Source of the DNA: Terrimonas ferruginea DSM 30193
GTDB taxonomy: Bacteria > Bacteroidota > Bacteroidia > Chitinophagales > Chitinophagaceae
Direction: 5' to 3'
DNA: 64,000 bases
NCBI RefSeq assembly: GCF_000425585.1
Contig: NZ_AUDS01000014.1
Location: 124,001 to 188,000 of the forward strand
Positions 1 to 64,000 of this stretch are shown here, piece by piece. The notes below the pieces were generated by a model. The model saw nothing but the letters and a program-made list of their open reading frames with translations. It did no database searches and was not told the DNA's origin. The position numbers were made by a program, and so were the translations under genes. Positions within the stretch are counted from its first letter, which is position 1. Every line of letters begins with the position of its first letter.

Positions 1-2113
1 CCAGGATCACGCCGACTTTTATGCCGACTGGCTAAGCATCGGAAAAACCACCGATGCCGAAGGGCGACAGAAATACGAAGCGCCCACCCTCAAGCAGAAT
101 ATGGAATGGTTCTTCACCTACCAGCTCGGCTTCATGTACTGGCGATACTTCATGTGGAACTTCTCGGGTAAACAAAACGATATCCAGGGCGATGGTAACA
201 AACGCGACGGTAACTGGATAACCGGTATTTCCCTGATCGATAATGCCCGGCTGGGCGATCAATCGCAACTACCCGACAGCCTGAAAGATAACAAAGCACA
301 TAACTCACTCTATTTCCTGCCGTTCATTCTGGGTATTGTGGGATGCGTGTATCAATATTTCAAAAACCGGAAAGACTGGATTGTGAGCATGCTGCTCTTC
401 TTCTTCACCGGTATTGCCATTGTACTTTACCTCAACCAACCGGGCAACCAGCCACGTGAACGTGACTATGCCTATGCGGGATCGTTCTACGCTTTTGCAA
501 TATGGATCGGTCTGGCGGTGGTAGCGTTCGTACGACTGGCCAATGAGAAAAAAGACAAGTTCACTTTCCAGAACCTGATGATTTACGGAGGTGCATTGAC
601 CTTCCTGATCACGGTACTGAGCTGCCTGCCGGGCAACTCTGGTGGAGGTGTGATGATGGCAAGCCTGCTGGCAACAGCATTGTACCTCGCCGTAACGGCG
701 GGTGTCACATTCCTGGTGAGGGCAATCAGCAGCGGAGGACAAAACCTTTCCACGCTCAGCCTGGCTTCTACCCTTATCTGCCTGGCCGTGCCGGCAGTAA
801 TGGTCCAGCAGGAATGGGACGACCATAACCGCAGCACCAAAACCGTGGCGCCGGACCTGGCACGCGATTACCTGGAAAGCTGTGCGCCTAACGCTATCCT
901 GTTTACCTACGGCGACAACGATACATACCCGCTGTGGTACGCACAGGAAGTGGAAGGCATCCGTAAAGACATCCGCATCATCAACAACTCGCTCCTGGGT
1001 ATCGACTGGTATATCAACCAGCTCCGTACAAAAGTGAACGAAGCCGATTCAGTAGATGTGATCTGGACGCCCGAGCAGATCGAAGGACATAACCGCGAAT
1101 ACCTTTACATCCGTGAAGATCCGCGCTTTGCCAACCAGGCTCCCGACCTCTTCCGTTTCATGAAAGAGTTCCTCGGTAAAGTAACACCTGACCCTGAAAC
1201 CGGCCGCGACAAAGGTCCGCTGTATATGCCACTGCGTCGCTTCACCCTGCCGGTAGATGTGGAACTTGTCAAGAAAAATGGCACCGTTAATCCCGGTGAC
1301 AGTGTATTGAGCGAACTGCCCGTAACGCTGCCCGAAGGACGTTCTTATATCGGACGTAACGACCTGATGGTGCTCAATATCGTGGCTGCCAACAACTGGA
1401 AACGCCCGATTTACTTCACCTCACCTTACGGTGTGGCAGGTTTTGATAATTTCCTCCGCAAGGACGGACTCACTTACCGCCTGGTGCCGATCATTCCGAA
1501 GAATACTTCAGCCAACTGGATGATCAATACCTACGGACGCGACAATAACCTGGACGTGATCGGTAAAAACCTGATGGACAAGTTTGTGTTTGAAAGCAAA
1601 AAAGGCACTTACTTCGACGAAGAGAACCGCCGTCATATCCTCAATATCCGCAACGCTTACGCCGAAGCCGCAGGTAACCTTGCCGATGCAGGCCGTAAAG
1701 ATGAAGCGAATAAACTGCTGGAAAAATGCGTGAGCATGATCCACGTAGAAGATATGCCTTACGGTATGGTGAGCCGCCGCAACAACCATAACATCAACGG
1801 TCTCGTATTCCTGGAAGCCGCTTATAAAGCCGGCAACCTGAAACTGGCTAACGAAGTGAAAACTGCCATTCAGAAAGACCTGCAACAGCAGGAGCAGTAT
1901 TACAAATACCTGCAGGCAGAGAAGGAAGAGTTCTACTCCTACTTCGATGGCCAGGGAGGAGAAGCAGACCGTAACCGCCAGTTGTTGAGCATGATCAACG
2001 CGCTGGAACAACGGTACAACCCTACTGCCGCACAAAAACAGCAACAACAACCGCAGCAGGAACTTCCGGGACAAACGATTCAAACGGCCCCGAAAGATTC
2101 ACAGGCTAAATAA
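1..2113 (+). CDS. DUF2723 (GT117-like) membrane protein, 5' end missing
   Basis: The frame is open from the first bases of the window (base 2 onward), so the gene begins upstream; about 700 residues are visible. The visible N-terminal part has several hydrophobic membrane spans, including one around the motif LYLNQPGNQPRERDYAY, which I associate with the DUF2723 / glycosyltransferase family 117 proteins of Bacteroidota. The C-terminal 400 residues are soluble and rich in charged and Asn residues, with a motif RPIYFTSPYG and helical TPR-like repeats. It ends in a Gln-rich tail. Role is inferred only: a membrane glycosyltransferase-like protein, substrate unknown. A strong intrinsic terminator follows 10 nt after the stop. 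Confidence 0.85.
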   Translation, partial: QDHADFYADWLSIGKTTDAEGRQKYEAPTLKQNMEWFFTYQLGFMYWRYFMWNFSGKQNDIQGDGNKRDGNWITGISLIDNARLGDQSQLPDSLKDNKAHNSLYFLPFILGIVGCVYQYFKNRKDWIVSMLLFFFTGIAIVLYLNQPGNQPRERDYAYAGSFYAFAIWIGLAVVAFVRLANEKKDKFTFQNLMIYGGALTFLITVLSCLPGNSGGGVMMASLLATALYLAVTAGVTFLVRAISSGGQNLSTLSLASTLICLAVPAVMVQQEWDDHNRSTKTVAPDLARDYLESCAPNAILFTYGDNDTYPLWYAQEVEGIRKDIRIINNSLLGIDWYINQLRTKVNEADSVDVIWTPEQIEGHNREYLYIREDPRFANQAPDLFRFMKEFLGKVTPDPETGRDKGPLYMPLRRFTLPVDVELVKKNGTVNPGDSVLSELPVTLPEGRSYIGRNDLMVLNIVAANNWKRPIYFTSPYGVAGFDNFLRKDGLTYRLVPIIPKNTSANWMINTYGRDNNLDVIGKNLMDKFVFESKKGTYFDEENRRHILNIRNAYAEAAGNLADAGRKDEANKLLEKCVSMIHVEDMPYGMVSRRNNHNINGLVFLEAAYKAGNLKLANEVKTAIQKDLQQQEQYYKYLQAEKEEFYSYFDGQGGEADRNRQLLSMINALEQRYNPTAAQKQQQQPQQELPGQTIQTAPKDSQAK

Positions 2114-2122
2114 TCAAAAGTT

Positions 2123-2153
2123 AACCCCCACAAAATCGTGGGGGTTCTTTTTT
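2123..2153 (+). terminator. intrinsic terminator of the DUF2723 gene
   Basis: A perfect 9-bp stem (AACCCCCAC at 2123-2131 with GTGGGGGTT at 2138-2146), a 6-nt loop and a T-run at 2148-2153. It sits directly after the stop codon at 2113. Confidence 0.9.
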
Positions 2154-2237
2154 ACCGCAACTTTCCGCCTGCCCGCGTGTTATAAACAGAAGCGGAGCTT
2201 TTTCCGTAAATTACCTTCAGAAAAACACGGCAGGCAC

Positions 2238-3335
2238 ATGAGAGGTTACCAATTTACCGGGTTCAATCCCGATGAGCAGGGCAAAAGCCGTTTTGATCAG
2301 TTGCTGAATATCTTTCTCCAGTTGCTGACCTATACAAGCGGCGACGTAAGCGAAGCCCTTAAATGGCTGAACGAACTCGACAAACAATACTCCCTCACGG
2401 ACGATGAGTACGCGATGGGCGATTTTATAGACGATTTAAAAAACAAAGGCTATATCTCCGACGATCAGCAGACGGGAGAAATACGTATTACGCCTAAAAC
2501 CGAACAGGGCATCCGCAAGAAAAGCCTCGAAGAAATATTCGGTAAACTCAAAAAAAGCAAACAAGGCGATCACCGCAGTTTCAAACCCGGCCAGGGCGAT
2601 GAACAAAATGCCGAAACAAGACAGTTTCAGTTTGGTGATATGCTTGAGCAGATCGATTTCACGGAAAGCATCCGCAATGCGCAGATCAATCACGGCATCG
2701 AGAGTTTCCGCATGCAGGAAGATGACCTGGCCATCCGGGAAACGGATTACAAAGCCCAGACCTCTACCGTGCTGATGATCGATATCTCCCATTCCATGAT
2801 TCTCTATGGGGAGGACCGCATCACGCCCGCGAAAAAAGTAGCGATGGCATTGAGTGAACTCATCAAGACACGTTACCCCAAAGACACATTAGATATTGTG
2901 GTTTTTGGAAATGATGCCTGGCCTATTGAAGTAAAAGACCTCCCCTATCTGCAGGTAGGTCCTTATCATACCAATACCGTTGCGGGTCTCGAGCTCGCCA
3001 TGGATATTTTGCGCCGGCGCAAAAATCCAAACAAACAGATTTTCATGATCACGGATGGTAAACCTACCTGCCTGAAGATCGGTAAACGCTATTATAAAAA
3101 CAGCTTCGGCCTCGATCGCAAAGTCGTTAACCGTTGCATGAATCTTGCTGCGCAATGCAAGAAATTAAAAATTCCTATTACTACTTTCATGATCGCTACG
3201 GATCCGTACCTGCAGCAATTTGTGCAGGAATTTACCGAGATGAACCAGGGCAAGGCTTTCTTTGCTTCGCTGGATAAACTCGGTGCCTTTATTTTCCGCG
3301 ACTTTGAAAGTGGCAAACGCAAAACTGTATTTTAA
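2238..3335 (+). CDS. VWA domain protein, partner of the AAA+ ATPase
   Basis: A 365-residue cytosolic protein with no signal peptide or membrane span. Residues 1-170 are helical and charged. A von Willebrand A domain starts near residue 176 with a complete metal site: DISHS (D182, S184, S186), T247 in HTNT and D273 in ITDGKPT. The next gene, 11 nt downstream, is a MoxR/Mg-chelatase-like AAA+ ATPase. Such AAA+/VWA pairs (RavA-ViaA, MoxR, BchI-BchD) act together as metal-insertion or protein-remodelling machines; the client here is unknown. No chlorophyll or cobalamin genes lie nearby, so metal chelation is only one possibility. Confidence 0.88.
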   Translation: MRGYQFTGFNPDEQGKSRFDQLLNIFLQLLTYTSGDVSEALKWLNELDKQYSLTDDEYAMGDFIDDLKNKGYISDDQQTGEIRITPKTEQGIRKKSLEEIFGKLKKSKQGDHRSFKPGQGDEQNAETRQFQFGDMLEQIDFTESIRNAQINHGIESFRMQEDDLAIRETDYKAQTSTVLMIDISHSMILYGEDRITPAKKVAMALSELIKTRYPKDTLDIVVFGNDAWPIEVKDLPYLQVGPYHTNTVAGLELAMDILRRRKNPNKQIFMITDGKPTCLKIGKRYYKNSFGLDRKVVNRCMNLAAQCKKLKIPITTFMIATDPYLQQFVQEFTEMNQGKAFFASLDKLGAFIFRDFESGKRKTVF

Positions 3336-3346
3336 CCTACGCTACT

Positions 3347-4876
3347 ATGCAATTACACACAATAAAAACCTTGGGAGAACTCAAAGCCTCCGGTTATCAG
3401 TCCCGATCGATCAAAGATGAGATCCGTCACAATTTACTGCACCGCCTCCGTCACCAGGAGCCGACCTTCTCGGGTATCGTAGGTTACGAAGACACCGTTA
3501 TTCCCGATGTGGAAAGAGCGCTGTTGAGTAAACACAATATCCTGTTTCTCGGTCTGCGCGGACAAGCCAAGACGCGTATGGCGCGCCAGATGACCGAGCT
3601 CCTGGATGAATATATTCCCACTATTCCCGGCAGCGATATCAACGACGATCCACTGAACCCGGTATCGGGGTTTGCCCGCGCATTGGTGGAAGAAAAGGGC
3701 GACGATACGCCTATTACATGGCTGCACCGCAGTCAGCGTTACGGAGAAAAACTCGCTACGCCCGATGTAAGCGTAGCCGATCTGATCGGTGACATCGACC
3801 CCATCAAAGCAGCTAACCTGAAACTGAATTTTGCCGATGAACGCGTACTGCATTACGGCATTATCCCGCGCAGCAACCGTTGCATTTTTGTGATCAATGA
3901 ATTGCCCGACTTACAGGCGCGCATCCAGGTAGCGTTGTTCAACATACTCGAAGAAGGCGATGTGCAGATTCGCGGATTCAAGCTGCGGTTGCCTCTCGAT
4001 ATATTATTTGTGTTTACGGCCAACCCCGAAGACTATACCAATCGCGGTTCGATCGTAACACCATTGAAAGACCGTATCGAAAGCCAGATCCTGACCCACT
4101 ATCCACGTACGATCGAACAGGCGCTGGAGATCACCGGCCAGGAAGCTGGTATCGCCGACGACCAGAAAGAACTGGTGGAAGTAAGCGACCTGGTTCGCCG
4201 GTTGATCGAGCAGGTAGCGTTTGAAGCGCGCGGCAGTGAACTGGTGGATAAGAAAAGCGGCGTATCTGCGCGACTCACTATTTCTGCTTTTGAGAATGCC
4301 GTGAGTGCCGCCGAGCGACGCGCCATTATCAACAATGAGAAGCACACACAGGTCTGGATCAGCGATCTGGCGGGCATCATTCCTTCCATCACCGGTAAAG
4401 TAGAACTGGTATATGAAGGAGAACAGGAAGGTCCGTTCCAGGTAGCGATGAACTTGTTGGACAAAGCGATCCGCACACAGTTCGTGGAATATTTCCCCAA
4501 TCCTGAAACATTGAAGAAGCGCCGCAATACAGGCAAGGCATCACAGGAAAAAGTAGACGATCCTTATCGCCCGGTGATCAACTGGTTTGACAAAGGCAAT
4601 CACCTGCATTTGTCCTTCGGTAATTCGGATAAGGAGAAGCTGATGGCGCTTTACCAGGTGGACGGATTACATGCTGTGGTGAAAAAATTATATCCCGGAG
4701 CCGACGAAGAGCAGGCCGGGCTGTTGATGGAATTCGTATTGCACGGTCTCGCGGCTCATTCGCTTATCAGCAAAAAAATCTTCGAAACAAAAGTTGAATT
4801 CAAAGACCTCATCGGCAGCATGATGAACCTGGGAGGCATGAGCACGGAGGAAGATGAATTTGATGAAGAGAGTTGA
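3347..4876 (+). CDS. MoxR / Mg-chelatase-I-like AAA+ ATPase
   Basis: A 509-residue AAA+ ATPase. Walker A is GLRGQAKT (69-76). The Walker B segment reads CIFVINELPDL (about 179-189), with Asn (N184) where Asp is usual, followed by E185. Sensor 1 is N226 in FVFTANPEDY. The order of motifs and the GFKLRLP loop fit the Mg-chelatase I / MoxR branch. The C-terminal 200 residues are a helical lid and a family-specific extension ending in an acidic tail. It is surely co-transcribed with the VWA gene 11 nt upstream and presumably drives it. Physiological substrate is not evident from the neighbourhood. Confidence 0.87.
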   Translation: MQLHTIKTLGELKASGYQSRSIKDEIRHNLLHRLRHQEPTFSGIVGYEDTVIPDVERALLSKHNILFLGLRGQAKTRMARQMTELLDEYIPTIPGSDINDDPLNPVSGFARALVEEKGDDTPITWLHRSQRYGEKLATPDVSVADLIGDIDPIKAANLKLNFADERVLHYGIIPRSNRCIFVINELPDLQARIQVALFNILEEGDVQIRGFKLRLPLDILFVFTANPEDYTNRGSIVTPLKDRIESQILTHYPRTIEQALEITGQEAGIADDQKELVEVSDLVRRLIEQVAFEARGSELVDKKSGVSARLTISAFENAVSAAERRAIINNEKHTQVWISDLAGIIPSITGKVELVYEGEQEGPFQVAMNLLDKAIRTQFVEYFPNPETLKKRRNTGKASQEKVDDPYRPVINWFDKGNHLHLSFGNSDKEKLMALYQVDGLHAVVKKLYPGADEEQAGLLMEFVLHGLAAHSLISKKIFETKVEFKDLIGSMMNLGGMSTEEDEFDEES

Positions 4877-4947
4877 AGCTAATTTGATGATTTGATAATT
4901 AGGAAATTCATTGAGCTCATTTTTCATTCAATTCTCAAATTATCACA

Positions 4948-5304
4948 TCAGTAGAAAAACTGTTCACTAACAATCTTCCCGTCCTTCACTTTGTACAGCA
5001 TCAGTTGTTTGATCTGAATGCGGCCGTGTGGTTGTACGGTGATGTCGAGTTCCCTGGCTACTACAAAATGATCTCCGGCTATTAACGGCTCAGAAGTGTG
5101 TGCGCCGTGCAGTGCGGTAATACGACCAACGAAGTCCTCTCCTTTCTGACGTACGGCGGCTTTGCCTTCTGCATAACCGAAATATGGAGAATCAACCGGA
5201 TCGATGCTTTTCACATCATCGGAGAAAAACTCATCCTGTATTTCAAACCATTTATCCTGTTGTGCCAGTTCATTGAAGCGGACGGCAATTTGCTGTGTTG
5301 TCAT
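4948..5304 (-). CDS. SnoaL/NTF2-like protein
   Basis: A 118-residue protein with the cone-shaped NTF2 fold pattern: N-terminal helices (residues 1-20 and 45-62) followed by a beta-rich half ending KVKDGKIVSEQFFY. It resembles SnoaL-like polyketide-cyclase and ketosteroid-isomerase-like proteins. No signal peptide. This fold hosts many activities and binding roles, so none is assigned. It stands alone, with intergenic repeats 5' to it. Confidence 0.78.
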   Translation of the reverse strand: MTTQQIAVRFNELAQQDKWFEIQDEFFSDDVKSIDPVDSPYFGYAEGKAAVRQKGEDFVGRITALHGAHTSEPLIAGDHFVVARELDITVQPHGRIQIKQLMLYKVKDGKIVSEQFFY

Positions 5305-5425
5305 TGTCTGAGGTTTTGTTACAACAAAGCTACCGGCCGTTGTTGACTTCGAGAGGGTGGGATTTGGTCTTTCTGGCTGGATATTTTGGCCAGAAGTCGT
5401 GAATAGTCAATCGTGAATCGTGAAT

Positions 5426-5454
5426 AAAAAAGGGAAGTCCTTTGGAGACCTCCC
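5426..5454 (-). terminator. terminator of the outer-membrane barrel gene
   Basis: Read on the minus strand: GGGAGGTC (5454-5447), a 7-nt loop and GACTTCCC (5439-5432), eight pairs with one G-T wobble, then TTTTTT (5431-5426). It lies about 100 nt beyond the stop of the gene at 5556-6242. The heptad array at 5470-5553 is therefore inside that gene's 3' untranslated region. Confidence 0.7.
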
Positions 5455-5469
5455 ATTAATTGAGAATAA

Positions 5470-5553
5470 TATTGACGATTCACCATTGACTATTCACCAT
5501 TGACTATTCACTATTCACCATTGACTATTCACTATTCACCATTGACGATTCAC
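5470..5553. repeat. 12-copy phased heptad array (NATTSAC)
   Basis: Twelve consecutive 7-nt words, all matching NATTSAC without a phase slip (TATTGAC, GATTCAC, CATTGAC, TATTCAC and so on). Words in the opposite orientation (GTGAATC-like) lie at about 5393-5425, on the other side of the terminator, so the region can fold back on itself. The array ends 2 nt from the stop codon of the minus-strand barrel gene. Confidence 0.9.
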
Positions 5554-5555
5554 GA

Positions 5556-6242
5556 CTAAAAGAACACTCCCAACCGCAACGCCCAACGGTTCAGGGTTAC
5601 CTTACCGTCGTTCCATTTTTTGTTGCGGGTAACATCGGTGAAACCGTTTTCAAAACCGAGACCGAAAAACAAATCCGTTTTCTCGGCGATATGGTATTCG
5701 GCACCGGCACCGATCAGCAGACCCATGTTCAGCGGGTTAACGTCCTTCAGAATTTTTTGTTTGGTGGCAGAGGTTGAACCATATTCCCAATCAGCACGTG
5801 CACCGATCAGTTGGCCGAGATACGTACCAAATTGGCCCCAGTAACGCAAACCGTTATTCGGGTTTGTTTTCAATTTGATGGAAAGCGGCACCTGGATGTA
5901 TTGCAGGCGGATATCATACACCTGCTCGGCACCGGCAGCTTCTGCACGGCGGAGACCTTTGTTGGCATCCGTATACTTGAGGCTGGCGGCAGCATGCGTT
6001 ACTTCAATGCCGGAGGCAAAAGCACCACGGCCATCGCTGAACATAAAATCAGCCATCAGGCCGTAAGAGAACCCAAATTTGCTTCCGTCTTTTTCCAACC
6101 CATTGTCAGCAGGACGAAGGTTATTGATGAATACAGGGTCCAGTTTAAAACCCAGACGAACACTCCGTCCGCGGAACTCTGTTTGTGCCATAGCAGCTCC
6201 GCTGACAGCGAGCAGCAGACCAAGTACCAGGATTCTTTTCAT
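5556..6242 (-). CDS. outer-membrane beta-barrel (porin-like) protein
   Basis: A 228-residue protein with a clear Sec signal peptide (MKRILVLGLLLAVSGAAMA, cleavage after AMA). The rest is made of alternating polar/hydrophobic strands separated by loops, with glycine-rich segments (GLLIGAGAEYHIAEKTD, FFGLGFENGF), and it ends in a hydrophobic residue, RLGVFF, as outer-membrane barrels do. This matches the small 'outer membrane beta-barrel / PorT-like' proteins of Bacteroidota. Cargo and partner are unknown. Its terminator is separated from the stop codon by a heptad-repeat array. Confidence 0.85.
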   Translation of the reverse strand: MKRILVLGLLLAVSGAAMAQTEFRGRSVRLGFKLDPVFINNLRPADNGLEKDGSKFGFSYGLMADFMFSDGRGAFASGIEVTHAAASLKYTDANKGLRRAEAAGAEQVYDIRLQYIQVPLSIKLKTNPNNGLRYWGQFGTYLGQLIGARADWEYGSTSATKQKILKDVNPLNMGLLIGAGAEYHIAEKTDLFFGLGFENGFTDVTRNKKWNDGKVTLNRWALRLGVFF

Positions 6243-6318
6243 AGATCGTTAATTTGATGTTGGGGCAAAGATCATACAAAATCAGCAATTTAGAAGCATT
6301 TTACTTGTATTTACCGGC

Positions 6319-7329
6319 TCATACAATATTCACTTCCCGCTCCAGTTCCACACCGAATTTTTCTTTTATGGATGAAATGACCTTTTCGCTCAAAGCGACG
6401 ATCTCCGCTCCCGTGGCATGGCCATGATTCACCAATACCAATGCCTGGCGCGCATGTACACCGGCATCACCTTCGCGGTATCCCTTCCAGCCGGCCTGCT
6501 CGATCAGCCAACCCGCCGCCAGCTTCATCGTTCCATCCGGATTGAGATAAGCGACCATATCGGGATATTTTTTTTTCAGCTCATCAAACTGCGGAATGGT
6601 AATGCTGGGGTTCTTAAAGAAACTGCCCGCATTGCCGGTTTCTTTGGGATCGGGAAGTTTGGATTGACGTATAGAGATGACCACATCTGATACATCGCGG
6701 ATGGTGGGGTGTTCAATACCACGCGCTTTGAGCTCGGAGGCTATGGCTCCGTAAGAGGTGTTCAACACCGGTTGTTTTCGTAATTTAAAAGTCACATCGG
6801 CAATCACGAACTGTCCCTTGTATTTTCTTTTGAAAACACTTTCGCGATAACCAAATTCGCAAGCCTGCGCGCGGAAGGTATAATTGCTGCGTTCGTTTAA
6901 ATGAAAGGCAGTGAGTTGTTCAAACAGATCTTTTATTTCCACCCCATAAGCCCCGATGTTCTGCATGGGTGATGCCCCTACGCATCCGGGAATCAGCGAA
7001 AGATTTTCGAGTCCGCCCCATCCGTGTTCAATCGTATACAACACGAACTGGTGCCAGTTTTCTCCCGCGCCGGCTTTTACATAAACGAATTCAGCATCCT
7101 CACTCACTTTACGAATGCCGCGGATATCATTTTTCAAAACCAGCCCGTCGAAGTCTTTTGTCAGCAGTACGTTGCTGCCACCGCCGAGGATCAGCAACGG
7201 CAGTCCCGGATACTTCGACAGGATGTCGTTGAGCGAGGCAATGCTGTCAAATGCCGCGTAGTAGCGGGCATTGGCGGCCACGCCAAATGTATTCAGGTCC
7301 TTTAATGGAAAATTTTCCAGAACTTGCAT
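6319..7329 (-). CDS. murB: UDP-N-acetylmuramate dehydrogenase MurB
   Basis: A 336-residue FAD enzyme that reduces enolpyruvyl-UDP-GlcNAc to UDP-MurNAc with NADPH, the second committed step of peptidoglycan synthesis. Visible: N-terminal NTFGVAANARYY; the FAD-binding core with LILGGGSNVL and IPGCVGASPMQNIGAYG; GYRESVFK; and the catalytic serine motif GNAGSFFKNP. Its length and the GYRESVFK region fit the type I (E. coli-like) enzyme. Its start codon is only 3 nt from the divergent start of the gene at 7333, so each gene's leader lies inside the other. Confidence 0.96.
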   Translation of the reverse strand: MQVLENFPLKDLNTFGVAANARYYAAFDSIASLNDILSKYPGLPLLILGGGSNVLLTKDFDGLVLKNDIRGIRKVSEDAEFVYVKAGAGENWHQFVLYTIEHGWGGLENLSLIPGCVGASPMQNIGAYGVEIKDLFEQLTAFHLNERSNYTFRAQACEFGYRESVFKRKYKGQFVIADVTFKLRKQPVLNTSYGAIASELKARGIEHPTIRDVSDVVISIRQSKLPDPKETGNAGSFFKNPSITIPQFDELKKKYPDMVAYLNPDGTMKLAAGWLIEQAGWKGYREGDAGVHARQALVLVNHGHATGAEIVALSEKVISSIKEKFGVELEREVNIV

Positions 7330-7332
7330 TCT

Positions 7333-8028
7333 ATGAATTTAGGCAATGATACTGTAAAAAATAAGAGTGGAAAAACGGCTGCCATCATCGGCGCTACCGG
7401 CATGATCGGAAAATATCTGCAGGAAGCCCTTTACAAAGACGAGCGGTTCGACACTGTGCGTCTTATCGTTCGCCGCCCGATGGAAAAGCCACATCCCAAA
7501 GCCGAAGTGAAACTCGTTGACTTCAACGATGCCGAATCTGTGAAACTGGCATTGGAAGACGTGAACATTGTTTTTTCCTGTATCGGCACCACACAAAAGA
7601 ATGTGAAAGGCGATAAAGCGCTTTACCGCCGCATCGATCTTGAAATTCCTGAGCGCGTGGCAAAATATGCGTACGAAGCCGGGGCGGAGGCATTTGCAAT
7701 GGTATCTTCCGTTGGCGCCGATGCATCCAGCCGCAATTTCTATCTCCGCCTCAAAGGCGAAGCAGAAAATGCGGTTATTGCCAGCAGTATTCCTTCCATC
7801 CACATCATGCGTCCTTCCATGTTGCTCGGCCACCGCGATGAGCAACGTCCGGGTGAAGGTTTTCTTCAATCAGCCACCAAAGCCGTATCGGGCTTGTTAT
7901 TCGGCTCCTGGAAAAAATACCGCGCCATTCACGGCCGCACCGTTGCCCAGGCCATGATCAACGCCGCGCTGTCAGGTAAGCAGGGTGTGCATTGGTATCA
8001 TTGGGAGGAGATGGAGGGTAATGTGTAA
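7333..8028 (+). CDS. NAD(P)-binding Rossmann-fold protein (atypical SDR)
   Basis: About 231 residues. The dinucleotide-binding motif AAIIGATGMIGKYL is near the N-terminus, and VFSCIGTT and FAMVSSVGAD mark later Rossmann strands. This matches the NAD(P)H-binding/HTATIP2-like group of atypical short-chain dehydrogenases; no YxxxK catalytic pair stands out. I chose ATG 7333 over an in-frame TTG at 7324, which would overlap the murB start. The stop TAA lies within GTGTAAATGTG, the first unit of the following period-8 repeat. Confidence 0.82.
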   Translation: MNLGNDTVKNKSGKTAAIIGATGMIGKYLQEALYKDERFDTVRLIVRRPMEKPHPKAEVKLVDFNDAESVKLALEDVNIVFSCIGTTQKNVKGDKALYRRIDLEIPERVAKYAYEAGAEAFAMVSSVGADASSRNFYLRLKGEAENAVIASSIPSIHIMRPSMLLGHRDEQRPGEGFLQSATKAVSGLLFGSWKKYRAIHGRTVAQAMINAALSGKQGVHWYHWEEMEGNV

Positions 8029-8180
8029 ATGTGTCCGCCTGCGGCGGAATGTGTAAATGTGAAAATGAAAGCAACTTCCGTATATACTGCTATTTTTCAG
8101 GACTGGAAGAATCTGTGTAACGGTAACTGTTTTTTGTATTAATCATTTTCACATTTTCACATCTACACATTTCCACATTC
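8029..8180. repeat. period-8 inverted intergenic repeat with GC hairpin
   Basis: Left arm GTGTAAATGTGAAAATG (about 8051-8067) and a right arm of ACATTT/TCACATTT units (8142-8179) form a large inverted repeat between two convergent genes. A small GC hairpin, TCCGCC-TGC-GGCGGA, sits next to the left arm. The same arrangement recurs at 28990-29104. Confidence 0.75.
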
Positions 8181-10679
8181 CTAAACCCCATCCACATCCG
8201 GCACAACAATCACATTTCTGAATCTTTTATCATTGTGCAGGATCGCAATCTGTTCTAACAATTCCTGTTTGCAGGTGCGGATCAAGTGCTGATCGCGGGG
8301 AAGTTTGAGCAACAACTCCATTAAATATTGATTGCGCACGCGGCTGATCATCGGCTCAGCCGGTCCGGACATGTATTCTTTATAGCGGTTTTTTAATGCG
8401 TCGGCATAGCGATGCGCCGCATCGTGTACAACATCTTTCAGTTTATGGCGGAACGTTAATTGTATCGTGCGCGAGAAGGGCGGGTAAAAGAATTGTTTGC
8501 GTTTCTGCATTTCATCTTCATAGAAATGCTCATAGTTATGTTCGGTAACAAACTTTAATACGGGATGGCCGGGCTGTGTGGTTTGTATCAGCACGCGGCC
8601 CATCGTATCGCGTCTGCCGGCGCGGCCACTCACCTGCTCCATCAATTGAAAAGCCCGTTCATTCACCCGGAAGTCGGCAAAATGTAACAAGCCATCAGCA
8701 TCCAGGATTCCAACAAGATCCACTTTTTCGAAGTCGAGGCCTTTTACCACCATCTGCGTGCCCACCAAAATATCTACACGCTGCTGTTCGAACTGCTGGA
8801 TCAACTGATCATGTGCATGTTTCCCACGTACTGTATCGATGTCCATCCGCGCCACTTTCGCCTGCGGAAAGGTTTCCTGCAGCAACTCTTCAATGCGTTC
8901 TGTCCCAAAATTTCTTTGTACAAACTGATCACTGCCACAGGCAGCGCAGGTATACAAAGGCGTGTACGTGGTTCCGCAGTAATGGCACTGTAGTTTATTG
9001 GTAAGTTTATGAAATGTCAGGGAAACATCGCAGTATTTACATTGCGGCACCCAGCCACACATGCTGCAAACCTGGTACGGTGTGTAACCACGGCGGTTCT
9101 GGAACAGAATTACCTGCCGCTGGCGGCCTACTACTTCTTCCACTGCTTCCACCAGTTGCGGCGACAACATGATCTTTCCTTTCTCCTTCGCATTGATCCG
9201 GCGCGTATCCACTATTTCGATGCCGGGCATCTGCATATTACCGAAACGCTCTGCCAGTACAGCTTTGCCGTATTTGCCATTTTGCGCGTTGGCATAACTT
9301 TCCAGCGAAGGAGTGGCACTGCCCAGCACGACGCGCGCACTGAAAAGCGATGAAAGATAGATGCCCGCATCACGGCCGTTGTATCGCGGCGCAGGTTCCT
9401 GTTGTTTATAAGAAGTATCATGTTCCTCATCACAAACGATCAATCCCAATTCGCGGAACGGCAGGAATACGGAGGAACGTGCGCCCAGCACTACTTTCAA
9501 CTCGCCGCTTTTTACTTTGTTCCAGATCTCGACGCGTTCATTCTGCGAGAAGCGCGAATGATAAATACCGATGTAGCCGCCAAAATGTTTTTGCAAACGG
9601 CGGATGATCTGCGACGTCAGCGCAATCTCGGGAAGCATGTACAATACCTGCTCGCCGCGGCGGATATGTTCTTCGATCAGCCGGATATAAACCTGCGTCT
9701 TGCCACTGGAGGTAACCCCGTGCAACAAACAAACAGGTTTTTGTAAAAGCGATTCCTTGATCTGATCAAAAGCTTCCTGCTGCGCGGGACTCAGCGCAAA
9801 ATCGATCTGGATATCGCGGGGCGGGTAACGTATACGATCCACCTCTCTTTTTTCCAAACGAAGGATTTTCTTTTCCACCAATCCTTTCAACTGCGCATCG
9901 GAAGCGCCTGATTTTTTCAGCAGCTCCGGCTTGGTCACTTCGCCATCTGAACGGGAAAGGTGCAGGTAGGCCAGCAATAATTCCATTTGTTTTTCAGCGC
10001 GGCGCAAACGCGGATCTTCATTCAGTAATTGCTCCAGCGCTTCTTCTTTGTCGTACGGCTTCTCCAGCAACACATAGGTTTCCCGGCGCGGATTGTAGGT
10101 TTGTTTCAATGCCTCCCAAACGAAACAGACACGTTTGTTGATCAGCCGGTTGATCACCGGATAAGCATGTGGTGAATCGAGCAACTGCTGCACTTCGCCA
10201 AGTGTTAGTTGCTTTTTGATCAACAATGCCTCGGCCACCAGGTATTCGTCGTGATCGAGACTGCTGAAATCATCCCCGTATTCTTCGTTGAATAGTAAAA
10301 TCGTTTCGCTGGATAATTTGAAATGTGCGGGCAATGCGGCGGCCATTACTTCGCCTTCGCTGCACATGTAGTAGCCGGCCATCCATTCCCATAGTTTCAA
10401 TTGTTCTTCAAAAACCACGGGTTCGGTGTCGAGTACATTCAGGATGTCTTTGGGCTCGAATAAAGCGGGCCTTTCGGTATGCAGCCTTTTGAGAATACCC
10501 GCATATTTTTTGTTTTTGCCGAGGTTCACTTCCACGCGGCAACCGGGTTTGGCCGTGTCCTGCAGATCGGCCGGCACGGACCAGGTATAATTACGCGGCA
10601 ATGCCAGCGGAATGATTACTTCTGCATAGACATTCTTTCCGGGGAAAAGAGCGATATGAGCATCTTGTTGCGACATCAA
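8181..10679 (-). CDS. priA: primosomal protein N' (PriA helicase)
   Basis: An 832-residue superfamily 2 helicase that reloads the replisome at stalled forks. Visible: an N-terminal DNA-binding region (about 1-250); Walker A GVTSSGKTQVY; DEEH box LIVCDEEHDTSYKQ; motif III VLGSATPSLES; the zinc-binding insert with paired cysteines (CSMCGW, CKYC, CHYCG, CAACGS); then ILVGTQMVVKGLDF and VSGRAGR. Length is slightly above the E. coli enzyme. It converges on the gene ending at 8028 and has repeats on both sides. Confidence 0.97.
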   Translation of the reverse strand: MMSQQDAHIALFPGKNVYAEVIIPLALPRNYTWSVPADLQDTAKPGCRVEVNLGKNKKYAGILKRLHTERPALFEPKDILNVLDTEPVVFEEQLKLWEWMAGYYMCSEGEVMAAALPAHFKLSSETILLFNEEYGDDFSSLDHDEYLVAEALLIKKQLTLGEVQQLLDSPHAYPVINRLINKRVCFVWEALKQTYNPRRETYVLLEKPYDKEEALEQLLNEDPRLRRAEKQMELLLAYLHLSRSDGEVTKPELLKKSGASDAQLKGLVEKKILRLEKREVDRIRYPPRDIQIDFALSPAQQEAFDQIKESLLQKPVCLLHGVTSSGKTQVYIRLIEEHIRRGEQVLYMLPEIALTSQIIRRLQKHFGGYIGIYHSRFSQNERVEIWNKVKSGELKVVLGARSSVFLPFRELGLIVCDEEHDTSYKQQEPAPRYNGRDAGIYLSSLFSARVVLGSATPSLESYANAQNGKYGKAVLAERFGNMQMPGIEIVDTRRINAKEKGKIMLSPQLVEAVEEVVGRQRQVILFQNRRGYTPYQVCSMCGWVPQCKYCDVSLTFHKLTNKLQCHYCGTTYTPLYTCAACGSDQFVQRNFGTERIEELLQETFPQAKVARMDIDTVRGKHAHDQLIQQFEQQRVDILVGTQMVVKGLDFEKVDLVGILDADGLLHFADFRVNERAFQLMEQVSGRAGRRDTMGRVLIQTTQPGHPVLKFVTEHNYEHFYEDEMQKRKQFFYPPFSRTIQLTFRHKLKDVVHDAAHRYADALKNRYKEYMSGPAEPMISRVRNQYLMELLLKLPRDQHLIRTCKQELLEQIAILHNDKRFRNVIVVPDVDGV

Positions 10680-10690
10680 GCGATAAAGTT

Positions 10691-10886
10691 AATTCAAAAG
10701 TCAAAAGTAAAAATTCAAAAAAGTGAACCGTCAATAGTCAATGGGTGAATGACGCTCCCTGCGGCGCTCGAATGGCGTGCGTGAATCGTAAATACCATGG
10801 TTCGTGTATACACGAACCATGGTGGCGGGAGAAAAACGATCAATCGTCTATAAAAGACCGGCTGTCGACTTATAACTTAAAACTTA
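10691..10886. repeat. composite intergenic repeat with a 30-nt palindrome
   Basis: Begins with phased heptads ATTCAAA, AGTCAAA, AGTAAAA, ATTCAAA, continues with GTSAATN words and then a perfect 30-nt palindrome at 10794-10823 (half-site ACCATGGTTCGTGTA). It ends in ACTTAnn words (TTATAACTTAAAACTTACTAC) that run into the stop codon of plsC. A near-copy of the palindrome is at 47613-47640. Confidence 0.85.
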
Positions 10887-11645
10887 CTACTTAATCCAGC
10901 TCGCTTTGTAAAACCGCAGCCGCTCCTCCATATACGTATGCACTAGTGCTTTGAGCGCCGGCAAATCTGCTTTTGTGAGACCTTCAACGGGGATTTCGTC
11001 GAGGTACACGATCCGGTTGCGGCCGGGTGTAAAAGAAAACACGCCGCCGTAATGAAGACGGTCGTAAGTATCGAGGAATAACACGGGTTTGATCGGTGTT
11101 TGCGTTTCGATGGCGAGGCGGAAGGCGCCGTCATAAAACTCTTTCAGCGGCTCGCCGGTTTCGTTGAAGGTGCCTTCGGGAAAAACGAGTACGGAAATGC
11201 CTTTGCTGATCAGCGAACGAAGGATGCGCAGACTTGCCGCGCGATTGGCAGGGCTGCTCCGGTCCACCGTTACGATGGCATTTCTGTAAATAAAACCGAA
11301 TACCGGTATGCGCGCCATTTCCACTTTGCCCAACGGGCGCACCTGCTGGTGATACGCTTTCACCAGCACGGCAGAATCGAGATAAGAAATATGGTTGTTA
11401 ACAAAAATAAACTGGCGTTGGCGGTCGTGCGGCGCTTCGTAAATGAAGCGGTGAAAGATGCCGATCAATGGAAACCAGAGGTCGGCCCAGCGGGCGCAAA
11501 GCCAGAGAATCATGTTACCACCGCGGATCTTTCCCAGAAAACTGGCGAAGATCACAAACGGAAAGATCACCAGCATGATGGCAATGAACAATACGATGGC
11601 ATACAGGCTGTAGAGCCATTGCAAAGGTTTCAGCAGCACTTTCAT
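10887..11645 (-). CDS. plsC: 1-acyl-sn-glycerol-3-phosphate acyltransferase
   Basis: A 252-residue membrane acyltransferase that makes phosphatidic acid from lysophosphatidic acid. A hydrophobic anchor spans residues 10-38. The catalytic NHxxxxD motif is NHISYLD (H85, D90), and the substrate-binding EGT lies at 157-159 in FPEGTFNETG. The last codons, AAG TAG, belong to the heptad-like ACTTAnn repeat, so the repeat supplies the stop. The start ATG overlaps the stop TGA of the upstream DUF4258 gene, suggesting translational coupling. Confidence 0.93.
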   Translation of the reverse strand: MKVLLKPLQWLYSLYAIVLFIAIMLVIFPFVIFASFLGKIRGGNMILWLCARWADLWFPLIGIFHRFIYEAPHDRQRQFIFVNNHISYLDSAVLVKAYHQQVRPLGKVEMARIPVFGFIYRNAIVTVDRSSPANRAASLRILRSLISKGISVLVFPEGTFNETGEPLKEFYDGAFRLAIETQTPIKPVLFLDTYDRLHYGGVFSFTPGRNRIVYLDEIPVEGLTKADLPALKALVHTYMEERLRFYKASWIK

Positions 11646-12109
11646 CAGCGTTTATTCTGGTGTTTTTTATCGTCGCCGGGGCAACTGCATTCCCATTCCG
11701 TACCGAGGTCGATGGCGGTCACTACTTTGGTCTTAAAATCACACTGGGCAAAAACGATGCGTACGCGCTGGCCATCGGCCGTTTCGCCTTCGAGTGCGTA
11801 TTCGGGACAGGGCTTTGCCTGCACATTGCTTTTACTGTAATTGATGCGGCCGTCGCGCATGATGCCTTCCACTTCTGTTTTGGTAATATGCCGGCACTCC
11901 ATACGGCAATGGGCATGACGGGTATACTCAAGAAAGGAAGTACGTCGGTCGAAGCCCCGGTTGCGGTTGACGGTGGAGGCGGGATCTTCGGTACGCGTTT
12001 TTTTACCGGTATCGGTATTGGCTGTATGGTCGTTGGAACAACGGCGGACCAGCAGCAATACCAGCCCCAGCAATACCACCAGGACGAGCGGTAACCATTT
12101 CTTATTCAA
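11645..12109 (-). CDS. DUF4258-containing membrane-anchored protein
   Basis: I chose the TTG at 12109, which gives a protein of about 154 residues starting MNKKWLPLVLVVLLG, a single N-terminal membrane anchor. A GTG at 12184 would add 25 residues and overlap the mtaB start region, so it seems less likely. The soluble part has a Cys/His-rich segment (HAHCRMECRHITKTEVEGI) and a strand-rich end (VRIVFAQCDFKTKVVTAIDLG), as in DUF4258 proteins. Function unknown. It overlaps plsC by one base and is probably in one operon with it. Confidence 0.75.
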   Translation of the reverse strand: MNKKWLPLVLVVLLGLVLLLVRRCSNDHTANTDTGKKTRTEDPASTVNRNRGFDRRTSFLEYTRHAHCRMECRHITKTEVEGIMRDGRINYSKSNVQAKPCPEYALEGETADGQRVRIVFAQCDFKTKVVTAIDLGTEWECSCPGDDKKHQNKR

Positions 12110-12171
12110 TTGCTTTGTTTTACCGGCAAAAATAGGATTGTCACCGCAATCAGGGGCTGGCGAATCTTTGC

Positions 12172-12179
12172 TATCTTTG
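12172..12179 (+). promoter_or_regulatory. -7 promoter element of mtaB
   Basis: TATCTTTG matches the Bacteroidota -7 consensus TAnnTTTG. It ends 7 nt before the ATG at 12187, so the transcript would have almost no leader. No TTG at the usual -33 spacing is seen. Confidence 0.45.
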
Positions 12180-12186
12180 CGCACTT

Positions 12187-13128
12187 ATGTCCGCACAGAC
12201 CGTCGCTTTTCATACACTTGGGTGCAAACTCAACTTTTCGGAAACCTCCGCCCTCTCGCGCATGCTTGAGCAGGAAGGCTTTGCGAAAAAGGAATTTGAC
12301 GACGTGGCGGACGTATATGTGATCAATACCTGTTCGGTTACCGACAATGCCGATAAGGAATGCCGGCAGCTGGTACGTCGTATCCAGCGTCGCGCGCCGG
12401 AAAGTTTTGTGGTGATCACGGGATGTTATGCTCAATTGAAACCGCAGGAGATCGCCTCGATCCCCGGGGTGGACCTGGTATTGGGTGCCGGGGAAAAATT
12501 CAACATTGCGCAGCACATCCGCCAACTGGCCAAAGGCGATCCCGCCCGTATCTGCAGCTGCGATATCGGCGAAGTATCTGGCTTTCACTCCTCCTATTCG
12601 ATCAACGACCGTACCCGCACCTTTCTGAAAGTGCAGGACGGATGTGACTATAACTGTTCTTTTTGCACCATTCCGCTGGCGCGTGGCAAAAGCCGCAGCG
12701 ACAGTATCGCCAATGTGGTAAAGCAGGCGGAGGAGCTGGCGGTGGCCGGTGCAAAGGAAATTGTGCTCACGGGCATCAACCTCGGCGACTTCGGGAAGGG
12801 TCCTGATGGTGCCGGAGCGCCGGTGAGTATACAATACCGTGAAGAAAACTTCTTTCAACTGGTGCAGGCTTTGGAAAAAGTGGAAGGCATTTCGCGTTAC
12901 CGCATCTCTTCTATCGAACCCAACCTGCTGACCAATGAGATCGTGGAATTTGTGGCCAACAGCGACAAATTCATGCCGCACTTTCATATCCCGTTGCTAG
13001 GCCGAAACTTCGGCCCGAAGTGTCGGGCCTTACCCCTTATGCCTTACGCCGGCTGTTTACTTAAAACTTATTACTTAGTACTTACTACAGTCTCCATGCA
13101 ACTTTTCGAACGCCAATTTGTCTTTTAG
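12187..13128 (+). pseudogene. mtaB: mtaB, 3' third replaced by repeat DNA
   Basis: The first 270 codons are a standard MtaB, the radical-SAM methylthiotransferase that makes ms2t6A37 in tRNA. The N-terminal MTTase cysteines C13, C49 and C80 and the radical-SAM cluster C153-x3-C157-x2-C160 (DGCDYNCSFC) are intact. After HFHIPL (about 12996), where the family continues with QSGS, the frame enters hairpin and ACTTAnn repeat DNA and adds 43 unrelated residues. The rest of the barrel and the TRAM domain, roughly 150-170 residues, are missing. The product is probably inactive. An assembly collapse at the repeat is the main alternative. Confidence 0.88.
12997..13097. repeat. hairpin plus ACTTAnn repeat inserted in mtaB
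   Basis: Starts with two adjacent hairpins, GGCCGAA-AC-TTCGGCC and CCCGA-AGTG-TCGGG. It continues with CTTANNCC-type words and ACTTATTACTTAGTACTTAC. These word types otherwise occur only in intergenic spacers of this window, for example 42375-42420 and 47210-47270. Confidence 0.8.
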
Positions 13129-13134
13129 AAAGAG

Positions 13135-13425
13135 ATGAAAAAATACCAGGTCACCATATCATTCGAAATGGGCGAAGATTTTAACGAACTCATTCCCCCG
13201 CACCGCACGTATATCAATTTCCTGATCAACAAGGAAATCATTGATCAATATGTTGTGAGCATTGACTCACAGCAGGTATGGATCACCCTGAACGCCGGGG
13301 ATGCGGCGGAAGTGGAGAAAATATTAGAGAAAAGCCCCCTCGCCCGTTACTGGTCGTACCAAATCTATGAATTGTTTGTCTGGGACGGTCAGCATTACCG
13401 TCTGCCGGCCGTACAGCCCAACTGA
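13135..13425 (+). CDS. small ferredoxin-fold protein (YCII / muconolactone-isomerase-like)
   Basis: A 96-residue soluble protein starting MKKYQVTISFEMGEDF, with a good purine-rich site (AGAAAGAG) just before the ATG. The pattern is strand-helix-strand-strand-helix-strand. The central HRTYINFLINKEIIDQYVVS and the helix AAEVEKILEKSPL resemble dimeric alpha-beta-barrel proteins of the YCII/muconolactone isomerase type. No catalytic residue can be named. It follows the broken mtaB by 6 nt and may depend on its promoter. Confidence 0.72.
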   Translation: MKKYQVTISFEMGEDFNELIPPHRTYINFLINKEIIDQYVVSIDSQQVWITLNAGDAAEVEKILEKSPLARYWSYQIYELFVWDGQHYRLPAVQPN

Positions 13426-13505
13426 TATTCCGGCATCCCTTTCCATCATCGGCCAGAATAAACCCCTACACGGTTAATAAGGTAAAACAATTAGTTGCCA
13501 GAGGC

Positions 13506-13551
13506 TTGACATATGTCAACAAAATAGGTGTATACGTTTAAAATAGGTGTA
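13506..13551. promoter_or_regulatory. candidate operator: palindrome plus two direct repeats
   Basis: A 14-nt perfect palindrome TTGACATATGTCAA (13506-13519) is followed by two exact copies of AAAATAGGTGTA (13521-13532 and 13540-13551), 19 nt apart start to start. All lie upstream of the secreted protein gene at 13611. Dyads and iterated sites of this kind are typical of transcription-factor binding, but no partner is known. Confidence 0.45.
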
Positions 13552-13610
13552 AAAGCTTAGAATTCTTAAAAGTTTACCCCATTTTTACGGCTCATCCAAT
13601 CCTCTGCGAA

Positions 13611-14609
13611 ATGCGAAATCTGTTTACCCGGACGCTTACCAGCGTCTTGTTACTGACTGCATTTTTGTCCCCGTTCAGGGGCAAATCCCAGGTACTGGTT
13701 CATTCCACTACCGGTTATTCCGTAAGCATCTCCGTGGTGCCTGTCAACCTGATTCCCAGTACATATAGTTGCCAGTGGGGCTACAATTATAATTTGAGCC
13801 TGGCTTACAATGTCGTTTTCTCGGGTACCAACATCCCGTCTGCCCTGTATACGTTGCAGGGTACGGTAGGTTGTACCGGTGGAGCAAGCCTTTTTTATAG
13901 CCTGCCGCTTAGCGGTGGTATGGGATTCTATGTCACCAATACCAACCCATGGCGTGGGATAGCAGATTGTGCCACGGCCACGTTGCAGTCATTAAGTTGC
14001 AACAATGTGCGTGTAAGGATCAATGGTCCCGGCATTCCCGACCAGACGGTGACAGTGCCGGTACTGACGGCATTGCCCGTAACGCTTACCGAATTCACGG
14101 CGAAGGCGGTGAACAGCGGCGTGGCTTTGCGCTGGACGACCGCTACGGAAACAGCCAATAAATCCTTTACGGTAGAAAGATCGGCCAACGGCCAGACCTG
14201 GCAGGACCTGCAGGTGATCAATGGCGCGGGCAATTCCAATACACTTCTCTCCTATACCTATACCGATGCGCAGCCGCTGGCAGGCGATAACTATTACCGC
14301 TTGCGCCAGACCTCGGAAAATAACAGTACCAGTTATTCAGAAACGCGTACGGTGAATGTAGCGGCGCAGGCGAATAAAATTGTAGCCTACCCGGTACCGC
14401 TGACGGGTGATGTATGCCAGTTACGAGGACTGACCGATCCGCAGCAATACATGTATTCGGTAATCAGTATTGCGGGCATGACTTTACGCCAGGGACAGTT
14501 GAACAGTGCGGCAGTGAATGTAGGCGGGCTGGCGAGGGGCACGTATGTGTTGAAGCTGGATCATAAGAAGACGGGCGAGAGTGTGCGGTTGACGATTGTG
14601 CGGCAATAG
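13611..14609 (+). CDS. secreted protein with type IX sorting domain
   Basis: A 332-residue exported protein with an N-terminal signal peptide (about 1-27, MRNLFTRTLTSVLLLTAFLS...). Residues 28-145 are Cys/Gly-rich and unrecognised. Then comes the LPVTLTEFTAKAVN...RWTTATETANKSFTVERS segment that commonly precedes T9SS domains. The C-terminal 75 residues (YPVPLTGDVCQL... to LTIVRQ) form a type A T9SS sorting domain, so the protein should be exported across the outer membrane. Function of the N-terminal domain is unknown. The candidate operator at 13506-13551 is its likely control region. Confidence 0.83.
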   Translation: MRNLFTRTLTSVLLLTAFLSPFRGKSQVLVHSTTGYSVSISVVPVNLIPSTYSCQWGYNYNLSLAYNVVFSGTNIPSALYTLQGTVGCTGGASLFYSLPLSGGMGFYVTNTNPWRGIADCATATLQSLSCNNVRVRINGPGIPDQTVTVPVLTALPVTLTEFTAKAVNSGVALRWTTATETANKSFTVERSANGQTWQDLQVINGAGNSNTLLSYTYTDAQPLAGDNYYRLRQTSENNSTSYSETRTVNVAAQANKIVAYPVPLTGDVCQLRGLTDPQQYMYSVISIAGMTLRQGQLNSAAVNVGGLARGTYVLKLDHKKTGESVRLTIVRQ

Positions 14610-14646
14610 ATTAGTAGAGAAAAGTTCAGAAAAAAGCAGGAAAAAA

Positions 14647-14677
14647 TTTGGCAGAAAGAAACGCGGGCTTATCTTTG
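14647..14677 (+). promoter_or_regulatory. promoter of tRNA-Val
   Basis: TTTG (14647-14650), a 19-nt spacer and TATCTTTG (14670-14677): an almost ideal Bacteroidota -33/-7 promoter. It ends 18 nt before the mature tRNA. Confidence 0.75.
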
Positions 14678-14695
14678 CACTCCCGAAACGGAAAA

Positions 14696-14770
14696 GGGAG
14701 TTTAGCTCAGTTGGTTCAGAGCATCTGCCTTACAAGCAGAGGGTCGGCGGTTCGAGCCCGTCAACTCCCA
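14696..14770 (+). tRNA. tRNA-Val (anticodon TAC)
   Basis: A complete cloverleaf. Acceptor stem GGGAGTT (14696-14702) pairs with AACTCCC (14763-14769), with discriminator A 14770. The D-arm is GCTC...GAGC. Anticodon stem TCTGC/GCAGA closes the loop CTTACAA, giving anticodon TAC (Val, codon GTA). The T-arm is GGCGG-TTCGAGC-CCGTC. CCA is not encoded. It has its own promoter and terminator. Confidence 0.97.
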
Positions 14771-14775
14771 CGGAT

Positions 14776-14806
14776 AAAAAGCATCAACTTAGGTTGATGC
14801 TTTTTT
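14776..14806 (+). terminator. terminator of tRNA-Val
   Basis: GCATCAAC (14781-14788), loop TTAG and GTTGATGC (14793-14800), extended by A/T pairing and followed by TTTTTT (14801-14806). Confidence 0.9.
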
Positions 14807-14838
14807 CGTTATAGGAAGTTTATCCTCTCCAAGGCGGA

Positions 14839-14974
14839 ATCTGCCTTACAAGCAGAGGGCGTGTCCCACCCTAGCGGATCGGCATCCCGACACTTCGGGA
14901 CGATCCCGGGGCTTCGGTCCGAGACTTCGGTCCGAGACTTCGGACCCGATTATTCGGGTGTCAACTCCCACGGA
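14839..14974 (+). pseudogene. decayed second tRNA-Val copy with hairpin insertion
   Basis: Two blocks are identical to the intact tRNA-Val: the anticodon arm (14839-14859, same as 14723-14743) and the 3' acceptor strand with flank (14960-14974, same as 14760-14774). The 5' half is gone. The T-arm region is expanded by 84 nt holding four hairpins with CCCGA/TCGGG or CCGA/TCGG type stems (loops CACT, GACT, GACT, TTAT). A weak terminator-like hairpin, CTTCACA-GTA-TGTGAAG, follows. It cannot form a tRNA. Confidence 0.85.
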
Positions 14975-15104
14975 ATAAGAAACCTTCACAGTATGTGAAG
15001 ACTTTTATGAACACACTCCGGCCATTCTTGATGCTCACATTAATAACAGATTTTTATTATTTTCACCCCCTCAACAAAACAACCATTACTACAAGCCATC
15101 TCCC

Positions 15105-15629
15105 ATGTCTGAAAATTCCGCCGGTACGGGCGTCAAAACCATTCTGTTTGTTATTCTCTCTCTCGTTTTTATTTGTTTCAGGGTAGCCCGCTGCGTTATA
15201 AAAGAGAAGAAGTCTTCCGCGGATACCTACAGCCTTAATACACAATACCTGGCTCAGGAAGATCAGCGTTTAAAAACCATTCAGCGAAACAACTGGCATT
15301 CCAAGATTTCCGTTACAACCGAAGAGTTTAGTGATAGCGGGCCCAACACCAAAAAACATCCGGCCATTTACGTAAACAACCGGCTCAACGCAGATCTCGA
15401 TGAGATCGGGATTGAACTACTATACATGGATAAAAAAGGTAAACTGATCAAAAAAGACCTCATCAGTTTATATAATATAAAAGCTTTCAGCCGAGACACT
15501 ACCACGGTTAAAAACTATAAAAACACAACTTCTCTCGAGGCGGAAATTGTTTTACTAAAATCAGAAAAGCTTGAATTGTGTTTTCCTGACGGGATTGGAT
15601 CATCGGCCGATCCCTACCATTGCTACTAA
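15105..15629 (+). CDS. membrane-anchored protein with C-terminal DPYxC domain
   Basis: A 174-residue protein of unrecognised family. One membrane span lies at residues 10-30 (VKTILFVILSLVFICF), with the rest predicted outside the cytoplasm. From about residue 90 it aligns by eye with the end of the next gene's product: both carry YVNN/FVTN, an ISLxNI motif and a C-terminal C(F/Y)PxGxG...DPY(H/Y)C signature with two conserved cysteines. Base composition is AT-richer than the surrounding genes. It is the first gene of an islet directly behind the tRNA-Val pair. Confidence 0.7.
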   Translation: MSENSAGTGVKTILFVILSLVFICFRVARCVIKEKKSSADTYSLNTQYLAQEDQRLKTIQRNNWHSKISVTTEEFSDSGPNTKKHPAIYVNNRLNADLDEIGIELLYMDKKGKLIKKDLISLYNIKAFSRDTTTVKNYKNTTSLEAEIVLLKSEKLELCFPDGIGSSADPYHCY

Positions 15630-15702
15630 TCGCCCACTCCTCTTGCAATATTCAAACTAAGTAGTACATTAGTACTACAAGTCAACCTTAACTACCTTAT
15701 CT

Positions 15703-16491
15703 ATGAAGTATTTCATTCACGACGGCCAGTCGGAGCTGGGTCCGTTTACACTTGATGAGCTCAAGGCTCAGAAAGTTTCTCCCTCAACACATATCTGGTA
15801 CGAAGGCCTCGCAGGCTGGGCAACTATTGAAAACGTTCCAGAACTTAAACAGCAATTGTTTTCCTATGGAACACCTCCGCCTTTTCATTCAGGTTATTCT
15901 TCAGAAAAAAACAATTATACACCGCCCCCTCCGCGTGAAACTGTCTATGTGCAGCCATTTCCTGAACAAAAGCATTCATTTAATAAACCGCTTATTATTA
16001 CGCTTGTGGTTATTGGTGTAATTATCCTTGCCTTCTTGTATCGAAGCAATAGTGATAAAAGCGAAGTGATGGCGGCTGTTAAAGAAACGCAGAATCGTGA
16101 GGATTACGAAGCAACGCGTATCGCCGCAGAGAACAAGAAATACAGAGTTTATTGGGATAAATACATATTGATTGAACGAGGAGATGTTTATATCGACTAC
16201 ACACTTGGTGGTATTGATAAGTTCAACGTCTTTGTAACGAATAAAACGGAACGATACCTTGATCAGGTTGATATCCTTGTATCGTATATTCTCAAAAATA
16301 CACGCGTCTATAAAACAGAAGTTATTAGTCTCTCTAATATAGCTCCCGGAACGAGAGAATCAGCGCCCGCACCCGAGAGTTCAAGAGGCATGAGTGTAAA
16401 AATTGAAGTGCGTAAGATTCTGAGTAAGGCAATGAAGTTCTGTTATCCGCTTGGACAGGGCGGCGTTGAAGATCCTTATTATTGTGAGTAA
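15703..16491 (+). CDS. GYF_2 (DUF4339) membrane protein with DPYxC domain
   Basis: 262 residues. The N-terminal 50 residues form a GYF_2 domain (YFIHDGQSELGPFTLDEL, IWYEGLAGWATI), a fold that binds proline-rich peptides. Then follow a Pro-rich linker (57-90), a membrane span (95-113, PLIITLVVIGVIILAFLY) and an external C-terminal domain homologous to the previous protein, ending in CYPLGQGG and DPYYC. The order puts the GYF domain in the cytoplasm. It could relay a signal or anchor a partner, but the function is unknown. Transcribed in the same direction as both neighbours. Confidence 0.75.
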   Translation: MKYFIHDGQSELGPFTLDELKAQKVSPSTHIWYEGLAGWATIENVPELKQQLFSYGTPPPFHSGYSSEKNNYTPPPPRETVYVQPFPEQKHSFNKPLIITLVVIGVIILAFLYRSNSDKSEVMAAVKETQNREDYEATRIAAENKKYRVYWDKYILIERGDVYIDYTLGGIDKFNVFVTNKTERYLDQVDILVSYILKNTRVYKTEVISLSNIAPGTRESAPAPESSRGMSVKIEVRKILSKAMKFCYPLGQGGVEDPYYCE

Positions 16492-16512
16492 TTTTTACAA
16501 TTAAACTTTTTT

Positions 16513-17022
16513 ATGAGTCAATTTATTGTATCCGAAGCGTGTAAGATCCCCTATAAGAAAAACAAGAAAGGAGTCAAACATATTTCTAGTGAGGAAAAAC
16601 ATATATTCTGGGAAAATCACAAGAAATATTCATCGAAAAATGGTTGTTATATTTTTGCGATTCAGACAAGAGGGCTGACTCCATTTTATGTCGGAAAATC
16701 CTCACGCCATTTTTTTAAAGAGATTTTCACTGACCACAAACTTGGCAAATACAATAGCGTTCTTCACTCCTATACGCATGGAACTCCTTATATGTTTTTC
16801 GTAACGCCAGCTAACTCCAGAACCAAAATCAGTATAACCAAACTTGCTCAAATTGAAACATATCTCATTCAATCAGCTGCAAGAGCGAATGAGAATTTGG
16901 TCAACATAAAAGGAACGAGTGGGCCATCTTGGTCGATTAAAGGAGTGACTAAAAGGACAAAGGGTAGTCCGAAAAAAGCAGACACAGCATTCATAGGTAT
17001 GTTGAAAATTCAGCAATGGTAA
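16513..17022 (+). CDS. GIY-YIG-like domain protein
   Basis: 169 residues. The segment GCYIFAI...TPFYVGKSSRHFF resembles the GIY...YVG core of GIY-YIG nucleases. The conserved Arg could be R69 or R76, and a Glu follows in the helix AQIETYLIQSA where the catalytic Glu is expected. The FTDHKLGKYN stretch is also seen in small uncharacterised family members. It is 21 nt downstream of the GYF_2 gene and AT-rich. Nuclease activity is inferred from motif spacing only. No conserved defence partner is recognised. Confidence 0.6.
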   Translation: MSQFIVSEACKIPYKKNKKGVKHISSEEKHIFWENHKKYSSKNGCYIFAIQTRGLTPFYVGKSSRHFFKEIFTDHKLGKYNSVLHSYTHGTPYMFFVTPANSRTKISITKLAQIETYLIQSAARANENLVNIKGTSGPSWSIKGVTKRTKGSPKKADTAFIGMLKIQQW

Positions 17023-17176
17023 ATTGCAGGGAGCATAAATCTCGAATTAAAATTACTATACTGTATTATTTAAAAGTTTCAGGAACACCAGGATTTTTTT
17101 ATTGAAAAGAAGATAATCGCATGTAATCGAAAACTAACATCCGATACTAAATATTTTACTTCACGTCTATTGTTTC

Positions 17177-17211
17177 AAAAAAAAGCCGACCAGGTCTCCC
17201 CGATCGGCTTT
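17177..17211 (-). terminator. terminator of the GH16/PUL operon
   Basis: On the minus strand AAAGCCGA (17211-17204), a 14-nt loop, then TCGGCTTT (17189-17182) continuing into a run of Ts (down to 17177). It lies 22 nt past the stop of the last PUL gene. Confidence 0.8.
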
Positions 17212-17232
17212 AAAGTTTATTTATAAGAGCCT

Positions 17233-18444
17233 TTACACCCCCTGATAATACCTTACATAATCCACAATCAACCACTGCGGAAAATAAGTATTCGCATCCG
17301 GTGAGCCGGGCCAGTTGCCGCCCACCGCCAGGTTAAAGATCAAAAAGAATTCTTCATTAAACGGATACAATACCCCATTCAGATCGGCCTTGTTTACCGT
17401 AGAGAACAAATTACCATCTAAATACCATTTGATCTGGTCCTGCTTCCATTCCAGTGAGTATACATGAAATTCATCCGCCAGTGTGCCGGTTGACAAAGCC
17501 GTACTGCGTGAGATCTGCGTGCTCGCCGGGCCGGGGCCGAAGTGCAGCGTACCATGCGTACGGTTCGGCTCATGCCCCACCATTTCCATGATATCTATTT
17601 CGCCGCTTGTGGGCCAGCCACCATACACACTCGCCTGCGGCATCATCCAGAACGCGGGCCAGATGCCTTTACCCTTCGGCAATTTCGCACGGATGTCGAT
17701 GCGGCCAAATTTGAACATCTTTTTACCGGAGGTGAGAATTTTAGATGACGTATAGTTCCGCGTTCCAAATTGCTCTTTGTTGGCCTCGATAATGAGTTTA
17801 CCATCCTGGAAGAACAAATTCTGCGGACGGCCTGTATAGTATTCCAGTTCATTGTTTCCCCATCCACACATCGAAGGGCAGCCGTCTCCATCCTGGTTGC
17901 TCCAGGCCGTTGCATCCAGCGCCCCGTTATTAAATTCATTCGACCAGGCCAGCGTAAAGCCTGCATAACTCGTAGGTGCGTCGTAACCGTTATTGTTAAA
18001 CGGTACTTTGGTGTCGTCATTTTTTATCGTCACGGTGGCCTGCGCTCTTACCAGCACCACATTCGACGGATCGTTCAGTGTTACCGTCAGCATGTCGTCG
18101 CCTTCTTTGATATCGTCGGCTACTACGCTCAGCGCAATGTTTTTGGTCCGTTCTCCCGCAGCAAATTGCAGGGTGCCGTTCAAAGCCGTGTAGTCCTCTC
18201 CTGCTTTGGCGGTGCCGTCTGTTGTGGCATATTTTACGGTCACGGCATTTTTGGGTTCGCGGTCGAGTGTCACCTGTATATTAAAGGTGGTTGTACCGCC
18301 GTTGCCTTCAAATAAAGTCACGTCTTCTACCGTGAGGTTGGGATGCGGATCGGGTGCATTGTCTCCACCACTTTTTTTACAGGCGCTTACCATTACCAAT
18401 GATAACATCGCCGCTCCGGTCAGTTTATTGATATACGCGTACAT
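17233..18444 (-). CDS. glycoside hydrolase family 16 lipoprotein with Calx-beta domain
   Basis: 403 residues. A lipoprotein signal (lipobox MVSAC, C22) is followed by a Calx-beta domain (about 36-145, YATTDGTAKAGEDYTALNGT) and a GH16 catalytic domain to the end. The catalytic signature GEIDIME is intact (nucleophile and acid/base Glu in ExDxxE). GH16 enzymes of this type cleave beta-1,3 or beta-1,3/1,4-glucans such as laminarin. The signal suggests anchoring at the cell surface. Its start overlaps the end of the upstream GH16 gene by 20 nt, so the two are translationally coupled. Last gene of the PUL operon. Confidence 0.93.
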   Translation of the reverse strand: MYAYINKLTGAAMLSLVMVSACKKSGGDNAPDPHPNLTVEDVTLFEGNGGTTTFNIQVTLDREPKNAVTVKYATTDGTAKAGEDYTALNGTLQFAAGERTKNIALSVVADDIKEGDDMLTVTLNDPSNVVLVRAQATVTIKNDDTKVPFNNNGYDAPTSYAGFTLAWSNEFNNGALDATAWSNQDGDGCPSMCGWGNNELEYYTGRPQNLFFQDGKLIIEANKEQFGTRNYTSSKILTSGKKMFKFGRIDIRAKLPKGKGIWPAFWMMPQASVYGGWPTSGEIDIMEMVGHEPNRTHGTLHFGPGPASTQISRSTALSTGTLADEFHVYSLEWKQDQIKWYLDGNLFSTVNKADLNGVLYPFNEEFFLIFNLAVGGNWPGSPDANTYFPQWLIVDYVRYYQGV

Positions 18445-19198
18445 AGTCTACTTCCATTTTTTGTGGAAAAATGCTATCGTCTATTCCTTCCTTTCCGCCC
18501 CAGTTGCCGCCTACCGCTACATTGAGCAGCAAGTGGAATCGCTGGTCGAAAGGCCATTCGTTGAATGTTTTCTTTTCGTTTACAAATTCATAGTACAGGT
18601 TGTCGTCCACACCCATGCGAATCTTATCCGGTGTCCATTCCATCACGTATACGTGAAAGCCGTCCGTTACTTCCGGCTTGGCTATGCCTCCCGGTTTGTG
18701 CGTACCGATCGCATGGTTATAGGTACCGGTATGTACGGTGCTGAACAAAGAATCCGGCAGGTAACCTACATATTCCATGATATCGATCTCCCCGCTCTCC
18801 GGCCAGCCACCGTATTTCCAGTCGGTAGGCAACATCCAGATCGCCGGCCAGATACCACGGCCTTTCGGCAGTTTGGCTCTTACTTCGATGCGCCCGTATT
18901 TCCAGTCGCCTTTGTATTTCGACAACACGCGTGCGGAAGTATACTTGTTGCCTTTGTACTCTTCCTTGTTCACATGTATAGTGAGCAATCCATTGCCGAC
19001 TGAAACGTTGGCGGGACGGGCATCGGTGTAATATTGTTTTTCATTATTACCCCACCCATGTCCGCCGGTATCGTAGCTCCAGCGTGTCGTATCCGGCATG
19101 CCTGTATAATTGAATTCATCGGCCCATACCAGTTTCCTGTTCTGCGCCGTCACCGCCCAGCTCAACAGGCAGCTTACTAAAATTAATACTCCTCTCAT
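18425..19198 (-). CDS. glycoside hydrolase family 16 (laminarinase-like)
   Basis: I chose ATG 19198, which gives a 257-residue protein with a Sec signal (MRGVLILVSCLLSWAVTAQ); the longer frame to 19267 adds a charged, non-signal extension. The remainder is one GH16 domain: LVWADEFNYTG near the N-terminus and the catalytic GGWPESGEIDIMEYVG with intact ExDxxE. It has no lipobox, so it is probably periplasmic or released, unlike the next enzyme. Together they suggest sequential attack on one beta-glucan. A terminator-like hairpin precedes the gene. Confidence 0.93.
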   Translation of the reverse strand: MRGVLILVSCLLSWAVTAQNRKLVWADEFNYTGMPDTTRWSYDTGGHGWGNNEKQYYTDARPANVSVGNGLLTIHVNKEEYKGNKYTSARVLSKYKGDWKYGRIEVRAKLPKGRGIWPAIWMLPTDWKYGGWPESGEIDIMEYVGYLPDSLFSTVHTGTYNHAIGTHKPGGIAKPEVTDGFHVYVMEWTPDKIRMGVDDNLYYEFVNEKKTFNEWPFDQRFHLLLNVAVGGNWGGKEGIDDSIFPQKMEVDYVRVYQ

Positions 19199-19222
19199 AA
19201 TTTTCTCTGCTTCATTGATCTT

Positions 19223-19263
19223 AAAAAAAGGGCGGGCTTGTTTAACCCTAATTCGCCCGCCCT
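19223..19263 (-). terminator. intra-operon terminator between SGBP and GH16 genes
   Basis: On the minus strand AGGGCGGGC (19263-19255), a 17-nt loop and GCCCGCCCT (19237-19229), then a run of Ts (to 19223). It lies between the glycan-binding lipoprotein gene and the GH16 genes and should cause partial termination there. Confidence 0.75.
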
Positions 19264-19300
19264 GCACTCACTGCTTGTCGTGCTTGCTTAACGTTCTTTA

Positions 19301-20188
19301 TTATTCGGGTACAAAATGGAATTCCCATGTACCCCAGTCGTAGTTTTTACGCAATACCAGTTCGGTTGCTGAATAAGAAAGCACATCATAGGTGATGCTT
19401 GCTTCGGGACCGTTGGTGGTACCATTGTCGCCAGCTTTGTAGATGCCGAGGAATGCGCCGGTGCCTGTTACTCTTATTTTGCTGTTGCCGATTACGGAGA
19501 AACTGTGTGTGCCCGAGCCCCATGCGCGGTATTGCGGAGCAATGTCATTGATCGGGTGACAGCCGATGGCCACTCCGATATTGTTTGGCCACGGTGCACC
19601 ATTTTCATCTTCCACCCAGATATCACCCTGGTTATCGAACCGGTATACAGAGCCAACGGCCGTAAAGATGAACCGGTCGTTGAACGTACAGGGACGTGCC
19701 GCCACATCACTTGCCGGATTCTCCCACCATATTTGTGTGAGTCCGGGAGGACCTACACGCAGCGCTGCTGCCGTTGGTTTGAGTTTCCAGGTTTTGGTAG
19801 CACAACCTGTCAGTACAGCTTTCAATCCCACACATCCGTTGGGATCATCTGCCGCTACGGTTACCGATTGAGAAGCAGAGTCGATACCACCCTGCCCCAT
19901 CGCCAGCAATTTGATCGTGTACGATCCCGCTGAAGGGAAGTAGGCCGTATCCACCGCTTTGCCGAATCTTGTTCCGCTGCCGTCACCATTGTCCCAACGC
20001 CATTGCGTGGTATGGGATGAGGTGCTCGTTAACAGGTAACGGTTCACCATGCCGGGAATGGGAGTGGCAGTGAAGGAGGCGTCCGGCAAGGCACCGAGTT
20101 CTTTATTTTGTTCGTCGGGACTGCACCCGGTAATCACCAGTGCTGCTATGCCCGCGAGAAAGAATATTTTTTTCATATACGCTGTCAT
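19301..20188 (-). CDS. PKD-domain surface glycan-binding lipoprotein
   Basis: 295 residues; ATG 20176 (MKKIFFL...) is an equally good start. Lipoprotein signal with lipobox VITGC. A PKD domain follows (about 35-110, WRWDNGDGSGTRFG and AGSYTIKLLA). The rest contains CATKTWKLKP and a Trp-rich stretch (QIWWENP) and ends WGTWEFHFVPE. This layout, placed directly after SusD, is that of the SusE-position surface glycan-binding proteins in beta-glucan PULs. It should hold the polysaccharide at the cell surface for SusC/D and the GH16 enzymes. Confidence 0.85.
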   Translation of the reverse strand: MTAYMKKIFFLAGIAALVITGCSPDEQNKELGALPDASFTATPIPGMVNRYLLTSTSSHTTQWRWDNGDGSGTRFGKAVDTAYFPSAGSYTIKLLAMGQGGIDSASQSVTVAADDPNGCVGLKAVLTGCATKTWKLKPTAAALRVGPPGLTQIWWENPASDVAARPCTFNDRFIFTAVGSVYRFDNQGDIWVEDENGAPWPNNIGVAIGCHPINDIAPQYRAWGSGTHSFSVIGNSKIRVTGTGAFLGIYKAGDNGTTNGPEASITYDVLSYSATELVLRKNYDWGTWEFHFVPE

Positions 20189-20194
20189 TTAAGA

Positions 20195-21730
20195 TTAATA
20201 GCCAGGGTTTTGTTTCAGGTTACCTTGTGAGATATCGATCTCTGATTGCGGTATCGGCAATATTTCGTTTTTGCCGCTTGTGAATCCTTTTGATCCCAAC
20301 ACGGTTGCCGCTCTGTTGGTACGGATCAGGTCAAAGAAGCGATGTCCTTCAGTAGCCAGTTCAAGCTGCCTTTCTTTGTAAACATTATCCAGTGTAACCG
20401 CTACGGCAGGCAAACCGACCCGGCTGCGTACACCTACAAATCCGGTACGGCCATTCAGCAGGTCTCCGGCTCTTGTGGTGCTGCCGCCGCTGCGCAGCAA
20501 ACATTCGGCTTCCATCAGGTAAGTATCGGCCAGGCGTATCTCAATTTCATTATACGGCCAGTTCAATTCTGCCGTACCCACCGCCGAGCGGAAGGATTGC
20601 ATCGGTGCATATTTTTTAATGAAGTAGTCGGTGTTTTGGTAACGCGCATTGTAGGTGGCACCATTTGCGCGTAAAGCTGCACCATCGATGATCGTGTATT
20701 GAAAACGCGGGTCGCCCTGCATGGCCGTCACCAGGTCGAGTGAAATCGGTGCAAAGCCCCAGCCTGCCGAATAAGTAGATCCGGCATAACCATCCATGCC
20801 GATGAATTGTGGAGCCACATTGCCTTCACCGCCATTGATCCATCCCCAGTCGCCCCATGCTGCTGCATTAGAGTGCGGAATTTCCCAGATCGATTCCGAA
20901 CTGAAGCGATTATCAGGACGGAATATATCGCCGTAGTTAGGCAGCAATGAATAGTTAGGCGCCGTGTTTACTTCGTTGAACAAGGTAGCCGCCTCGGCCA
21001 TGCGTGCATTGTTGTTTTGAAACAGGATCACTTTTCCCAACAATGCTTTTGCACCATTTTTTGAAATGCGTCCGTTTTCCGATACCGGGATAGTCAGCGG
21101 CAAATCGGTGATGGCTTCTCTCAGATCTTTTTCGATTTGCGTCCATACTGCTGCAGGTTCTGCCTGTGTTTGTTTATACAGATCGGCAGTAGGAATATTG
21201 GCAATGATCAAAGGAATGTGACCAAACCAGCGGATAAGATCAAAGTAAAAATAAGCGCGCAACGCTTTGGCTTCCGCCGTTACTCTTGCACGAAAGTTTG
21301 TACCGAGCGAAGTAGAGTTTTCAATTTTTGACAAGATCAGGTTCGCCCTGTATATACCGGTATAACTTTTAGACCAGAGTCCGACCTGCGGACCGATAAA
21401 AGAGGTCATGGTAAAGTTATCATACGATACCCAACCCGGTTGGTCTGATGCATCACTGCCGCCGGCATGCGCTTCATCAGAAGCTACGGACAGCAATGGC
21501 ATCTTCATGGTATACCCGCCGGATGTGCCCCATTGCATTACATCGTACACGGCAATGAGTCCCTGGTACACCTGTTCTTCATTTTTATAAAAGTTATCTT
21601 CCAGATCCGACCCTCTCGGTTCCAGTTCGAGGAAGCTTTTGCTGCAGGAGCTCAGTGTAAGAGCTGCCGCTGCCAATACCACTCCGAAATATTTTGTTAT
21701 GTTACGTTTCATACCAGTTGTTTTTTTCAT
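20195..21730 (-). CDS. susD: SusD/RagB-family nutrient-binding lipoprotein
   Basis: 511 residues; ATG 21712 (MKRNITKYFG) is an alternative start. Lipobox LTLSSC, then the SusD hallmarks: FLELEPRGS at the mature N-terminus; TPR-like helices (RANLILSKIE, EAKALRAYFYFDLIRWFG); and the C-terminal signature RQLELATEGHRFFDLIRTN followed by KNEILPIPQSEI near the end. SusD caps the SusC barrel and hands it glycan. It begins directly at the end of the SusC gene. Confidence 0.95.
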   Translation of the reverse strand: MKKTTGMKRNITKYFGVVLAAAALTLSSCSKSFLELEPRGSDLEDNFYKNEEQVYQGLIAVYDVMQWGTSGGYTMKMPLLSVASDEAHAGGSDASDQPGWVSYDNFTMTSFIGPQVGLWSKSYTGIYRANLILSKIENSTSLGTNFRARVTAEAKALRAYFYFDLIRWFGHIPLIIANIPTADLYKQTQAEPAAVWTQIEKDLREAITDLPLTIPVSENGRISKNGAKALLGKVILFQNNNARMAEAATLFNEVNTAPNYSLLPNYGDIFRPDNRFSSESIWEIPHSNAAAWGDWGWINGGEGNVAPQFIGMDGYAGSTYSAGWGFAPISLDLVTAMQGDPRFQYTIIDGAALRANGATYNARYQNTDYFIKKYAPMQSFRSAVGTAELNWPYNEIEIRLADTYLMEAECLLRSGGSTTRAGDLLNGRTGFVGVRSRVGLPAVAVTLDNVYKERQLELATEGHRFFDLIRTNRAATVLGSKGFTSGKNEILPIPQSEIDISQGNLKQNPGY

Positions 21731-24700
21731 TTAAAAACCAATGTTGATACCTGCCATCAATGCACGTGGCTGCGGATAGATACCGCGGTCGATGCCATTG
21801 CTGCTGCCGATCTCCGGATCGAAGCCGGTGTATTTGGTAAACGTGAGCAGGTTATTACCCATCACATATACACGCACTTTACTCAAACCTACACGGGTGA
21901 GCCATTGATTAGGCAGTGTATAACCGATCTGCAATGTTTTGATGCGGAAATAAGATCCGTCTTTGATGAAAAAGTCGGAAGCGGTACTGAAATTTTTATT
22001 GGGATCACCATCTACTAATCTTGGGAAATAGTTGGAGGTTCCTTCACCGATCCAGCGGCCGAGTGCTTCGGTAGTATAGTTGGAAGTAGGCAGGTCGAAA
22101 CGGCGGATCGCCTGGAACACATCAGCTCCTGCTACACCCTGGCCAAATACCGTGAAGTCAAATCCTTTGTATTCGGCACTGATCGTAAAGCCATAACTCC
22201 AGTCAGGAGTAGGGTTACCAATCATCGTGCGGTCGTTGGGATCGATCACGCCATCACCATTATAGTCTACAAAGCGGATATCACCAGGGCTTGCGTTGGG
22301 TTGCAGCTTGATACCATCTTTGTTTACGTAGTTGTTTACGTCATCCCAGTTCTGGAACAGACCGTCTGTTTTGAATCCGAAGAAATAATCCAGCGGGCGT
22401 CCCACGGTTGTGCGGGCAATCTCCAGTCCCTGCGGGCTGAAGGTCTGACGGTTGGCCAGGTAATCCAGGTCATCGGTGATGAAGGTCACTTTGTTGCGCA
22501 GTGAGGCTACGTTGCCCGATACGCTCAGGTTCACTTTGCCTAACTGGCGGCGATAACCGAGTTCGAGTTCTATGCCTTTATTTTCCATAGAGGCGATGTT
22601 CTTGATGGGACCGGTGTTACCTACATACATTGGCACATTCACGCGCTGCAGCATGTTGGTGGTCTTTTTGTTGAACCAGTCGAAGCTCACATTGAAGTAT
22701 TTGAAAATAGTAGCGTCGAATCCGATATCGGTCTGCGAAGTTTCTTCCCATTGCAGATCCGCATTGGGAATCGCGTTGGGGCTGAAACCTGTGATCAGTT
22801 GGCCATTCAGTGTGTAGTTGCGGCCACCACTTACGGTTGACAGGTACGCAAAGTTCTCGATACGGTCGTTACCATTCACGCCATAAGAAGCGCGGAGTTT
22901 CAGGAAGCTGATCTTGTCTGTTTGCGGGAAGAAAGATTCGCTTGAAGCGATCCAGCCGGCAGACACGGACGGGAACATACCAAACTTCTTGTTGCTGCCG
23001 AAACGGGAAGAACCATCGCGGCGCAGGATCGCCGTCAGCATATAACGCTGATCATAGTTATAGATCAAACGGCCAAACATGGAAGCCAGTCTGTTCTCAT
23101 ATTCATAACCACCGCTGAACTGATTTTCAGCAGGCACTACGAAGTTCATGGAAGCATCTTCGATACGTGTAACGGGAATACCTTTCTTGGTATTCTTGTT
23201 GCCCTCACCTTTATTTTTCTGAGCGGATGTACCGGCCAGCAGGGTGAACGAATGGCGGTCGATGCTGCGCTGATAAGAGAGTGTATTTTCCCACAGGTAA
23301 AATAATCCTCTGTTATTATTACGTGTGTAATCGTTCAGTGTGATGTTCTGGTTGATGGAGTTCAGGTAGAACAGCGGTTGAAAACTTGCATCGCCCCAGA
23401 AAGCCAGGTCGGCGCCGATGCTGGAACGGAATTTCAATCCCTGTATCAATTCAATCTCCGTAAACACATTGGCAACGATCTTGTCGGACCAGCCATAACC
23501 CTGTGCCACTTTCACGGCAGCCAGCGGGTTCAGGATTTCCGATCCGATGTATTTGGAAATACCATAAGGATTGCCTTTGTCATCCCGCACGATAAACGGA
23601 CTTGTGCTAAGGCCATTATAAGGAGCCTGCGACAGTATAGCAGGGTCTGTTTCGATTACAGGCGTAAGCGGGTCCATATTAATAGCACGGTTCAGCGGCG
23701 TACCATATTCGCTGTTGGTGCCCACACCTACCGAGCGGATATGCGTGTAACCAACATTGTTGCCAAACGTAATGCGTTTGCTGATCTGGTGTGTGGCATT
23801 GAAGCGTGCGGTGAAACGCTGAAACTTCGAATTGGAAGAAGTAACGATCCCTTCCTGGTCGAGATAACCGAAGGAACCGAAATAAGAAGATTTGTCGCCC
23901 GAACCGGAGATGCTTAATTCATGGTTCTGAATGCGTGCGTTGTCGTTGAAAACGGCTTTCTGCCAATCGGTGCCTTCACCGAGTGCGGCAGGGTCGTTGA
24001 ACATGATCGGTTTGTTGCCGTTGACGCGCATTTCATTCATCAGTGTGGCGTACTCGCGGGCATTCAGCAAATCCAGTTTACGCCAGGGCGCCTGGGTGCC
24101 TACGTAGCCGTTGTAATTAACACTGATGCGACCCTGACGGCCTTTTTTGGTAGTGATGAGGATTACACCGTTGGATCCCTGCGTACCATATATAGCGGCG
24201 GAAGCCGCGTCTTTAAGTACGTCGATGGATTCGATGTCGGACTGGTTGAGGTACTCGATACCTCCGTTGATCACGATCCCGTCCACTACATAAATAGGGT
24301 CGGTGGTGGCGGTAAGACTGGACGCACCGCGGATCCGCACTTTGGCAGACTCGCCGGGCTGTCCGGAATTGGCCGTTACCTGCACGCCGGCGATACGTCC
24401 CTGGAGGGATTGCTCCACGCGGAACACAGGCATGTTTTCCAGGTCGCTGGCTTTTACGCTCGAGATGGCGCCGGTCAGGTCGCGGCGTTTCTGCGTACCA
24501 TAACCTACCACCACGATCTCGTCGAGGTCGCCGGCCTGGAGCTGCAGCTCGAAATTGTAATTACCTGAAGTTTTGATTAATTCCTCCCGGCTGATCGAGC
24601 CCGCGTAAGAAACAACGATCTGGCTGCCCGCCGGTACAGTTAAGGAGTAGAAGCCTTTACTATCAGTCATGGTGGAAGGCGTGCCACCTTTAACAGCTAC

Positions 24701-24829
24701 CGTGGCTCCGTTGAGCACCTCTCCGGTTGACATGGCAGTCACTTTTCCGGTGATCTGAAGGTTCTGGCTCTGTGCAGTGAGAAAAAAAAGGAGAAAGGTC
24801 CCGAGGGACAGTACAATTTTCCATTTCAT
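21731..24829 (-). CDS. susC: SusC/RagA-family TonB-dependent transporter
   Basis: I chose ATG 24829, which gives a proper signal peptide (MKWKIVLSLGTFLLFFLTAQS); a longer frame to 24889 adds 20 residues with no signal character. Order: signal; carboxypeptidase-like regulatory domain (about 24-105); the DEIVVVGYGTQKRRDLTGA junction; plug domain with YVVDGIVINGG and NGVILITTKKG; and a large 22-strand type barrel ending in INIGF. It imports oligosaccharides through the outer membrane using TonB energy. First gene of the minus-strand PUL operon; candidate regulator boxes lie at 24913-24975. Confidence 0.96.
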   Translation of the reverse strand: MKWKIVLSLGTFLLFFLTAQSQNLQITGKVTAMSTGEVLNGATVAVKGGTPSTMTDSKGFYSLTVPAGSQIVVSYAGSISREELIKTSGNYNFELQLQAGDLDEIVVVGYGTQKRRDLTGAISSVKASDLENMPVFRVEQSLQGRIAGVQVTANSGQPGESAKVRIRGASSLTATTDPIYVVDGIVINGGIEYLNQSDIESIDVLKDAASAAIYGTQGSNGVILITTKKGRQGRISVNYNGYVGTQAPWRKLDLLNAREYATLMNEMRVNGNKPIMFNDPAALGEGTDWQKAVFNDNARIQNHELSISGSGDKSSYFGSFGYLDQEGIVTSSNSKFQRFTARFNATHQISKRITFGNNVGYTHIRSVGVGTNSEYGTPLNRAINMDPLTPVIETDPAILSQAPYNGLSTSPFIVRDDKGNPYGISKYIGSEILNPLAAVKVAQGYGWSDKIVANVFTEIELIQGLKFRSSIGADLAFWGDASFQPLFYLNSINQNITLNDYTRNNNRGLFYLWENTLSYQRSIDRHSFTLLAGTSAQKNKGEGNKNTKKGIPVTRIEDASMNFVVPAENQFSGGYEYENRLASMFGRLIYNYDQRYMLTAILRRDGSSRFGSNKKFGMFPSVSAGWIASSESFFPQTDKISFLKLRASYGVNGNDRIENFAYLSTVSGGRNYTLNGQLITGFSPNAIPNADLQWEETSQTDIGFDATIFKYFNVSFDWFNKKTTNMLQRVNVPMYVGNTGPIKNIASMENKGIELELGYRRQLGKVNLSVSGNVASLRNKVTFITDDLDYLANRQTFSPQGLEIARTTVGRPLDYFFGFKTDGLFQNWDDVNNYVNKDGIKLQPNASPGDIRFVDYNGDGVIDPNDRTMIGNPTPDWSYGFTISAEYKGFDFTVFGQGVAGADVFQAIRRFDLPTSNYTTEALGRWIGEGTSNYFPRLVDGDPNKNFSTASDFFIKDGSYFRIKTLQIGYTLPNQWLTRVGLSKVRVYVMGNNLLTFTKYTGFDPEIGSSNGIDRGIYPQPRALMAGINIGF

Positions 24830-24912
24830 ATGCAAGCGTTTAGGTTTGTGTGCCCGAAGGCAAAAGCAAGTAGTTAAAATTAGGCTCATCGACCCCCGAA
24901 GGCTAATTTTCG

Positions 24913-24976
24913 ACTACATCAACACTACATCATGTCGCAAACGACCCATTTTTACACCCCAACAACACTACATCAT
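24913..24976. promoter_or_regulatory. three ACTACATCA boxes between SusC and its regulator
   Basis: ACTACATCA occurs at 24913-24921, 24924-24932 and 24967-24975. The last two lie in a longer exact repeat CAACACTACATCAT (24920-24933 and 24963-24976). Spacings of 11 and 43 nt place all copies on roughly the same DNA face. Position suggests binding by the divergent Y_Y_Y/LuxR regulator. Inferred, not shown. Confidence 0.5.
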
Positions 24977-25017
24977 TGCGGTTTTTTGCTTACATTCGGT
25001 GTACTTGTCCGGAAAAC

Positions 25018-28005
25018 ATGAGATTTTCGATTGCCTTGCTTCTGCTAAACTGTTGGCTCCTGCAGCCCCTCCGCAGCCAGAATACCATTGGCCTGCCGGA
25101 AATATTGAACTATTCCAAACTTTCCTACCGGGCCGGCACCCAGAACTGGGACATCTGCCAGGACAAAAGCGGGCTGCTTTATTTTGCCAACAACGAAGGC
25201 CTGCTCAGTTTCGACGGCACTTACTGGAAAAATCACCCGCTTCCCAACAAAACCATCGTCCGCTCCATCGCTATCGGCACCGATGGCCGGTTATATGTAG
25301 GCGCGCAGGACGAGATCGGGTACTTTTCGCCGTCACCAACCGGCATCCTCACCTACCATTCGGTCAAAGACATGATCCCGCCGCAGCACCGGTCGTTCAC
25401 CGACGTGTGGGATATTGTTTGTTTTGAGGGAAAAGTATTCTTCCGGTCTAACGACCGTATTTTCATGCTGGCAGATAACCATATAACGGTTTATCCGTCC
25501 AATACCTGGTTGTTCCTGGGCGTGGGTCCGCAGGGGCCGATCGCGCAGGATGTAATAAAAGGTGTGATGCTGTTCCGCCAGGGCAGTTGGCAATCGCTTA
25601 TTCCGCGGGAAAACATGCCGCCGGGATTTCTGATCACCGCCGTGGTGGCCCTGCATCCCGATACGCTGTTACTCACCACCCTGAAACACGGAATCTTCCG
25701 GATGAGCCACGGCAAGCTGGAAAAAATGCAAACACCGGCACTCAGCCAGATCGCCGACTACCATATATATGGAGCAACACTGATCGATAAAAACTCCATC
25801 GCCCTGGCCACGACAACCCGCGGTTGCGTGATCATCGATCCGCAGGGACAAACCATCCAGCAATTTTCGCGGCAGGAAGGACTGCAGAATAACAACGTGC
25901 TGGCCATTTATGCTGACAAGCATAAAAACCTCTGGCTCGGGCTCGACAACGGCATCGACTTTATTGCTTACAACAGCGCCATCAAAAATATCTTTCCTGA
26001 CAAATCCAACGAAAGCGCGGGTTACTCGGCCATCATCCACCAGGCGCATCTCTATCTCGCTACCACTAACGGACTGTACTCGGTGCCACTGGAAGAACGA
26101 CAGGATCTGAGTTTTGTAAAAGGCAACTTTCAACAAGTGACCAATGGCCGGGGGCAGGCATGGAATCTGTCAACCGTAAACGGACAGCTGTTAATGGGTC
26201 ACCACGAAGGTGCGTATGTGATCAATGGCGATCAGGCAAAACCACTTGACAACAGCGGAGGCTTCTGGACATTTCAACCGCTTAATTCCGTATCTCCCAG
26301 TGATCTGATGGTGGCCGGCACCTACCAGGGCATTCGTTTTTTTACCTATAAAAATGGAAAATTTGTTCACGACGGTGCGCAGGCCACTTTTGAATCGTCG
26401 CGGTTCGTGGCGGTCGATCACCAGGATGTATGGGTATCGCATCCGTATAAAGGCGTTTACCGCGTAAAATACAACGACGGCAAACCAACCGTTCAATCCT
26501 ACGCAGAGAAATTCCGTCATGGTTTAAGTAGCAACGGCAACTATATCTTCCGCATACGCAACCGCATAGTAGTGACAACGGAAAATGGCATCTATGAATA
26601 CGATGCGGCAACGGACAGCTTTTTACCATCGGCTTACTTCCGGCAGATCTTCGGCGATCTCATTATCCGTTACCTGCGCGAAGACATGCAGGGAAACGTA
26701 TGGTTTGTATATGATAAAAGTTTAGGCGTGGCCGACTTTTCCGGCGCCAAGCCACGCATCATTTATATTCCGGAACTCAACCGCAAACTCGTAAGTGGAT
26801 TTGAGCAGGTATATCCTGTGGATGAGCACAATATTTTTGTAGGCGCGGAGAAAGGATATTTCCATATCAACTACGCCAAATACAAACAACATCACCCCGT
26901 ATTGCAGGTGCACCTGCGCGAAGTAAAAGCGCTGGGCAAAACAGACACCTTGTTATTCGGCGGTTACTTCCGCGATGTGAGCCAGGACCAGACACAACAG
27001 CAAACGCCATCGATCAACTACAACTCGAACAGCCTGCATTTTACTTTTAGCGCACCGTTATATGAACAACAAACGAATATCGAGTACAGTTATTACCTGA
27101 AAGGATACGATAAGAAATGGTCTGAATGGAGTGAGAAAACGGAAAAAGAATATGCCTATCTCCCACCGGGCACTTACAACTTTCAACTGAGGGCACGCAA
27201 CAACCTGGGCAATGAATCGGTTGTATACAGTTACTGTTTTTATGTACTGCCGCCGTGGTATCGCAGCTGGTGGGCCTATACGCTTTATGGATGTTTGGTA
27301 CTGATGGGTGCTTATCTCGTTTATCGCTGGCAAAAAAGAAAATTCCAGCGCCAGCGTACGCAATATGAAACCGAGCAAAGACGTCTTCGCTACCTGCATG
27401 AACTGGAAGTAGCGCAATACGAAGAAGAACAAAAGCGTCAGCAATACCTGCACCAGTTGGAACTGGAGAAAAATGAGAAAGAAATCATCCGGCTGAAAAA
27501 TGAAAAACTGGAAGCGGAGATCGCCTTTCAAAATAAAGAAATGGCAAGTACTACCATGCACCTGGTGAAGAAAGGAGAACTGCTGACGAAGATGAAAGAC
27601 GAACTGCAAAAAGTGACGCGCAGTACCGATGATGAAAAATCGCTCGATGTATTTCGCCGCATGATCAAAACGCTGGGCAACGAAGATAAAATGGATAAAG
27701 ACTGGGAACACTTTACCATTCACTTCGACAAGGTGCACAATGATTTTTTCATTGCATTGAAAGCAAAGCATCCCAACCTTACGGCCAATGAACTGAAGCT
27801 CTGTGCGTATCTCCGGATGAACCTCAGCACCAAGGAAATTGCGCAGCTCATGAACATCTCGGGGCGTGGTGTGGAAATCAGCCGTTACCGGCTGCGGAAA
27901 AAACTGCAAATCCCGACGGAAACAAACTTATTTACCTATTTCCTTGATTTCCATTCCAATACTAAAGACTCGCCTGTGGCTCCTGCACCGGACAGCCGAG
28001 TGTAA
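25018..28005 (+). CDS. membrane-spanning Y_Y_Y / LuxR-type PUL regulator
   Basis: I chose ATG 25018, which gives the signal peptide MRFSIALLLLNCWLLQPLRS; the frame could extend 14 residues upstream. About 995 residues. A periplasmic beta-propeller sensor (about 25-650) contains Reg_prop-like units such as KHKNLWLGLDNGIDF. A Y_Y_Y domain follows (IEYSYYLKGYDKKWSEW...YLPPGTYNFQLRARN). One membrane span lies near 752-772, then a coiled coil rich in Glu/Lys/Gln. The C-terminal LuxR-type HTH (TANELKLCAYLRMNLSTKEIAQLM) is near 922-966. There is no histidine kinase or receiver domain, so it is a one-component sensor binding DNA from the membrane. Divergent from SusC; likely activates the PUL. Confidence 0.92.
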   Translation: MRFSIALLLLNCWLLQPLRSQNTIGLPEILNYSKLSYRAGTQNWDICQDKSGLLYFANNEGLLSFDGTYWKNHPLPNKTIVRSIAIGTDGRLYVGAQDEIGYFSPSPTGILTYHSVKDMIPPQHRSFTDVWDIVCFEGKVFFRSNDRIFMLADNHITVYPSNTWLFLGVGPQGPIAQDVIKGVMLFRQGSWQSLIPRENMPPGFLITAVVALHPDTLLLTTLKHGIFRMSHGKLEKMQTPALSQIADYHIYGATLIDKNSIALATTTRGCVIIDPQGQTIQQFSRQEGLQNNNVLAIYADKHKNLWLGLDNGIDFIAYNSAIKNIFPDKSNESAGYSAIIHQAHLYLATTNGLYSVPLEERQDLSFVKGNFQQVTNGRGQAWNLSTVNGQLLMGHHEGAYVINGDQAKPLDNSGGFWTFQPLNSVSPSDLMVAGTYQGIRFFTYKNGKFVHDGAQATFESSRFVAVDHQDVWVSHPYKGVYRVKYNDGKPTVQSYAEKFRHGLSSNGNYIFRIRNRIVVTTENGIYEYDAATDSFLPSAYFRQIFGDLIIRYLREDMQGNVWFVYDKSLGVADFSGAKPRIIYIPELNRKLVSGFEQVYPVDEHNIFVGAEKGYFHINYAKYKQHHPVLQVHLREVKALGKTDTLLFGGYFRDVSQDQTQQQTPSINYNSNSLHFTFSAPLYEQQTNIEYSYYLKGYDKKWSEWSEKTEKEYAYLPPGTYNFQLRARNNLGNESVVYSYCFYVLPPWYRSWWAYTLYGCLVLMGAYLVYRWQKRKFQRQRTQYETEQRRLRYLHELEVAQYEEEQKRQQYLHQLELEKNEKEIIRLKNEKLEAEIAFQNKEMASTTMHLVKKGELLTKMKDELQKVTRSTDDEKSLDVFRRMIKTLGNEDKMDKDWEHFTIHFDKVHNDFFIALKAKHPNLTANELKLCAYLRMNLSTKEIAQLMNISGRGVEISRYRLRKKLQIPTETNLFTYFLDFHSNTKDSPVAPAPDSRV

Positions 28006-28014
28006 AAAGTTTTA

Positions 28015-28022
28015 TACTTTTG
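28015..28022 (+). promoter_or_regulatory. -7 promoter element of clpS
   Basis: TACTTTTG matches TAnnTTTG and ends only 4 nt before the clpS ATG (28027), so the mRNA may be leaderless. No matching -33 TTG is seen. Confidence 0.45.
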
Positions 28023-28026
28023 CAAT

Positions 28027-28326
28027 ATGGCTTTGCAACATGATTTTGATACGCGGGAAGATGTAGCAACCGCGGAGATGACCGAAACGCAGGACCCCTG
28101 CAGCCTGATTGTGTGGAACGATGAGGTCAATACATTTGAATGGGTGATTGAAACCCTGGTGGAAGTATGCGGCCATAGCCAGGAACAAGCCGAACAATGT
28201 TCCTATATCATCCACTTCCAGGGTAAATATGCCGTGAAGCAGGGAAGTTATGATGAACTTAAACCTTTATGCGACGCCATTACCGAACGGGGCATCGGTG
28301 CTACCGTTGAAGTAATTGCCGGTTGA
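28027..28326 (+). CDS. clpS: ATP-dependent Clp protease adaptor ClpS
   Basis: 99 residues. The conserved ClpS core SLIVWNDEVNTFEWVIETL holds the N-end-rule ligand pocket (ND of the NDE/NDD motif), followed by the helix QEQAEQCSYIIHFQGK and the KQGSYDEL region. The protein passes substrates with destabilising N-terminal residues (Leu, Phe, Trp, Tyr) to ClpA/ClpC. The gene for the matching aminoacyl-transferase (aat) begins 15 nt downstream, so recognition and tagging are probably made from one transcript. Confidence 0.95.
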   Translation: MALQHDFDTREDVATAEMTETQDPCSLIVWNDEVNTFEWVIETLVEVCGHSQEQAEQCSYIIHFQGKYAVKQGSYDELKPLCDAITERGIGATVEVIAG

Positions 28327-28341
28327 ATCAAGCAGTAAACC

Positions 28342-28989
28342 GTGCCCGTCTTCTCCCTTGACGATACGCTGAACTTTCCCCATCCTGCGCTGGCAGAAGA
28401 AGATGGCTTATTGGCCGTTGGCGGCGATCTTTCGCCTGAACGGTTGCTGGCTGCTTACCGCCTGGGCATCTTTCCGTGGTACAACGAAGACGAACCTGTG
28501 CTGTGGTGGAGCCCGGATCCACGTTTTGTTTTGTTTCCTTCGGAATTAAAACTGAGTAAATCGGTACGTCCCTTACTCAACAAAAATGCCTTTCGTTTTA
28601 CCGTAAACAAAGCGTTTGCGGAAGTGATCGCACACTGCCGCGAGGTACCGCGTGCGGGACAGGAAGGCACCTGGATTTCACCGGAAGTGGAAAATGCTTA
28701 CACGGAATTGCACCGCCGTGGTTATGCGCATAGTGCAGAAGTATGGGAAAATGATAAGTTGATCGGCGGGCTTTACGGCATCCGTATCGGTACTGTTTTT
28801 TTCGGGGAAAGTATGTTCAGCCTGCGCAGCAATGCATCACGTTATGCCTTTGCAAAGTATGCACAGCTTTTGCAAAAGGATGGCGTGGAACTGATCGATT
28901 GCCAGGTGTATACCGCTTATCTTGAAAGCATGGGGGCGAGGATGATTGAAGGGAAGGAATTTAGAAATCATTTAGGCCTGAAGGCCTAA
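28342..28989 (+). CDS. aat: leucyl/phenylalanyl-tRNA--protein transferase
   Basis: 215 residues, starting with GTG at 28342. It adds Leu or Phe from aminoacyl-tRNA to proteins with N-terminal Lys/Arg, creating ClpS degrons. Family motifs seen: FPHPALAEEDGLLAVGGDL, LAAYRLGIFPWY and LWWSPDPRFVL at the N-terminus; HCREVPRAGQEGTWI; the GNAT-like core SAEVWENDKLIGGLYGI; and FFGESMFSLRSNASRYAF. Length is normal. Operon with clpS. Confidence 0.96.
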   Translation: MPVFSLDDTLNFPHPALAEEDGLLAVGGDLSPERLLAAYRLGIFPWYNEDEPVLWWSPDPRFVLFPSELKLSKSVRPLLNKNAFRFTVNKAFAEVIAHCREVPRAGQEGTWISPEVENAYTELHRRGYAHSAEVWENDKLIGGLYGIRIGTVFFGESMFSLRSNASRYAFAKYAQLLQKDGVELIDCQVYTAYLESMGARMIEGKEFRNHLGLKA

Positions 28990-29104
28990 ATGATTTCAAT
29001 GTGGAAATGTGCCCGCGCTTCGCGCGGGTCCGTGTGCAGATGAGAAGACCGCTTCGGGAACCTCTGCGCTTATTCATTTTCACATTTACACATTTACACA
29101 TTTT
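28990..29104. repeat. period-8 inverted repeat with GC hairpin
   Basis: Left arm AATGTGGAAATGTG (about 28998-29011), a perfect hairpin CCCGCGC-TTC-GCGCGGG and a right arm of CACATTTA units (29078-29104) form an inverted repeat between convergent genes. The structure matches 8029-8180. Its last unit supplies the TGA stop of the esterase gene. Confidence 0.75.
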
Positions 29105-29836
29105 TCAAAATCTTGTTCCCAGGTAATGCGGCAACATGGCCCGCCAGGTAGGCCAGTCGTGCGGATAACCGGGTCCCCAGTTGTCCAGTTCATACCCGAT
29201 GCCCTTGTCATATAAGATGCGGGCAAAACGTCCGGCGGCATCAGGATCTTCATGTGCACCTGCACCGGTAAGAATATGAATGTGGCCGCTGCGGCGGATT
29301 TGTTCGAGTATGTTGTGATCCGACAGTTGGGGAATATAATGTTGCGGGCTGTTGAAATAAACATTATCGTCGTAATGCCCTTTGGTGTACTCGGTAAGGT
29401 CATACACACCGCTCATGGCTATAACACCATTGATGAGATCAGGGCGTTTGAGGAATAAATTCATGCTATGCAAAGCACCGAAAGAAGCACCTGAAACAAC
29501 GATGGGTGTTTCCCAACTGGTGCTGTTACGGATAAACGGTATTACTTCATTGTACACATAATCGTTCCACTGCTGATGGCGGACTGATTTCTGCCAGGGA
29601 TCCATATTGTTGTTCAGCCAGCTTTCGTTGTTGATGCTGTCAATCGAGAATACTTTTATTTTACCTCCATCAATAAAGGGTGCCAGTGCGTCGATCAGTT
29701 GGAAACGTTCGTATTCCAGGTAATCGGCAGCAGCCGTAGGTACGAGCAAAAGGGCAAAACCGTAATCGCCGTAAGTGGCAATGGGCATTTCTTTTCCGAG
29801 CGAAGGACTATACCATGATGTGATGGATCTGTTCAT
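29105..29836 (-). CDS. alpha/beta-hydrolase esterase (esterase D-like)
   Basis: I chose ATG 29836 (MNRSITSWYSPSLG), which starts at the conserved N-terminal strand; upstream codons to 29884 are repeat-like. 243 residues, cytosolic. Nucleophile elbow GASFGA (GxSxG), acid and base expected in the C-terminal part (GAHEDPDA and GYPHDWPTW, with His in the latter). It belongs with the putative esterase/S-formylglutathione hydrolase-like group; substrate unknown. Its stop codon TGA is formed by the adjoining ACATTTTTC repeat. Confidence 0.85.
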   Translation of the reverse strand: MNRSITSWYSPSLGKEMPIATYGDYGFALLLVPTAAADYLEYERFQLIDALAPFIDGGKIKVFSIDSINNESWLNNNMDPWQKSVRHQQWNDYVYNEVIPFIRNSTSWETPIVVSGASFGALHSMNLFLKRPDLINGVIAMSGVYDLTEYTKGHYDDNVYFNSPQHYIPQLSDHNILEQIRRSGHIHILTGAGAHEDPDAAGRFARILYDKGIGYELDNWGPGYPHDWPTWRAMLPHYLGTRF

Positions 29837-29871
29837 GCGGGTTATTTGAAGCTTCAATATATCAAGTTTTA

Positions 29872-30035
29872 AGGTAAAAGGCAAAAGGTGTAAGGTGAAA
29901 GGTGTAAGGCTTAAGGGGTAAGGTTATTGATTTTTGGTTGTGGTGCTTACCTGCCCCTTTACCATTCACTAATTGACGATTGACTCCCGAGACTTCGGGA
30001 TGACGATTCACCATTCACGGGTGAAAAAACGGTTC
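29872..30035. repeat. heptad repeats with CCCGAGACTTCGGG hairpin
   Basis: First a run of 7-nt words ending in AAG (GTAAAAG, GCAAAAG, GTGTAAG, GTGAAAG, GTGTAAG, GCTTAAG, GGGTAAG). Further on come NATTSAC words with the hairpin CCCGA-GACT-TCGGG in the same phase (GATTGAC, TCCCGAG, ACTTCGG, GATGACG, ATTCACC). The rest of the gap to 30300 holds a candidate promoter and no gene. Confidence 0.8.
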
Positions 30036-30135
30036 CACCTCCGGGAAAAAACCCACGAATAGATCAAATTTTTTTATAAATAACACTAAAAACGCCTAAT
30101 TGGTCATATTCTTTGCAATTATCAACTGTTCCCAC

Positions 30136-30166
30136 TTGGTATTTTCACGTACGATTTCTACTTTAG
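30136..30166 (+). promoter_or_regulatory. candidate promoter of the receiver-domain gene
   Basis: TTG (30136-30138), a 20-nt spacer and TACTTTAG (30159-30166), one mismatch from TAnnTTTG. It would give a leader of about 130 nt before the ATG at 30301. Confidence 0.35.
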
Positions 30167-30300
30167 CGCGACCGTATTTTTACTAGGATCAGCCCTCCGC
30201 CACCAAACCTCCAGCAGCTGTCCCTATATCCCCCGAAAATCCACCTTGGGAACTATTATGTTCCGTTTAATAAAACACGGCCAAAGCCGTCGCACCCGTT

Positions 30301-30747
30301 ATGACTAAAACCGAACCCATCCGGATCATACTGGTTGATGACCATGATCTGACCAGGAATTCACTACACCAATTGCTCGGCAACGACCGCCGCTTCCATA
30401 TTGTAGCACAGTGCGACAATGGTATGGACGCCATTCACCAGGCCGATCAACTCGAACATGATATTATTCTCATGGACATCAATATGAGTCCGGTCAACGG
30501 ATTTCAGGCCACCAAACGTATCATCGGAAATTCGCCGGGAGCCCGTATCATCGGCTTCTCCGCCCACAACCACCCGCGATACGCCACCACCCTTTTCTCC
30601 CTCGGCGCCCGCGGATTCGTAACCAAAACATCGCCCTTCCTGGAACTGATCAACGCCATCCTGCAGGTACACAAAGGCGAACAATACCTCTGTGAAGAAG
30701 TGCGCAACAACCCCAGCTTCCGCGACCGCGACATACCCGTGAAATAA
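30301..30747 (+). CDS. stand-alone response regulator receiver protein
   Basis: 148 residues: one CheY-like receiver domain and a short tail. Visible: the acidic pair D13-D14 (ILVDDHD), phospho-acceptor D59 (ILMDINMSPVNGF), Ser in IGFSAH and Lys in FVTKTS (K109). Sequence is closest to NarL/LuxR-type receivers, but the protein stops where the HTH should start, with no sign of a frameshift in the following DNA. It may act by protein contact or titrate a kinase. No histidine kinase is next to it. Confidence 0.88.
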   Translation: MTKTEPIRIILVDDHDLTRNSLHQLLGNDRRFHIVAQCDNGMDAIHQADQLEHDIILMDINMSPVNGFQATKRIIGNSPGARIIGFSAHNHPRYATTLFSLGARGFVTKTSPFLELINAILQVHKGEQYLCEEVRNNPSFRDRDIPVK

Positions 30748-30771
30748 TCGGCCGCTGCGCGAAAATTAAAC

Positions 30772-30802
30772 TTGATGCACGCCGGAAAAGCTGGTAATTT
30801 TG
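30772..30802 (+). promoter_or_regulatory. promoter of valS
   Basis: TTG (30772-30774), 20-nt spacer, TAATTTTG (30795-30802). It ends 7 nt before the valS ATG, so the transcript has little or no leader. Confidence 0.6.
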
Positions 30803-30809
30803 CCGCCTT

Positions 30810-33428
30810 ATGGAATTGAGCAAAAATTTTGAACCCGGCCAGATCGAGCAAAAATGGACCGGTCAATGGCAGCAAAAAGGCTATTTCAACAGCAAACCGG
30901 ATGACCGTCCCGCGTTTACCGTGGTCATTCCCCCGCCGAACGTCACAGGCGTGCTGCACATGGGCCATACACTCAATGAAACCGTACAGGATATTCTTGT
31001 CCGTAAAGCCCGCATGAGCGGCTTCAATGCCTGCTGGGTACCCGGCAGCGATCACGCCTCCATTGCCACTGAAGCCAAAGTGGTTCAAATGCTCCGCGAT
31101 AAAGGCATCGACAAAAACACCCTTTCCCGCGAAGAATTCCTGACCTATGCTTTTGAATGGAAGGAAAAATATGGCGGCATCATCTACAACCAGATCGAAA
31201 GACTCGGTTGCAGTGTCGACTGGAACCGCGTAACCTTTACCATGGACAGCGATTATTACAAAGCTGTTATCAAAGTATTCGTTGACCTGTACAAAAAAGA
31301 CCTGATCTATCGCGGCGCACGCATGATCAACTGGGACCCTGCGGCCAAAACAGCCCTCAGCGATGAAGAAGTCGAGTACAAAGAAGTACAGGGTAAACTT
31401 TACCATGTTAAATATGTATTGTCCGATGACAACGGACAACCTACCACGGAGTCCATCACCATCGCCACCCAACGCCCCGAGACTATCATGGGTGATACGG
31501 CAGTATGCGTGAACCCGACCGATGAACGCTATACGCACCTCAAAGGCCGCAAGATCCTCGTGCCCCTGATCAACCGCGCCATACCGCTGATCTTCGACGA
31601 ATACGTGGACAAAGAATTTGGTACCGGCGCATTGAAAGTCACACCGGCACACGATATCAACGACTACAACCTCGGCCTCAAACACAACCTGCCCGTAATC
31701 GATACCCTCAACGAAGACGGCACACTCAGCGAAGCCGCCGAAATCTTCGTGGGAACGGATCGCTTTGCGGCACGCAAAAAAGTAATTGAACAACTGGCCG
31801 CTGAAGGGTTGCTGGTGAAAGAAGAAGAATATACGACACGCGTAGGCTACTCACAACGCAGCAATGCCGTGGTGGAACCGCGCATCTCCACGCAATGGTT
31901 TGTACGGATGAAAGACCTCGCCGAACCCGCTTTGAAAGAAGTGACCGAAGGCCGCATCCGCATTCACCCCGGCGATAAATTCCTGGCTACCTACCGCTAC
32001 TGGCTCGAGAATGTAAAAGACTGGTGCATCAGCCGGCAGCTCTGGTGGGGACAACAAATCCCTGCCTGGTACGACGAAGCAGGTAACTGCTACGTTGGCG
32101 AAACCCTCGAAGAGGTGCAGGCAAAATATCCGGAAACCGCCGGTCAGTCGCTCAGCCGCGACGTCGATGTGCTCGATACCTGGTTCTCTTCCTGGCTATG
32201 GCCAATCGAAGTATTCAAAGGCATTACCAAACCCGGCAATCCGGAAATCAATTATTACTACCCGACCTCCGTACTCGTAACGGGACAGGACATCATTTTC
32301 TTCTGGGTGGCCCGCATGATCATGGCCGGTATGGAATACCAGCACGAGAAACCATTCAGCGATGTTTACTTCACGGGCATGGTTCGCGATAAGCAGGGCC
32401 GCAAGATGAGTAAACAATTGGGCAACTCCCCCGACCTGCTGCACCTGATCGATACTTATGGTGCTGATGCCGTACGTTTCGGTATCATGATCTCCTCGCC
32501 CGCCGGCAACGACCTGCTGTTCGACGAAAGCAGTTGCGACCAGGGTAAATTTTTCAATAATAAAATCTGGAACGCGCTCAAACTGGTGAAAGGCTGGGAA
32601 TCGCGCATCGGCGAAACCCCTGCAGCCGGCAACGATTTTGCCGCTGAATGGTTCCAGAACCGCCTCAATGAAGCACGCGAAGAAGTAGAACGCCTCTATC
32701 GCGAGTTCCGGTTGAGTGAAGCATTAAAAACGATCTATTCACTTATTTGGGACGATTACTGCAGTTGGTACCTCGAATGGGCAAAACCCGGTTTCGAACA
32801 GCCAATCAGTGCCGATGTATATAAAAAAGCGGTTTACTTTTTCGAAGAACTGATGCAATTGCTGCACCCGTTCATGCCGTTCCTTACCGAAGAAATTTAT
32901 CACCTGCTGCAAGACCGCGAAGACGATCTGTGCGTGCGTCAGTTTACGGCTTTGCAACCGGCCAACGAAAAAATACTGCAAAGCGGCGCCCTGCTGAAAG
33001 AAACCATTTCAGCTATCCGGGATGCGCGTACGAAAGCACAACTCAAACAACGGGATGCGATCGTTTTATCAATCCAGACGGCTCAGCAAACTACTTACGA
33101 GGAAATACAACACCTGCTGGCCAAGCAAGTGAATGCGACTGAAGTACATTTTGTCCATGCGGCTGTACCCGACTGTATCAACGTAGTGGTACAGAAAGAC
33201 CGTTTCTTCCTCGCCACCGAGAAAGAACTTGACACTACTTCACAAAAAGAACAATTGCTGAAAGATCTCGAGTACTACCGCGGCTTTCTCGGATCAGTAG
33301 AGAAAAAACTCAGCAACGAAAAATTTGTTCAGAACGCGAAGCCCGAAGTGGTAGCGATGGAACAAAAGAAAAAAGCCGATGCCGAAGAAAAGATCATCGC
33401 CATCGAAGAAAGCCTGAAAACGTTGTGA
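30810..33428 (+). CDS. valS: valyl-tRNA synthetase
   Basis: 872 residues, class I synthetase charging tRNA-Val. HIGH-type motif HMGH (50-53, in PPPNVTGVLHMGHTL). The CP1 editing domain includes TQRPETIMGDTAVCV and GTGALKVTPAHDINDYN. KMSKQ is at 532-536. The C-terminal anticodon-binding helical domain ends in a Lys/Glu coiled-coil arm, as in other ValRS. It ends 4 nt from the convergent gene at 33433. Confidence 0.98.
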   Translation: MELSKNFEPGQIEQKWTGQWQQKGYFNSKPDDRPAFTVVIPPPNVTGVLHMGHTLNETVQDILVRKARMSGFNACWVPGSDHASIATEAKVVQMLRDKGIDKNTLSREEFLTYAFEWKEKYGGIIYNQIERLGCSVDWNRVTFTMDSDYYKAVIKVFVDLYKKDLIYRGARMINWDPAAKTALSDEEVEYKEVQGKLYHVKYVLSDDNGQPTTESITIATQRPETIMGDTAVCVNPTDERYTHLKGRKILVPLINRAIPLIFDEYVDKEFGTGALKVTPAHDINDYNLGLKHNLPVIDTLNEDGTLSEAAEIFVGTDRFAARKKVIEQLAAEGLLVKEEEYTTRVGYSQRSNAVVEPRISTQWFVRMKDLAEPALKEVTEGRIRIHPGDKFLATYRYWLENVKDWCISRQLWWGQQIPAWYDEAGNCYVGETLEEVQAKYPETAGQSLSRDVDVLDTWFSSWLWPIEVFKGITKPGNPEINYYYPTSVLVTGQDIIFFWVARMIMAGMEYQHEKPFSDVYFTGMVRDKQGRKMSKQLGNSPDLLHLIDTYGADAVRFGIMISSPAGNDLLFDESSCDQGKFFNNKIWNALKLVKGWESRIGETPAAGNDFAAEWFQNRLNEAREEVERLYREFRLSEALKTIYSLIWDDYCSWYLEWAKPGFEQPISADVYKKAVYFFEELMQLLHPFMPFLTEEIYHLLQDREDDLCVRQFTALQPANEKILQSGALLKETISAIRDARTKAQLKQRDAIVLSIQTAQQTTYEEIQHLLAKQVNATEVHFVHAAVPDCINVVVQKDRFFLATEKELDTTSQKEQLLKDLEYYRGFLGSVEKKLSNEKFVQNAKPEVVAMEQKKKADAEEKIIAIEESLKTL

Positions 33429-33432
33429 TCCG

Positions 33433-36222
33433 TTAACGCGGAATAATGCTCACCGGCAATACAAACTCATAAGACACGGCCTTCCGGGGTTCGTAGAAAT
33501 CTGTATCCAACAGATAACTCACCCGGAAGCCGAAGGTCAATGAATATTGATTCCACCATTTCGTGTCGAAATAAATTTCTCCCCCCGTGCTTCGCTGATC
33601 AACCGTGAATTGTTTATCGCGTGAGTACACACGTGTAAGATCGTAGAAAGCATTCGCCCGGATGCGTTGTATGTAAGCGATGTTGGCAAATCCCCAGTCA
33701 GGATACCACAACGGAAAATGATAGTTAGCCGATGCACGCCACATACGTGCAGCATAGATCGCATTGTACCCTCTTGAATAAGGAAAACGGCTGCTGAATA
33801 AAGCATTTACCGTATCGGATTCCTGGAAGGCGCCTGTGAACACCAGGCTGTGCGAGTAAGCAGCACCGGGCAGGTACACCGCCGCACCAAACAAGGATTG
33901 CCAGCTTTTATAATTGGTGATGGCATGACGGTAGTTGGCATTGACATTATAACCCAGCCGCGGAAAAATATGCTGACGCGCCATTTCCGTTTGCTGCCCC
34001 CACGAAAAGAAATGATGCAGGTAGGAGAATTGAAAATTATCAAACCTGTCTTTGTTTGCGCCCTTGTTATAATCCGATCTGTAAAAATAGTTACTGCCGA
34101 TATTGAACTGCCGGACCGTTTTGCCTTTGGCCCATGTCAGCGGCACATTCAATCCCACGCGCAGATCAACCTGGTCCCAGTTTCTCGATAAGGTATCCGA
34201 ATAACGAACCGAGCGGTCAAACGTATATTGCGCGCCGGCGCTCAGGTAAGGAAAGAATGCACCATAAACAAAACTTGCACCGGCTGCATGCGTTTTGTCA
34301 TTTTCATTGTACTGATAATAAATCTCCGTTTCCGTAGTGTTGAGAATATTATTTCCATACAAAGAATAAGTCAGCAACGGGTCTTCGTAATAAGGACGCC
34401 AGCTATGAAAATTGAACAGTCGTGTAGACTTGCGGTATTTTTTATCGGGGAAAAAACGCGTTGGCAACTGGCCAAGTAATCCTGCCAGTGTATCGGCCGG
34501 TTGTGATTTGCCTTCGGCAAAAATGCGGTCGCTTACTTCCACCCAGGCCAGCCGGCTGCTGTCGGTCTGCAACAACTGGTAACCATCTGCGGTAAAAGTG
34601 GACCATACAAATTTTCCTTTATCCGCATTCACCTGGTAACTGCCCAATGGCGAACGAAGTACACGGAATATTTTACGGTCGGCAAAACGGTAGGCATATA
34701 CCTGATCGCTGCCTTCATAAGAGGCCGTATAATATACTGCGGTATCCGTTACCCATGGATTGCCTATTGCATGATAGGAAGGTGATGTCAGCCGCACAAT
34801 ACTCCCCGCATTGATATCTGCTTCAGCCAATGCCATCCGTCCGTCACGCAGCCGCACAGCCGTGATCACCCGGTCATTGCCCGCAAACTTCGGATCGGAA
34901 AATACATTGATCTCGTCCGATGTGATTTCTTTCAGCACTTTGCCATCGCCGGCATCAAGCACGTGCAATGCCGAACGACCACCGGGATCCTGCTGCACCG
35001 CTACAATGCGATCACCTTCCGGCGAGATATCAGGAACAAAGTATTTGGTACGATGACGAAGGGTGCGTTCTTTTTTGGCTTTTATGTCCCATATTTTGAT
35101 CACACTGTAATCGCGCCAGCGCCAGCGTGGATCCGATTCATAAGCGGCATACACTACTTTGCCGTTGCGACAAGCATATTGATCGTCGAGCGCAATGTCG
35201 CGCACACGCAGGCGGTGAATACCCGATGCGTCCTTCAGCATAAAAGCCGGACGTTTGTTATAAGATGTGCGGAGAAATAAGACCGAGTCCTGCCCGATCA
35301 TAAATGGAAAGCGGTCGTTGTTTACCACGCGCCCGTCCTGTTTCACCACTGCTGTCGCTTCGGTTGCGGGTGCGGGTGGTAATTTTTCTTTGAAATGCTG
35401 AAAAGCATTATTGTAAAAATCAGCATACTTTAACCCTGTATATTTTTTTACCGCGCGTTGGAAGGGATAGAACAAGCCTTTGTAGGCGCTGGCATCTCTG
35501 GTAACGTTTGCCCATACATCTGATCCATATTTTTCACGTCCGTATTGCACCAGTAAATAACCCAGGTTGTAATGGGTGGGAACATAATCTTTCAGTGAAC
35601 CATTGCGCAGCTTCATCCAACTGTATTTTTTATCCGCTTTCCACAATGCAGGATAGGCATTGAGAAAAAGGGGTAAACGGCCTCTGCCCTGGCGGGAAAG
35701 CCGTGTTTCATTGTACACTGCATCGCCTTCAAAGAACCAGTCAGGCACTGCCGCACTGATGGCTACGGAATAACCTTCTTCGCCAAATACACCTCTGGCC
35801 ACACGGCTCAATCCGTTGTTGAAATTATTGAACTGTTCCACGTGGCGGTATTCGTGCAGTGACAACTGATCTGTCCAGGGAATGCTGCCCTGATCGAAAT
35901 TGTCACGCTCTGGTGTAAGATAGAATTCACTGCGGTAAGGTCCCAATCCTACATACCCATTTGCAATCACCGTATTGTTTTGCAGCACGATGTTGATGCG
36001 CCGCATTTGTGAGCCCAACGCGTAAGGTTGCTTCGCTGCAAGATGGTGCACGATCCCTGCCACCCGTACGGCCTGGCTATCGAGTCCTTCGGGATAAATG
36101 ATCCGTGCCGTGTCGGTCTCTATCTGCCGCCACTTTACGGAAGATGGGGTTCCGCCGAATTGCTGGGCGCAAAGTTGAGTGGTCAGTAAACAACAAAAAG
36201 CAGCAAATAGAAAGCAGCGCAT
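33433..36222 (-). CDS. secreted gluzincin-like peptidase with propeller and barrel
   Basis: 929 residues with signal peptide (MRCFLFAAFCCLLTTQLCAQ). Residues 25-250 look like a peptidase MA-type gluzincin: HEYRH (H123, E124, H127) is the HExxH zinc motif, and PDWFFEGDAVYNE carries the likely third ligand Glu. The middle (about 290-590) has PD40/TolB-like propeller repeats (FVPDISPEGDRIVAV). The C-terminal 300 residues alternate in outer-membrane-barrel style and end in VSIIPR. This suggests a protease held at the outer membrane by its own barrel. Target unknown. Proteolytic activity is inferred from the motif. Confidence 0.8.
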   Translation of the reverse strand: MRCFLFAAFCCLLTTQLCAQQFGGTPSSVKWRQIETDTARIIYPEGLDSQAVRVAGIVHHLAAKQPYALGSQMRRINIVLQNNTVIANGYVGLGPYRSEFYLTPERDNFDQGSIPWTDQLSLHEYRHVEQFNNFNNGLSRVARGVFGEEGYSVAISAAVPDWFFEGDAVYNETRLSRQGRGRLPLFLNAYPALWKADKKYSWMKLRNGSLKDYVPTHYNLGYLLVQYGREKYGSDVWANVTRDASAYKGLFYPFQRAVKKYTGLKYADFYNNAFQHFKEKLPPAPATEATAVVKQDGRVVNNDRFPFMIGQDSVLFLRTSYNKRPAFMLKDASGIHRLRVRDIALDDQYACRNGKVVYAAYESDPRWRWRDYSVIKIWDIKAKKERTLRHRTKYFVPDISPEGDRIVAVQQDPGGRSALHVLDAGDGKVLKEITSDEINVFSDPKFAGNDRVITAVRLRDGRMALAEADINAGSIVRLTSPSYHAIGNPWVTDTAVYYTASYEGSDQVYAYRFADRKIFRVLRSPLGSYQVNADKGKFVWSTFTADGYQLLQTDSSRLAWVEVSDRIFAEGKSQPADTLAGLLGQLPTRFFPDKKYRKSTRLFNFHSWRPYYEDPLLTYSLYGNNILNTTETEIYYQYNENDKTHAAGASFVYGAFFPYLSAGAQYTFDRSVRYSDTLSRNWDQVDLRVGLNVPLTWAKGKTVRQFNIGSNYFYRSDYNKGANKDRFDNFQFSYLHHFFSWGQQTEMARQHIFPRLGYNVNANYRHAITNYKSWQSLFGAAVYLPGAAYSHSLVFTGAFQESDTVNALFSSRFPYSRGYNAIYAARMWRASANYHFPLWYPDWGFANIAYIQRIRANAFYDLTRVYSRDKQFTVDQRSTGGEIYFDTKWWNQYSLTFGFRVSYLLDTDFYEPRKAVSYEFVLPVSIIPR

Positions 36223-36258
36223 GGTTGGGCTAGTTTTGTTTGAAAGGAAAGATACGGG

Positions 36259-37299
36259 TTACTCTTTGTAGATCGCTACCTGGCGTTGCATTCCTGTAGC
36301 GTCGCGGCGCAGGTAGCCGCGGAACATACCGGGCGTTGAAAAGGGCATTGCAATATTTCCGTCTTTGTCTACGGCGATCAGGCCGCCATCGCCACCAAGC
36401 GCGGGCAATTTTTCATTGATCAATATGTCAGCCGCTTTTTCCAGCGATTCATGGCCGAGTTCCATGCGGTCGCAAACGGATTTGGCGATTACAAGCCGGA
36501 TAAAATATTCGCCCCAGCCCGTGCAACTGATGGCCGCTGTTTTGTTGTCGGCGTAAGTGCCTGCACCGATGAGGGGGCTGTCGCCTATTCTTCCGAATTT
36601 TTTATTGCTCATACCGCCGGTGCTGGTGGCCGCGGCCAGGTTGCCGTTGGCGTCGAGTGCTACTGCCCCCACCGTTCCGAACTTTTCCCCGGGTGCCAGG
36701 ATAGAGGACGTTTTTTTACCGCTGCTGTCTTTGAGCGTTGCCAGCGAATCGCGGCGGCGTTGCTGTTGCCAGCTTTTCCGCCGGTCTTCTACGGAGAAAT
36801 AGGCATTATCGACCTGTTGCAGTCCCTGCAGCCGGGCAAATTCTTCGGCGCCGCGCCCGGCGAGCATCACATGTGGACTTTTTTCCATTACTGCCCGGGC
36901 GGCGGAAATGGGGTTCCGGATGGTGGTCACTCCCGCGACGGCCCCTGCAGCCAGGGTTTTACCGTTCATGATCGAGGCGTCCAGCTCGTGGCGGCCTTCG
37001 GCTGTAAAAACGGCTCCGCGGCCGGCATTAAATGAAGGGTCATCTTCCAATACGCGCACCACCTGCTCAACCGCATCCAGGGCCGAGCCACCACTGTCGA
37101 GAATGCTGTAACCCTTGTCCAGTGCGCGGTTGAGGGCATCCAGCGCTTCCCTTTCCCGAAGCGGGTCCAGCTTGCCCCGCTCCAGCACGCCCGCCCCGCC
37201 GTGAATAACCAGCACTACCCGGGAAACGGGCCTGCCGGTCTTCTGGGCAAGCACATTTACCGACAAAAAACACAGGAAGACGATCCAGGTGAATTTCAT
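36259..37299 (-). CDS. iaaA: isoaspartyl peptidase / L-asparaginase (Ntn hydrolase)
   Basis: 346 residues with an export signal (MKFTWIVFLCFLSVNVLAQ). It matures by autocleavage before a Thr, T209 in FGTVGAVALD, which becomes the catalytic N-terminal residue of the beta subunit. Also visible: VIHGGAGVL, DPSFNAGRGAVFTA, ELDASIMNG, GRIGDSPLIGAG and CTGWGE. It hydrolyses beta-aspartyl dipeptides or asparagine, here probably in the periplasm. Gene name is by family. Confidence 0.92.
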   Translation of the reverse strand: MKFTWIVFLCFLSVNVLAQKTGRPVSRVVLVIHGGAGVLERGKLDPLREREALDALNRALDKGYSILDSGGSALDAVEQVVRVLEDDPSFNAGRGAVFTAEGRHELDASIMNGKTLAAGAVAGVTTIRNPISAARAVMEKSPHVMLAGRGAEEFARLQGLQQVDNAYFSVEDRRKSWQQQRRRDSLATLKDSSGKKTSSILAPGEKFGTVGAVALDANGNLAAATSTGGMSNKKFGRIGDSPLIGAGTYADNKTAAISCTGWGEYFIRLVIAKSVCDRMELGHESLEKAADILINEKLPALGGDGGLIAVDKDGNIAMPFSTPGMFRGYLRRDATGMQRQVAIYKE

Positions 37300-37462
37300 A
37301 AAAACGATTTACGGCAATTTAGCCAATCCGGGCCGTTCCACAGCAACGGCATAATAATTCGTTAAACGGTCTAATTAGTTGGGTATCAAATTTGCCGTTG
37401 GTGGCTATTAAATTATTTTTACAAAATAATCAACCGGTCTGAAGAAATTTAAGAAGATAGTA

Positions 37463-40400
37463 TTGTGGTTCTTTGCAACCCTGCTGATCCTGCTGGCAGC
37501 GGTTTGGATTTTTATCCAGACCCCTTTCGGGCAAAACTGGATCATCAGCAAGGTAACCAGCCGGCTTTCCAGTGATCTCAAGACCCGCATCTCCATTAAA
37601 AAGGTCGATTTCTCTCTTTTCGATAAAATGAACCTGAAAGGCGTACTGATAGAAGACCGTCAGCGCGATACCATCCTCTCCGCCGGCGAAGTAACGGTGC
37701 GCATCACCGACTGGTTCTTTCTCAAAAAAAATGTTGAACTGAAATATATCGGGCTGAAAGACGCCGTGATCAAAATGCAACGCAGCGAAGACTCCGTTTG
37801 GCGCCATCAGTTTATCATCGATTATTTCTCTACGCCTTCTTCCACAAAAAAGAAAGAAGGTGGCATCGTTCTTACCCTCAATGAAATTCAACTCGACAAT
37901 GTCCGCTTCCGGCAGCAGGATGCCTGGCTGGGAAAAGACATGTTTGTCTACCTGCACAGTTTAAAACTGAAAGCCAGACAGGTTGATTTTTCCAGGCGCC
38001 TGATCCGGTTGGAAGATCTGAACATCAACAGCCCGCTGATCGCGCTTTCCAATTACAAAGCGAAAAAGCCACCCGTTCCGCAAGAAGCCGTCGTGGTCAA
38101 TGATTCCGTTGCCTGGAATCCGCTCAACTGGGTAGTGCAGGCCGACAGACTGGACATCCGCAACGGTACATTTAAAAATGACAACTACGATGCGCCCTAT
38201 GCAGAAGAAGGTTTTGACGGAAGGCACATTGATTTTTCCAGCATCAATACCAGTCTCCGCAATATCCGTTGGGAAAAAGACACCATTACCGGCGGTGTGG
38301 AACTTTCCACTAAAGAAAAAAGCGGTTTCGAAGTAAAACGGCTGACGGCAAAGATGAAAGTGACACCGCGCGAAATGGCTTTCAATGACCTGGAAATATT
38401 AACGCCGCGCAGTACCATCCGTCATTCGTTCCGCATGAGCTTCACCGACTTTTCGGAGATGGGTGACTTTATCAACAAAGTGCGGATGCAGGCCGACTTC
38501 ACCGATACTTATCTCGATAGTGACGACATCGCTTTTTTTGCGCCATCGCTCAAAACCTGGAAGAAGAAGATCAATCTGCGGGGGCGCTTTGCGGGTACGG
38601 TGGCGGATATGGCGGCCCGCGACGTATTGATACAGGCGGGAGAACATACCATGCTCTCCGGCGACATCAGTATGGCCGGTCTGCCCGACATCAACCGCAC
38701 CTTTATCGACTTTAAAGCAAATGATTTCCGTACTACCTACGGCGATGTAGCCGTATGGGTGCCGGCGATCAAAAAAGTAGAAAGCCCTGATCTGCGCAAA
38801 CTGCAGTACGTGCGTTTCAAAGGAAGCTTTACCGGGTTTATCCGCGACTTTGTAACCTACGGGACCATCACGACCAATCTCGGCACTGTAAAAACCGACC
38901 TCAACATGAAGCTGCCTGCGGGGCAGCAGCCTGTTTACTCCGGAACTGTATCGACCGAATATTTCCGTTTGGGCGAATTCATCCGCGAACCGCTGCTTGG
39001 CGCAATCGCCATGGACGGCACCCTGAAAGGAAGTGGCTTCCAGGAAAAAAGACGCATTGCCACACTCGACGGCAAAGTACATTTTGTTGATTTCAACAAC
39101 TACCGCTACCACAACATCACGCTTAATGGCAGCCTGAATAAAAAGGAATTCGACGGCCTCGTGTCCATCGATGATAAAGAAGCGCAACTAACCTTGAACG
39201 GCCTGATCGACTTCAACCAGCAACCGCCGGTATTCAACTTTCTTGCAGATGTAAAACGCGCCAATCTTAAAAACCTGAACCTGCTGGACCAGGATGTGGC
39301 GTTCACTGGTAAATTCAATGTGAACTTTACCGGCAGTAACATCGACAACTTTCTCGGTGATGCGCGGATCACGGATGCCACAATCACACGCGACGGTGTT
39401 CCGCTTCCCTTCGATTCACTGATCGTGTCGTCCTATATTGAAAATGATAAGAAGACCTTGCAGGCGCGTTCCAATGAATTCGATGCGAGGGTAACGGGAG
39501 ATTTTTCGATCCGTGAGCTGCCGGACGCATTCAAACTTTTCCTGAATAAATACTACCCCGCGTATATCAAAGCACCGAAACATATCCTGGAAAAGGAAAG
39601 TTTTGAATTTGACATCACTACCGGTTATATCGAAGATTATATCCGGATTTTTGATAGTACGTTTACCGGTTTCAACAACAGCCACGTAGCAGGCAATCTC
39701 AATACCACTACCAATACGCTGGTGCTGAACGCGGAAGTGCCGCAGTTTAAATACCTGCAATACAATTTTGATGATGTAACGCTTACAGCAAATGGTACGG
39801 CAGATAGTCTGGGACTTTTCGGACGCGCGACCAATATCCGTATCGGAGACAGCCTCAACGTACCGCTCGCTTTGTTCCGTATAAATGCCCACAACGACAC
39901 TTCGCAGGTGCGCATCTTTACCGGCGCCAACCAGGGCATCGACCAGGCGCGTATCAATGCCACAGTGCTCACCTACCAGAATGGTGTACGTATCGAATTT
40001 GAGCCCTCGAATTTTGTCGTAAATGGAAAAACATGGACGATCGATGAAACAGGCGAGCTGGAATTCCGCAACAACGTGCCGGCCAACGGACGATTATTAT
40101 TAAGAGAAAGTGACCAGGAAATAACGATACGAACGCATCCATCAGACGTAGGCACCTGGAACGACGTGACGGTGGAATTGAAAAAAGTAAACCTCGGCGA
40201 TATAGCTCCCCTGATCATGCCGCGTAACCGTCTGGAAGGATTGGCCTCCGGCACGGTGCAGATCGAAGACCCGACCGGCAAACTGCGTATCACTTCCGAT
40301 GATTTCATTGCACAAAGCCTTCGCCTCGACAATGACTCGCTCGGCGATGTAAAGGCCACGGTATTGTATGATGGCGAAACCAAACAACTTTCCATCAAAG

Positions 40401-42301
40401 GCAATACGGTAAATGAACAGAACAGCCTCGCCTTTGACATGAAGCTGTTTCTTGAAAACAAAGAATCGCAACGCAACAATATCATTTCCCTGAAAGCAAA
40501 TACGTTTGAGCTTAAATACCTCGAGCGTTTCCTGGGTACACTATTCTCTGACATCAGCGGTTACATCACCGGCAACTTCGATCTGAAAGGCTCGTTTGAT
40601 CAGCTGCAGATTGCGGGTAAAGGGCAACTGAAAGATGCGGGCCTGCGCGTTAAATTCACGCAATGTTATTATAAAATTGAAGACCGGGAAATAGAACTCA
40701 AACCAACGGAGATCAATCTCGACGGCATCATCCTCCGTGATGTGGTAACGGGAAATCCTGTGTACCTGACCGGTGGCATTCAGCATCAGTCCTTCACTAA
40801 TATGTTCTTCGATCTGAACGTCGGAACGCGCAAACCCGGCACGCTCGACGACGACAACAACCTGCCGATCCAGTTATTGAACACGACGTTCAACGACAAT
40901 AAACAATTTTATGGTAAAGTAAAAGGCACAGGTTCCTTCTCTTTATCGGGGCATCAGTCCGACATGTATATGAAGATCGATGCGGTGGCTTCTACTACGG
41001 ATAGCAGTTCGATCACTATTCCCTCTACGCAAAGCAAGGCATCGGGCATGGCAGATTTCCTGGTGGAAAGAAAATTCGGACGGGAAATGGTGGACAGCAA
41101 CACAGGCAATGGCAATTCCAATGTAGTGTATGATGTGGACGTAACTGCCAACCGTATGGTAACGGTCCGCGTCGTGCTGGATGACCTGACCGGTGATGAA
41201 ATTGAAGGCAAAGGCTCAGGTACGTTGAATATTCACTCCGGTACATCCGAACCGCTTTCTTTGCGTGGCAAATTTGATATCGAGGACGGGAAATATGTTT
41301 ATACGTTCAAATCATTTTTATCCAAACCCTTCCGTATTGTCAAGGGCGGGAGTAGTTCCATCAGCTGGAATGGCGATCCGATGGCGGCTCAGATACAATT
41401 TCAAGCCCAATATGTGGCGGAGAAGGTAAGTTTTGCCCCCCTGGTAACCGGCCTCAACCTCGATCAGGCGATCGGCAGTCAGCGGGAAAATATCATCGTG
41501 GTGGCCCAACTGACAGGGCAGCTATTTAAGCCTGACTTCAAATTCAGCCTGGAGCTGGAACCGAACAGTAATGTCAACAACAACTTTTCCGTAACCAGCG
41601 CATTGGAGCAACTGAGGAAAAATGAAAATGAAATGGTGCGCCAGGTAACGTACCTGATCGTATTCAACAGTTTTGCTCCGCCCGAAAGCAACCAGGCAAG
41701 TTCATCCGGATTCGGCGGAGCGATCAACGAGCTTACTTATAATACCATCAGTAGTATCTCCGGCTTGTTCTTTAATGAAATAAACCGGAAGCTGAACTCA
41801 GAATTGTCCAAAATACTGAAGACGGATAACGTGTCGGTCAACTTCAGCGGCTCGGTGTATAACCGCAACCTGCTGAATCAGCCAAACAACAACTTTAATA
41901 TCAACCAGAGTAATTTCAATGTGAACGTGCCGATCTCGATGTTCAAAGACCGGTTCATCCTTACATTGGGCAGTACGCTGGATGTGCCGTTGCAATCAAG
42001 TATCCAGCAGAACGTGCAGTTTTTGCCGGATGTAACGGCGGAATGGCTGATCAATGAAACAGGTACGATCCGGGCGAGCTTCTTCTATCGCCAGAACCTT
42101 GACTATCTTACCACATCGAGTTCGGGTGCTGCCCGGAACAAAAGATCGGGGGCCAGCATTTCTTACCGCAGGGAATTTGATAATCTCGGGGAATTATTGA
42201 GGGGACGTAAAAGAGCAGCCAGGAAACAGCAGGCCGCGCCACCACCGCCAAAGCAGGATAGTGTGGAAACCGTGCCGCCGGTGAAAGGGACAGGTGAATA
42301 G
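37463..42301 (+). CDS. tamB: TamB-family translocation and assembly module protein
   Basis: About 1612 residues from the TTG at 37463. The frame is open up to 37430, and a CTG at 37439 would add KKFKKIVL, the charged N-terminus usual for this family, so CTG may be the true start. Residues 1-25 are a membrane anchor. The body is a very long repeat-like beta structure. The last 400 residues form the TamB domain (VQIEDPTGKLRI earlier, then FSLSGHQSDMYMKIDA and FKPDFKFSLELEP). TamB bridges inner and outer membrane for barrel assembly or lipid transport. The TAG stop lies within the first two units of a heptad array. Confidence 0.9.
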   Translation: MWFFATLLILLAAVWIFIQTPFGQNWIISKVTSRLSSDLKTRISIKKVDFSLFDKMNLKGVLIEDRQRDTILSAGEVTVRITDWFFLKKNVELKYIGLKDAVIKMQRSEDSVWRHQFIIDYFSTPSSTKKKEGGIVLTLNEIQLDNVRFRQQDAWLGKDMFVYLHSLKLKARQVDFSRRLIRLEDLNINSPLIALSNYKAKKPPVPQEAVVVNDSVAWNPLNWVVQADRLDIRNGTFKNDNYDAPYAEEGFDGRHIDFSSINTSLRNIRWEKDTITGGVELSTKEKSGFEVKRLTAKMKVTPREMAFNDLEILTPRSTIRHSFRMSFTDFSEMGDFINKVRMQADFTDTYLDSDDIAFFAPSLKTWKKKINLRGRFAGTVADMAARDVLIQAGEHTMLSGDISMAGLPDINRTFIDFKANDFRTTYGDVAVWVPAIKKVESPDLRKLQYVRFKGSFTGFIRDFVTYGTITTNLGTVKTDLNMKLPAGQQPVYSGTVSTEYFRLGEFIREPLLGAIAMDGTLKGSGFQEKRRIATLDGKVHFVDFNNYRYHNITLNGSLNKKEFDGLVSIDDKEAQLTLNGLIDFNQQPPVFNFLADVKRANLKNLNLLDQDVAFTGKFNVNFTGSNIDNFLGDARITDATITRDGVPLPFDSLIVSSYIENDKKTLQARSNEFDARVTGDFSIRELPDAFKLFLNKYYPAYIKAPKHILEKESFEFDITTGYIEDYIRIFDSTFTGFNNSHVAGNLNTTTNTLVLNAEVPQFKYLQYNFDDVTLTANGTADSLGLFGRATNIRIGDSLNVPLALFRINAHNDTSQVRIFTGANQGIDQARINATVLTYQNGVRIEFEPSNFVVNGKTWTIDETGELEFRNNVPANGRLLLRESDQEITIRTHPSDVGTWNDVTVELKKVNLGDIAPLIMPRNRLEGLASGTVQIEDPTGKLRITSDDFIAQSLRLDNDSLGDVKATVLYDGETKQLSIKGNTVNEQNSLAFDMKLFLENKESQRNNIISLKANTFELKYLERFLGTLFSDISGYITGNFDLKGSFDQLQIAGKGQLKDAGLRVKFTQCYYKIEDREIELKPTEINLDGIILRDVVTGNPVYLTGGIQHQSFTNMFFDLNVGTRKPGTLDDDNNLPIQLLNTTFNDNKQFYGKVKGTGSFSLSGHQSDMYMKIDAVASTTDSSSITIPSTQSKASGMADFLVERKFGREMVDSNTGNGNSNVVYDVDVTANRMVTVRVVLDDLTGDEIEGKGSGTLNIHSGTSEPLSLRGKFDIEDGKYVYTFKSFLSKPFRIVKGGSSSISWNGDPMAAQIQFQAQYVAEKVSFAPLVTGLNLDQAIGSQRENIIVVAQLTGQLFKPDFKFSLELEPNSNVNNNFSVTSALEQLRKNENEMVRQVTYLIVFNSFAPPESNQASSSGFGGAINELTYNTISSISGLFFNEINRKLNSELSKILKTDNVSVNFSGSVYNRNLLNQPNNNFNINQSNFNVNVPISMFKDRFILTLGSTLDVPLQSSIQQNVQFLPDVTAEWLINETGTIRASFFYRQNLDYLTTSSSGAARNKRSGASISYRREFDNLGELLRGRKRAARKQQAAPPPPKQDSVETVPPVKGTGE

Positions 42302-42420
42302 TGAATGGTGAATGGTCAATAGTGAATGGTGAATAGTGAATAGTTCGCCTTGGTTCGTTTATACACCTTTTACTTACCGGCTGTTTACTTATTACTTACT
42401 ACTTATTACTTACTACTTCC
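42294..42420. repeat. phased heptad array, opposite orientation, plus half palindrome
   Basis: Seven consecutive words GTGAATA, GTGAATG, GTGAATG, GTCAATA, GTGAATG, GTGAATA, GTGAATA (42294-42342). Then come half of the GGTTCGTGTATACACGAACC palindrome (about 42350-42365) and TACTTAT/TACTTAC heptads (42375-42418). Lies between convergent tamB and ribBA and overlaps the tamB stop codon. Confidence 0.9.
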
Positions 42421-42421
42421 C

Positions 42422-43621
42422 CTACAGTTCGTGTCCTAACTTCTCCTTCTTCGTTCTGAGATAACGTTCATTATGTGGATTGGGGCAAACCGCAATTGGT
42501 ACATTTTCCACCACTTCCAGTCCGTAGCCCACCAGTCCTACACGTTTGCGGGGATTATTGCTCATGAGGCGGAGTTTTGTAACGTTGAGGTGACGGAGTA
42601 TCTGTGCTCCGATGCCGTAATCGCGCTGGTCCATCTGGAAGCCGAGGTGAAGATTGGCTTCAACGGTATCCATGCCTTCTTCCTGGAGGCGGTAAGCTTT
42701 CAGTTTGTTGAGCAAACCGATGCCGCGGCCTTCCTGATTCATATAAAGAATGATGCCTTTGCCTTCTTTTTCCACCATTTCCATGGCTTTTTCCAGTTGC
42801 TCCCCGCAATCACAACGCAGGGAACCCAGGATATCACCGGTAAAACAGGAAGAGTGTACCCGGGTAAGTACCGGTTCGTCTTTTTCCCATTCCCCTTTGA
42901 TCATGGCCAGGTGTTCGTTATTGGAATGTTTGTCTTTAAAGGCTACGAGTTTGAAATTTCCGTGTTTGGTGGGCATCTCTACCCGTACGATTTCCTCTAT
43001 CAGCGAGTCGCGTTTGATGCGGTACTCAATGAGGTCTTTTATGGAAATGATCTTGAAATCGAACTTTTTAGCTACTTCCAGCAGTTCGGGCAGCCGGGCC
43101 ATGGAGCCGTCGTCGTTCATGATTTCCACCAGTACGCCGCCATAAGGTGCGGGAAAACCGGCGAGTCGCGCCAGGTCTACGGAAGCCTCGGTATGTCCGG
43201 CGCGGCGGAGTACGCCGCCTTTTTTGGCCCGGAGCGGAAAAATATGGCCGGGACGGCCCAGTTCCAGCGGGTTGATAAAGGGATCGATCAGGGCGTGAAT
43301 GGTTTTTGACCGGTCATGTGCAGAAATACCGGTTGTACAGCCATGTCCCAGCAGGTCCACCGACACGGTGAAGGCCGTTTCGTGGAGGGCGGTGTTGTTG
43401 CTGACCATCAGGTCGAGCCCGAGCTCATCACAGTGTTCTTCCGGAAGCGGTACGCAGATCAGGCCCCGCCCGTGTTTGCTCATAAAATTGACGATTTCCG
43501 GGGTAATGGCAGCGGCGGCACAGATGAAGTCGCCTTCATTTTCCCGGTCCTCGTCATCAACCACGATAATAATCTTTCCGTCACGGATATCCTGGATAGC
43601 ACTTTCGATTGAGTGGAACAT
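42422..43621 (-). CDS. ribBA: bifunctional DHBP synthase / GTP cyclohydrolase II
   Basis: I chose ATG 43621 ([15 protein letters not shown]), matching the family start. 399 residues. The N-terminal RibB half makes the four-carbon unit of riboflavin ([37 protein letters not shown]). The C-terminal RibA half opens GTP ([21 protein letters not shown] with the three zinc cysteines, [24 protein letters not shown]). Both active sites look complete. No FMN riboswitch is seen upstream; a -7 box lies 16 nt before the start. Confidence 0.97.
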
Positions 43622-43636
43622 ACTGTACAATTTATA

Positions 43637-43644
43637 CAAAGGTA
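43637..43644 (-). promoter_or_regulatory. -7 promoter element of ribBA
   Basis: On the minus strand TACCTTTG (43644 to 43637), an exact TAnnTTTG match, 15 nt upstream of the start codon. The -33 element is not evident. Confidence 0.5.
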
Positions 43645-43788
43645 GGAACAAAAAAAAGTCTGTAAAGTTTACGGGCCGGAAAGCCCTGTCCCTGGTGTCA
43701 TTATACTATCATAATTTGTTAATATTTGCTTATATTTAGTTGTAGAATATTCCCTTTCTTTGCAACCAAACATCGTAAACAAATCTTT

Positions 43789-46700
43789 ATGCTTAAGAGA
43801 ATTTTATTTCTTCTGGCAGTTTCATTTTTATCCGGGGCACTGTTTGCGCAGGTAACTACCAGTAGCATCACCGGTACTGTGAAATCCAGTAACGGGGAAG
43901 CGCTGGTAGGTGCAACCATTACCGCCATCCACACGCCCTCCGGAACCAGTTATGCCACCATTGCCAAAAAGGACGGAGTTTTCAACCTCGTTGGTCTGCG
44001 TATCGGCGGTCCGTACACGGTAACCGTCGGATTTACAGGCCAGCAGCCTCAGACTTTTGAAAATGTCACCCTTCTGCTGGGTGAATCGTACAACATCAGC
44101 GCCGTGCTCGGTACCGACGAAAAGGAACTGACCGGTGTGGTAGTAACCGGCCGCGGACGCAGAAGCGCCACTGAAAAGAAAGGCCTGAGCACGGTGGTTA
44201 ACAGCCGTCAGCTCACTACGCTTCCCACCATCAGCCGCAGCATCACCGACTTTACCCGTCTGACCCCTCAGGCCAACGGTACTTCTTTCGGTGGTCGTGA
44301 CGGACGTTACAACAACATCACCTTCGACGGTGCCAACCTGAACAACAACTTTGGTCTGAACGACAACCCGCTGCCCGGCGCCGGTAACAACCCGGTTTCC
44401 CTGGACGCGATCGATGAAATATCTGTAAACATTGCTCCTTTTGACGTTCGTCAGGGCAACTTTACCGGTGGTAACATCGCCGCTACGACCAAAAGCGGTA
44501 CCAATACCGTTCACGGAACAGTGTATGGCTACATGCAAAACCAGGAAATGGTCGGTTATAAACTGAACGGCGACCGCGCACCCAAAGTACCCTTCAAATC
44601 GAAGATCTATGGTGCAAGCGTAGGTGGCCCGATCATCAAAAACAAAGTTTTCTTCTTCGTTAACGCAGAAAAAGAAACCAAACCACCTGCAGCGGGTATC
44701 ACCTGGACGCCAACCGGCGGTTCCGGAACCGGTAACGTATCAAGCGTAACGGCGACCGATCTGCAGCGTGTATCTGACTACGTAAAAACCTTCGGATACG
44801 ATCCGGGTGTTTACGACCGGTTCTCTGCTTTCAGCAACGAAAACCATAAAATCCTCGGTAAACTCGACTGGAACATCAGCCAGGCCCACAAGCTGACCCT
44901 GAAGTACAGCGATTTCAAAGGAACACAGGACTTCCTTCCCAGCCAGAGCGGCGGTATCAACGGTGCCAACAGCTCAGGCCTGGTGACTTACGGTCCTAAA
45001 TTCTCCAACCGCGCTATGGGCTTCTCCGGTACTACTTACCAGCAGGAAGACATCGTGCGCTCCGGTGCACTGGAACTGAACAGCAACTTCAAAGGACGTT
45101 TCGCTAACCAGTTCCTGGCTACTATCACCAAAACGAGTTCTGACAAAATCCACCCTGGTGGTCAGTTTCCCTTTGTGGACATCCTCGTGGGTGGTGGTGA
45201 CATCAACAACTACATCAGCGTAGGTAACGAACCTTTCAACGGTAATAACAACAGTGTTATCAACGATATCTACTCTATCACCGACAACTTCACCTACTTC
45301 GCGGGCAAGCACACACTGACTGCCGGCGTAAGCTATGAATATCAGAAAGTAGGTAATATGTTTATGCCCGGTTCTCAGGGATACTATGTGTTCAGCAGCG
45401 TTGACGACTTTGTCAACAACCGCGCTCCCCGCCTGTTCTCTCTTACTTATGCACTGGACGGAAGCGATGCCGTATACTCAGCCAACCTGAAAATCGGTCA
45501 ACTGTCTGCTTATCTGCAGGACGATTACAACGTAAACGACCGCCTGAGAATTTCTGCAGGTGTGCGTATGGACAAGCCAATCTATCCTGAGCAGCCACTT
45601 GAGAACCCTTACATCACTAACCTGACTACGCTGACAGACATCAATGGCAACCCTACCCGCTACACAACCGGCGAATGGCCTAAATCACGTGCTTTGATCT
45701 CTCCGCGTATCAGCGCACGCTGGGACGTAGAAGGCAACAGACGCCTGATCGTTCGTGGTGGTACTGGTATCTTTACCGGTCGTATTCCTTTTGTATACCT
45801 GACCAACATTCCTTCGACGAGCTCAATGTATACATTTGGTACGCTGGTAACTCCTACTACACCCGGAGCCAACCTGAACAATTTCCTGTTCAACCCAAGC
45901 GGTACCGCTTACAATCCTTTCTACAACTCCAGTCTGCCCGCAAGCGTATTCCCGACCACTGCAGGTACATCTGCCCAATCGGCTTTCGCCCTGGCATCAA
46001 AGGATTTCAAATTCCCGCAGGTTTGGAGAACCAACGTAGGTATCGACAAGCAACTGGGTAAAAACTGGACCCTGACACTGGATGCGATGTTTACCAAAGA
46101 CATCAATGCCGTGTACATGTTCAACGCCAACCAGAAAGCTCCTGACGGAACGATCACTACCGGTACAGTAACCCGTCCCCGCTACTCAGCTTCTACTTCT
46201 GCTGTACGCCGGATCAACACTGCTATCAACAATGCGATCGTACTCGACAACACCAGCAAGGGTAGCTCGTTCACCGCTACTGCGCAACTGGCTAAATCCT
46301 TCTCTAAAGGATGGTACGCTTCACTGGCCTATAACTATACTTACGCTGTTGACGTAACCGCTAACCCCGGTTCTCAGGCTGCATCAGTATGGGGTGCCAA
46401 CCCTGCGCTGGGTACGCAAAACAGCCTCGAACTGTACTACTCTAACTTCGCAGTACCTCATCGTGTAGTAGGTAATGTTTCTTATCGCTTCGAATACCTG
46501 AAGCACCTGGGAACTACTATCTCTCTGTTCTATGAAGGCAGACACGGTGGTACCTATAGCTATGTATACAATGGTGACCTGAACAACGATGGCAACAACA
46601 GCTCTGACCTGATGTACATCCCTCGTAATCCTTCTGAAATCACCTTTGTAAACAGCTTCACTTATCCAAACGGTGTTACTTACACCAAAGCTGAAATGGA

Positions 46701-47088
46701 ACAGATCTTCATGAACTACATCAACCAGGACCCTTACCTGAGCAAGCACAAAGGACAGGTTGCTGAGCGTAACGGTGCCAAAAACAAATGGTTTGACCGT
46801 GTGGACATGAAACTGGTTCAGGACATCTTCACCAAAATCGGCAAGCAGCGTCATACACTGCAGTTCACTGCTGACATCTACAACGTACTGAACCTGATCA
46901 ACAGCGATTGGGGTGTACGTCAGATCACCACAGTAAACAACCCGCTGCAACTGGTATCTGTTACCGGCAACGTTCCTACGTTCCGTCTGACTACTTTCCA
47001 AAACGCTCCTGTTACAAAAACCTTCGTGAACAACGTGTCTACAAGCACATCATGGGGTATGCAACTGGGTGTTCGTTATATCTTCTGA
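43789..47088 (+). CDS. Oar-like TonB-dependent receptor
   Basis: I chose ATG 43789 (signal peptide MLKRILFLLAVSFLSGALFAQ); the longer frame to 43726 has no signal character. About 1100 residues. A carboxypeptidase-like regulatory domain (about 25-110, ITGTVKSSNGEALVGATI) is followed by a plug (LTGVVVTGRGRR, ITFDGANLNNNFG) and a long barrel ending MQLGVRYIF. It lacks a SusD partner, as is usual for Oar/OmpA-related receptors. Substrate unknown. A perfect 16-bp terminator hairpin follows. Its codon use looks strongly biased (many AAC, GGT, CTG), consistent with high expression. Confidence 0.93.
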   Translation: MLKRILFLLAVSFLSGALFAQVTTSSITGTVKSSNGEALVGATITAIHTPSGTSYATIAKKDGVFNLVGLRIGGPYTVTVGFTGQQPQTFENVTLLLGESYNISAVLGTDEKELTGVVVTGRGRRSATEKKGLSTVVNSRQLTTLPTISRSITDFTRLTPQANGTSFGGRDGRYNNITFDGANLNNNFGLNDNPLPGAGNNPVSLDAIDEISVNIAPFDVRQGNFTGGNIAATTKSGTNTVHGTVYGYMQNQEMVGYKLNGDRAPKVPFKSKIYGASVGGPIIKNKVFFFVNAEKETKPPAAGITWTPTGGSGTGNVSSVTATDLQRVSDYVKTFGYDPGVYDRFSAFSNENHKILGKLDWNISQAHKLTLKYSDFKGTQDFLPSQSGGINGANSSGLVTYGPKFSNRAMGFSGTTYQQEDIVRSGALELNSNFKGRFANQFLATITKTSSDKIHPGGQFPFVDILVGGGDINNYISVGNEPFNGNNNSVINDIYSITDNFTYFAGKHTLTAGVSYEYQKVGNMFMPGSQGYYVFSSVDDFVNNRAPRLFSLTYALDGSDAVYSANLKIGQLSAYLQDDYNVNDRLRISAGVRMDKPIYPEQPLENPYITNLTTLTDINGNPTRYTTGEWPKSRALISPRISARWDVEGNRRLIVRGGTGIFTGRIPFVYLTNIPSTSSMYTFGTLVTPTTPGANLNNFLFNPSGTAYNPFYNSSLPASVFPTTAGTSAQSAFALASKDFKFPQVWRTNVGIDKQLGKNWTLTLDAMFTKDINAVYMFNANQKAPDGTITTGTVTRPRYSASTSAVRRINTAINNAIVLDNTSKGSSFTATAQLAKSFSKGWYASLAYNYTYAVDVTANPGSQAASVWGANPALGTQNSLELYYSNFAVPHRVVGNVSYRFEYLKHLGTTISLFYEGRHGGTYSYVYNGDLNNDGNNSSDLMYIPRNPSEITFVNSFTYPNGVTYTKAEMEQIFMNYINQDPYLSKHKGQVAERNGAKNKWFDRVDMKLVQDIFTKIGKQRHTLQFTADIYNVLNLINSDWGVRQITTVNNPLQLVSVTGNVPTFRLTTFQNAPVTKTFVNNVSTSTSWGMQLGVRYIF

Positions 47089-47104
47089 TCGAAACGATCC
47101 CGAT

Positions 47105-47140
47105 AAAAAGAAAGGCTGCCTTTGGGCAGCCTTTCTTTTT
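47105..47140 (+). terminator. terminator of the Oar-like receptor gene
   Basis: A perfect 16-bp stem, 47105-47120 with 47125-47140, around loop TTTG (core AAAGGCTGCC / GGCAGCCTTT). The flanking A and T runs make it work in both directions. Confidence 0.92.
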
Positions 47141-47143
47141 AAT

Positions 47144-47272
47144 GTGGAAATGGTAAACAGCCCCCTACGGCCGGCCCTTTGGGAGCCTCAGGCATCTCAA
47201 ACCTGAGTATTAATTTATAACTTGAAACTTATTACTTACGCCCGAAGTATCGGGCGGCTGTTTAATTCTATC
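47144..47272. repeat. intergenic repeat with CCCGAAGTATCGGG hairpin
   Basis: Holds CCTCAGGCATCTCAAACCTGAG (imperfect hairpin), ACTTGAAACTTATTACTTAC heptad-type words and the hairpin CCCGA-AGTA-TCGGG. It lies between two convergent genes behind the terminator. The same hairpin is in the spacer at 55371-55620. Confidence 0.7.
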
Positions 47273-47274
47273 CC

Positions 47275-47538
47275 TTAAAAAGATGCCATTAAACTAACAA
47301 CAGCAACTGTGCCTGCAGTAAATAGCATAAACAGGATACCGCCGATTTTGGAGCGCATAAAATAATCAGCAGAAAAATAAAGGGCAGAGAGACCTATTCC
47401 CCATACTACCAATGCAACAAAGAAAAACAAATCACCCAATCCGTATCCAAACGTAACTGATCCACTGAAGCCAAGCCAGATAACGGCAATCAGCCATAAC
47501 AGAAACAAATAGTAGATAATGGAAGTGGCGATTTTCAT
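47275..47538 (-). CDS. small integral membrane protein
   Basis: 87 residues with three predicted membrane spans (about 5-25, 31-54, 64-85) and few charged residues. No family recognised. It starts MKIATSIIYYLFLLWL with ATG at 47536-47538. Upstream is a heptad spacer (ATTCAAA type words). Probably a single-gene unit, and small enough that the call rests on membrane-protein composition and the clean frame. Confidence 0.6.
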   Translation of the reverse strand: MKIATSIIYYLFLLWLIAVIWLGFSGSVTFGYGLGDLFFFVALVVWGIGLSALYFSADYFMRSKIGGILFMLFTAGTVAVVSLMASF

Positions 47539-47647
47539 TCAGTCAAAAGTAAAAAAACAAAATTCAAAAAAGCGGAAAGTGAATAAGGGAGTAAAACAGC
47601 TTGACCCAACCGCCTTGATTCGTGTATACACGAACCAAGGTGATAAT
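47539..47647. repeat. intergenic repeat with near-perfect 28-nt palindrome
   Basis: AGTCAAAAGTAAAAAA and AATTCAAAAAAG words, then a palindrome at 47613-47640 (half-site CCTTGATTCGTGTA) with one A/C mismatch. Its core ATTCGTGTATACACGAAC matches the 30-nt palindrome at 10794-10823. Confidence 0.8.
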
Positions 47648-48502
47648 TTACCAGCTATCGTAAAACCTGTAAAGACTACCACTGGCAAAGGTCCACTCAG
47701 GCGTATATAAGGGTTGCCCTTCCGCTGCTTTATACCAGGGACTGTTATCATCCGCGGGATTGCGGACAACATGCACATCCTGCGCCGGCATATAACTTTG
47801 CGCCAGCAAAAATATTTTTTCATTTCGGGCACTCGCGGCTACGTCCACCACGATCATGGCATGGCCGGGATAACCTCCTTCGATCCACACATCACCGGCA
47901 CGGATATCCCGTATATTTTCCACACGCTGCAGGGACTGTTGCAAACTTGCCGTACCGCAATAAGAAAACACCACTCTCAAATACGCATCAAAACATTGAC
48001 GCAGGTTGGTACACGCTGAACTGCTTTGTCGCTTTATCAGTTTGTTTCCCTGCAGATGATAACGAAACCCATTGCACCACTCAGCGAATGAAAGTACAGT
48101 CCTATCCGAAGCTTTAAAATTTATCCGCGTATACTCACCACGGTTAAAAAAATATTCCGCCCGCAAGCGCATCACCGCATCCGCGCACTGTTGCAGATTT
48201 TCCCTACCAACCGATACATCCAGCACCGCATATTGTGCGGATTGATTAGGCTTCTTTGTACCATTGTACAGGTAAACAATATTATCTTTTTTCAGGGAAA
48301 CTTTTCGCAACCACGTGCCGAAGGAAGAATCTGACAAAACGAGACGGCTATAACCAGCCGGCACAGCAATTTCACCGATCGTATTCTGAGCAACCTTAGC
48401 GGGCCCGGATAAATTTTTATCAGCAGGAAGTTGAGAAGAGGATACTCCGGTACACGCTTGCATACTACTGAATGCCACCAGCAGGAAGAACAGTTGATTC
48501 AT
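47648..48502 (-). CDS. DUF4846 lipoprotein
   Basis: I chose ATG 48502, giving a lipoprotein signal MNQLFFLLVAFSSMQACTG; five more residues are possible upstream. About 284 residues. The DUF4846 domain covers most of the protein, with GDVWIEGGYPGHAMIVVDVA and KIFLLAQSYMPAQDVHVVRNP close to its end. These segments carry conserved Cys (in WCNGF) and a His in PGHA, suggesting an NlpC/P60-like or transglutaminase-like hydrolase core, but I cannot name the reaction. Exposed on the periplasmic side or the surface. Confidence 0.85.
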   Translation of the reverse strand: MNQLFFLLVAFSSMQACTGVSSSQLPADKNLSGPAKVAQNTIGEIAVPAGYSRLVLSDSSFGTWLRKVSLKKDNIVYLYNGTKKPNQSAQYAVLDVSVGRENLQQCADAVMRLRAEYFFNRGEYTRINFKASDRTVLSFAEWCNGFRYHLQGNKLIKRQSSSACTNLRQCFDAYLRVVFSYCGTASLQQSLQRVENIRDIRAGDVWIEGGYPGHAMIVVDVAASARNEKIFLLAQSYMPAQDVHVVRNPADDNSPWYKAAEGQPLYTPEWTFASGSLYRFYDSW

Positions 48503-48519
48503 ACACAGGTTTAGCAAAA

Positions 48520-48895
48520 GGAGATGACGCGGCTGATCTCTTCCATAAGAATGTCTGTTAAAGAAGGTTTAAACAGCCCTGGTTCTTTGCGTCTTTGCGT
48601 GAACCGATGCTCTTTTTCACGCAAAGCTGCAAAGTAAATAAGACGCAAAGAAAGGTATCGGAAACTGAGGCCAACGATTGACTCCCGAGACTTCGGGATG
48701 ACCATTCACCTATTCACCATTCACGATTCACGATTGACTCCCGAGACTTCGGGATGGCCATTCACCTATTCACCATTCACCATTCACGATTCACGATTGA
48801 CTCCCGAGACTTCGGGATGGCCATTCACCTATTCACCATTCACCATTCACGATTCACGATTGACGATTGACAATTCACTATCTTTATCCTCAACG
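48520..48895. repeat. inverted repeat plus tandem 63-nt heptad units
   Basis: Two parts. At 48585-48654 CTTTGCGTCTTTGCGTGAA and a degenerate inverse copy form an inverted repeat. At 48676-48857 three tandem units of 56, 63 and 63 nt (8, 9 and 9 heptads) each begin GATTGACTCCCGAGACTTCG and end GATTCAC; units 2 and 3 are identical. NATTSAC words continue to about 48880. The gap separates divergent genes, so promoters must lie here, but none is clear. Confidence 0.92.
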
Positions 48896-48903
48896 ATCTG
48901 ACT

Positions 48904-50514
48904 ATGGACATTGCCTACAACCTGAGTGAAGACAAAATGAAACAATCCCTCTCGGAAATGCGTCGCCGGCTGGAAAAAATTTATGAAGGCGGAGGGAAAA
49001 AAGCTATCGCGCGTCAACGCGAAAAAAACAAACTCACTCCACGCGAACGCATCGCTTATCTCACCGATAAAGACAGCACGTTTACCGAACTCGGCGCTTT
49101 TGCCGGTTATGAGATGTATGCGGAATATGGCGGTTGCCCCGCCGGTGGTACGGTTGCCGGTATCGGCTATGTAAGCGGGCGGCAATGCATGATCGTGGCC
49201 AACGACCAGACCGTAAAAGCGGGTGCCTGGTTTCCCATCACCGGTAAAAAAAATCTCCGTCTCCAGGAAATAGCGATGGAAAACCATCTGCCCATCATCT
49301 ACCTGGTGGACAGCGCCGGTGTTTTCCTGCCGATGCAGGATGAAATTTTTCCTGATAAAGAACATTTCGGCCGCATCTTCCGCAACAACGCTAAAATGAG
49401 CGCCATGGGCATCACACAGATTGCAGCAGTGATGGGCGCCTGCGTGGCCGGCGGGGCTTACCTGCCGATCATGAGCGACGAAACATTGATGGTCACCGGC
49501 AACGGCTCCATTTTCCTGGCTGGTCCCTATCTCGTGAAAGCCGCCGTTGGGGAAGACATCGATGCCGAAACACTGGGCGGCGCAGCCACGCACACCGAAC
49601 TGTCCGGTATAGCCGATTATAAATTCGACACCGAACAGCAATGCCTCGACCAGGTCCGCCGCATTATGTCGCTGCTCGGAGAAACTCCTCGTGCCGGCTT
49701 CGACCGCATCGAACCCAAAGCACCCGCAAAAGACCCGTCCGAACTATATGGCCTGTTCCCGCACGACGGCAAACCTTATGATATGGTCGACCTGATCGAA
49801 CGCATCGTGGACGACTCGGCTTTTGATCAATTCAAGGAAGACTATGGTAAAACCATCGTATGTGGTTATGCACGAATTGATGGCTGGGCCGTGGGAATTG
49901 TGGCCAACCAACGCAAGATTGTGAAAAGCCGCAAAGGTGAAATGCAGATGGGCGGCGTTATATATAATGACAGTGCCGACAAGGCCGCACGTTTTATTCT
50001 TAACTGTAACCAGAAAAAAATTCCGCTGGTCTTTTTGCAGGACGTTACGGGTTTTATGGTAGGCAGCCGCAGCGAACATGCCGGCATTATCAAAGATGGT
50101 GCGAAGCTCGTGAATGCCGTGGCCAATTCCGTGGTGCCGAAGATCACCATCATTCTCGGTAATTCATTTGGTGCGGGCAACTATGCCATGTGCGGAAAAG
50201 CTTATGATCCGCGGTTTATCTATGCCTGGCCTTCGGCCAAAATTGCGGTGATGGGTGGTGAACAGGCGGCCAAAACCTTGTTGCAGATCCAGACAGCCGG
50301 CCGCGAAGTGGATGCGGCTGAAGAGAAAAAACTGCTCGATGAGATCAAAAACCGGTATGATACGCAGACCACTCCTTATTATGCTGCCGCACGGCTTTGG
50401 GTGGATGCCATCATCGATCCGCTGGCCACCAGGCAGGTTATTTCCGAAGGAATAAAGGCCGCCAACCAGAATCCTGTGATCCCCGAACTGAAATTAGGCG
50501 TGTTTCAGGTATAA
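48904..50514 (+). CDS. acyl-CoA carboxylase carboxyltransferase beta subunit (MCC-type)
   Basis: 536 residues, both crotonase-like carboxyltransferase halves in one chain. Visible: KLTPRERIAYLTD; SAGVFLPMQDEIFPD; CVAGGAYLPIMSDE; and in the second half FLQDVTGFMVGSRSEHAGI and GNSFGAGNYAMCGKAYDPRF. The last two are closest to methylcrotonyl/geranyl-CoA carboxylases, acting in leucine breakdown; propionyl-CoA carboxylase is the alternative. The biotin-carrying alpha subunit is not in the window. Confidence 0.92.
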   Translation: MDIAYNLSEDKMKQSLSEMRRRLEKIYEGGGKKAIARQREKNKLTPRERIAYLTDKDSTFTELGAFAGYEMYAEYGGCPAGGTVAGIGYVSGRQCMIVANDQTVKAGAWFPITGKKNLRLQEIAMENHLPIIYLVDSAGVFLPMQDEIFPDKEHFGRIFRNNAKMSAMGITQIAAVMGACVAGGAYLPIMSDETLMVTGNGSIFLAGPYLVKAAVGEDIDAETLGGAATHTELSGIADYKFDTEQQCLDQVRRIMSLLGETPRAGFDRIEPKAPAKDPSELYGLFPHDGKPYDMVDLIERIVDDSAFDQFKEDYGKTIVCGYARIDGWAVGIVANQRKIVKSRKGEMQMGGVIYNDSADKAARFILNCNQKKIPLVFLQDVTGFMVGSRSEHAGIIKDGAKLVNAVANSVVPKITIILGNSFGAGNYAMCGKAYDPRFIYAWPSAKIAVMGGEQAAKTLLQIQTAGREVDAAEEKKLLDEIKNRYDTQTTPYYAAARLWVDAIIDPLATRQVISEGIKAANQNPVIPELKLGVFQV

Positions 50515-50580
50515 AAACGACGGATTTTGCTTTTTTTCGGTACTTTAGCAGGCACGAAAAACTCTAAAAAGAGAAAAACC

Positions 50581-51267
50581 ATGACAAAAACTGCTTTATA
50601 TCGCTACGCCCTGCTTGGCGTATTAGCGACTGGTCTGATGACCTCCTGCCAGGACAAGGACGAAAACATTACAGAAGAGCCTGTTGCAGATCAAACCTTC
50701 TCCGAAGAATTTGACAACCTTGCTGCTGCTGAAGGCAGAGGCTGGATTTTTGCCAACAAAAGCGATGAAATTCCTGTAGGTATCGAAAAAGGATGGATCA
50801 CCACAAGTGCGGTTCCTCCTCAATCCGGTTCCGGGTTCCTGCTGTCTACCTATGAGGCAAGCGAAGGTGATGTGATCAATGCATGGGCGGTTTCTCCCGA
50901 GATCACTGTACAGAACGGCGATAAAGTTTCTTTCTATACCTTCTCTATCAACGACTATGTTGATCCGCTGGATATCTACCCTGACCGTCTGCAACTGCGT
51001 CTTACCACCAAGCCCGGTGATGACATGCTGAGCGACGATCCGACAAGCGCAGGTGCTTTCACCATCAACCTCGTAGACGTTAACCCCTTGCTCATTGGCT
51101 CTGAGGCCGGTTATCCCAGCCGCTGGACTAAATTTGAAGCAACTATCTCAGGTTTGAACAAGCCTGTAAAAGGCCGCGTTGCTTTCCGCTATTTCGTTTC
51201 TGACCTTGCGGCAAACGGATACGGCATCGGTATCGACAAACTGGAATACACCAGTGTGAACCACTAA
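50581..51267 (+). CDS. lipoprotein with choice-of-anchor J (cleaved-adhesin) domain
   Basis: I chose ATG 50581, giving the lipoprotein signal MTKTALYRYALLGVLATGLMTSC; the frame upstream is not signal-like. About 228 residues. One jelly-roll domain: SEEFDNLAAAEGRGWIF, then NAWAVSPEITVQNGDKVSFYT and FRYFVSDLAANGYGIGIDKLEY, the hallmarks of choice-of-anchor J domains. Probably surface-bound ligand recognition. A terminator follows. Confidence 0.86.
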   Translation: MTKTALYRYALLGVLATGLMTSCQDKDENITEEPVADQTFSEEFDNLAAAEGRGWIFANKSDEIPVGIEKGWITTSAVPPQSGSGFLLSTYEASEGDVINAWAVSPEITVQNGDKVSFYTFSINDYVDPLDIYPDRLQLRLTTKPGDDMLSDDPTSAGAFTINLVDVNPLLIGSEAGYPSRWTKFEATISGLNKPVKGRVAFRYFVSDLAANGYGIGIDKLEYTSVNH

Positions 51268-51293
51268 GATTTCATAAATAATCATAAACGTTT

Positions 51294-51317
51294 AAGGCAG
51301 CTTTGGCTGCCTTTTTT
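51294..51317 (+). terminator. terminator of the choice-of-anchor J lipoprotein gene
   Basis: AAGGCAGC (51294-51301), loop TTTG, GCTGCCTT (51306-51313), continuing into a T-run. It ends about 18 nt before the rnhA start. Confidence 0.85.
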
Positions 51318-51334
51318 CTTTTACCTTGCACACC

Positions 51335-51808
51335 ATGATCACAATGTATACGGATGGAGCAGCCAGGGGGAATCCCGGACCGGGAGGTTATGGTGTCATC
51401 CTCATGTTCGGTGACAAACGCAAAGAACTTTCACAGGGCTATCGCCTCACAACCAACAACCGGATGGAGTTACGCGCCGTGATTGCCGGACTGGAAGCAC
51501 TGAAAAAAGACGGATTACCCATAACCGTTTATTCCGATAGCCAGTACGTAGTGAACTCCGTGGAAAAAGGATGGTTGAAAAACTGGCTGGCTACGAATTT
51601 CAAAGGAGGAAAAAAGAATAAAGATCTCTGGACGCGATACGCCCAACTCGCCGCGAAACACCAGGTGCGTTTTAAATGGGTAAAAGGCCATGCCGACAAT
51701 CCCTTCAACAACCGTTGCGATGAACTCGCTACCCAGGCAGCCGACAACGGGCCCCTGCTAATCGATACCGGGTATGAAGCAGAGATAGGCGGAGGACTTA
51801 AGGCATAA
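51335..51808 (+). CDS. rnhA: ribonuclease HI
   Basis: I chose ATG 51335 (MITMYTDGAARGNPGPGG); TTG 51326 is unlikely. 157 residues. The catalytic DEDD set is complete: D7, E45, D68 and D129, with His119 in VKGHADNPFNN. It removes RNA from RNA-DNA hybrids. The basic-protrusion segment (KGWLKNWLATNFKGGKKNKDLW) is present, as in the E. coli enzyme. Monocistronic, just after a terminator. Confidence 0.96.
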   Translation: MITMYTDGAARGNPGPGGYGVILMFGDKRKELSQGYRLTTNNRMELRAVIAGLEALKKDGLPITVYSDSQYVVNSVEKGWLKNWLATNFKGGKKNKDLWTRYAQLAAKHQVRFKWVKGHADNPFNNRCDELATQAADNGPLLIDTGYEAEIGGGLKA

Positions 51809-51911
51809 TGGCGTTGTTGGCTTTGACCTCAACAAGGGTTGCGGGTTCGTGAAAACATCCAAGAGTTAGGTACGAAGTTGACCTTAACCTATCAAAGAAA
51901 CCTGACGCTTG

Positions 51912-51935
51912 CTTGTTGGTCGGGAGACCAACAAG
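51912..51935. other. 10-bp perfect stem-loop between rnhA and the DUF6580 gene
   Basis: CTTGTTGGTC (51912-51921), loop GGGA, GACCAACAAG (51926-51935). No T-run follows in either direction, so it is not a simple intrinsic terminator. The gap 51809-51938 otherwise shows nothing recognisable. Confidence 0.5.
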
Positions 51936-51938
51936 GGC

Positions 51939-51967
51939 AAAAAAAAGCGTGAAAGAACCTTCCACGC
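51939..51967 (-). terminator. terminator of the DUF6580 gene
   Basis: On the minus strand GCGTGGAAG (51967-51959), loop GTT, CTTTCACGC (51955-51947), nine pairs with one wobble, then eight Ts (51946-51939). Short heptad-like words (51974-52005) lie between it and the stop codon. Confidence 0.85.
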
Positions 51968-52002
51968 CTGAATATCATTTATTCACCTATTGACTTATTC
52001 AC

Positions 52003-52596
52003 TTATTGTCCCACTGCCACAGTGGTTGTGCGCAGCACCTTCTTCGTAATCAGGTAGTGACTGCCGAACAACACACCAGAGAAAAACAAATCACCCAACA
52101 ACGGCATCAACTCGGTACCGGCATACTGACGGTAAAACGCCAGCGCATCACCATAACACAACATCAGTCCTTCAAATGTCTGAGGGCGTCCGAGACCACC
52201 ACTACCGGCCCATACCAGCAGGTTGGAGATCAGAAAGAACAATACAGAGCCGGCGACGGTAAAGCCCAGCACGCTCAATACATTTATTTTCTTCATCAGC
52301 ATACCAAAGAAAGTAAGGCCGATGAACAACAGGTAAATACCCCACTGACCGGGATAAAAACCCTGGATGGCCGTAAGTCCGTTGCGGAACATCACTTCAT
52401 ATAATACATCAGAAAGGAACAGCGATACCAGCGGCAGAATAAATGCCATACGTTTGTTGCTGATCACAGCGCCACCGAATATGGCCATCGCCATTTGCGG
52501 AGCAAAACCATAAGGACGGTCGCTCCAGATACGGTACAGACTGGCGGTAAGAATCAATATAACAAAAGCCCAGATCGTTGATTTACTCAGTTTCAT
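52003..52596 (-). CDS. DUF6580 family membrane protein (putative transporter component)
   Basis: 197 residues with about six membrane spans. N-terminal MKLSKSTIWAFVILILTASL; FAPQMAMAIFGGAVI; LVSLFLSDVLYEVMF; and a helix near the end, LLGDLFFSGVLFGSHYLI, with conserved acidic residues inside spans. This matches DUF6580, a family resembling small-molecule uptake (ECF-S-like) proteins. Substrate unknown; no riboswitch is seen in its short 5' gap. Confidence 0.82.
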   Translation of the reverse strand: MKLSKSTIWAFVILILTASLYRIWSDRPYGFAPQMAMAIFGGAVISNKRMAFILPLVSLFLSDVLYEVMFRNGLTAIQGFYPGQWGIYLLFIGLTFFGMLMKKINVLSVLGFTVAGSVLFFLISNLLVWAGSGGLGRPQTFEGLMLCYGDALAFYRQYAGTELMPLLGDLFFSGVLFGSHYLITKKVLRTTTVAVGQ

Positions 52597-52646
52597 GATT
52601 TTCGATGCGGTTTAACTGCAAAGTAAGGGAATTTAACTGACATAGG

Positions 52647-53858
52647 TTAGTTAGCCGGCACACCGGCGCGGAACACCACCGCCGGCTCCAACGCGCGGAT
52701 CTTTGTTTTTTGACCCGCAAAAGCCGCTGCTGCCAACTCCCCTTTCCGCAGTTCAATGGTGTTTTTCCCGTCAGACAAGGACACACTGCCTTCTGTAAGC
52801 AGGAATATTTCCGCAGTATCCGATTCCACTGTGAGCGTATCGTCTTTTCCCAGTGTTATTTTACTCAATTCAAAATCGGGGGCAGGCGTGCGGTAACGAA
52901 GCAATGCACCTTCCTTTTCTCCGTCCAGTATCTTCACTTCCGTTGGTTCACATCGTGTATGCTTAAGCAATTCCGGCACATCGATGTGTTTGGTGGTGAG
53001 ACCGCCGCGCAGTACGTTGTCTGAACTGGCCATGATCTCCACATTTTGTCCTTCGAGGTAAGCATGCGGGACACCTGCATCCTGGAAAATAGCCTGCCCT
53101 TTTTGCAAATGCACCAGGTTAAACAGGTAAACAGAAAATATCCCCCTGTCTGTAATGCCTTCATGGTTGAAGGTGAGTGCCGCTCTTGCCGCCCAGAAGT
53201 CGGCAGAGGAGCGATTGAGCTGTCCCGCCTGGTATTGTGGCAGAATGCGGTCCAGCAATGGTTTCAGTTGCTGGTTCACCTGTTGCTGCGGCATCTCCAT
53301 TACATAGCGGTAGAGTGCTTTGTAATCACTCTCTTCGCCAAAAACCGGCAACAAATTATTCAGCTCCGGCACTTCGCCCAATGTTTTTTTCAGTTCCGCT
53401 ACGGGTTTAAATCCATGCAATAACCAGAATTCACCCATGGCTACCATGAGTTCGGGTTTATGATTATCATCTTTATAATTGCGATGAGGCGCATCTGGAG
53501 GAATGCCGGCGGCATTCTCTTTTGCATAATCCTGCACCGCCGCTTCTTTGGACGGATGCACCTGGATCGACAACATATCTTTTACATCCAGCAGTTTCAG
53601 CAGGTAAGGCATATTACCAAAACGCCGGGCTGTCGCTTCTCCCAATAATTTTTTATCCGATTGTATGTATTCGAGTAAGGATTGTTGATCGCCGCCGGGC
53701 CAGATCAGGGTGGAAGTGGCTTGCGGGTGTACGCCAAACCAACATTCTGCAAATGGCTGATGTGCGGGATTTTCAATCTGCAGCATGTCGGGGATAAAAA
53801 CGTATCCGCCCCAGTCATAATGCCGTACGGTTCCTCTCAATTGAGCAATACCTTTCAT
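52647..53858 (-). CDS. manA: mannose-6-phosphate isomerase, class I
   Basis: I chose ATG 53858 (MKGIAQLRGTVRHYDWGG), the family start. 403 residues. Zinc enzyme interconverting mannose-6-P and fructose-6-P. Signature parts: HYDWGGYVF, ECWFGVHPQA, LLDVKDMLSIQVHPSKE (zinc ligands), HKPELMVAMGEFWLLHGF and GVPHAYLEGQNVEIMASSDNVLRGGLT. The C-terminal cupin segment includes RKGELAAAAF. Divergent from yraN with 29 nt between start codons. Confidence 0.95.
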   Translation of the reverse strand: MKGIAQLRGTVRHYDWGGYVFIPDMLQIENPAHQPFAECWFGVHPQATSTLIWPGGDQQSLLEYIQSDKKLLGEATARRFGNMPYLLKLLDVKDMLSIQVHPSKEAAVQDYAKENAAGIPPDAPHRNYKDDNHKPELMVAMGEFWLLHGFKPVAELKKTLGEVPELNNLLPVFGEESDYKALYRYVMEMPQQQVNQQLKPLLDRILPQYQAGQLNRSSADFWAARAALTFNHEGITDRGIFSVYLFNLVHLQKGQAIFQDAGVPHAYLEGQNVEIMASSDNVLRGGLTTKHIDVPELLKHTRCEPTEVKILDGEKEGALLRYRTPAPDFELSKITLGKDDTLTVESDTAEIFLLTEGSVSLSDGKNTIELRKGELAAAAFAGQKTKIRALEPAVVFRAGVPAN

Positions 53859-53887
53859 GATTATTAGATTATCCGTAAAGATACAAT

Positions 53888-54244
53888 ATGGCAGCGCACA
53901 ATGAATTGGGAAAATGGGGAGAAGAACAGGCCGCAACCTGGTTGCAGCAGCAAGGTTATGCCATCATCGCCAGAAACTGGCGGCACAGGCATCACGAGAT
54001 CGACATCATTGCACACGATGGTAAAAAACTACATTTTATCGAAGTGAAAGTGCGGCGAAGTACGAGCATGGGTTATCCCGAAGAGAGTGTAACAAAAAGG
54101 AAATTCAATCACCTGAAAAAAGCAGCCGATGAATACCTGCACCTCCACCCGGAACACAAGTGGATACAATATGATATCCTCTCCATAGTGTGCCCGAAAG
54201 GAAAGGCCCCCTCGTTCTTTTTACTGCGTGATGTGTATTTGTAA
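53888..54244 (+). CDS. YraN family protein (UPF0102)
   Basis: 118 residues. Endonuclease-like core of the UPF0102 family: NELGKWGEEQAATWL, GYAIIARNWRHRHHEIDIIA (with E and D of the PD-(D/E)xK-like site) and FIEVKVRRS (ExK). Predicted Holliday-junction-resolvase-like fold, function unproven. Convergent with the next gene, 2 nt apart. Confidence 0.92.
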   Translation: MAAHNELGKWGEEQAATWLQQQGYAIIARNWRHRHHEIDIIAHDGKKLHFIEVKVRRSTSMGYPEESVTKRKFNHLKKAADEYLHLHPEHKWIQYDILSIVCPKGKAPSFFLLRDVYL

Positions 54245-54246
54245 TG

Positions 54247-54843
54247 TTAATCGACAGCTATGAGCTTCCCGTCCTTATGCATGGATTCGATTTCGCTGAT
54301 CGAAAAGGCTTGCTTTTCACTATCGTAAAGATCCTGCGACTTAAGATTTTTCAAGCCGCTTTTTTTATTGGTCTCCAGCATATGATAAAGTACATACACG
54401 CTGTCTTTACTTACGTCTGTTACTTTATAAAGGGTGAACCGCTCCGGCGCTTCTTCGATCGAATAAACATCGCCTGCCTGGGGGTGTGCGACCTGTTCGC
54501 GAAGGCGTGCCTGATCTTTTTTACCGGTGATGACAGCTGCAGTAATCAGCAGACCGAGCAGTATAAGTCCCGAGTACATATATACAGGCGGGCGGCGGTT
54601 TTGTTTTACCTGGTTATAAAATTCGCGGTATTCATCATTGAATTCTTTGACGGTCAGTGTCTGTTTGCAATGCGAACAGACACTAACACCTTTTTTGCCT
54701 ATGGGGAAAAAAGGAATCCAAAATACATGTGCGTAACGTTGTACAACCACAAACTGCACTGTTGAAAGCTGTCCGCAGTGTATACATTTTCCCTGGAAAG
54801 TTTCTTGCGAGATTGCTTTGTTGCGGGTACCAAATATGATCAT
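54247..54843 (-). CDS. zinc-ribbon membrane protein
   Basis: 198 residues. N-terminal zinc ribbon with CIHC (about 20-23) and CSHC (about 56-59), between them the strand FWIPFFPIGKKG. Then a helical linker (KEFNDEYREFYNQVK), one membrane span (about 88-106, YSGLILLGLLITAAVITG) and an exported C-terminal domain. Similar layouts occur in uncharacterised zinc-ribbon-15 proteins. Gap to the upstream cysteine-cluster gene is 14 nt, so probably one operon. Confidence 0.8.
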   Translation of the reverse strand: MIIFGTRNKAISQETFQGKCIHCGQLSTVQFVVVQRYAHVFWIPFFPIGKKGVSVCSHCKQTLTVKEFNDEYREFYNQVKQNRRPPVYMYSGLILLGLLITAAVITGKKDQARLREQVAHPQAGDVYSIEEAPERFTLYKVTDVSKDSVYVLYHMLETNKKSGLKNLKSQDLYDSEKQAFSISEIESMHKDGKLIAVD

Positions 54844-54857
54844 GCCGGAGGATTGGT

Positions 54858-55370
54858 TTAGATTTTGCCGGATTGCTCTACCCAGCCTTTTATCTTTTCT
54901 ACCATCTTGTAAGTGGCGGGGCAGTATTCTATGTTTTGCTTGTGAATATGTATGTAGTCCACCATTTTCTTTTTAGGTAAATGCGGGAAGCCTGCGCAAT
55001 CTACCGGGCGTATTTCATAGATGCTGCATTTATTATCCTCGAGGTTGAGGAATTGGCAGGGTTGTTTAACGTTGAGCCAGTCGCGGTTGCCACCCCGCTC
55101 CTGCCGCAGCCATTTCTTTTTGAATTCGTCCTGCGTCATGTTGAAATGTGCACTGATGCGGCGGATATCTGCCGGGGTAAAAGTCGGCGTCATTGTTTTA
55201 CAGCAATTGGCGCAACTCAGGCATTCCACTTCTTTCCATACCTCGCCTTCTGCGCGTGACGTCAGTTTGTCGAGCCCGCGCGGAGGATTCTTTTCCAGTT
55301 TGGAGAGGAACCGGCGGTAGCGGCCTTTAGTATCTTTCATCACTTGTTGAAAATCGCGGAATGTAAACAT
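54858..55370 (-). CDS. YkgJ family cysteine cluster protein
   Basis: I chose ATG 55370 (MFTFRDFQQVMKDTKG). 170 residues, cytosolic. The CxxCC-type cluster CLSCANCCKTMTPTFTPADI and a later CSIYEIRPVDCAGFPHLP are the diagnostic cysteine groups, probably binding zinc or Fe-S. Role unproven. Longer starts at 55391 would fall in repeat DNA. Confidence 0.9.
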   Translation of the reverse strand: MFTFRDFQQVMKDTKGRYRRFLSKLEKNPPRGLDKLTSRAEGEVWKEVECLSCANCCKTMTPTFTPADIRRISAHFNMTQDEFKKKWLRQERGGNRDWLNVKQPCQFLNLEDNKCSIYEIRPVDCAGFPHLPKKKMVDYIHIHKQNIEYCPATYKMVEKIKGWVEQSGKI

Positions 55371-55620
55371 GGGAAATAATTCAAAAGTCAAAAACGTGAA
55401 TGGTCAATCGTGAAACGTGAATGGTGAATGGTCAATAGCGAAACGTGAATGGTGAATGGTCAATAGTGAATAACAGCTGAGAATCCCGAAGCCTGCCCCT
55501 TCGAGAGGCCAAAGCTTCGGCCTCAGGTATCTCCTTCCGAAACCTCTGGCTTCAACCTTACTCCTTAGCCCGAAGTATCGGGCCTTAGGCCTTCCCTCTC
55601 TCGCCTCCATTCGAAGATAA
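55371..55620. repeat. long heptad-word intergenic repeat
   Basis: Between divergent genes. ATTCAAAAGTCAAAAA words next to the YkgJ start, then repeated GTGAATG/GTCAATA words with blocks of AACGTGAATGGTGAATGGTC (two copies), then GC-rich ends with CCCGAAGTATCGGG inside CTTANNC words. The first 20 nt may contain the YkgJ leader. No gene seen. Confidence 0.85.
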
Positions 55621-55627
55621 AAGAAAA

Positions 55628-55659
55628 TTGCCGTCCAAGCCCCTGATTGGTTATTTTTG
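55628..55659 (+). promoter_or_regulatory. promoter of the 55685 lipoprotein gene
   Basis: TTG (55628-55630), 21-nt spacer, TATTTTTG (55652-55659), matching the -33/-7 pattern. Start codon 25 nt downstream. Confidence 0.55.
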
Positions 55660-55684
55660 TCCATATCCAAAAAAACTGACGTAT

Positions 55685-56347
55685 ATGCGATTATTCTTTT
55701 TGCTTGCGGGCTCTGCAGCCCTGGCATTGGCCTTAGGCTCCTGTGGTTCAGGTAGCGGCTCTGCCACTTCTACTTCTTTCTGCGATACTGTTTGCCTCAA
55801 AGACACTTTGAAATATGAAGGCAGCAGCGCGATGAAACCTTTCGTCCATATCGTTCCGACCAACTGCTCGCCCGACTCTGTAACCTGGGGCATGGAGCGT
55901 AGTGAAAGCGATCACAGCTTTGCCTTCAGCGAATACCTCCGCCCGGGTATGAAGATCAACAAAGATTTTGTAAAAACTTCTTTCCGCGATACTGCCATGG
56001 CTTATGTTCAATTCAACGACTGCCAGAGTGGGCGCGGTTACCTCCTCAAACTTCCCTATGGCAAAGGCCAGAACATCCAGGTAAAACCAACGGCCGTTAC
56101 ACCATTTGATAAGAAATTCTCTATCACCGGTGACCTGGTCGTATATACTGACCGTGGCAACATCTTCGTGGAAGAAGTTGCTACCGGCAAAGAAGCCATG
56201 ATGACCTTCGGCAAACAATTAGACATCAACTACGAAGATCTTCACCAGACACTCGACTCCGTCAACATCACAGCTACCCGTATCTGGGCCAAAGTGAAAA
56301 TTGACGACAAGTGGCAGGAAATGGAAAAAAATATTACGCTGAAATAA
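55685..56347 (+). CDS. lipoprotein of unknown function
   Basis: I chose ATG 55685, giving the signal MRLFFLLAGSAALALALGSC with a clear lipobox; the upstream frame overlaps the promoter. About 220 residues. After a Gly/Ser linker there are four cysteines (SFCDTVCLKD, TNCSPD, NDCQSG), suggesting disulfides, and strand-rich segments. No family recognised. It is followed 15 nt later by xerD. Confidence 0.82.
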   Translation: MRLFFLLAGSAALALALGSCGSGSGSATSTSFCDTVCLKDTLKYEGSSAMKPFVHIVPTNCSPDSVTWGMERSESDHSFAFSEYLRPGMKINKDFVKTSFRDTAMAYVQFNDCQSGRGYLLKLPYGKGQNIQVKPTAVTPFDKKFSITGDLVVYTDRGNIFVEEVATGKEAMMTFGKQLDINYEDLHQTLDSVNITATRIWAKVKIDDKWQEMEKNITLK

Positions 56348-56362
56348 TTTATCCCGTGCGGG

Positions 56363-57265
56363 ATGTGGGAGGCATATAAAAAAGGATTCAAGGCTTATCT
56401 GCAGTTGGAGAAATCATTATCCGACAACTCAACGGAGGCATATCTCCGCGACATTGATAAGCTTACGCAATACCTGCAGGAAAAGAACAACCTGCTGACG
56501 CCGGCCCAGGTCCTCCTGGAAGATTTACAGCAATTCATTCACTGGATAGCGGGCCTGGGCATGACAGCATCATCCCAGGCCCGTATTATTTCCGGGATCA
56601 AAGCCTTCTACCGCTATTGCGCTGCGGAGGAAATCATCACGGCCGATCCTACCACCCTGCTTGCCACACCCAAACTCAAACGCACATTACCGGATATTCT
56701 CAGTTTTGAAGAAATCGAAGCGATGTTTGACCAGATCGATCTCAGCAAACCCGACGGCACGCGCAACAAAGCCATGCTGGATACGATGTATAGCTGCGGA
56801 CTACGTGTAAGCGAAGTAGTCAATTTACGTATTTCACAACTCTACCTCGATGTTGGTTTTATCCGTGTGATTGGCAAAGGCGACAAAGAAAGACTGGTGC
56901 CTATCGGCGATAATGCCATTAAAAATATCCGGTTGTACGCCGAACATGTACGCGTCCATATTCCGGTAAAGCCCGGCAATGAGGACATTGTATTCCTCAA
57001 TCGCCGCGGTACGCATCTCAGTCGCGTGATGGTCTTTTTAGTGATAAAAGAGCTGGCGGCAAAAGCGGGTATACAAAAAACGGTATCGCCGCATACGTTT
57101 CGTCATTCCTTTGCCACCCACCTGGTGGAAGGAGGTGCCGACCTGCGCGCTGTACAGGAAATGCTTGGGCATGAAAGCATTACCACCACAGAAATCTACA
57201 CGCACCTCGACCGTGAGTTCCTGAAAAAAACATTGGAAAAATATCACCCCGCCTTCTCGCGTTAA
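56363..57265 (+). CDS. xerD: site-specific tyrosine recombinase XerD
   Basis: 300 residues. Core-binding domain (1-95) and catalytic domain with R148 (SCGLRVSEV), K172, H244-x-x-R247 (HTFRHSFATHL), H270 (LGHESITTT) and nucleophile Y279 (EIYTHLD): a complete set. Length and sequence fit the chromosomal XerD that resolves dimers at dif, not a phage integrase; no att-like repeats or phage genes adjoin. A hairpin overlaps its start codon. Confidence 0.93.
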   Translation: MWEAYKKGFKAYLQLEKSLSDNSTEAYLRDIDKLTQYLQEKNNLLTPAQVLLEDLQQFIHWIAGLGMTASSQARIISGIKAFYRYCAAEEIITADPTTLLATPKLKRTLPDILSFEEIEAMFDQIDLSKPDGTRNKAMLDTMYSCGLRVSEVVNLRISQLYLDVGFIRVIGKGDKERLVPIGDNAIKNIRLYAEHVRVHIPVKPGNEDIVFLNRRGTHLSRVMVFLVIKELAAKAGIQKTVSPHTFRHSFATHLVEGGADLRAVQEMLGHESITTTEIYTHLDREFLKKTLEKYHPAFSR

Positions 57266-58182
57266 AGCCTGACGACTTTAGAAGAAGCCTGATATTGACC
57301 ATCCGCGCTGCTCAAGCGAAGAATATAGGTCCCGGCCGGCCATTGCTGCACTGGCTGCCAGGTATAACGATTTACACCTTCTTTCGCTTTGATGTCAGTG
57401 TTCCATAACAGCTTCCCTCCCTGATCAAATACCTGCAAAGTATACGACGATGTTTTTCCAGCCGTCCATTCGATGGCCTGCTGCTGACCGCGGGGCAGAG
57501 GATTGGGGTAAGTTAAGAATTGAGTGTTTGCGGAAATCCTGTCTTCTTTTTTCTGCTCATTAATTGTAATCATGGTCAGACCGCAAACCATGTAACATAC
57601 TCTCCTGATACGGTTTGTAGCTACTACCGTTACGTTCTCCTCACATACCGCTTTCCGTTGCATTTTGATGCTATCGGGCATATAGCCATCCGTTAATGAA
57701 AGTTTTACCGGTAGATAACCAATGGCGGTGACCTGCACGGTATACGAATTTCCATTTACCAATTTTTTCTTTATCACCTGTCCACGTTCGTCGGCCGCCT
57801 GCCGGGAAGAATCTTTTGCGCTTATGAGTTGAAGACTGGCGGCAGGTATGCCTTGCCCGTTCTCTTCATCGGCGATAGTGAGTACATTTTTTATTTTCTT
57901 CAGCGTAACAACGATAATACCTGAACGGCCATTTTGATGACATCCAATTAACGTATCATTCTTCAGGATATTCACCGATTCGATGGTATTGGGATCGATC
58001 GCGGCAACCTGCTCTTCTGTAACAACAATGCCGTCTACTACCCACAAAGGTTTATTGACTGTATCACGCTCACCGACTTTACAGCGCAGCTTAATTCTTG
58101 TCGCACCATTTTCCGGCGGACAGGCCTGCGCGAAAGCAAATTCGCTTATCAGCAGGAAAATGGAAAAGTAGAAAATTCTCAT
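57262..58182 (-). CDS. exported TonB-plug-like protein with type IX sorting domain
   Basis: I chose ATG 58182 (signal MRIFYFSIFLLISEFAFAQ). 306 residues. Part 1 (about 20-95) is a lone plug-like segment, PLWVVDGIVVTEEQVAAIDP and ESVNILKND, of the sort found at the plug of SusC-like receptors, without a barrel. Part 2 is a carboxypeptidase-like regulatory domain (about 95-175, IPAASLQLISAKD). Part 3 is a type A T9SS sorting domain (FLTYPNPLPRGQQ to VVRL). The fusion is unusual. Overlaps the end of convergent xerD by 4 nt. Confidence 0.78.
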   Translation of the reverse strand: MRIFYFSIFLLISEFAFAQACPPENGATRIKLRCKVGERDTVNKPLWVVDGIVVTEEQVAAIDPNTIESVNILKNDTLIGCHQNGRSGIIVVTLKKIKNVLTIADEENGQGIPAASLQLISAKDSSRQAADERGQVIKKKLVNGNSYTVQVTAIGYLPVKLSLTDGYMPDSIKMQRKAVCEENVTVVATNRIRRVCYMVCGLTMITINEQKKEDRISANTQFLTYPNPLPRGQQQAIEWTAGKTSSYTLQVFDQGGKLLWNTDIKAKEGVNRYTWQPVQQWPAGTYILRLSSADGQYQASSKVVRL

Positions 58183-58307
58183 AAGCTTTGTTTTAAGTAT
58201 TATCTTTTTTCGCTTTGACCGAACTTCATTTTCATGCAAAGGCGCTAAGAAATTAAGCCGCGGAGATTGGTATCAATATTCCTGCAATAAATTCGAGCCC
58301 TTTTATA

Positions 58308-58481
58308 CTGTTTCGTGAAGACACGAACCAGGGATCATCGTACACACCATTGACTTACTCACTATTCACTATTGACTATTCACTATTGACTATTCACTAT
58401 TGACTATTCACTATTGACTATTCACTATTGACTATTGACTATTCACTATTCACTATTGACTATTGACTATTGACTATTCAC
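58308..58481. repeat. 17-copy perfect heptad array (TATTSAC)
   Basis: At 58363-58481 seventeen words in strict phase, only TATTCAC or TATTGAC. The fifth base reads C G C G C G C G C G G C C G G G C. Just upstream is a degenerate copy of the GGTTCGTGTATACACGAACC palindrome (about 58312-58331). The last word contains the TGA stop of the minus-strand VWA gene. The rest of 58183-58307 holds no gene. Confidence 0.95.
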
Positions 58482-60355
58482 CTGTAGCTCATCTCCTTCC
58501 CCATCACCTTCGCCGCCAGCTTCTGCGCATTCTCGACAATGCAGATAAACTCCGCACGGTATCCCTCCGGATCGCGGTACTGCGCATTACGCGCCAGGTG
58601 TAATACCTGCTGATAGTTTGCACTGCCCTTGTATTCAGACGCGCGCAGCAACATACCAAACTCTGCTACGGCTGCAGCGAAACGGAAATTCTCGGATGCT
58701 TTTTCATAATTCTTTTCATTGTTGGCTACCACTGTTTCCATCAGTTGGCTTGTCTCGCTGTCGGGTTGTTTGTAACGCAGTTTCACGGTCATCAGTTCTG
58801 TTGTATTAGCAACTGCTACTACCGGCGTCTGCTGATATTTCAATGAATCGGGTTGCGCAAGCAAGGGATCATTTATTCCTACCGGAATGATTTCATAAAA
58901 TGCCGTAACGGTATGACCACTGCCGAGTTCGCCTGCATCTTTTTTATCATCATTAAAATCTTCCTTCGCCAGCAGGCGGTTTTCATAACCAACAAGCCGG
59001 TATCCCTGTACCACCGCAGGATTAAATTCGATCTGCAGTTTTACGTCTTTGGCAATGGTAAATAAGGTGCCGCCGAATTCTTCCACCAACACTTTTCTTG
59101 CTTCGGCAATGCCATCGATGTAAGCATGATTGCCATTGCCCTTATCGGCCAATTTTTGCATTTTATTGTCTTTGTAGTTACCCATGCCATAGCCAAGTAC
59201 AGACAGATAAATACCGCTTTTTCTTTCTACTTCAATCATTCTTTCGAGCGAGGCATCGCTGCTGGCTCCTACGTTGAAGTCGCCATCTGTGCAAAGGATC
59301 ACGCGGTTGTTACCACTGCGCATGAAATTTTCTCGCGCGGTTTCATAAGCAAGGCGGATGCCTTCTCCACCTGCAGTTGAACCACCGGCTTCCAGGTTAT
59401 CAATTGCATCGAGAATTACTTTTTTATCACTACCCGGTGTCGGTTCCAATACCAGTCCCGCAGCTCCGGCATATACGACTATCGAAACCATATCCTGTTC
59501 ACGCAGCTTTTCCACCAGCAGTTTCATCGATGCCTTTACCAATGGTAATTTATCGGGCGAACTCATCGAACCCGATACATCGATCAGGAAAGTAAGATTG
59601 GATGCAGGCAATTTATCCATCGGAATATTTTTTCCCTGCAACCCGATCATCACGAGTTTATGCGATGAATTCCACGGCGCGGTGGCTACTTCCGTGTGCA
59701 CACTGAAAGGGTCTTTGCCTTTCGGTTGCGGATAATCGTACTTAAAATAATTCACCAGTTCTTCCACACGGATCGCATCGGCGGGAGGCATTTTGCCGTT
59801 ATTGATAAACCTGCGCATATTACCGTAAGCGGCTACATCTACGTCGATGGAAAAGGTGCTGAGCGGATTGTCTGTTGAACGAACAAAACGGTTGTCTGTT
59901 ATGCGGTCGTAATCTTCGGTATTCCAATCCTCGTCTCTGTGATATCCCTGGCCGGTAGCCTGCAACCCCGGAGCACTTGCCGATAAATACGTTGTTGGAC
60001 CCGGCGCACCGGATTTACGTTTACCATAACCTGTCACCACCACGTCTGCCAATTCGTTTGAAGTAGCTTTGAGCACAACGTTGATCGTGGTTCTGCCCGC
60101 GACTTTTACATCCTGCAGTTTAAACCCGACCATCGCAAACGAAAGGGTGCCCTGATTATTGGATACGGTAATGGTATAGTGACCTTTGGTGTCAGAAGTA
60201 GCGCTGGTTTTGGTCCCTTTCTCCGTAATGCTCACGCCCGGAACCGGAGCTCCTGAATCATCTGTGATCACACCGGAAACTGTATGAGAATGGACGGGTC
60301 TGAATGCGAGCCCCAGCAACAGCAAAGGCATCAACATAAAAAGTAAACGCTGCAT
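58478..60355 (-). CDS. exported VWA (YfbK-type) protein with carboxypeptidase-like domain
   Basis: I chose ATG 60355 (signal MQRLLFMLMPLLLLGLAF). 625 residues. A carboxypeptidase-like regulatory domain (about 24-100) ends in DVVVTGYGKRKSG, the SusC-type junction. Then come the YfbK N-terminal region (FSIDVDVAAYGNMRRFI), a VWA domain with complete DxSxS (FLIDVSGSMS) and a DUF3520 C-terminal domain. Surface or periplasmic; role unknown. The stop codon is inside a heptad array. Divergent from the ECF sigma gene, which may control it. Confidence 0.88.
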   Translation of the reverse strand: MQRLLFMLMPLLLLGLAFRPVHSHTVSGVITDDSGAPVPGVSITEKGTKTSATSDTKGHYTITVSNNQGTLSFAMVGFKLQDVKVAGRTTINVVLKATSNELADVVVTGYGKRKSGAPGPTTYLSASAPGLQATGQGYHRDEDWNTEDYDRITDNRFVRSTDNPLSTFSIDVDVAAYGNMRRFINNGKMPPADAIRVEELVNYFKYDYPQPKGKDPFSVHTEVATAPWNSSHKLVMIGLQGKNIPMDKLPASNLTFLIDVSGSMSSPDKLPLVKASMKLLVEKLREQDMVSIVVYAGAAGLVLEPTPGSDKKVILDAIDNLEAGGSTAGGEGIRLAYETARENFMRSGNNRVILCTDGDFNVGASSDASLERMIEVERKSGIYLSVLGYGMGNYKDNKMQKLADKGNGNHAYIDGIAEARKVLVEEFGGTLFTIAKDVKLQIEFNPAVVQGYRLVGYENRLLAKEDFNDDKKDAGELGSGHTVTAFYEIIPVGINDPLLAQPDSLKYQQTPVVAVANTTELMTVKLRYKQPDSETSQLMETVVANNEKNYEKASENFRFAAAVAEFGMLLRASEYKGSANYQQVLHLARNAQYRDPEGYRAEFICIVENAQKLAAKVMGKEMSYR

Positions 60356-60433
60356 AATAGGTATTTTGCTTATTGGATGCAGTGTTCGGAACGATTGCAC
60401 AAATCGTTGTTATAATTTAGTAATTTTAGGCCC

Positions 60434-61027
60434 TTGGCATTTCTGAAAAATACATCCAGCCACGCGCTCAGCGATGGTCAGTTGGTTCAACAATACAAAG
60501 AAACCGGCGACCTGGCTATATTGGGCGAACTGTACCAGCGATATATGGAGCTGGTATATGGTGTGTGCCTGAAGTATTTCAAGGAACCCGAGACGGCCAA
60601 AGATGCCGTGATGCAGATTTTCGAAGAGCTGGTGACCAAACTCCGCAAGCACGAGGTGGAAAACTTTCGCGGATGGGTGCATCAGGTGGCTAAGAATCAC
60701 TGCCTTATGCAATTACGCACACCCCGCAACCTGAAAACTGTAGAGTATAATGCGGAAGTTATGCAAAACGAAGAAAGTGTGCATCTGAATGGCATATTAG
60801 AGAAGGAAGAGCATTTTAAACAGTTGGAAAACTGCCTGGGCACGCTCACCAGCGATCAGCAGGAGGCGATCCGGTTGTTTTACCTGGAAGGGAAATGTTA
60901 TAATGAAATCGTAGAACAGACCGGCCGTGAATGGAACCAGGTGCGGAGTTTTATACAGAACGGCAGGCGTAACCTAAAGAGCTGTATGGAAAAGAGTGAA
61001 TCGGCAATCGTGAATCGGCAATCGTGA
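60434..61027 (+). CDS. ECF-type RNA polymerase sigma factor
   Basis: 197 residues from a TTG start at 60434 (MAFLKNTSSHALSDG). Region 2: ILGELYQRYMELVYGVCLKY and NFRGWVHQVAKNHCLMQL. Region 4: LTSDQQEAIRLFYLEGKCYNEI with HTH WNQVRSFIQNGRRNLK. The final ten residues (about SESAIVNRQS) and the stop codon are translated from a GTGAATC/GGCAATC heptad array. Probably co-transcribed with the anti-sigma-like gene 58 nt downstream. Confidence 0.92.
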   Translation: MAFLKNTSSHALSDGQLVQQYKETGDLAILGELYQRYMELVYGVCLKYFKEPETAKDAVMQIFEELVTKLRKHEVENFRGWVHQVAKNHCLMQLRTPRNLKTVEYNAEVMQNEESVHLNGILEKEEHFKQLENCLGTLTSDQQEAIRLFYLEGKCYNEIVEQTGREWNQVRSFIQNGRRNLKSCMEKSESAIVNRQS

Positions 61028-61091
61028 ATCGTGAATATGGCTGTTTACTTAATACCTATAACTTTTTGATTTTGACTTTTGAATTTTGAAT
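60996..61091. repeat. heptad array overlapping two coding sequences
   Basis: Words GTGAATC, GGCAATC, GTGAATC, GGCAATC, GTGAATC, GTGAATA (60996-61037), then TTTTGAT, TTTGACT, TTTGAAT, TTTGAAT (61064-61091). The first run encodes the C-terminus and stop of the sigma factor. The second holds the TTG start of the next gene. Confidence 0.88.
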
Positions 61092-62486
61092 TATAAAGAC
61101 AACATACCGTCATTTACCGCCGCTGATATCGAACGATATCACCGCGGTCTGCTGAACGCTGCCGAAATGCACCGCATGGAAAAAGCAGCGCTCGAAGACC
61201 CGTTCCTGGCAGATGCACTGGAAGGATATGAAATATCCGGTACGCAGGCGCAGGCAGACCTCACTGATCTGCAGAAACGCCTGGAAGCCCGTATACAGGA
61301 ATCTGCCGATGAAAAAGTCATTCCCATTTCCCGCGCCGGCAGCAGAAATTTCCCCTGGATGCGCGCCGCCGCCGCTGTTATACTTATCGCCGGAGCAGGC
61401 TGGCTCACCTATCGTTTTGGTTTTGATACCAACAACGATAAAGGCAATGTTGTACAAAACATTCCTGCCAAAACAGATAATACGGTTACCCCGACTCCAG
61501 ATTCCGTATCCAACGGATTCAACGCAATTACACCAACCGATTCAAAAAAATATACCATCACCGCTGATAAGCCTGCAGCAAAAACACCTGCTGATAATCC
61601 GGGTGCGGAACAACCCTTGTCCCAAGCCACAAAAGACGATCAGGCTTCCGCTGTCAACCAGCCCACTGCCACTCAAAAAGAACTTGCCGAAAACGACAGC
61701 CGTGCCAAACAGGAACAGGCCGCTAATGTATCGGCCAAAACATCCGTGAATGCGGAAGAAGTCAGCAATGCGCAAGCCGTCAAAGCAAGAGCTGTTGCCG
61801 CCGCACCGCAAAAAAAGCAGGCTGACGAGCGGAAGCTCTATGAAGTTGATGCAGCCAATGCCAATAATCAGACCCGTAATCAACAGGCTTTTATTCCACG
61901 CAACGTATACCGTGGCCGCGTATTGGATGCCAACAATAATCCATTGCCCTTTGCCAACGTTACCAACGTGCAGGATGGCATTGGCACCTACGCAGATGCC
62001 AAAGGTAATTTTGTGCTTACCTCTCCCGATTCCACCATGAATGTGAAAGTGAGATCGGTTGGTTTTGAAACAAACCAGTTGTCGTTACAACGCAATGGCA
62101 TCGCCAATCGCGTCGTGCTCGCAGAGGATCATTCACAGGTACAGACCATGGTGCTGAACAACCGCCAGCTCAATACCAACCGTTCCCGTTCTTCCACCAT
62201 CGTATTCGAAGAACCAGAGCCATTGGATGGTTGGGAAAATTATGACGCTTATCTCGCCAACAATATCCAGGAGCCCGAAGCTTCTACCCAGCTCAAACGC
62301 GCCGCTTCCGGCGGAGAGGTATCCGTTTCGTTTGAAGTAAACGAGTACGGCGAACCCGTTAACTTTAAGATCGAGAAATCACTTTGCACCATTTGCGACA
62401 AAGAAGCGATCCGGCTGATCAAGGAAGGACCACGCTGGAAACGCAAAGCGGGCAAACGTGTTACCGTCAGCGTTCCTTTCGGATAA
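61086..62486 (+). CDS. anti-sigma-like membrane protein with TonB C-terminal domain
   Basis: 466 residues from the TTG at 61086; the conserved N-terminal FTAADIERYHRGLL and KAALEDPFLADALEGYE support it, and the next ATG would cut these away. Cytoplasmic part 1-88, membrane span 91-109 (MRAAAAVILIAGAGWLTY), a long low-complexity periplasmic linker rich in Ala/Gln/Asn/Thr, a carboxypeptidase-like regulatory domain (about 276-350, YRGRVLDANNNPLPFANVT) and a TonB C-terminal domain (SVSFEVNEYGEPVNFKI ... RWKRKAGKRVTVSVPFG). Position behind an ECF sigma gene suggests it restrains the sigma factor and senses an envelope signal. Confidence 0.85.
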   Translation: MNYKDNIPSFTAADIERYHRGLLNAAEMHRMEKAALEDPFLADALEGYEISGTQAQADLTDLQKRLEARIQESADEKVIPISRAGSRNFPWMRAAAAVILIAGAGWLTYRFGFDTNNDKGNVVQNIPAKTDNTVTPTPDSVSNGFNAITPTDSKKYTITADKPAAKTPADNPGAEQPLSQATKDDQASAVNQPTATQKELAENDSRAKQEQAANVSAKTSVNAEEVSNAQAVKARAVAAAPQKKQADERKLYEVDAANANNQTRNQQAFIPRNVYRGRVLDANNNPLPFANVTNVQDGIGTYADAKGNFVLTSPDSTMNVKVRSVGFETNQLSLQRNGIANRVVLAEDHSQVQTMVLNNRQLNTNRSRSSTIVFEEPEPLDGWENYDAYLANNIQEPEASTQLKRAASGGEVSVSFEVNEYGEPVNFKIEKSLCTICDKEAIRLIKEGPRWKRKAGKRVTVSVPFG

Positions 62487-62516
62487 ATTCAAACGCACTC
62501 CGCATCTGATTTGCCT

Positions 62517-62524
62517 TAACTTTG
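62517..62524 (+). promoter_or_regulatory. -7 promoter element of the DUF2911 gene
   Basis: TAACTTTG, an exact TAnnTTTG match, 34 nt before the ATG at 62559. The -33 position carries no clear TTG. Confidence 0.45.
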
Positions 62525-62558
62525 CCGGGCATTCTCGTAAACAACTTAAACTATTTGC

Positions 62559-63392
62559 ATGAAACGTTTAGTTATTGCCATGGGCGCAGTCCTGTGCATG
62601 TGCACAGCCAACGCGCAACTTAAAACCCCGGCTCCCAGCCCGTCTCAAACCGTAAAGCAGGAGTTTGGTCTCTCTTCTATCGAACTCAGTTATTCCCGTC
62701 CCGGTGTTAAAGGACGCAAAGTATTCGGCGACCTCGTTCCTTATGGTAAAGTATGGCGTACCGGAGCCAACGGCGCTACCGTGCTCACCTTCGGCGATGA
62801 GGTGACCATCGGCGGCACCAAAATCCCTGCCGGCAAATACGGACTGCTCAGCATCCCTGACAAAGACAACTGGACCATCATCATCAGCAAGCAAACCGAC
62901 GTTACTTCTCCTGCAGCTTACAAACAGGAACAGGATGTTGTACGCTTCACGGCAAGCGTAAAAAAGGCACGCAAAAAAGCGGAGAACTTCACCATTCAGT
63001 TCAACGAACTCAATCCTACCAGCCTGCAACTGCAGATCCTGTGGGATAAATCGGAAGTAAGCTTCCCCATCACCACCGATGTAGATAGCAAAGTGATGGC
63101 CTCTATCGAAAAAGCCATGAAATCAGAAAAGCCGCCTTATTTCCAGGCTGCCGTGTATTACATGGAAAATGGTAAAGACCTGAACCAGGCACTCGAATGG
63201 TTCAACAAAGCCGTAGAACAAAATCCCAATGCTTTCTGGATACAGTATCAGTGGGCCAATTGTCTTGCCAAATTGGGTAAGAAAACGGAAGCAAGAGCCG
63301 CTTCTACGCGTTCACGCGAACTGGCTATGGAACAGAAAAATGAAGATTACGTAAGACTGAACGATAAGTTCCTGAAAGAACTTGGCAAGTAA
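62559..63392 (+). CDS. DUF2911 / TPR exported protein
   Basis: 277 residues with signal peptide (MKRLVIAMGAVLCMCTANA). DUF2911 covers about 21-165: SSIELSYSRPGVKGRKVFG, YGKVWRTGANGATVLTF and IPAGKYGLLSIPD. Two TPR-like helical pairs follow (DLNQALEWFNKAVEQNPNAFW, NCLAKLGKKTEARAAS). Probably periplasmic. Function of DUF2911 is unknown. A strong terminator follows. Confidence 0.93.
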   Translation: MKRLVIAMGAVLCMCTANAQLKTPAPSPSQTVKQEFGLSSIELSYSRPGVKGRKVFGDLVPYGKVWRTGANGATVLTFGDEVTIGGTKIPAGKYGLLSIPDKDNWTIIISKQTDVTSPAAYKQEQDVVRFTASVKKARKKAENFTIQFNELNPTSLQLQILWDKSEVSFPITTDVDSKVMASIEKAMKSEKPPYFQAAVYYMENGKDLNQALEWFNKAVEQNPNAFWIQYQWANCLAKLGKKTEARAASTRSRELAMEQKNEDYVRLNDKFLKELGK

Positions 63393-63416
63393 GCACAGTT
63401 TATTTTCTTTATAAAG

Positions 63417-63447
63417 AAAAGCTGCGTCATGACTGACGCAGCTTTTT
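63417..63447. terminator. bidirectional terminator between convergent genes
   Basis: AAAAGCTGCGTCA (63417-63429), loop TGAC, TGACGCAGCTTTT (63434-63446). A and T runs flank it, so it can serve both the DUF2911 gene and the symporter gene on the other strand. Confidence 0.9.
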
Positions 63448-64000
63448 TATTTCCCTGAAATAATTGTTTCATCCGCAGGTTCCGGCCATATCTTTTGTAA
63501 AAGATTACTAAGCAGCACGAGTCCAATGGCCCCGATCATGTTTAACCAAAGGAAACCGAGACTGATCACTTTGTATTGCGAAAGCACAAATAAACCGATG
63601 GTCATCAATTCGATTACGATGGCGGCTGCAAACACGGCTCTTCCCTGCACTTTCTTGCAATAAAACGCCACCAGGAAGATACCGAGTATCGTTCCGTAGA
63701 AAAGAGACCCCAAGATGTTCACGGCTTCGATCAGGCTATTGCCGATGTTGGCTGCAAACATCGCCGCTATCACACAAAACAGTCCCCAGGCGAAGCTGTA
63801 CCACTTGCCTGCACGGTAATCCTGTATTGGTGTACAGTCTTTTTTAATATAACGTTTATGAATATCCACCACTGTACACGAAGCCAATGAATTCAGGGCT
63901 GCCGCTATACTGCCCCACGAAGCGAGGAAGATCACCGCGATCAGCAAGCCCACCAAACCTACGGGCAGGTAATCGACCACGAAGCGCATGAAGATATAGT
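63447..64000 (-). CDS. sodium:solute symporter, C-terminal part
   Basis: Only the last 184 residues or so are in the window; the frame stays open to base 64000 (..YIF before the Met at 63989). The visible part has about five membrane spans. The segment IFLASWGSIAAALNSLASCTVVDIHKRY is a typical SSS (solute:sodium symporter) signature helix, and a motif DYRAGKWYSFAWG follows. Substrate cannot be told. Confidence 0.88.
   Translation of the reverse strand, partial: YIFMRFVVDYLPVGLVGLLIAVIFLASWGSIAAALNSLASCTVVDIHKRYIKKDCTPIQDYRAGKWYSFAWGLFCVIAAMFAANIGNSLIEAVNILGSLFYGTILGIFLVAFYCKKVQGRAVFAAAIVIELMTIGLFVLSQYKVISLGFLWLNMIGAIGLVLLSNLLQKIWPEPADETIISGK

What the first reader, a model, noticed from the sequence alone, without database searches (positions are those of the whole stretch)
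12990..13130. mtaB truncated by intergenic-type repeat DNA
Codons 1-270 are a normal MtaB with all six cluster cysteines. Then hairpin and ACTTAnn repeats begin and about 150-170 residues are missing. Either the repeat family moves into or deletes genes, or the assembly joined two repeat copies and lost the piece between. If real, t6A37 methylthiolation should be absent unless a second mtaB exists.
Basis: partly seen in the sequence, partly recalled or inferred. Interest (0 to 1): 0.68.

Follow-up and report, generated by a model that had tools for sequence, protein, structure and literature searches.

The report
tRNA-modification gene cut short by repeats
A bacterial gene for a tRNA-modifying enzyme has lost about its last 37 percent, and the gap up to the next gene is filled by short repeats of a kind that normally sits between genes; it looks like one recent, real deletion.

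Summary
Codons 1-270 of a normal mtaB (12187-12997) run straight into a palindrome/heptamer mosaic (12998-13086); about 159 codons are gone, and the right edge (13098) is a motif shared with relatives before the next gene. The lost part was not found elsewhere in the 4.69 Mb assembly; only MiaB and RimO match. mtaB matches in 289 of 294 family genomes (this one and contig-cut copies counted). A simple misjoin is unlikely: the longest exact copy of the junction found in the own-genome DNA held is 35 bp, and 0 of 20 contig ends inspected lie in such arrays. The kept part shows no decay, so the break is recent, or an artefact. Arrays sit between genes in 24 of 25 sampled clusters, and the junction cuts a repeat unit, so I read this as a deletion from mtaB into an array already in the spacer, not as general gene invasion. 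However, similar palindromes lie inside broken second copies of several tRNA genes here, which keeps 'the repeat moves into genes' alive. Heptamer arrays are a known kind (MacGregor 2015); this genome has about ten times more ACTTANN arrays than any of 58 relatives searched.

The parts
12172..12179 (+). TATCTTTG, Bacteroidota-type promoter element just before mtaB (name recalled)
   Evidence: located; the same or a similar word stands before mtaB in L040-L045
12187..12997 (+). mtaB 5' part, codons 1-270 plus one base; UPF0004 aa 6-100, radical SAM match aa 148-198
12998..13029 (+). two overlapping palindromes GGCCGAAACTTCGGCC and GGCCCGAAGTGTCGGGCC; left edge of the repeat DNA. In 11 of 13 other copies TAGGCC is preceded by CCT (unit CCTTAGG), which is missing here
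   Evidence: fold z -2.0 as DNA (8 of 200 shuffles as good) and -1.5 as RNA (20 of 200), both modest
13028..13050 (+). three CCTTANN heptamers
13051..13058 (+). GGCTGTTT linker word, recurrent in the family
13059..13086 (+). four ACTTANN heptamers
13087..13097 (+). short stretch of unknown origin
13098..13122 (+). GCAACTTT ... ATTTGTC, motif shared with five relatives before orf96, probably its promoter (ECF-like, inference)
12187..13128 (+). read-through ORF: 270 MtaB residues + 43 residues coded by repeat and spacer, stop at 13126-13128
13135..13425 (+). orf96, conserved downstream neighbour of mtaB, function unknown
   Evidence: found in 24 of 109 relative mtaB loci, some of which are cut short; no NCBIfam or Pfam match

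Best explanation
mtaB is a recent pseudogene. A palindrome/heptamer array had settled in the spacer between mtaB and orf96, as such arrays have in many spacers of this genome. A single deletion of roughly 540 bp then ran from codon 271 into a CCTTAGG unit at the foot of the array's palindrome, removing the last third of the radical-SAM domain, the C-terminal region and the stop, and leaving orf96 with its upstream motif. The palindrome at the junction may have helped (fork stalling or strand switching; inference). What is left lacks part of the expected SAM site and the whole C-terminal region, so ms2t6A37 should be missing. Shown: truncation, junction structure, no 3' part and no second mtaB found in the assembly, shared flanks, lack of decay. 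Inferred: order of events, size of the deletion (from the sister's spacing), role of the palindrome, loss of activity.
For: MtaB match stops at aa 270. A C-terminal profile from 5 relatives finds only C20 and C5 in the own genome, which are MiaB and RimO above their cut-offs. 56 of the 58 other genomes have mtaB; of 29 relative loci read, 27 run 414-428 aa from the match start and 2 end at contig ends. In the sister G001 the spacer is 100 bp, has no array, and carries the same GCAAC-N17-GTC motif before orf96. TAGGCC is preceded by CCT in 11 of 13 other copies, so the junction cuts a unit three bases in, as expected of a deletion ending in a resident array. 24 of 25 clusters of three heptamer types in 464 kb lie between genes (21 wholly, 3 overlapping a stop by 3-7 bases), the mtaB one being the exception. 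The kept part has 0 changes at columns invariant in the other 84 sequences and 2 at columns 90% conserved; 49 of 85 sequences have 2 or fewer (a few genes are in the set twice). A mosaic of palindromes and two heptamer types could hardly have built up inside the gene without the rest decaying, so it was probably there before.
Against: No reads and no second strain were available. The ancestral spacer array itself is not seen: G001 has none. Pairwise alignment of the right flank is weak on its own (5 of 200 and 7 of 200 shuffles score as high for the two best relatives, 36 or more of 200 for the other 11); the case rests on the spaced motif, found in the window and 5 of 13 relatives examined. 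No clear microhomology at the junction. Palindromes of the family do sit inside tRNA gene copies, so they can land in gene sequence.
Confidence: 0.6

Rival explanations
1. The repeat family itself broke the gene: a palindrome/array was copied into mtaB at codon 271 and the sequence to its right was lost or replaced in the same or a later event.
For: In the same genome palindromes of this kind lie inside broken second copies of tRNA genes with tRNA sequence on both sides: tRNA-Val at 14839-14974, tRNA-Pro at C1:68985-68909, tRNA-Met and tRNA-Leu(TAA).
Against: In those tRNA copies only a few to about 16 bases are replaced where both sides are clear, not some 540. The tRNA copies are spare and may have been dead before. 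In 464 kb no other called gene holds an array beyond its stop, and the one other palindrome inside a called gene is within background. The junction cuts a unit instead of starting one. No transposase was looked for.
Confidence: 0.2
2. Assembly artefact: the real genome has an intact mtaB and the assembler jumped.
For: The kept part is not decayed, as expected of an intact gene. A 500-600 bp missing fragment could have been dropped by a contig length filter. The sampled stretch of C1 holds one 230-N gap, so the assembly is probably scaffolded.
Against: mtaB sequence is joined directly to the palindrome at a place where relatives have none, so a collapse of two repeats would first need a repeat inside mtaB. 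The longest exact match of 12950-13140 in the own-genome DNA held is 35 bp; the best other copy in the whole-genome search is 89% over 91 bp, with 40 of 317 first-look candidates scored. 0 of 20 contig ends (10 of 30 contigs) lie in a tandem array; several share other repeated sequence. The window has no N.
Confidence: 0.12
3. The shortened protein still works, and the truncation is tolerated because function is kept.
For: The kept part is as conserved as in full-length relatives; the promoter word is intact.
Against: Pfam Radical_SAM spans 149-330 in the sister's protein and the window's copy ends at 270; what follows is lost, including the GVDVIVGFPGE stretch, invariant in 4 of the 5 relatives and nearly so in the fifth (SAM contact, recalled). 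The 27 uncut relatives read have 414 aa or more.
Confidence: 0.05

Closest known systems
MtaB / YqeV, tRNA t6A37 methylthiotransferase (TIGR01579)
   Same: N-terminal UPF0004 domain, both cysteine triads, 80% identity to the sister's MtaB and 86% to the nearest locus over codons 1-270
   Different: Ends at residue 270 of about 430; scores 257 bits under the 357 cut-off
Intergenic heptamer direct repeats (TAACTGA arrays, MacGregor 2015, PMC4679880; abstract, found passages and section 24 read)
   Same: 7-nt tandem units, mostly intergenic, patchy among relatives, tolerated at the ends of ORFs
   Different: Units here are ACTTANN, CCTTANN and TGAATNN with two free positions, combined with GC-rich palindromes; one array stands in a broken gene
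REP / BIME palindromes (PMC1525189, PMC3116915, PMC2817692; search listing and start of abstract only)
   Same: Short palindromes, many copies, extragenic
   Different: Short arms, mixed with heptamers; a RAYT-type transposase was not looked for
Rickettsia palindromic elements (recalled; PMC2694212 seen as a search listing only)
   Same: Palindromes that end up inside genes
   Different: Here 16-18 nt instead of about 100-150 nt (recalled), and in mtaB the gene is lost, not extended in frame

Membership tests
MtaB (TIGR01579) | UPF0004 domain with three cysteines | tested here: met
MtaB (TIGR01579) | radical SAM CX3CX2C motif | tested here: met
   C153, C157, C160
MtaB (TIGR01579) | complete radical SAM domain and C-terminal region; curated cut-off 357 bits | tested here: not met
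   profile 1-256 of 416, 257 bits; compare
MtaB (TIGR01579) | makes ms2t6A37 | not testable with these tools
   needs nucleoside mass spectrometry
Intergenic heptamer direct-repeat arrays | tandem 7-nt units | tested here: met
Intergenic heptamer direct-repeat arrays | located between genes | tested here: met
   24 of 25 clusters in 464 kb, 3 of them overlapping a stop by 3-7 bases; the mtaB one is the exception
Intergenic heptamer direct-repeat arrays | unit TAACTGA | tested here: not met
   units at 13059-13086 are ACTTANN
REP/BIME | palindromes enriched outside genes | tested here: met
   CCCGA-N2-6-TCGGG in 464 kb: 18 intergenic, 2 in genes (one is mtaB's); 19 permuted arms: 0-2 intergenic and 0-5 in genes each
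REP/BIME | cognate RAYT (Y1) transposase in the genome | not tested
   no search spent on it

The most novel reading that the evidence does not exclude
A family of tiny palindromes (about 16 nt, YCCCGANNNNTCGGGR) together with heptamer arrays spreads in this lineage and can replace gene sequence. Read by eye, in a copy upstream of tRNA-Leu(TAA) two separate GAC triplets are replaced by 16-nt palindromes (a second, nearly identical copy is a duplicate of the same event); palindromes stand at the T arm in copies of tRNA-Pro(TGG), tRNA-Met and tRNA-Val; and mtaB would be the first protein gene caught.
Probability: 0.3. Interest if true: 0.65.

Novelty: new member of a known kind. Interest (0 to 1): 0.35.

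Why it matters
The truncation itself is an ordinary gene loss: 5 of 294 family genomes lack mtaB by this search, and ms2t6A is not found in E. coli (PMC7408541, passages). It is useful as a recent event, because an undecayed gene fused to an intergenic mosaic suggests that such arrays can take part in real deletions. The wider lead is the palindrome-bearing tRNA copies, where the parent sequence is known and sits next door, so insertion site, lost bases and spread of these very short repeats can be read directly.

Tried and rejected
Loss of a tRNA with the deletion: 7 of 52 relative loci scanned have a tRNA-Val(GAC) just after mtaB, and none of the 40 tRNAs called in this genome is Val(GAC). 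But the pattern search (up to 3 mismatches) finds it in only 10 of 59 genomes and not in the sister G001, whose spacer has none, so nothing ties its absence to the deletion.

Second mtaB or a displaced 3' part: none found (the weak C1 hit is HemW-like). Other truncated mtaB in the family: the six partial matches examined (G024, G095, G096, G218, G303, G304) end at or within 30 bp of contig ends, so they are no parallel case; G091, G102 and G014 match over nearly the full length. In one search the match rows were listed only for about the best half of the 294 genomes; the E-value was shown for each, and I followed up those weaker than about 1e-170, one more (G014) as a check, and the five without a match. 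A truncation beyond roughly residue 300 in an unlisted row could have escaped.

dN/dS: synonymous sites are saturated or undefined against most relatives, so only the conserved-column test was used. Rows set aside before counts: the two contig-end relatives L014 (a stop 12 bp before the contig end) and L016 from the length range. Genes come from my own ORF and hexamer caller, not from an annotation. The own-genome DNA was a part (fetched loci, 400 kb of C1 and the window). One search held eight references: LuxR regulator, sigma factor and GTP cyclohydrolase II show intact C-terminal domains; the acyltransferase (plsC-like), DnaJ and DUF748 matches lie away from the C-terminus and say nothing about the end; one protein and one 61-aa fragment had no match. 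Papers on such repeats in Chitinophagaceae or on palindromes in tRNA copies: none seen in the listings, which cover only the held library.

Full report
What is there. The window is G000:C8:124001-188000 of a 4.69 Mb, 30-contig assembly rated 99.99% complete. Its nearest relatives by search are Chitinophagaceae and allied Chitinophagales (record titles; placing the window's organism there is inference). ORF 12187-13128 codes 313 aa. Its first 270 residues are MtaB: TIGR01579 positions 1-256 of 416, 257 bits under a cut-off of 357, UPF0004 and the start of the radical SAM domain, with cysteines at 13, 49, 80, 153, 157 and 160. Base 12997 is the last mtaB base. From 12998 come two overlapping palindromes, three CCTTANN heptamers, GGCTGTTT and four ACTTANN heptamers to 13086. 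The frame happens to stay open through this and stops at 13126-13128.

What is missing. In the sister genome G001 MtaB has 430 aa, so 159 residues are lost, including the last part of the radical SAM domain, which Pfam places at 149-330 in the full protein. A profile of the missing part from five relatives finds only two places in the own genome, and those proteins are MiaB (444 bits, cut-off 355) and RimO (447 bits, cut-off 357). So no displaced piece and no second mtaB were found in the assembly.

How unusual. mtaB is found in 57 of 59 genomes (own included); the two misses are 72% and 83% complete. In 294 family genomes at least 95% complete (own included), 289 match at E 1e-90; the other five have only hits at the level of MiaB and RimO. 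Six genomes with partial matches end at or within 30 bp of contig ends. Among the cases examined G000 is the only one with mtaB cut inside a contig; rows for about half of the 294 were not listed, only their E-values.

The right side. orf96 (13135-13425) was found in 24 of 109 relative mtaB loci. The window and five of 13 relatives examined share GCAACnTT and TGTC (TTGTC in the window and four of the five) with identical spacing (25 nt over all), 35-37 nt before the start. Pairwise alignment statistics alone are weak (5 of 200 shuffles score as high for the best). So the repeat DNA, with 11 bases of unknown origin, reaches to this motif at 13098. In G001 the spacer is 100 bp and free of repeats. 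By that geometry about 540 bp were lost and about 100 bp stand in their place.

The repeat family. ACTTANNx3 has 705 overlapping matches in this genome, 55 in G001, at most 71 in any other of 58 relatives, and none in 41 of 59 genomes. The reversed pattern gives 244 in this genome because another heptamer family, TGAATNN, is also present. In 464 kb (400 kb of C1 plus the window) 25 clusters of ACTTA, CCTTA or TGAAT arrays were found: 21 between genes, 3 overlapping a gene's stop by 3-7 bases, and 1 in mtaB (my own gene calls). The palindrome CCCGA-N2-6-TCGGG occurs 18 times between genes and 2 times inside called genes (one is mtaB's) in the same DNA, while 19 permuted arms give 0-2 between genes and 0-5 inside genes each. 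Three genes abutted by arrays for which Pfam could tell keep intact C-terminal domains: LuxR regulator, sigma factor, GTP cyclohydrolase II. So arrays are spacer DNA as a rule.

The junction. In 13 other copies of the palindrome that begin TAGGCCGA, 11 have CCT to the left, making the heptamer CCTTAGG. In mtaB that CCT is missing: TTGC is followed by TAGG. So the break lies three bases inside a repeat unit, as a deletion ending in an existing array would give.

Artefact or real. An assembler needs shared exact words to misjoin. The longest exact match of 12950-13140 in the own-genome DNA held is 35 bp, and the best other copy in the whole-genome search is 89% over 91 bp (40 of 317 candidates scored). 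None of 20 contig ends from 10 contigs lies in a tandem array; several ends share the same other sequence, so longer repeats seem to break this assembly. A collapse of two repeat copies would also need a repeat inside mtaB first. I give the artefact 12%.

Age. Over 264 columns the window sequence has no change at a column invariant in the other 84 sequences and two at columns conserved at 90%; 49 of 85 sequences have two or fewer. The gene part is undecayed, so the break is recent. A mosaic of palindromes and two heptamer types could hardly have been built inside mtaB in that time, which is a further reason to prefer deletion into an array already in the spacer. This step is inference.

The result that speaks for the other route. 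1.8 kb away, at 14839-14974, lies a broken second copy of tRNA-Val(TAC): 21 and 15 nt identical to the intact gene at 14696-14771 and its 3' flank, with the 16 nt between them replaced by 100 nt of palindromes. On C1 a broken second tRNA-Pro(TGG) has a 16-nt palindrome TCCCGAAGTGTCGGGA where the intact gene has ATCC. A scan of 40 tRNA genes with flanks lists matching pieces of at least 12 nt outside the genes beside nine of them (the shortest may be chance). By inspection these are broken copies of eight tRNA types: Val, Pro(TGG), Met, Phe, Leu(TAA), Asp, Leu(CAG), Pro(GGG). Palindromes of the CCCGA...TCGGG kind stand in the Val, Pro(TGG), Met and Leu(TAA) copies; the inserts in the others are related or different palindromes. 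Two copies upstream of tRNA-Leu(TAA) show two palindromes each; they are 113 of 115 bases identical, so they count as one event, and the automatic alignment splits the inserts differently from my reading. These tRNA copies may have been dead before the palindromes came. They show that the family can sit inside gene-derived sequence, and they keep the insertion rival at 20%.

Comparison with print. Heptamer arrays in spacers are known: MacGregor 2015 (PMC4679880; abstract, passages and section 24) describes TAACTGA arrays in Beggiatoaceae, Cyanobacteria and five Bacteroidetes, notes that forward copies carry stops in all frames, and that insertion in coding sequence seems to have succeeded mainly at its periphery. 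The unit here differs. ms2t6A is made by MtaB in B. subtilis and is not found in E. coli (PMC7408541, passages), so its loss is survivable.

Verdict. The finding itself is ordinary; the palindrome-bearing tRNA copies are the part worth following.

Noticed in passing
window 14839-14974: Broken second copy of tRNA-Val(TAC) with 100 nt of CTTCGG palindromes in place of 16 nt of the T-arm region; intact copy at 14696-14771.
   Followed up: partly
G000:C1:68985-68909; L281:618-680; L270:303-370; L284:79-109, 705-725, 820-840; L271:958-982; L286:610-700; L293:615-672: Broken tRNA gene copies beside intact tRNA genes, most with short GC-rich palindromes between tRNA segments; read by eye, two GAC triplets of tRNA-Leu(TAA) are replaced by 16-nt palindromes in one (duplicated) copy.
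   Followed up: partly
whole genome G000: About tenfold more ACTTANN heptamer arrays (705 matches) than any of 58 relatives searched; the sister genome has 55.
   Followed up: partly
window 10868-10893: A heptamer array overlaps the end of the acyltransferase (plsC-like) gene on the minus strand and supplies its stop codon.
   Followed up: no
window 13098-13122 and the same place in L009, L067, L042, L052, L031: GCAACnTT and TGTC with identical spacing, 35-37 nt before the conserved gene of unknown function orf96; looks like an ECF sigma promoter.
   Followed up: partly
L042, L043, L023, L031, L052, L067, L069: tRNA-Val(GAC) lies just after mtaB, on either strand, in some relatives; not found in this genome or its sister.
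   Followed up: yes
L260 (G303:C10 end) and L261 (G218:C89 start): Two genomes of one genus both have a contig end inside mtaB near codon 204, perhaps an insertion there.
   Followed up: no
L286:1139-1217: An ARAGORN-called tRNA-Pro(GGG) whose D arm reads as replaced by the palindrome CCCCGTCTTTGGCGGGG compared with the second Pro(GGG) gene at L286:1497-1571.
   Followed up: no
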